Of a stretch of 6,105 bases of DNA, positions 1 to 6,105 are shown in pieces. Under the pieces are notes generated by a model, which did not search any database, was not told where the DNA came from, and saw only the letters and a list, made by a program, of their open reading frames with translations. Source of the DNA: an uncultured Lachnospiraceae bacterium (lineage in GTDB: Bacteria; Bacillota_A; Clostridia; Lachnospirales; Lachnospiraceae). The first letter of the stretch is position 1; each line of letters begins with the position of its first letter. The stretch spans positions 1 to 6,105 of the forward strand of contig CADBNG010000443.1 in assembly GCA_902795985.1 (NCBI GenBank), written 5' to 3'. Made by a program: the position numbers and the translations under genes.

Positions 1-2285
1 AATTTATTCCTCTGAATCTTCCCGCTCACCGTCTTCGGCAGTTCATCGCGGAAGACCACCAGTCTCGGATATTTGTAGGGGGCCGTGTTGGCCTTTACAT
101 AGTCCTGGATTTCTTTCTTTAATTCTTCCGTCGGCTCGGTGCCTTCCGTCAGAACGATGCTGGCCTTTACGATCTGGCCCCGGACTTCATCCGGGGCGGC
201 GGACACGCCGCATTCCAGAACATAGGGCAGCTCCATGATAACGCTTTCGATCTCAAACGGTCCGATCCGGTAGCCGGAGGATTTGATTACGTCATCGATC
301 CGGCCTACGTACCAGTAGAATCCGTCCTCATCCTTCCAGGCCGTATCCCCCGTATGATAATAGCCGTCGTGCCAGACCTCCGCGGTCTTTTCGGAATCCC
401 TGTAATACCCGGTAAACAGGCCGTTCGGAGCCCCGTCCGCAACCCGGATGACGATTTCGCCGGTTTCACCGGGCGGTACGGGTTTTCCGTCCTCGTCCAC
501 CAGCTCCACGTCGTAGATCGGAGCCGGTTTGCCCATGGATCCGACCTTATGGGTGGCGCCGGTCATGTTGCCGATCACCATGGTGGTTTCCGTCTGGCCG
601 AAGCCCTCCAGAATCTGAAGACCGGTAATCTTCTCAAACTGCCGGTATACTTCCGGATTCAGCGCTTCTCCGGCGCTGGTCATATGCTTGACCGAGGAAA
701 GATCATACTGGGAAATATCCTGCTTCACGAGCAGCCGGAGCATCGTCGGCGGCGCGCAGAAGGACGTAATATTGTATTTTGCGAACATCGGCAGGATATC
801 CGCCGCGTCAAAGCGATCGAAATCGTAAACGAACAGCCCGGCTTCACACAGCCACTGCCCGTAAAGTTTTCCCCACATGGCCTTGGCCCAGCCGGTATCG
901 GAAATGGTCAGATGCAGACCGTCCGGATCCACGCAGTGCCAGTATTTCGCCGTATGGAAATGTCCCAGCGGGTATTTATAATTGTGGGCCGCCATCTTGG
1001 GATAACCGGAGGTTCCGGAAGTGAAGAACATCAGCATCATGTCGTCGCCGCCCGGAGAAGTTTCCGTCCGGCGGAAGTGGGTGCTGTACAGCGGATATTC
1101 TTCGTCGAAGGTTCTCCATCCTTCTCTCTTGCCGTTAACAATGATCTTGATATCCAGTTCGGAATAATCCTGAAGGGCTTTATCCACTTCATCCGCCACA
1201 TCTCCGTCCGCGGTGCACAGGATCGCTCGGATTCCCGCGGCCCGGAAGCGGTATTCAAAATCATGCTCCTGCAGCTGGTTCGGCGCCAGGATGGCCACCG
1301 CGCCGATTTTGTTCAGGCCGAGAATCGCGAACCAGTACTGGTAATTCCGGCGCAGGCACAGCATCACTTTATCCCCGCGCTTAATGCCGATGGCCTTGTA
1401 ATAGTTCGCGCAGCGGTTGGACAGCCGCTTGATGTCGTTAAAGGTGAAGCGCCGTTCCACCTTATTGCGGTCGATGTGCAGAAGGGCCAGCTTGTTGGGG
1501 TCCTTTTTGGCCATTTCATCGATCAGGTCAAAGGCGAAGTTGAACTTCTCCGTGTTTTTAAAGGTAATCTTCGTCGGCGTACCGTTTTCGTTCTCTTCCA
1601 CTTCGATGAAACGATGCCAGATACGGTTCTGATCGTCCTCATCCCTCTTGGCGATCCTGGTCTGGACCTGCGCGCTGGGCGAAAGCTCCGGAATCGGCTC
1701 TCCCGTGGGATTCAGAACGATGGCGTAAAAGATGCAGTCTTCTTCCTCCACCGCGATCATGCCGTGGGGCGTGCTGCTGTCATAATAAATGGAATCGCCC
1801 TCATTCAGGATTTCCTTATGGGAGCCCACCTGCACGCACAGATGGCCGGAAACAACAATATCCAGCTCCTGCCCCGCGTGCGTCGTCAGCTCAATGTCCC
1901 GGTTCCGGGCATCCGGATCATAGGGGACATGGACATAAAGCGGTTCGGCAATCCTGTTCTTGAAAGCCGGCGCCAGGTTATGATAAATCATTCCATGGGC
2001 TTCGTCGATCCGCTGCCCTTCCCCTTTTCTTGTAAGGGTATAGGACTGCAGGGTCGGGCTGACGCCTTCGATGATATCCGTAACGTCCACGCCGAAGGCC
2101 AGGGCGCAGCGGTAAATAAACGCGAAGTTCAGATCCTGTTCGCCGTTTTCACAGGCCAGATACTCTTCAATGGTGGTATCGGTCTTATCCGCCATTTCCG
2201 CCGGGGTATATTTCTTGATTTCGCGCATCTCCTTGATACGCGACGCCATTTCTTTTATTTTGAAATCCAGTGCTGTAATATTCAT
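1..2285 (-). CDS. HTH (XRE)-cupin-acyl-CoA synthetase fusion protein, 3' end cut by window edge
   Basis: The frame is open for 761 codons from ATG at 2285 to the left edge with no stop; by family comparison only a short tail should be missing. Residues about 16-73 form an XRE-type helix-turn-helix, with the spacing from T27 to G48 matching the usual T-x3-LA...E-x-G pattern. Residues about 130-190 form a cupin fold with H136-x-G-x-E140 and GDSIYYDSSTPHG (163-175). Residues about 240-761 are an AMP-forming synthetase: SGTSGYPK (423-430), DTGWAK (463-468), GFGQTETT (561-568), TGD (645-647), the hinge region GRIDD (661-665), and PKTVSGK with the predicted catalytic Lys756. DTGWAK and the overall layout resemble medium-chain and aromatic acyl-CoA synthetases, which make acyl-AMP and then acyl-CoA from a free acid, ATP and CoA. 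The substrate cannot be read from sequence. No signal peptide or membrane segment is seen, so it should be cytosolic. The start is fixed by a good SD and a 4-nt overlap with the upstream ABC gene. Confidence 0.93.
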   Translation of the reverse strand, partial: MNITALDFKIKEMASRIKEMREIKKYTPAEMADKTDTTIEEYLACENGEQDLNFAFIYRCALAFGVDVTDIIEGVSPTLQSYTLTRKGEGQRIDEAHGMIYHNLAPAFKNRIAEPLYVHVPYDPDARNRDIELTTHAGQELDIVVSGHLCVQVGSHKEILNEGDSIYYDSSTPHGMIAVEEEDCIFYAIVLNPTGEPIPELSPSAQVQTRIAKRDEDDQNRIWHRFIEVEENENGTPTKITFKNTEKFNFAFDLIDEMAKKDPNKLALLHIDRNKVERRFTFNDIKRLSNRCANYYKAIGIKRGDKVMLCLRRNYQYWFAILGLNKIGAVAILAPNQLQEHDFEYRFRAAGIRAILCTADGDVADEVDKALQDYSELDIKIIVNGKREGWRTFDEEYPLYSTHFRRTETSPGGDDMMLMFFTSGTSGYPKMAAHNYKYPLGHFHTAKYWHCVDPDGLHLTISDTGWAKAMWGKLYGQWLCEAGLFVYDFDRFDAADILPMFAKYNITSFCAPPTMLRLLVKQDISQYDLSSVKHMTSAGEALNPEVYRQFEKITGLQILEGFGQTETTMVIGNMTGATHKVGSMGKPAPIYDVELVDEDGKPVPPGETGEIVIRVADGAPNGLFTGYYRDSEKTAEVWHDGYYHTGDTAWKDEDGFYWYVGRIDDVIKSSGYRIGPFEIESVIMELPYVLECGVSAAPDEVRGQIVKASIVLTEGTEPTEELKKEIQDYVKANTAPYKYPRLVVFRDELPKTVSGKIQRNK

Positions 2286-4192
2286 TCTTTATTCTCCTTA
2301 TTATCACCGCCGGTATAGAGCTGGTAATACTTTCCCTTCAGCTCCAGCAGCTGCTCGTGAGTTCCCCGTTCGATAATCCGGCCTGCTTCAAGAACCATGA
2401 TGCAGTCGGCGTTGCGGACTGTCGAAAGTCTGTGAGCGATTACGAAGCTTGTTCTTCCGCTCATCAGCTTATCCATCCCGTCCTGTACTATCCGCTCCGT
2501 TCTGGTATCGATCGAACTTGTAGCCTCGTCCAGAATCAGTACAGGCGGGTTGGCGACGGCGACCCGCGCAATGGACAATAGCTGCCGCTGTCCCTGGCTT
2601 AGTGATGCACCGTTGCCGGCCAGTACGGTGTTATATCCTTCCGGCAGTCTCCGGATGAAGTAGTCCGCGTTGGCCAGCTTCGCGGCTTCAATGACCTCTT
2701 CATCCGTTGCATCCAGTCTGCCGTACCGGATGTTTTCCATGACGGTTCCGGTAAACAGTGCCGTTTCCTGAAGCACCATACCCAGCGACCGCCGCAGTTC
2801 TCCTTTTTTGATCCTGGCAATATCGATCCCGTCATAGGTGATACTGCCGTCCTGAATATCATAGAACCGGTTGATCAGATTGATGATCGTGGTTTTTCCG
2901 GCGCCGGTAGTGCCGACAAAGGCGATCTTCTGACCCGGCTTTGCGTACAGACTGACGTCAAACAATACCTGTTTTTCCGGTATATAGCCGAAATCGACGT
3001 CTTTAAAGACGACTTCGCCCTTCATCGGGCGGTATTCCGGATTGCCGTCCCCGTTATCGTCCTTCTTCCAGGCCCAGCGTCCGGTACGTTCCTGGCACTC
3101 CTTCAGTGCCTCTCCCTCTTTCTGTACCCGCACCAGGTTGACATAACCGTCATCGGCTTCTTCCGGTTCATTCAGCAGGCGGAGAATCCGGTCCGCGCCG
3201 GCAAGCGCCATGACGATCGAATTCACCTGCATGCTGATCTGGAAAATCGGCATGGAGAAGTTCCGGTTAAAGGTCAGGAAGCTGGCGAGCCCGCCCAGTG
3301 TCAGGCCGGTGACTCCGGTAATGGTCAGGATTCCGCCCAGAATCGAGCAGAGCACATAACTCACATGACCGATCTGCGCGTTGACCGGGCCCATATAGTT
3401 GCCGTATTTATTGGCGTTGTAAGAGGAATCAAACAGATGCTCGTTCAGCTGCCTGAAATCCCTCTTGGCCTCTTCTTCATGGCAGAAAACCTTGACGACC
3501 TTCTCGCCCGTCATCATTTCCTCCACAAAGCCGTTCAGCTTGCCCACCGCGTTCTGCTGGGCAAAGAAATACTTACCGCTCTGGGTGCCGATTCTCTTGG
3601 TGACCAGCGCAACGACACCGACCATCGCCAGCGTCACAATCGTCAGCGGAACGTCCAGAATGAGCATGCTGATCAGCACGGATACAATCGTAAAACCGCT
3701 GTTGATCAGCTGCGGAATACTCTGATCGATCAGCTGGCGCAGCGTATCCACGTCGTTGGTGTACATGGACATGATATCGCCGCGGGCATGGGTGTCAAAG
3801 TACCGGATCGGAAGCCGCTCCATATGATGGAACATATCGTCCCGGATGTGTTTCATCGTGCCCTGGGTCACGCTGACCATTATATAGGCGCGAAGGAACG
3901 TCGCGGCAACACCGGCCGCGTAAAAGGCCGCCACTTTCAGGATCGCGGCTAGAAGCGGACCGAAATCCGGTTTTTCCTGTCCGATCATCGGAAGGATATA
4001 ATCGTCAATCAGCGTCCGCATGAACATGGTGCCCTGGACGGTCGCCAGAACCGTCACCACAATCATGGCAAGCACCAGGATATAGCGGAATTTGTAATAG
4101 CGGAAAATATATCCGATGATCTTTCCCAGAACTTTCATGGGATTCTCGACGGTATTTTTCGCTCCGAAATTAGTGCGTCGCGGGCCCGGCAT
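2282..4192 (-). CDS. ABC exporter half-transporter, catalytically consensus subunit (LmrD/TM288-like)
   Basis: This 636-aa type IV ABC exporter half has an N-terminal membrane domain (about residues 30-340, six predicted helices near 36-57, 78-100, 161-180, 181-198, 275-298 and 300-330) and a C-terminal ATPase domain (about 393-625). Visible motifs are Walker A GTTGAGKT (427-434), Q-loop Gln475, signature LSQGQ (531-535), Walker B VLILDE with Glu556, D-loop SSID and switch His587. Glu and His are intact, so its Walker motifs should form the hydrolysing site with the partner's VSGGQ, while its own LSQGQ departs from LSGGQ and should face the partner's degenerate site. A charged stretch of about 50 residues (343-392, containing GRWAWKKDDNGDGNPEYRP) lengthens the link between membrane and ATPase domains. 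The start ATG overlaps the TAA of the upstream ABC gene by one base and has a strong SD. The family exports drugs, lipids or peptides; the substrate here is unknown. Met19 is a possible but less likely start. Confidence 0.95.
   Translation of the reverse strand: MPGPRRTNFGAKNTVENPMKVLGKIIGYIFRYYKFRYILVLAMIVVTVLATVQGTMFMRTLIDDYILPMIGQEKPDFGPLLAAILKVAAFYAAGVAATFLRAYIMVSVTQGTMKHIRDDMFHHMERLPIRYFDTHARGDIMSMYTNDVDTLRQLIDQSIPQLINSGFTIVSVLISMLILDVPLTIVTLAMVGVVALVTKRIGTQSGKYFFAQQNAVGKLNGFVEEMMTGEKVVKVFCHEEEAKRDFRQLNEHLFDSSYNANKYGNYMGPVNAQIGHVSYVLCSILGGILTITGVTGLTLGGLASFLTFNRNFSMPIFQISMQVNSIVMALAGADRILRLLNEPEEADDGYVNLVRVQKEGEALKECQERTGRWAWKKDDNGDGNPEYRPMKGEVVFKDVDFGYIPEKQVLFDVSLYAKPGQKIAFVGTTGAGKTTIINLINRFYDIQDGSITYDGIDIARIKKGELRRSLGMVLQETALFTGTVMENIRYGRLDATDEEVIEAAKLANADYFIRRLPEGYNTVLAGNGASLSQGQRQLLSIARVAVANPPVLILDEATSSIDTRTERIVQDGMDKLMSGRTSFVIAHRLSTVRNADCIMVLEAGRIIERGTHEQLLELKGKYYQLYTGGDNKENKE
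2294..2299 (-). promoter_or_regulatory. Shine-Dalgarno site for the HTH-cupin-synthetase gene
   Basis: AAGGAG on the minus strand lies 8 nt before the ATG at 2285. It sits within the last codons of the upstream ABC gene, and the start codon overlaps that gene's stop as ATGA (2285-2282). This fixes the start and suggests translational coupling, so exporter and fusion protein are expected to be made together. Confidence 0.85.
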
Positions 4193-5943
4193 TACAGCTC
4201 ACCTCCCGCCTCGTCGAAGTCGCCGTTTCCGTTGTTCTGCGACTCGTACACTTCACTGTAAATGGCATTGGTCTTCAGCAGGTTTTCGTGAGTGTCAAAG
4301 GCGTCGATCCGGCCTTCGTTCATCACGATAATCCGGTCTGCGTCCTGGACGCTGGAAATACGCTGGGCAATTATGGTTTTGGTAATCTCCGGCAGATCCT
4401 CCCGGAACGCCCGGCGGATCCGGGCATCCGTCGCCGTGTCCACCGCGCTGGTGGAGTCGTCGAGGATCAGGACCTTCGGCTTCTTCAGCAGCGCCCTGGC
4501 GATACAGATTCTCTGCTTCTGTCCGCCGGACACATTGGTTCCGCCCTGCTGGATCATCGTATTGTATCCGTCCGGCATTTTTTCGATAAAATCATCGGCG
4601 CAGGCCAGACGGCAGGCCCTCCGGCAGTCCTCCAGGGAAGCTTCCGGGTCCCCCCATCGCAGGTTTTCGAGAATGGTCCCGGAAAACAGCTCGTTCTTCT
4701 GCAGGACCACGGCCACGTTGTTTCTCAGCGTCTCCATGTCATACTCCCGGACATCCAGTCCGCCGACTTTCACGCTGCCTTCATCCACGTCATACAGCCG
4801 GGAAATCATATTGATCAATGACGTCTTGGCACTGCCGGTTCCGCCGATAATCCCGATGGTCTCGCCGGAACGGATGCTCATGCTGATATCCCGGAGAACG
4901 GGTTCTTCACTGGTTTTATGATAACTGAAATAGACATGGTCAAACTCAATGCTGCCGTCCTTCACCTCATAAACCGGGTTCTCAGGATTGGCCAGGTCGC
5001 TGGTTTCATTCAGGACTTCGCAGATACGCTCGGCGCTGGCCTGGGACATGGTGATCATGACGAAAACCACCGACATCATCATCAGGCTCATCAGAATGTT
5101 CATGCAGTAGGTCAGCAGGCTCATCAGCTGTCCGGTGGTCAGGTCATCGGCAACGATCATTTTCGCGCCGACCCAGCTGATCAGGATGATGCAGGTGAAA
5201 ATCGCCGCATTCATAATGGCCGGAGCCCCGCAGATGGTGCGCTCCGCCTTCTTGAACACGTTGTAAATGCCCATGCTGGCTTTGTTGAACTTGTCAATTT
5301 CGTGGTCCTCGCGGACGTAGGCCTTGACAACCCGCATGCCGGCGACGTTTTCCTGAATGCTTTCGTTCAGCTCGTCATATTTAGGGAAAGCGGCCTTGAA
5401 GTATTTGATCGCCACACGCATGATCAGGAAGATCACGCAGGCAAGAATAATAATCGTAATCAGGTAGATATTGGCCAGTCTTGGACTGATGACGTAAGAC
5501 ATCACCATGGCGATAATCAGAGAGAACGGCGCGCGGATAAACATCCGCAGAATCATCATGAACGCGTTCTGGATATTGGTCACGTCCGTCGTCAGCCGGG
5601 TAACCAGGCTGGGCGTACTGAATTTGTCGATATTGGAAAAAGAAAAGGACTGGATATTGGCGAACATGGCCTCCCTTAAGTTCTTCGCCAGTCCGGCGGA
5701 GGCCTTTGCCGCTGCCGCCGCGCCGCCCATACCGGTGAAAAGACCGGCCAGCGCCGCTACCAGCATCCAGATGCCGACGATAATAATATGCCGGATATCG
5801 CCCTTTTCCACACCGTCGTCAATAATGGAGGCCATCAGCAGAGGAATAATCATATCCACAACAACCTCGGCGATCATGAAGATCGGCCCCAGGATGCTGT
5901 CCCTTTTGTATTCCTTTATATGACTTGCCAGCGTTTTAATCAT
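4192..5943 (-). CDS. ABC exporter half-transporter, degenerate-site subunit (LmrC/TM287-like)
   Basis: This 583-aa ABC exporter half has membrane helices predicted near residues 17-37, 53-75, 126-150, 155-178, 241-265 and 270-300, followed by an ATPase domain (about 330-565). Walker A reads GGTGSAKTS (367-375), with Ala372 where the last Gly of GxxGxGK normally lies. Gln415 is the Q-loop, VSGGQ (471-475) is a good signature, Walker B is VLILDD with Asp496 instead of the catalytic Glu, and the switch position is Gln527 instead of His. These are the hallmarks of the non-hydrolysing subunit in heterodimeric exporters, and the next gene carries the complementary set, so the two products should pair. 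ATG at 5943 is the only usual start codon after the in-frame TAA at 5982-5980, and the N-terminus matches the family length. Only a weak GAAG lies upstream, so no convincing SD supports it. The product is an inner-membrane protein; the substrate is unknown. Confidence 0.95.
   Translation of the reverse strand: MIKTLASHIKEYKRDSILGPIFMIAEVVVDMIIPLLMASIIDDGVEKGDIRHIIIVGIWMLVAALAGLFTGMGGAAAAAKASAGLAKNLREAMFANIQSFSFSNIDKFSTPSLVTRLTTDVTNIQNAFMMILRMFIRAPFSLIIAMVMSYVISPRLANIYLITIIILACVIFLIMRVAIKYFKAAFPKYDELNESIQENVAGMRVVKAYVREDHEIDKFNKASMGIYNVFKKAERTICGAPAIMNAAIFTCIILISWVGAKMIVADDLTTGQLMSLLTYCMNILMSLMMMSVVFVMITMSQASAERICEVLNETSDLANPENPVYEVKDGSIEFDHVYFSYHKTSEEPVLRDISMSIRSGETIGIIGGTGSAKTSLINMISRLYDVDEGSVKVGGLDVREYDMETLRNNVAVVLQKNELFSGTILENLRWGDPEASLEDCRRACRLACADDFIEKMPDGYNTMIQQGGTNVSGGQKQRICIARALLKKPKVLILDDSTSAVDTATDARIRRAFREDLPEITKTIIAQRISSVQDADRIIVMNEGRIDAFDTHENLLKTNAIYSEVYESQNNGNGDFDEAGGEL
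4199..4206 (-). promoter_or_regulatory. Strong Shine-Dalgarno site for the second ABC gene
   Basis: GGAGGTGA on the minus strand is a near-perfect anti-16S match, 6 nt before the ATG at 4192. It is encoded within the last Gly-Gly-Glu codons of the upstream ABC gene. The stop and start share one base (TAATG), the usual layout for coupled synthesis of two subunits of one complex. It supports Met1 over the internal Met19. Confidence 0.88.
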
Positions 5944-5979
5944 GATGGTCTTCGAACAGGGAGTACGGTCTGCGGATCC
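5944..5979 (-). other. Intergenic gap before the first ABC gene
   Basis: These 36 nt separate the upstream partial gene from the first ABC gene. I see no clear -10/-35 pair, no stable hairpin with a T-run, and no good SD; the best match is GAAG 6 nt before the ATG. It is too short for a convincing independent promoter, which supports transcription from further upstream, outside the window. Confidence 0.5.
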
Positions 5980-6105
5980 TTACAGCATGCTCTCCAGAAT
6001 GGCCAGGCTTTTCGGCCTGCGGTCAAGGATCCGGCTTCCGGCATTTTCAGCGATGCGCGATAATTGTAATATTTTATCATTCTCCAGCGTGAAAGTAAAG
6101 AGGCG
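5980..6105 (-). CDS. C-terminal end of an unidentified upstream gene (partial)
   Basis: An open frame runs from the right edge to TAA at 5982-5980, giving 41 residues that begin RLFTFTLENDKILQLSRIAE and end in LAILESML. It looks like a real, mostly helical protein tail, with regular hydrophobic spacing and charged residues between. I do not recognise the family. It is on the same strand as the ABC genes and ends 36 nt before the first of them, so it probably belongs to the same operon. In Clostridia such ABC pairs are often preceded by a MarR- or TetR-type regulator, but the 41 residues do not show a diagnostic motif for either, so this is context only. It also shares its reading frame with the following ABC gene, separated only by the TAA and 12 codons. 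Confidence 0.6.
   Translation of the reverse strand, partial: RLFTFTLENDKILQLSRIAENAGSRILDRRPKSLAILESML

Follow-up and report, generated by a model that had tools for sequence, protein, structure and literature searches.

BirA, the biotin ligase-repressor, carries a helix-turn-helix (HTH) ahead of an adenylate-forming enzyme and binds DNA. Stand-alone XRE-cupin regulators such as PuuR and PsdR consist of an HTH followed by a Cupin_2 domain. HppE (2bnm, 1zz6), an HTH-cupin iron enzyme, is a precedent for an HTH-cupin protein that is something other than a transcription factor; HppE-like enzymes use oxygen or peroxide.

Among acyl-CoA synthetases, the medium-chain enzyme of Methanosarcina acetivorans, MacsMa, prefers 2-methylbutyrate; the residues shown to count for CoA are Tyr460, Arg490, Tyr525 and Tyr527, and the one for the acyl group is Trp259 (PMC10455477). 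MbcS, the methylbutyryl-CoA synthetase of Staphylococcus aureus, activates 2-methylbutyrate and isobutyrate (PMC10026030). Rumen and gut bacteria have long been described as turning isobutyrate into valine and 2-methylbutyrate into isoleucine (Allison, Robinson, Peel, as cited in PMC7356843). We found no description, in the openly licensed PMC literature, of an HTH-cupin module fused to such a synthetase or paired with it in adjacent genes.

A fused gene and its split relatives

The window, that is, the whole stretch of DNA analysed, is 6,105 nucleotides long and comes from an uncultured Lachnospiraceae bacterium. Its features, all on the minus strand, are the following:

3..2285 (-): fused gene for HTH, cupin and acyl-CoA synthetase, paralog type B; 761 of its 762 residues lie within the window
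18..254 (-): C-terminal part of the AMP-binding unit, residues 678-756, with catalytic Lys756 at 18-20 (Pfam AMP-binding_C)
402..1520 (-): AMP-binding (adenylation) domain, residues 256-628 (Pfam; closest solved structure 3etc)
873..887 (-): Ala467, where MacsMa and paralog A have Gly, and Trp471 (equivalent to MacsMa Trp259), from alignment
1623..1718 (-): linker, residues 190-221, in which split relatives end one reading frame and open another (comparison with those relatives)
1719..1892 (-): cupin, residues 132-189, with His136, Glu140 and His174 as a possible metal site (Pfam Cupin_2)
2061..2243 (-): XRE-type HTH, residues 15-75, net charge -6 (Pfam HTH_19)
2127..2183 (-): recognition helix and next loop, residues 35-53; an acidic stretch in which Tyr42 and Asp51 do not vary (sequence comparison)
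2294..2299 (-): Shine-Dalgarno-like AAGGAG ahead of the fused gene (from sequence)
2282..4192 (-): ABC exporter half of 636 amino acids, ABC_membrane and ABC_tran, overlapping the start of the fused gene by ATGA (frame and Pfam)
4192..5943 (-): second ABC exporter half, 583 amino acids, with a one-base overlap with the next gene (frame and Pfam)

The original prediction held that a single uninterrupted frame joins an HTH (about residues 16-73), a cupin (about 130-190) and a complete AMP-forming synthetase with Lys756 in place, and this description is borne out. The frame opens with the ATG at 2285-2283 and has no internal stop; its last residue lies beyond the window edge, and the database protein P0001, of 762 amino acids, is 100% identical. 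HTH_19, Cupin_2, AMP-binding (214.8 bits) and AMP-binding_C (74.3 bits) all score above their Pfam cut-offs, the first two within two residues of the predicted boundaries, and Lys756 is invariant in an alignment of 74 sequences. The claim that no separate synthetase is hidden near the junction also stands: between codons 185 and 261 the ATG, GTG and TTG codons are GTG 229 and ATG 258 alone, each without a Shine-Dalgarno-like stretch ahead, and we rejected a hidden internal start. Within the linker, confidence of the structure model is low at residues 195-204.

The fusion is real. A genome search, looking for the three-domain architecture elsewhere, gave 287 loci encoding a relative; the best 80 of them all contain a fused gene. 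Once the partial matches L028 and L054 were excluded, these 80 loci held 145 fused open reading frames, 143 of them intact; the broken copies lie in loci L043 and L072. Of the best 80 loci, 63 carry A and B as tandem paralogs, and the copy in the window is of type B. A protein search with residues 1-300 found 7382 proteins, and 118 of the 120 listed exceed 700 amino acids; the remaining two (509 and 590 amino acids) still have HTH, cupin and AMP-binding domains. Since the fusion recurs across proteins and genome loci, a frameshift or assembly error, which would have undone the original prediction, is ruled out. Searching with residues 1-197 gave 600 proteins from 642 candidates, of which the 120 listed are 175-345 amino acids long and 65-79% identical; many lie on short contigs and some retain part of the AMP-binding domain, and we take them, as a group, to be probable fragments of the fused gene.

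More distant relatives encode the HTH-cupin in a gene of its own (177-196 amino acids), placed immediately upstream of the synthetase gene. This is the neighbouring state with which the fusion was to be compared: it occurs in 15 of the best 20 loci from one phylum search and in 10 of 40 further loci, a neighbour check that covered 60 of 76 match places. The absence of an HTH-cupin neighbour at locus L134 weighs little, because only about 240 bases are available upstream. Close homologues consistently split at residues 190-245 would have told against the prediction, and they were not seen: splits are confined to relatives whose synthetase part is about 57% identical or less. The split pairs, found in Clostridia, keep the order of the two parts but make them as two proteins. 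These parts are co-inherited: the HTH-cupin and synthetase trees of the split pairs correlate with r = 0.96, a value reached in 0 of 2000 permutations. All fused genes fall into a single clade nested among the split pairs. Before the fusion, the HTH-cupin would have been a separate protein, encoded just upstream.

Probable substrate and pathway

The synthetase part matches 3etc, the structure of MacsMa, with 611.8 bits over residues 222-759, making it the closest solved relative, and the fold match gives 47% identity. The residues that matter in MacsMa are kept: Tyr460, Arg490, Tyr525, Tyr527 and Trp259 correspond to Tyr672, Arg702, Tyr737, Tyr739 and Trp471, invariant in 74 fused proteins. 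Unlike the fused protein, the solved MacsMa (580 amino acids) starts with the synthetase and has no HTH-cupin. The best NCBIfam match is MbcS (NF047394), at 434.9 bits far under the curated cut-off of 850; MbcS, too, is without HTH-cupin. By its domains and conserved residues, the fused protein belongs with the AMP-forming acyl-CoA synthetases of MACS/MacsMa type, and ligase activity on a short branched acid is predicted.

The neighbours of the fused gene suggest where the product would go. In the best 80 of the 287 loci, with some genes hidden by contig ends and antisense reading frames, we counted a CbiA-like ATPase 63 times, an oxidoreductase alpha subunit 55 times, beta 47 and gamma 46, and a branched-chain aminotransferase 48 times. 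The alpha subunit scores above the NCBIfam cut-off for VorB, and the aminotransferase above that for branched-chain aminotransferase: the oxidoreductase is of the branched-chain 2-oxoacid:ferredoxin type. The same oxidoreductase genes lie near 3 of the 9 split loci examined. The genes downstream of the window's own copy lie outside the window, and its pathway is presumed from its relatives.

Genomes with the fusion tend to lack ilvC, which is present in 8 of 49 of them and in 61 of 98 others (p = 9e-8, uncorrected for kinship); leuB, too, is rarer there, in 13 of 49 against 73 of 98. In 12 of 13 other fused genomes, neither ilvC nor ilvD is present.

A T-box motif precedes most fused genes of the relatives, in 57 of 62 leaders of type A and 72 of 76 of type B, and in 5 of 9 relative loci RF00230 scores above its cut-off ahead of the fused genes. 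The specifier codons divide the two paralogs: ATC (isoleucine) in all 57 A leaders, and GTA (65) or GTC (2) in the 72 B leaders, for valine, the five unparsed ones looking like GTA. A looser parse reads ATC in 53 of 59 A leaders, and GTA or GTC in 70 of 73 B leaders. As an internal check, the T-boxes of nearby LeuA-like genes read CTC or CTG in 20 of the 26 leaders classed as other; of the six without these codons, three belong to broken fused copies. For the window copy, which follows the ABC exporter pair, no T-box (RF00230) was found within view.

It is natural to conjecture that these enzymes supply valine and isoleucine. The synthetase would convert a branched volatile acid into the corresponding acyl-CoA: the most likely acid is 2-methylbutyrate for paralog A, and isobutyrate for paralog B. 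In the relatives, the oxidoreductase would then reductively carboxylate the acyl-CoA, and the aminotransferase would yield valine or isoleucine. The amount of enzyme would be switched at the RNA level, the T-box sensing the charging of tRNA-Val for B and of tRNA-Ile for A. Counting against this proposal are the ilvC genes of 8 of the 49 fused genomes, the rarity of leuB, which bears on leucine supply, the less uniform result of the looser codon parse and the lack of a visible T-box ahead of the window copy.

The same genes could also run the other way, with branched-chain amino acids oxidised through the aminotransferase and oxidoreductase, the synthetase reversed to release free acid, or its acyl-CoA priming branched membrane fatty acids, while the HTH-cupin senses the load. 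Such neighbours do work in oxidative routes of other Clostridia, an oxidoreductase of this kind in C. thermocellum supplies primers for branched fatty acids (PMC13011478), and S. aureus MbcS channels isobutyrate and 2-methylbutyrate into membrane lipids (PMC10026030). However, T-boxes for isoleucine and valine turn genes on when charged tRNA runs low, as suits a supply route better than breakdown, and ilvC and ilvD are usually missing from the fused genomes. We regard a catabolic role as quite unlikely.

The HTH-cupin module

The original prediction proposed two mechanisms for the join: an enzyme that senses its own substrate or product through the cupin, or a regulator whose DNA binding depends on catalysis. 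The second resembles BirA, with an HTH that binds DNA and is switched by an acyl-adenylate, an acyl-CoA or a cupin ligand, reporting the state of the enzyme to a promoter. The order of HTH and adenylate-forming enzyme is indeed shared with BirA, which differs in its enzyme fold, a biotin ligase instead of an ANL synthetase, in the absence of a cupin and in binding DNA, whereas the HTH face here is acidic; BirA serves as a parallel for the mechanism only. The HTH is above its Pfam cut-off and strongly conserved across the fused proteins. Paralogs A and B differ chiefly in the HTH and the strand that follows (9 of 14 positions), a pattern that altered DNA specificity could also explain.

Charge points in the opposite direction. 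The mean net charge of the HTH is -5.24 in 118 fused proteins and -5.17 in 120 stand-alone ones, against +1.50 in ordinary XRE-cupin controls (12 stand-alone cupin frames of suitable length, less L163 and L166, which lack an HTH); the ranges overlap slightly, -9..0 in the stand-alone proteins against -2..5 in only 10 controls. The module shares with regulators like PuuR and PsdR its domain order, its length and its His-Glu-His residues, and is distinguished from them by the acidic HTH with invariant Tyr42 and Asp51, and by its tie to a synthetase, either through fusion or as the gene immediately ahead. At the positions that align with DNA contacts of the 434 repressor, the window protein has Ile, Glu, Ala, Glu and Asp. 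An acidic charge does not by itself prove that DNA binding was lost.

We also looked for a shared operator ahead of the T-box leaders. A common dyad was present in at most 5 of 42 A regions, as a T-run, or 3 of 55 B regions. Dyads number 81 in the A regions (shuffled mean 53, maximum 80), an excess driven by T-runs, and 80 in the B regions (shuffled mean 55, maximum 86): nothing convincing came out of either set.

The structure prediction called for was obtained, as a full-length model with pLDDT 82.3 and pTM 0.68; the seating of the modules on the synthetase is not fixed by it. In a fold search with the HTH-cupin model, HppE chains occupy ranks 1-10 and the XRE-cupin regulator 1y9q, a solved structure that the BirA-like proposal can claim as a likeness, comes behind; TM-scores are below 0.5. 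The HTH-cupin could then itself be an enzyme acting on the acid or acyl product, so that the fusion joins two catalytic steps, and 54 fused and split sequences all keep His136, Glu140 and His174. Yet the triad is also found in 9-10 of the 10 ordinary XRE-cupins, and we accordingly dropped the metal site as the mark of a special sensor. Moreover, identity to HppE is about 22-24%, the match across both domains has an rmsd of about 10, HppE is without a synthetase, and such enzymes use oxygen or peroxide, whereas the hosts here are gut Clostridia. We hold this reading to be highly improbable.

Because the HTH is acidic, no convincing shared operator was found, and the T-box already controls expression of most fused genes, we favour control at the level of the enzyme, and judge the DNA-binding, catalysis-dependent regulator unlikely. 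Of the two mechanisms first proposed, it is therefore sensing through the cupin that we retain. We think it somewhat probable that the protein is a branched-acid synthetase with an in-cis HTH-cupin control module, serving valine and isoleucine supply. The cupin would sense a metabolite of the pathway, and the HTH, most likely no longer DNA-binding, if the family ever was, would be a protein contact that tunes the synthetase. Against this stand the Pfam score of the HTH, the resemblance of its model to 1y9q, the concentration of A/B differences in the HTH and the strand after it, the slight excess of dyads over shuffles in the A regions, and the small number of charge controls. The split pairs bring a further consideration: a T-box motif lies ahead of only one of them (L141), so the other split operons need some other transcriptional control, which the HTH-cupin could supply.

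Implications

A broader conjecture, which we offer tentatively and with more doubt than belief, is that a large family of proteins now labelled XRE-cupin transcription factors has no such role and instead provides acyl-CoA synthetases with dedicated regulatory subunits, whose genes lie just upstream in most of the clade and are fused in one gut lineage. The former DNA helix would now be an acidic protein contact, and the cupin would read a pathway metabolite, for instance valine, isoleucine or one of the corresponding acids. In the fused lineage, the T-box would set the amount of enzyme, and the HTH-cupin its activity. Paralogs A and B would supply the missing activation step in the long-known rumen routes that lead from 2-methylbutyrate to isoleucine (A) and from isobutyrate to valine (B).

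The analysis adds to the original prediction a candidate pathway from branched acids to valine and isoleucine, two paralogs with different T-box codons, and a split ancestry. Fused paralogs, T-box codons and neighbours point to concrete genes for the acid activation step and predict an acid for each paralog, which makes the question of activation directly testable. If the HTH-cupin controls an enzyme rather than DNA, thousands of entries named XRE regulators would be misnamed (3689 relatives were found for one stand-alone member), and the HTH fold would acquire a new function, that of an allosteric component in a metabolic enzyme.

The fused gene and its family

The open frame of the fused gene runs on the minus strand from 2285 to the window edge at position 3, with 761 of its 762 residues in view. 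The original prediction of a helix-turn-helix (HTH), a cupin and an AMP-forming acyl-CoA synthetase in a single frame is correct: the Pfam domains are over their cut-offs, and no usable start codon was found near the HTH-cupin/synthetase junction of the window gene.

Residues 15-75, minus strand: HTH_19 (Pfam, over cut-off)
Residues 132-189, minus strand: Cupin_2 (Pfam, over cut-off)
Residues 256-628, minus strand: AMP-binding (Pfam, over cut-off)
Residues 678-756, minus strand: AMP-binding_C (Pfam, over cut-off)
Window 2299-2294, minus strand: AAGGAG, before the fused-gene start
Window 2282-5943: two MsbA-like ABC exporter halves, overlapping each other (one base) and the fused gene

The ATG start overlaps the stop of an exporter half (ATGA), and the gene follows the exporter pair in an apparent single transcription unit; none of the other inspected loci showed such a pair as operon partner. 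Another gene stops 37 bases ahead of the first ABC gene, with its final 41 codons and stop codon in view (5980-6105, minus strand). A 654-codon antisense ORF (354-2318, plus strand) faces the fused gene; related loci have shadow ORFs of the same kind, which seem to reflect composition.

A protein database search with residues 1-300 returned 7382 proteins, 118 of the 120 listed being longer than 700 amino acids. With each species represented by a single genome, scanning gave 287 related loci; the best 80 were kept, and every one of them has at least one intact fused gene (143 altogether). The predicted three-domain architecture thus recurs across genomes, as a family and not an accident. Two fused paralogs stand in tandem in 63 of these 80 loci: A, the upstream copy, is 60-67% identical to the window protein, and B, the downstream copy, 72-78%; 16 loci have B only, and one A only. 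The window sequence groups with B on the tree. Going by their titles, the loci belong to Clostridia, Oscillospiraceae, Ruminococcaceae and Lachnospiraceae, and most come from herbivore rumen and gut. This domain string is common in databases, where it is labelled generically (AMP-binding protein, for example), but literature searches directed at the fusion found no description of it. We rate the protein as a synthetase of the MACS type to which an HTH-cupin is covalently joined. On contig JAFUKG010000032.1 (loci L079 and L080), the entire A-B-oxidoreductase region occurs twice, in opposite orientation and with identical gene layout, either a true inverted duplication or an assembly effect.

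Probable origin from an adjacent pair

Matches at 1e-100 or better occur in 61 of 299 genomes of the same phylum, and an HTH-cupin neighbour was looked for at 60 of the 76 match places. The best 20 comprise 3 fused genes, 15 places with a separate HTH-cupin gene and 2 with neither; the separate genes encode 177-196 amino acids and lie just upstream on the same strand, at gaps of 9-516 bases. A separate HTH-cupin gene also occurs at 10 of the 40 further places, in each case beside a synthetase of 49.5% identity or more; it is missing at one place with 49.2%, and was found at none of the 29 places whose synthetases are at most 48% identical, one of which has too little upstream sequence for a verdict. 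The adjacent separate genes that the original prediction set beside the fusion do exist, as these split pairs.

The synthetase tree (96 sequences) recovers the fused enzymes as a single clade with support of 0.958, into which one unfused synthetase, L088, also falls. This clade is nested inside a larger one (0.90) shared with the split pairs, where 25 synthetases have an HTH-cupin and 4 do not; outside, 28 of 28 have none. The N-terminal tree concurs, placing 39 fused sequences together (0.98), with support of 0.98 for paralog A and only 0.57 for B. The fusion would thus most simply have arisen once, from an adjacent pair, prior to the A/B duplication. Over 25 split pairs, HTH-cupin and synthetase distance matrices correlate at 0.96, reached in 0 of 2000 permutations, a value that vertical descent of adjacent genes would equally lead one to expect.

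The HTH-cupin module and the acyl pocket

The fold of the module matches both HppE, an HTH-cupin iron enzyme, and XRE-cupin regulators, without deciding between the two. The mean net charge of the HTH is -5.24 in fused proteins (n = 118, range -8 to -3) and -5.17 in stand-alone relatives (n = 120, -9 to 0), versus +1.50 in ten ordinary XRE-cupins of the same genome set (-2 to 5). Tyr42 (118/118 fused, 119/120 stand-alone) and Asp51 (118/118 and 120/120) are absent from these ten controls; His136, Glu140 and His174, fixed in the family, are yet shared by 9, 10 and 9 of them. Residues specific to A or B concentrate in the HTH and the following stretch (9 of 14). In the leader regions ahead of the T-boxes, a standard promoter is present for A in 41 of 42 and for B in 55 of 55, and no convincing shared dyad was found. 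With moderate confidence, we hold enzyme-level control to be likelier than DNA binding. For the stand-alone HTH-cupin a DNA role is conceivable, because a T-box motif was found before one split pair only, L141.

The closest solved relative of the synthetase is MacsMa (3etc) of Methanosarcina acetivorans, at 611.8 bits over residues 222-759. PMC10455477 gives 2-methylbutyrate as its preferred acid, and as tested residues Tyr460, Arg490, Tyr525 and Tyr527 for CoA and Trp259 for the acyl pocket. With an offset of 23 in chain numbering, these become Tyr672, Arg702, Tyr737, Tyr739 and Trp471 of the window protein, which, like Lys756, are invariant in 74 fused proteins. Just three positions discriminate A from B (at least 85%) in the synthetase part:

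Position 467: Gly in A, Ala in B
Position 482: Gly in A, Ala in B
Position 569: Leu in A, Met in B

Position 467 lies one helical turn ahead of Trp471; its MacsMa equivalent is Gly, as in A, whereas B differs. The change from Gly to Ala could fit an acid one carbon smaller.

Leaders, neighbours and a likely role in amino acid supply

Fused genes are preceded by an Rfam T-box over cut-off at five of the nine relative loci given (L003, L009, L012, L041, L066); other leaders fall under it, the one before L009 B for example (85.9 versus 93). Where upstream sequence suffices, the antiterminator motif precedes 57 of 62 A and 72 of 76 B genes, the exceptions being mostly tight operons without a gap. 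The specifier-aligned codon is ATC (Ile) in 57 of 57 A leaders; among 72 B leaders it is GTA in 65 and GTC in 2 (Val), and five that the script did not parse read GTA by eye. A looser parse gives ATC in 53 of 59 A and GTA or GTC in 70 of 73 B leaders. T-boxes ahead of nearby LeuA-like genes serve as an internal check and carry leucine codons: 26 leaders classed as other show CTC or CTG first in 20, and 3 of the 26 belong to broken fused copies, with readings including ATC, ATC and GTA. Such leucine T-boxes occur at L066:12731-12965, L012:2618-2860 (minus strand) and L001:12721-12962, although the LeuA scores of these genes are below NCBIfam cut-offs and few fused genomes have leuB. A TPP riboswitch, over the Rfam cut-off, lies at L009:701-820.

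T-boxes respond to uncharged tRNA; the fused genes are thus made when isoleucine or valine is short, which points to supply of amino acids rather than breakdown. No T-box is within view for the window gene; its downstream neighbours lie beyond the window, and its pathway role would be inherited from its relatives.

Conserved downstream genes in the 80 loci encode a 220-residue CbiA/ParA-like ATPase (63 loci), the alpha, beta and gamma subunits of an oxidoreductase (55, 47 and 46) and a branched-chain aminotransferase (48), all lower bounds, since contig ends and long antisense ORFs conceal genes. The four loci scanned for a small ferredoxin subunit have one downstream. VorB and the aminotransferase are over NCBIfam cut-offs; the ATPase (for example L003:10210-10857), between synthetase and oxidoreductase genes, has no NCBIfam match. 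These oxidoreductase genes are also close by in 3 of 9 split pairs and in 1 of 2 further fused loci examined. Rumen bacteria were observed long ago to turn isobutyrate into valine and 2-methylbutyrate into isoleucine (cited in PMC7356843). At L020:1185-3659, a xylose-isomerase-like TIM barrel (AP_endonuc_2) is fused to a second AMP-binding ligase (825 amino acids); it adjoins a LeuA-like gene in the same neighbourhood, and corresponds to gene cluster 7/14.

Both ilvC and ilvD are required for isoleucine and valine synthesis from pyruvate. Both are missing in 12 of 13 fused genomes searched individually and present in both split genomes; among 16 genomes without a close synthetase, each occurs in 11. 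Within one order (147 genomes), 8 of the 49 genomes with a fused gene carry ilvC, as against 61 of the remaining 98 (Fisher p 9e-8, kinship ignored); leuB, too, is rarer with the fusion (13 of 49 versus 73 of 98). The completeness control, rpoB, was detected in 45 of those 49 genomes and in 141 of all 147. No ilvC link appears for split or unfused close relatives (ilvC in 14 of 26). The ilvC and ilvD content of the fused genomes agrees with the T-boxes in suggesting that the fused genes serve amino acid supply.
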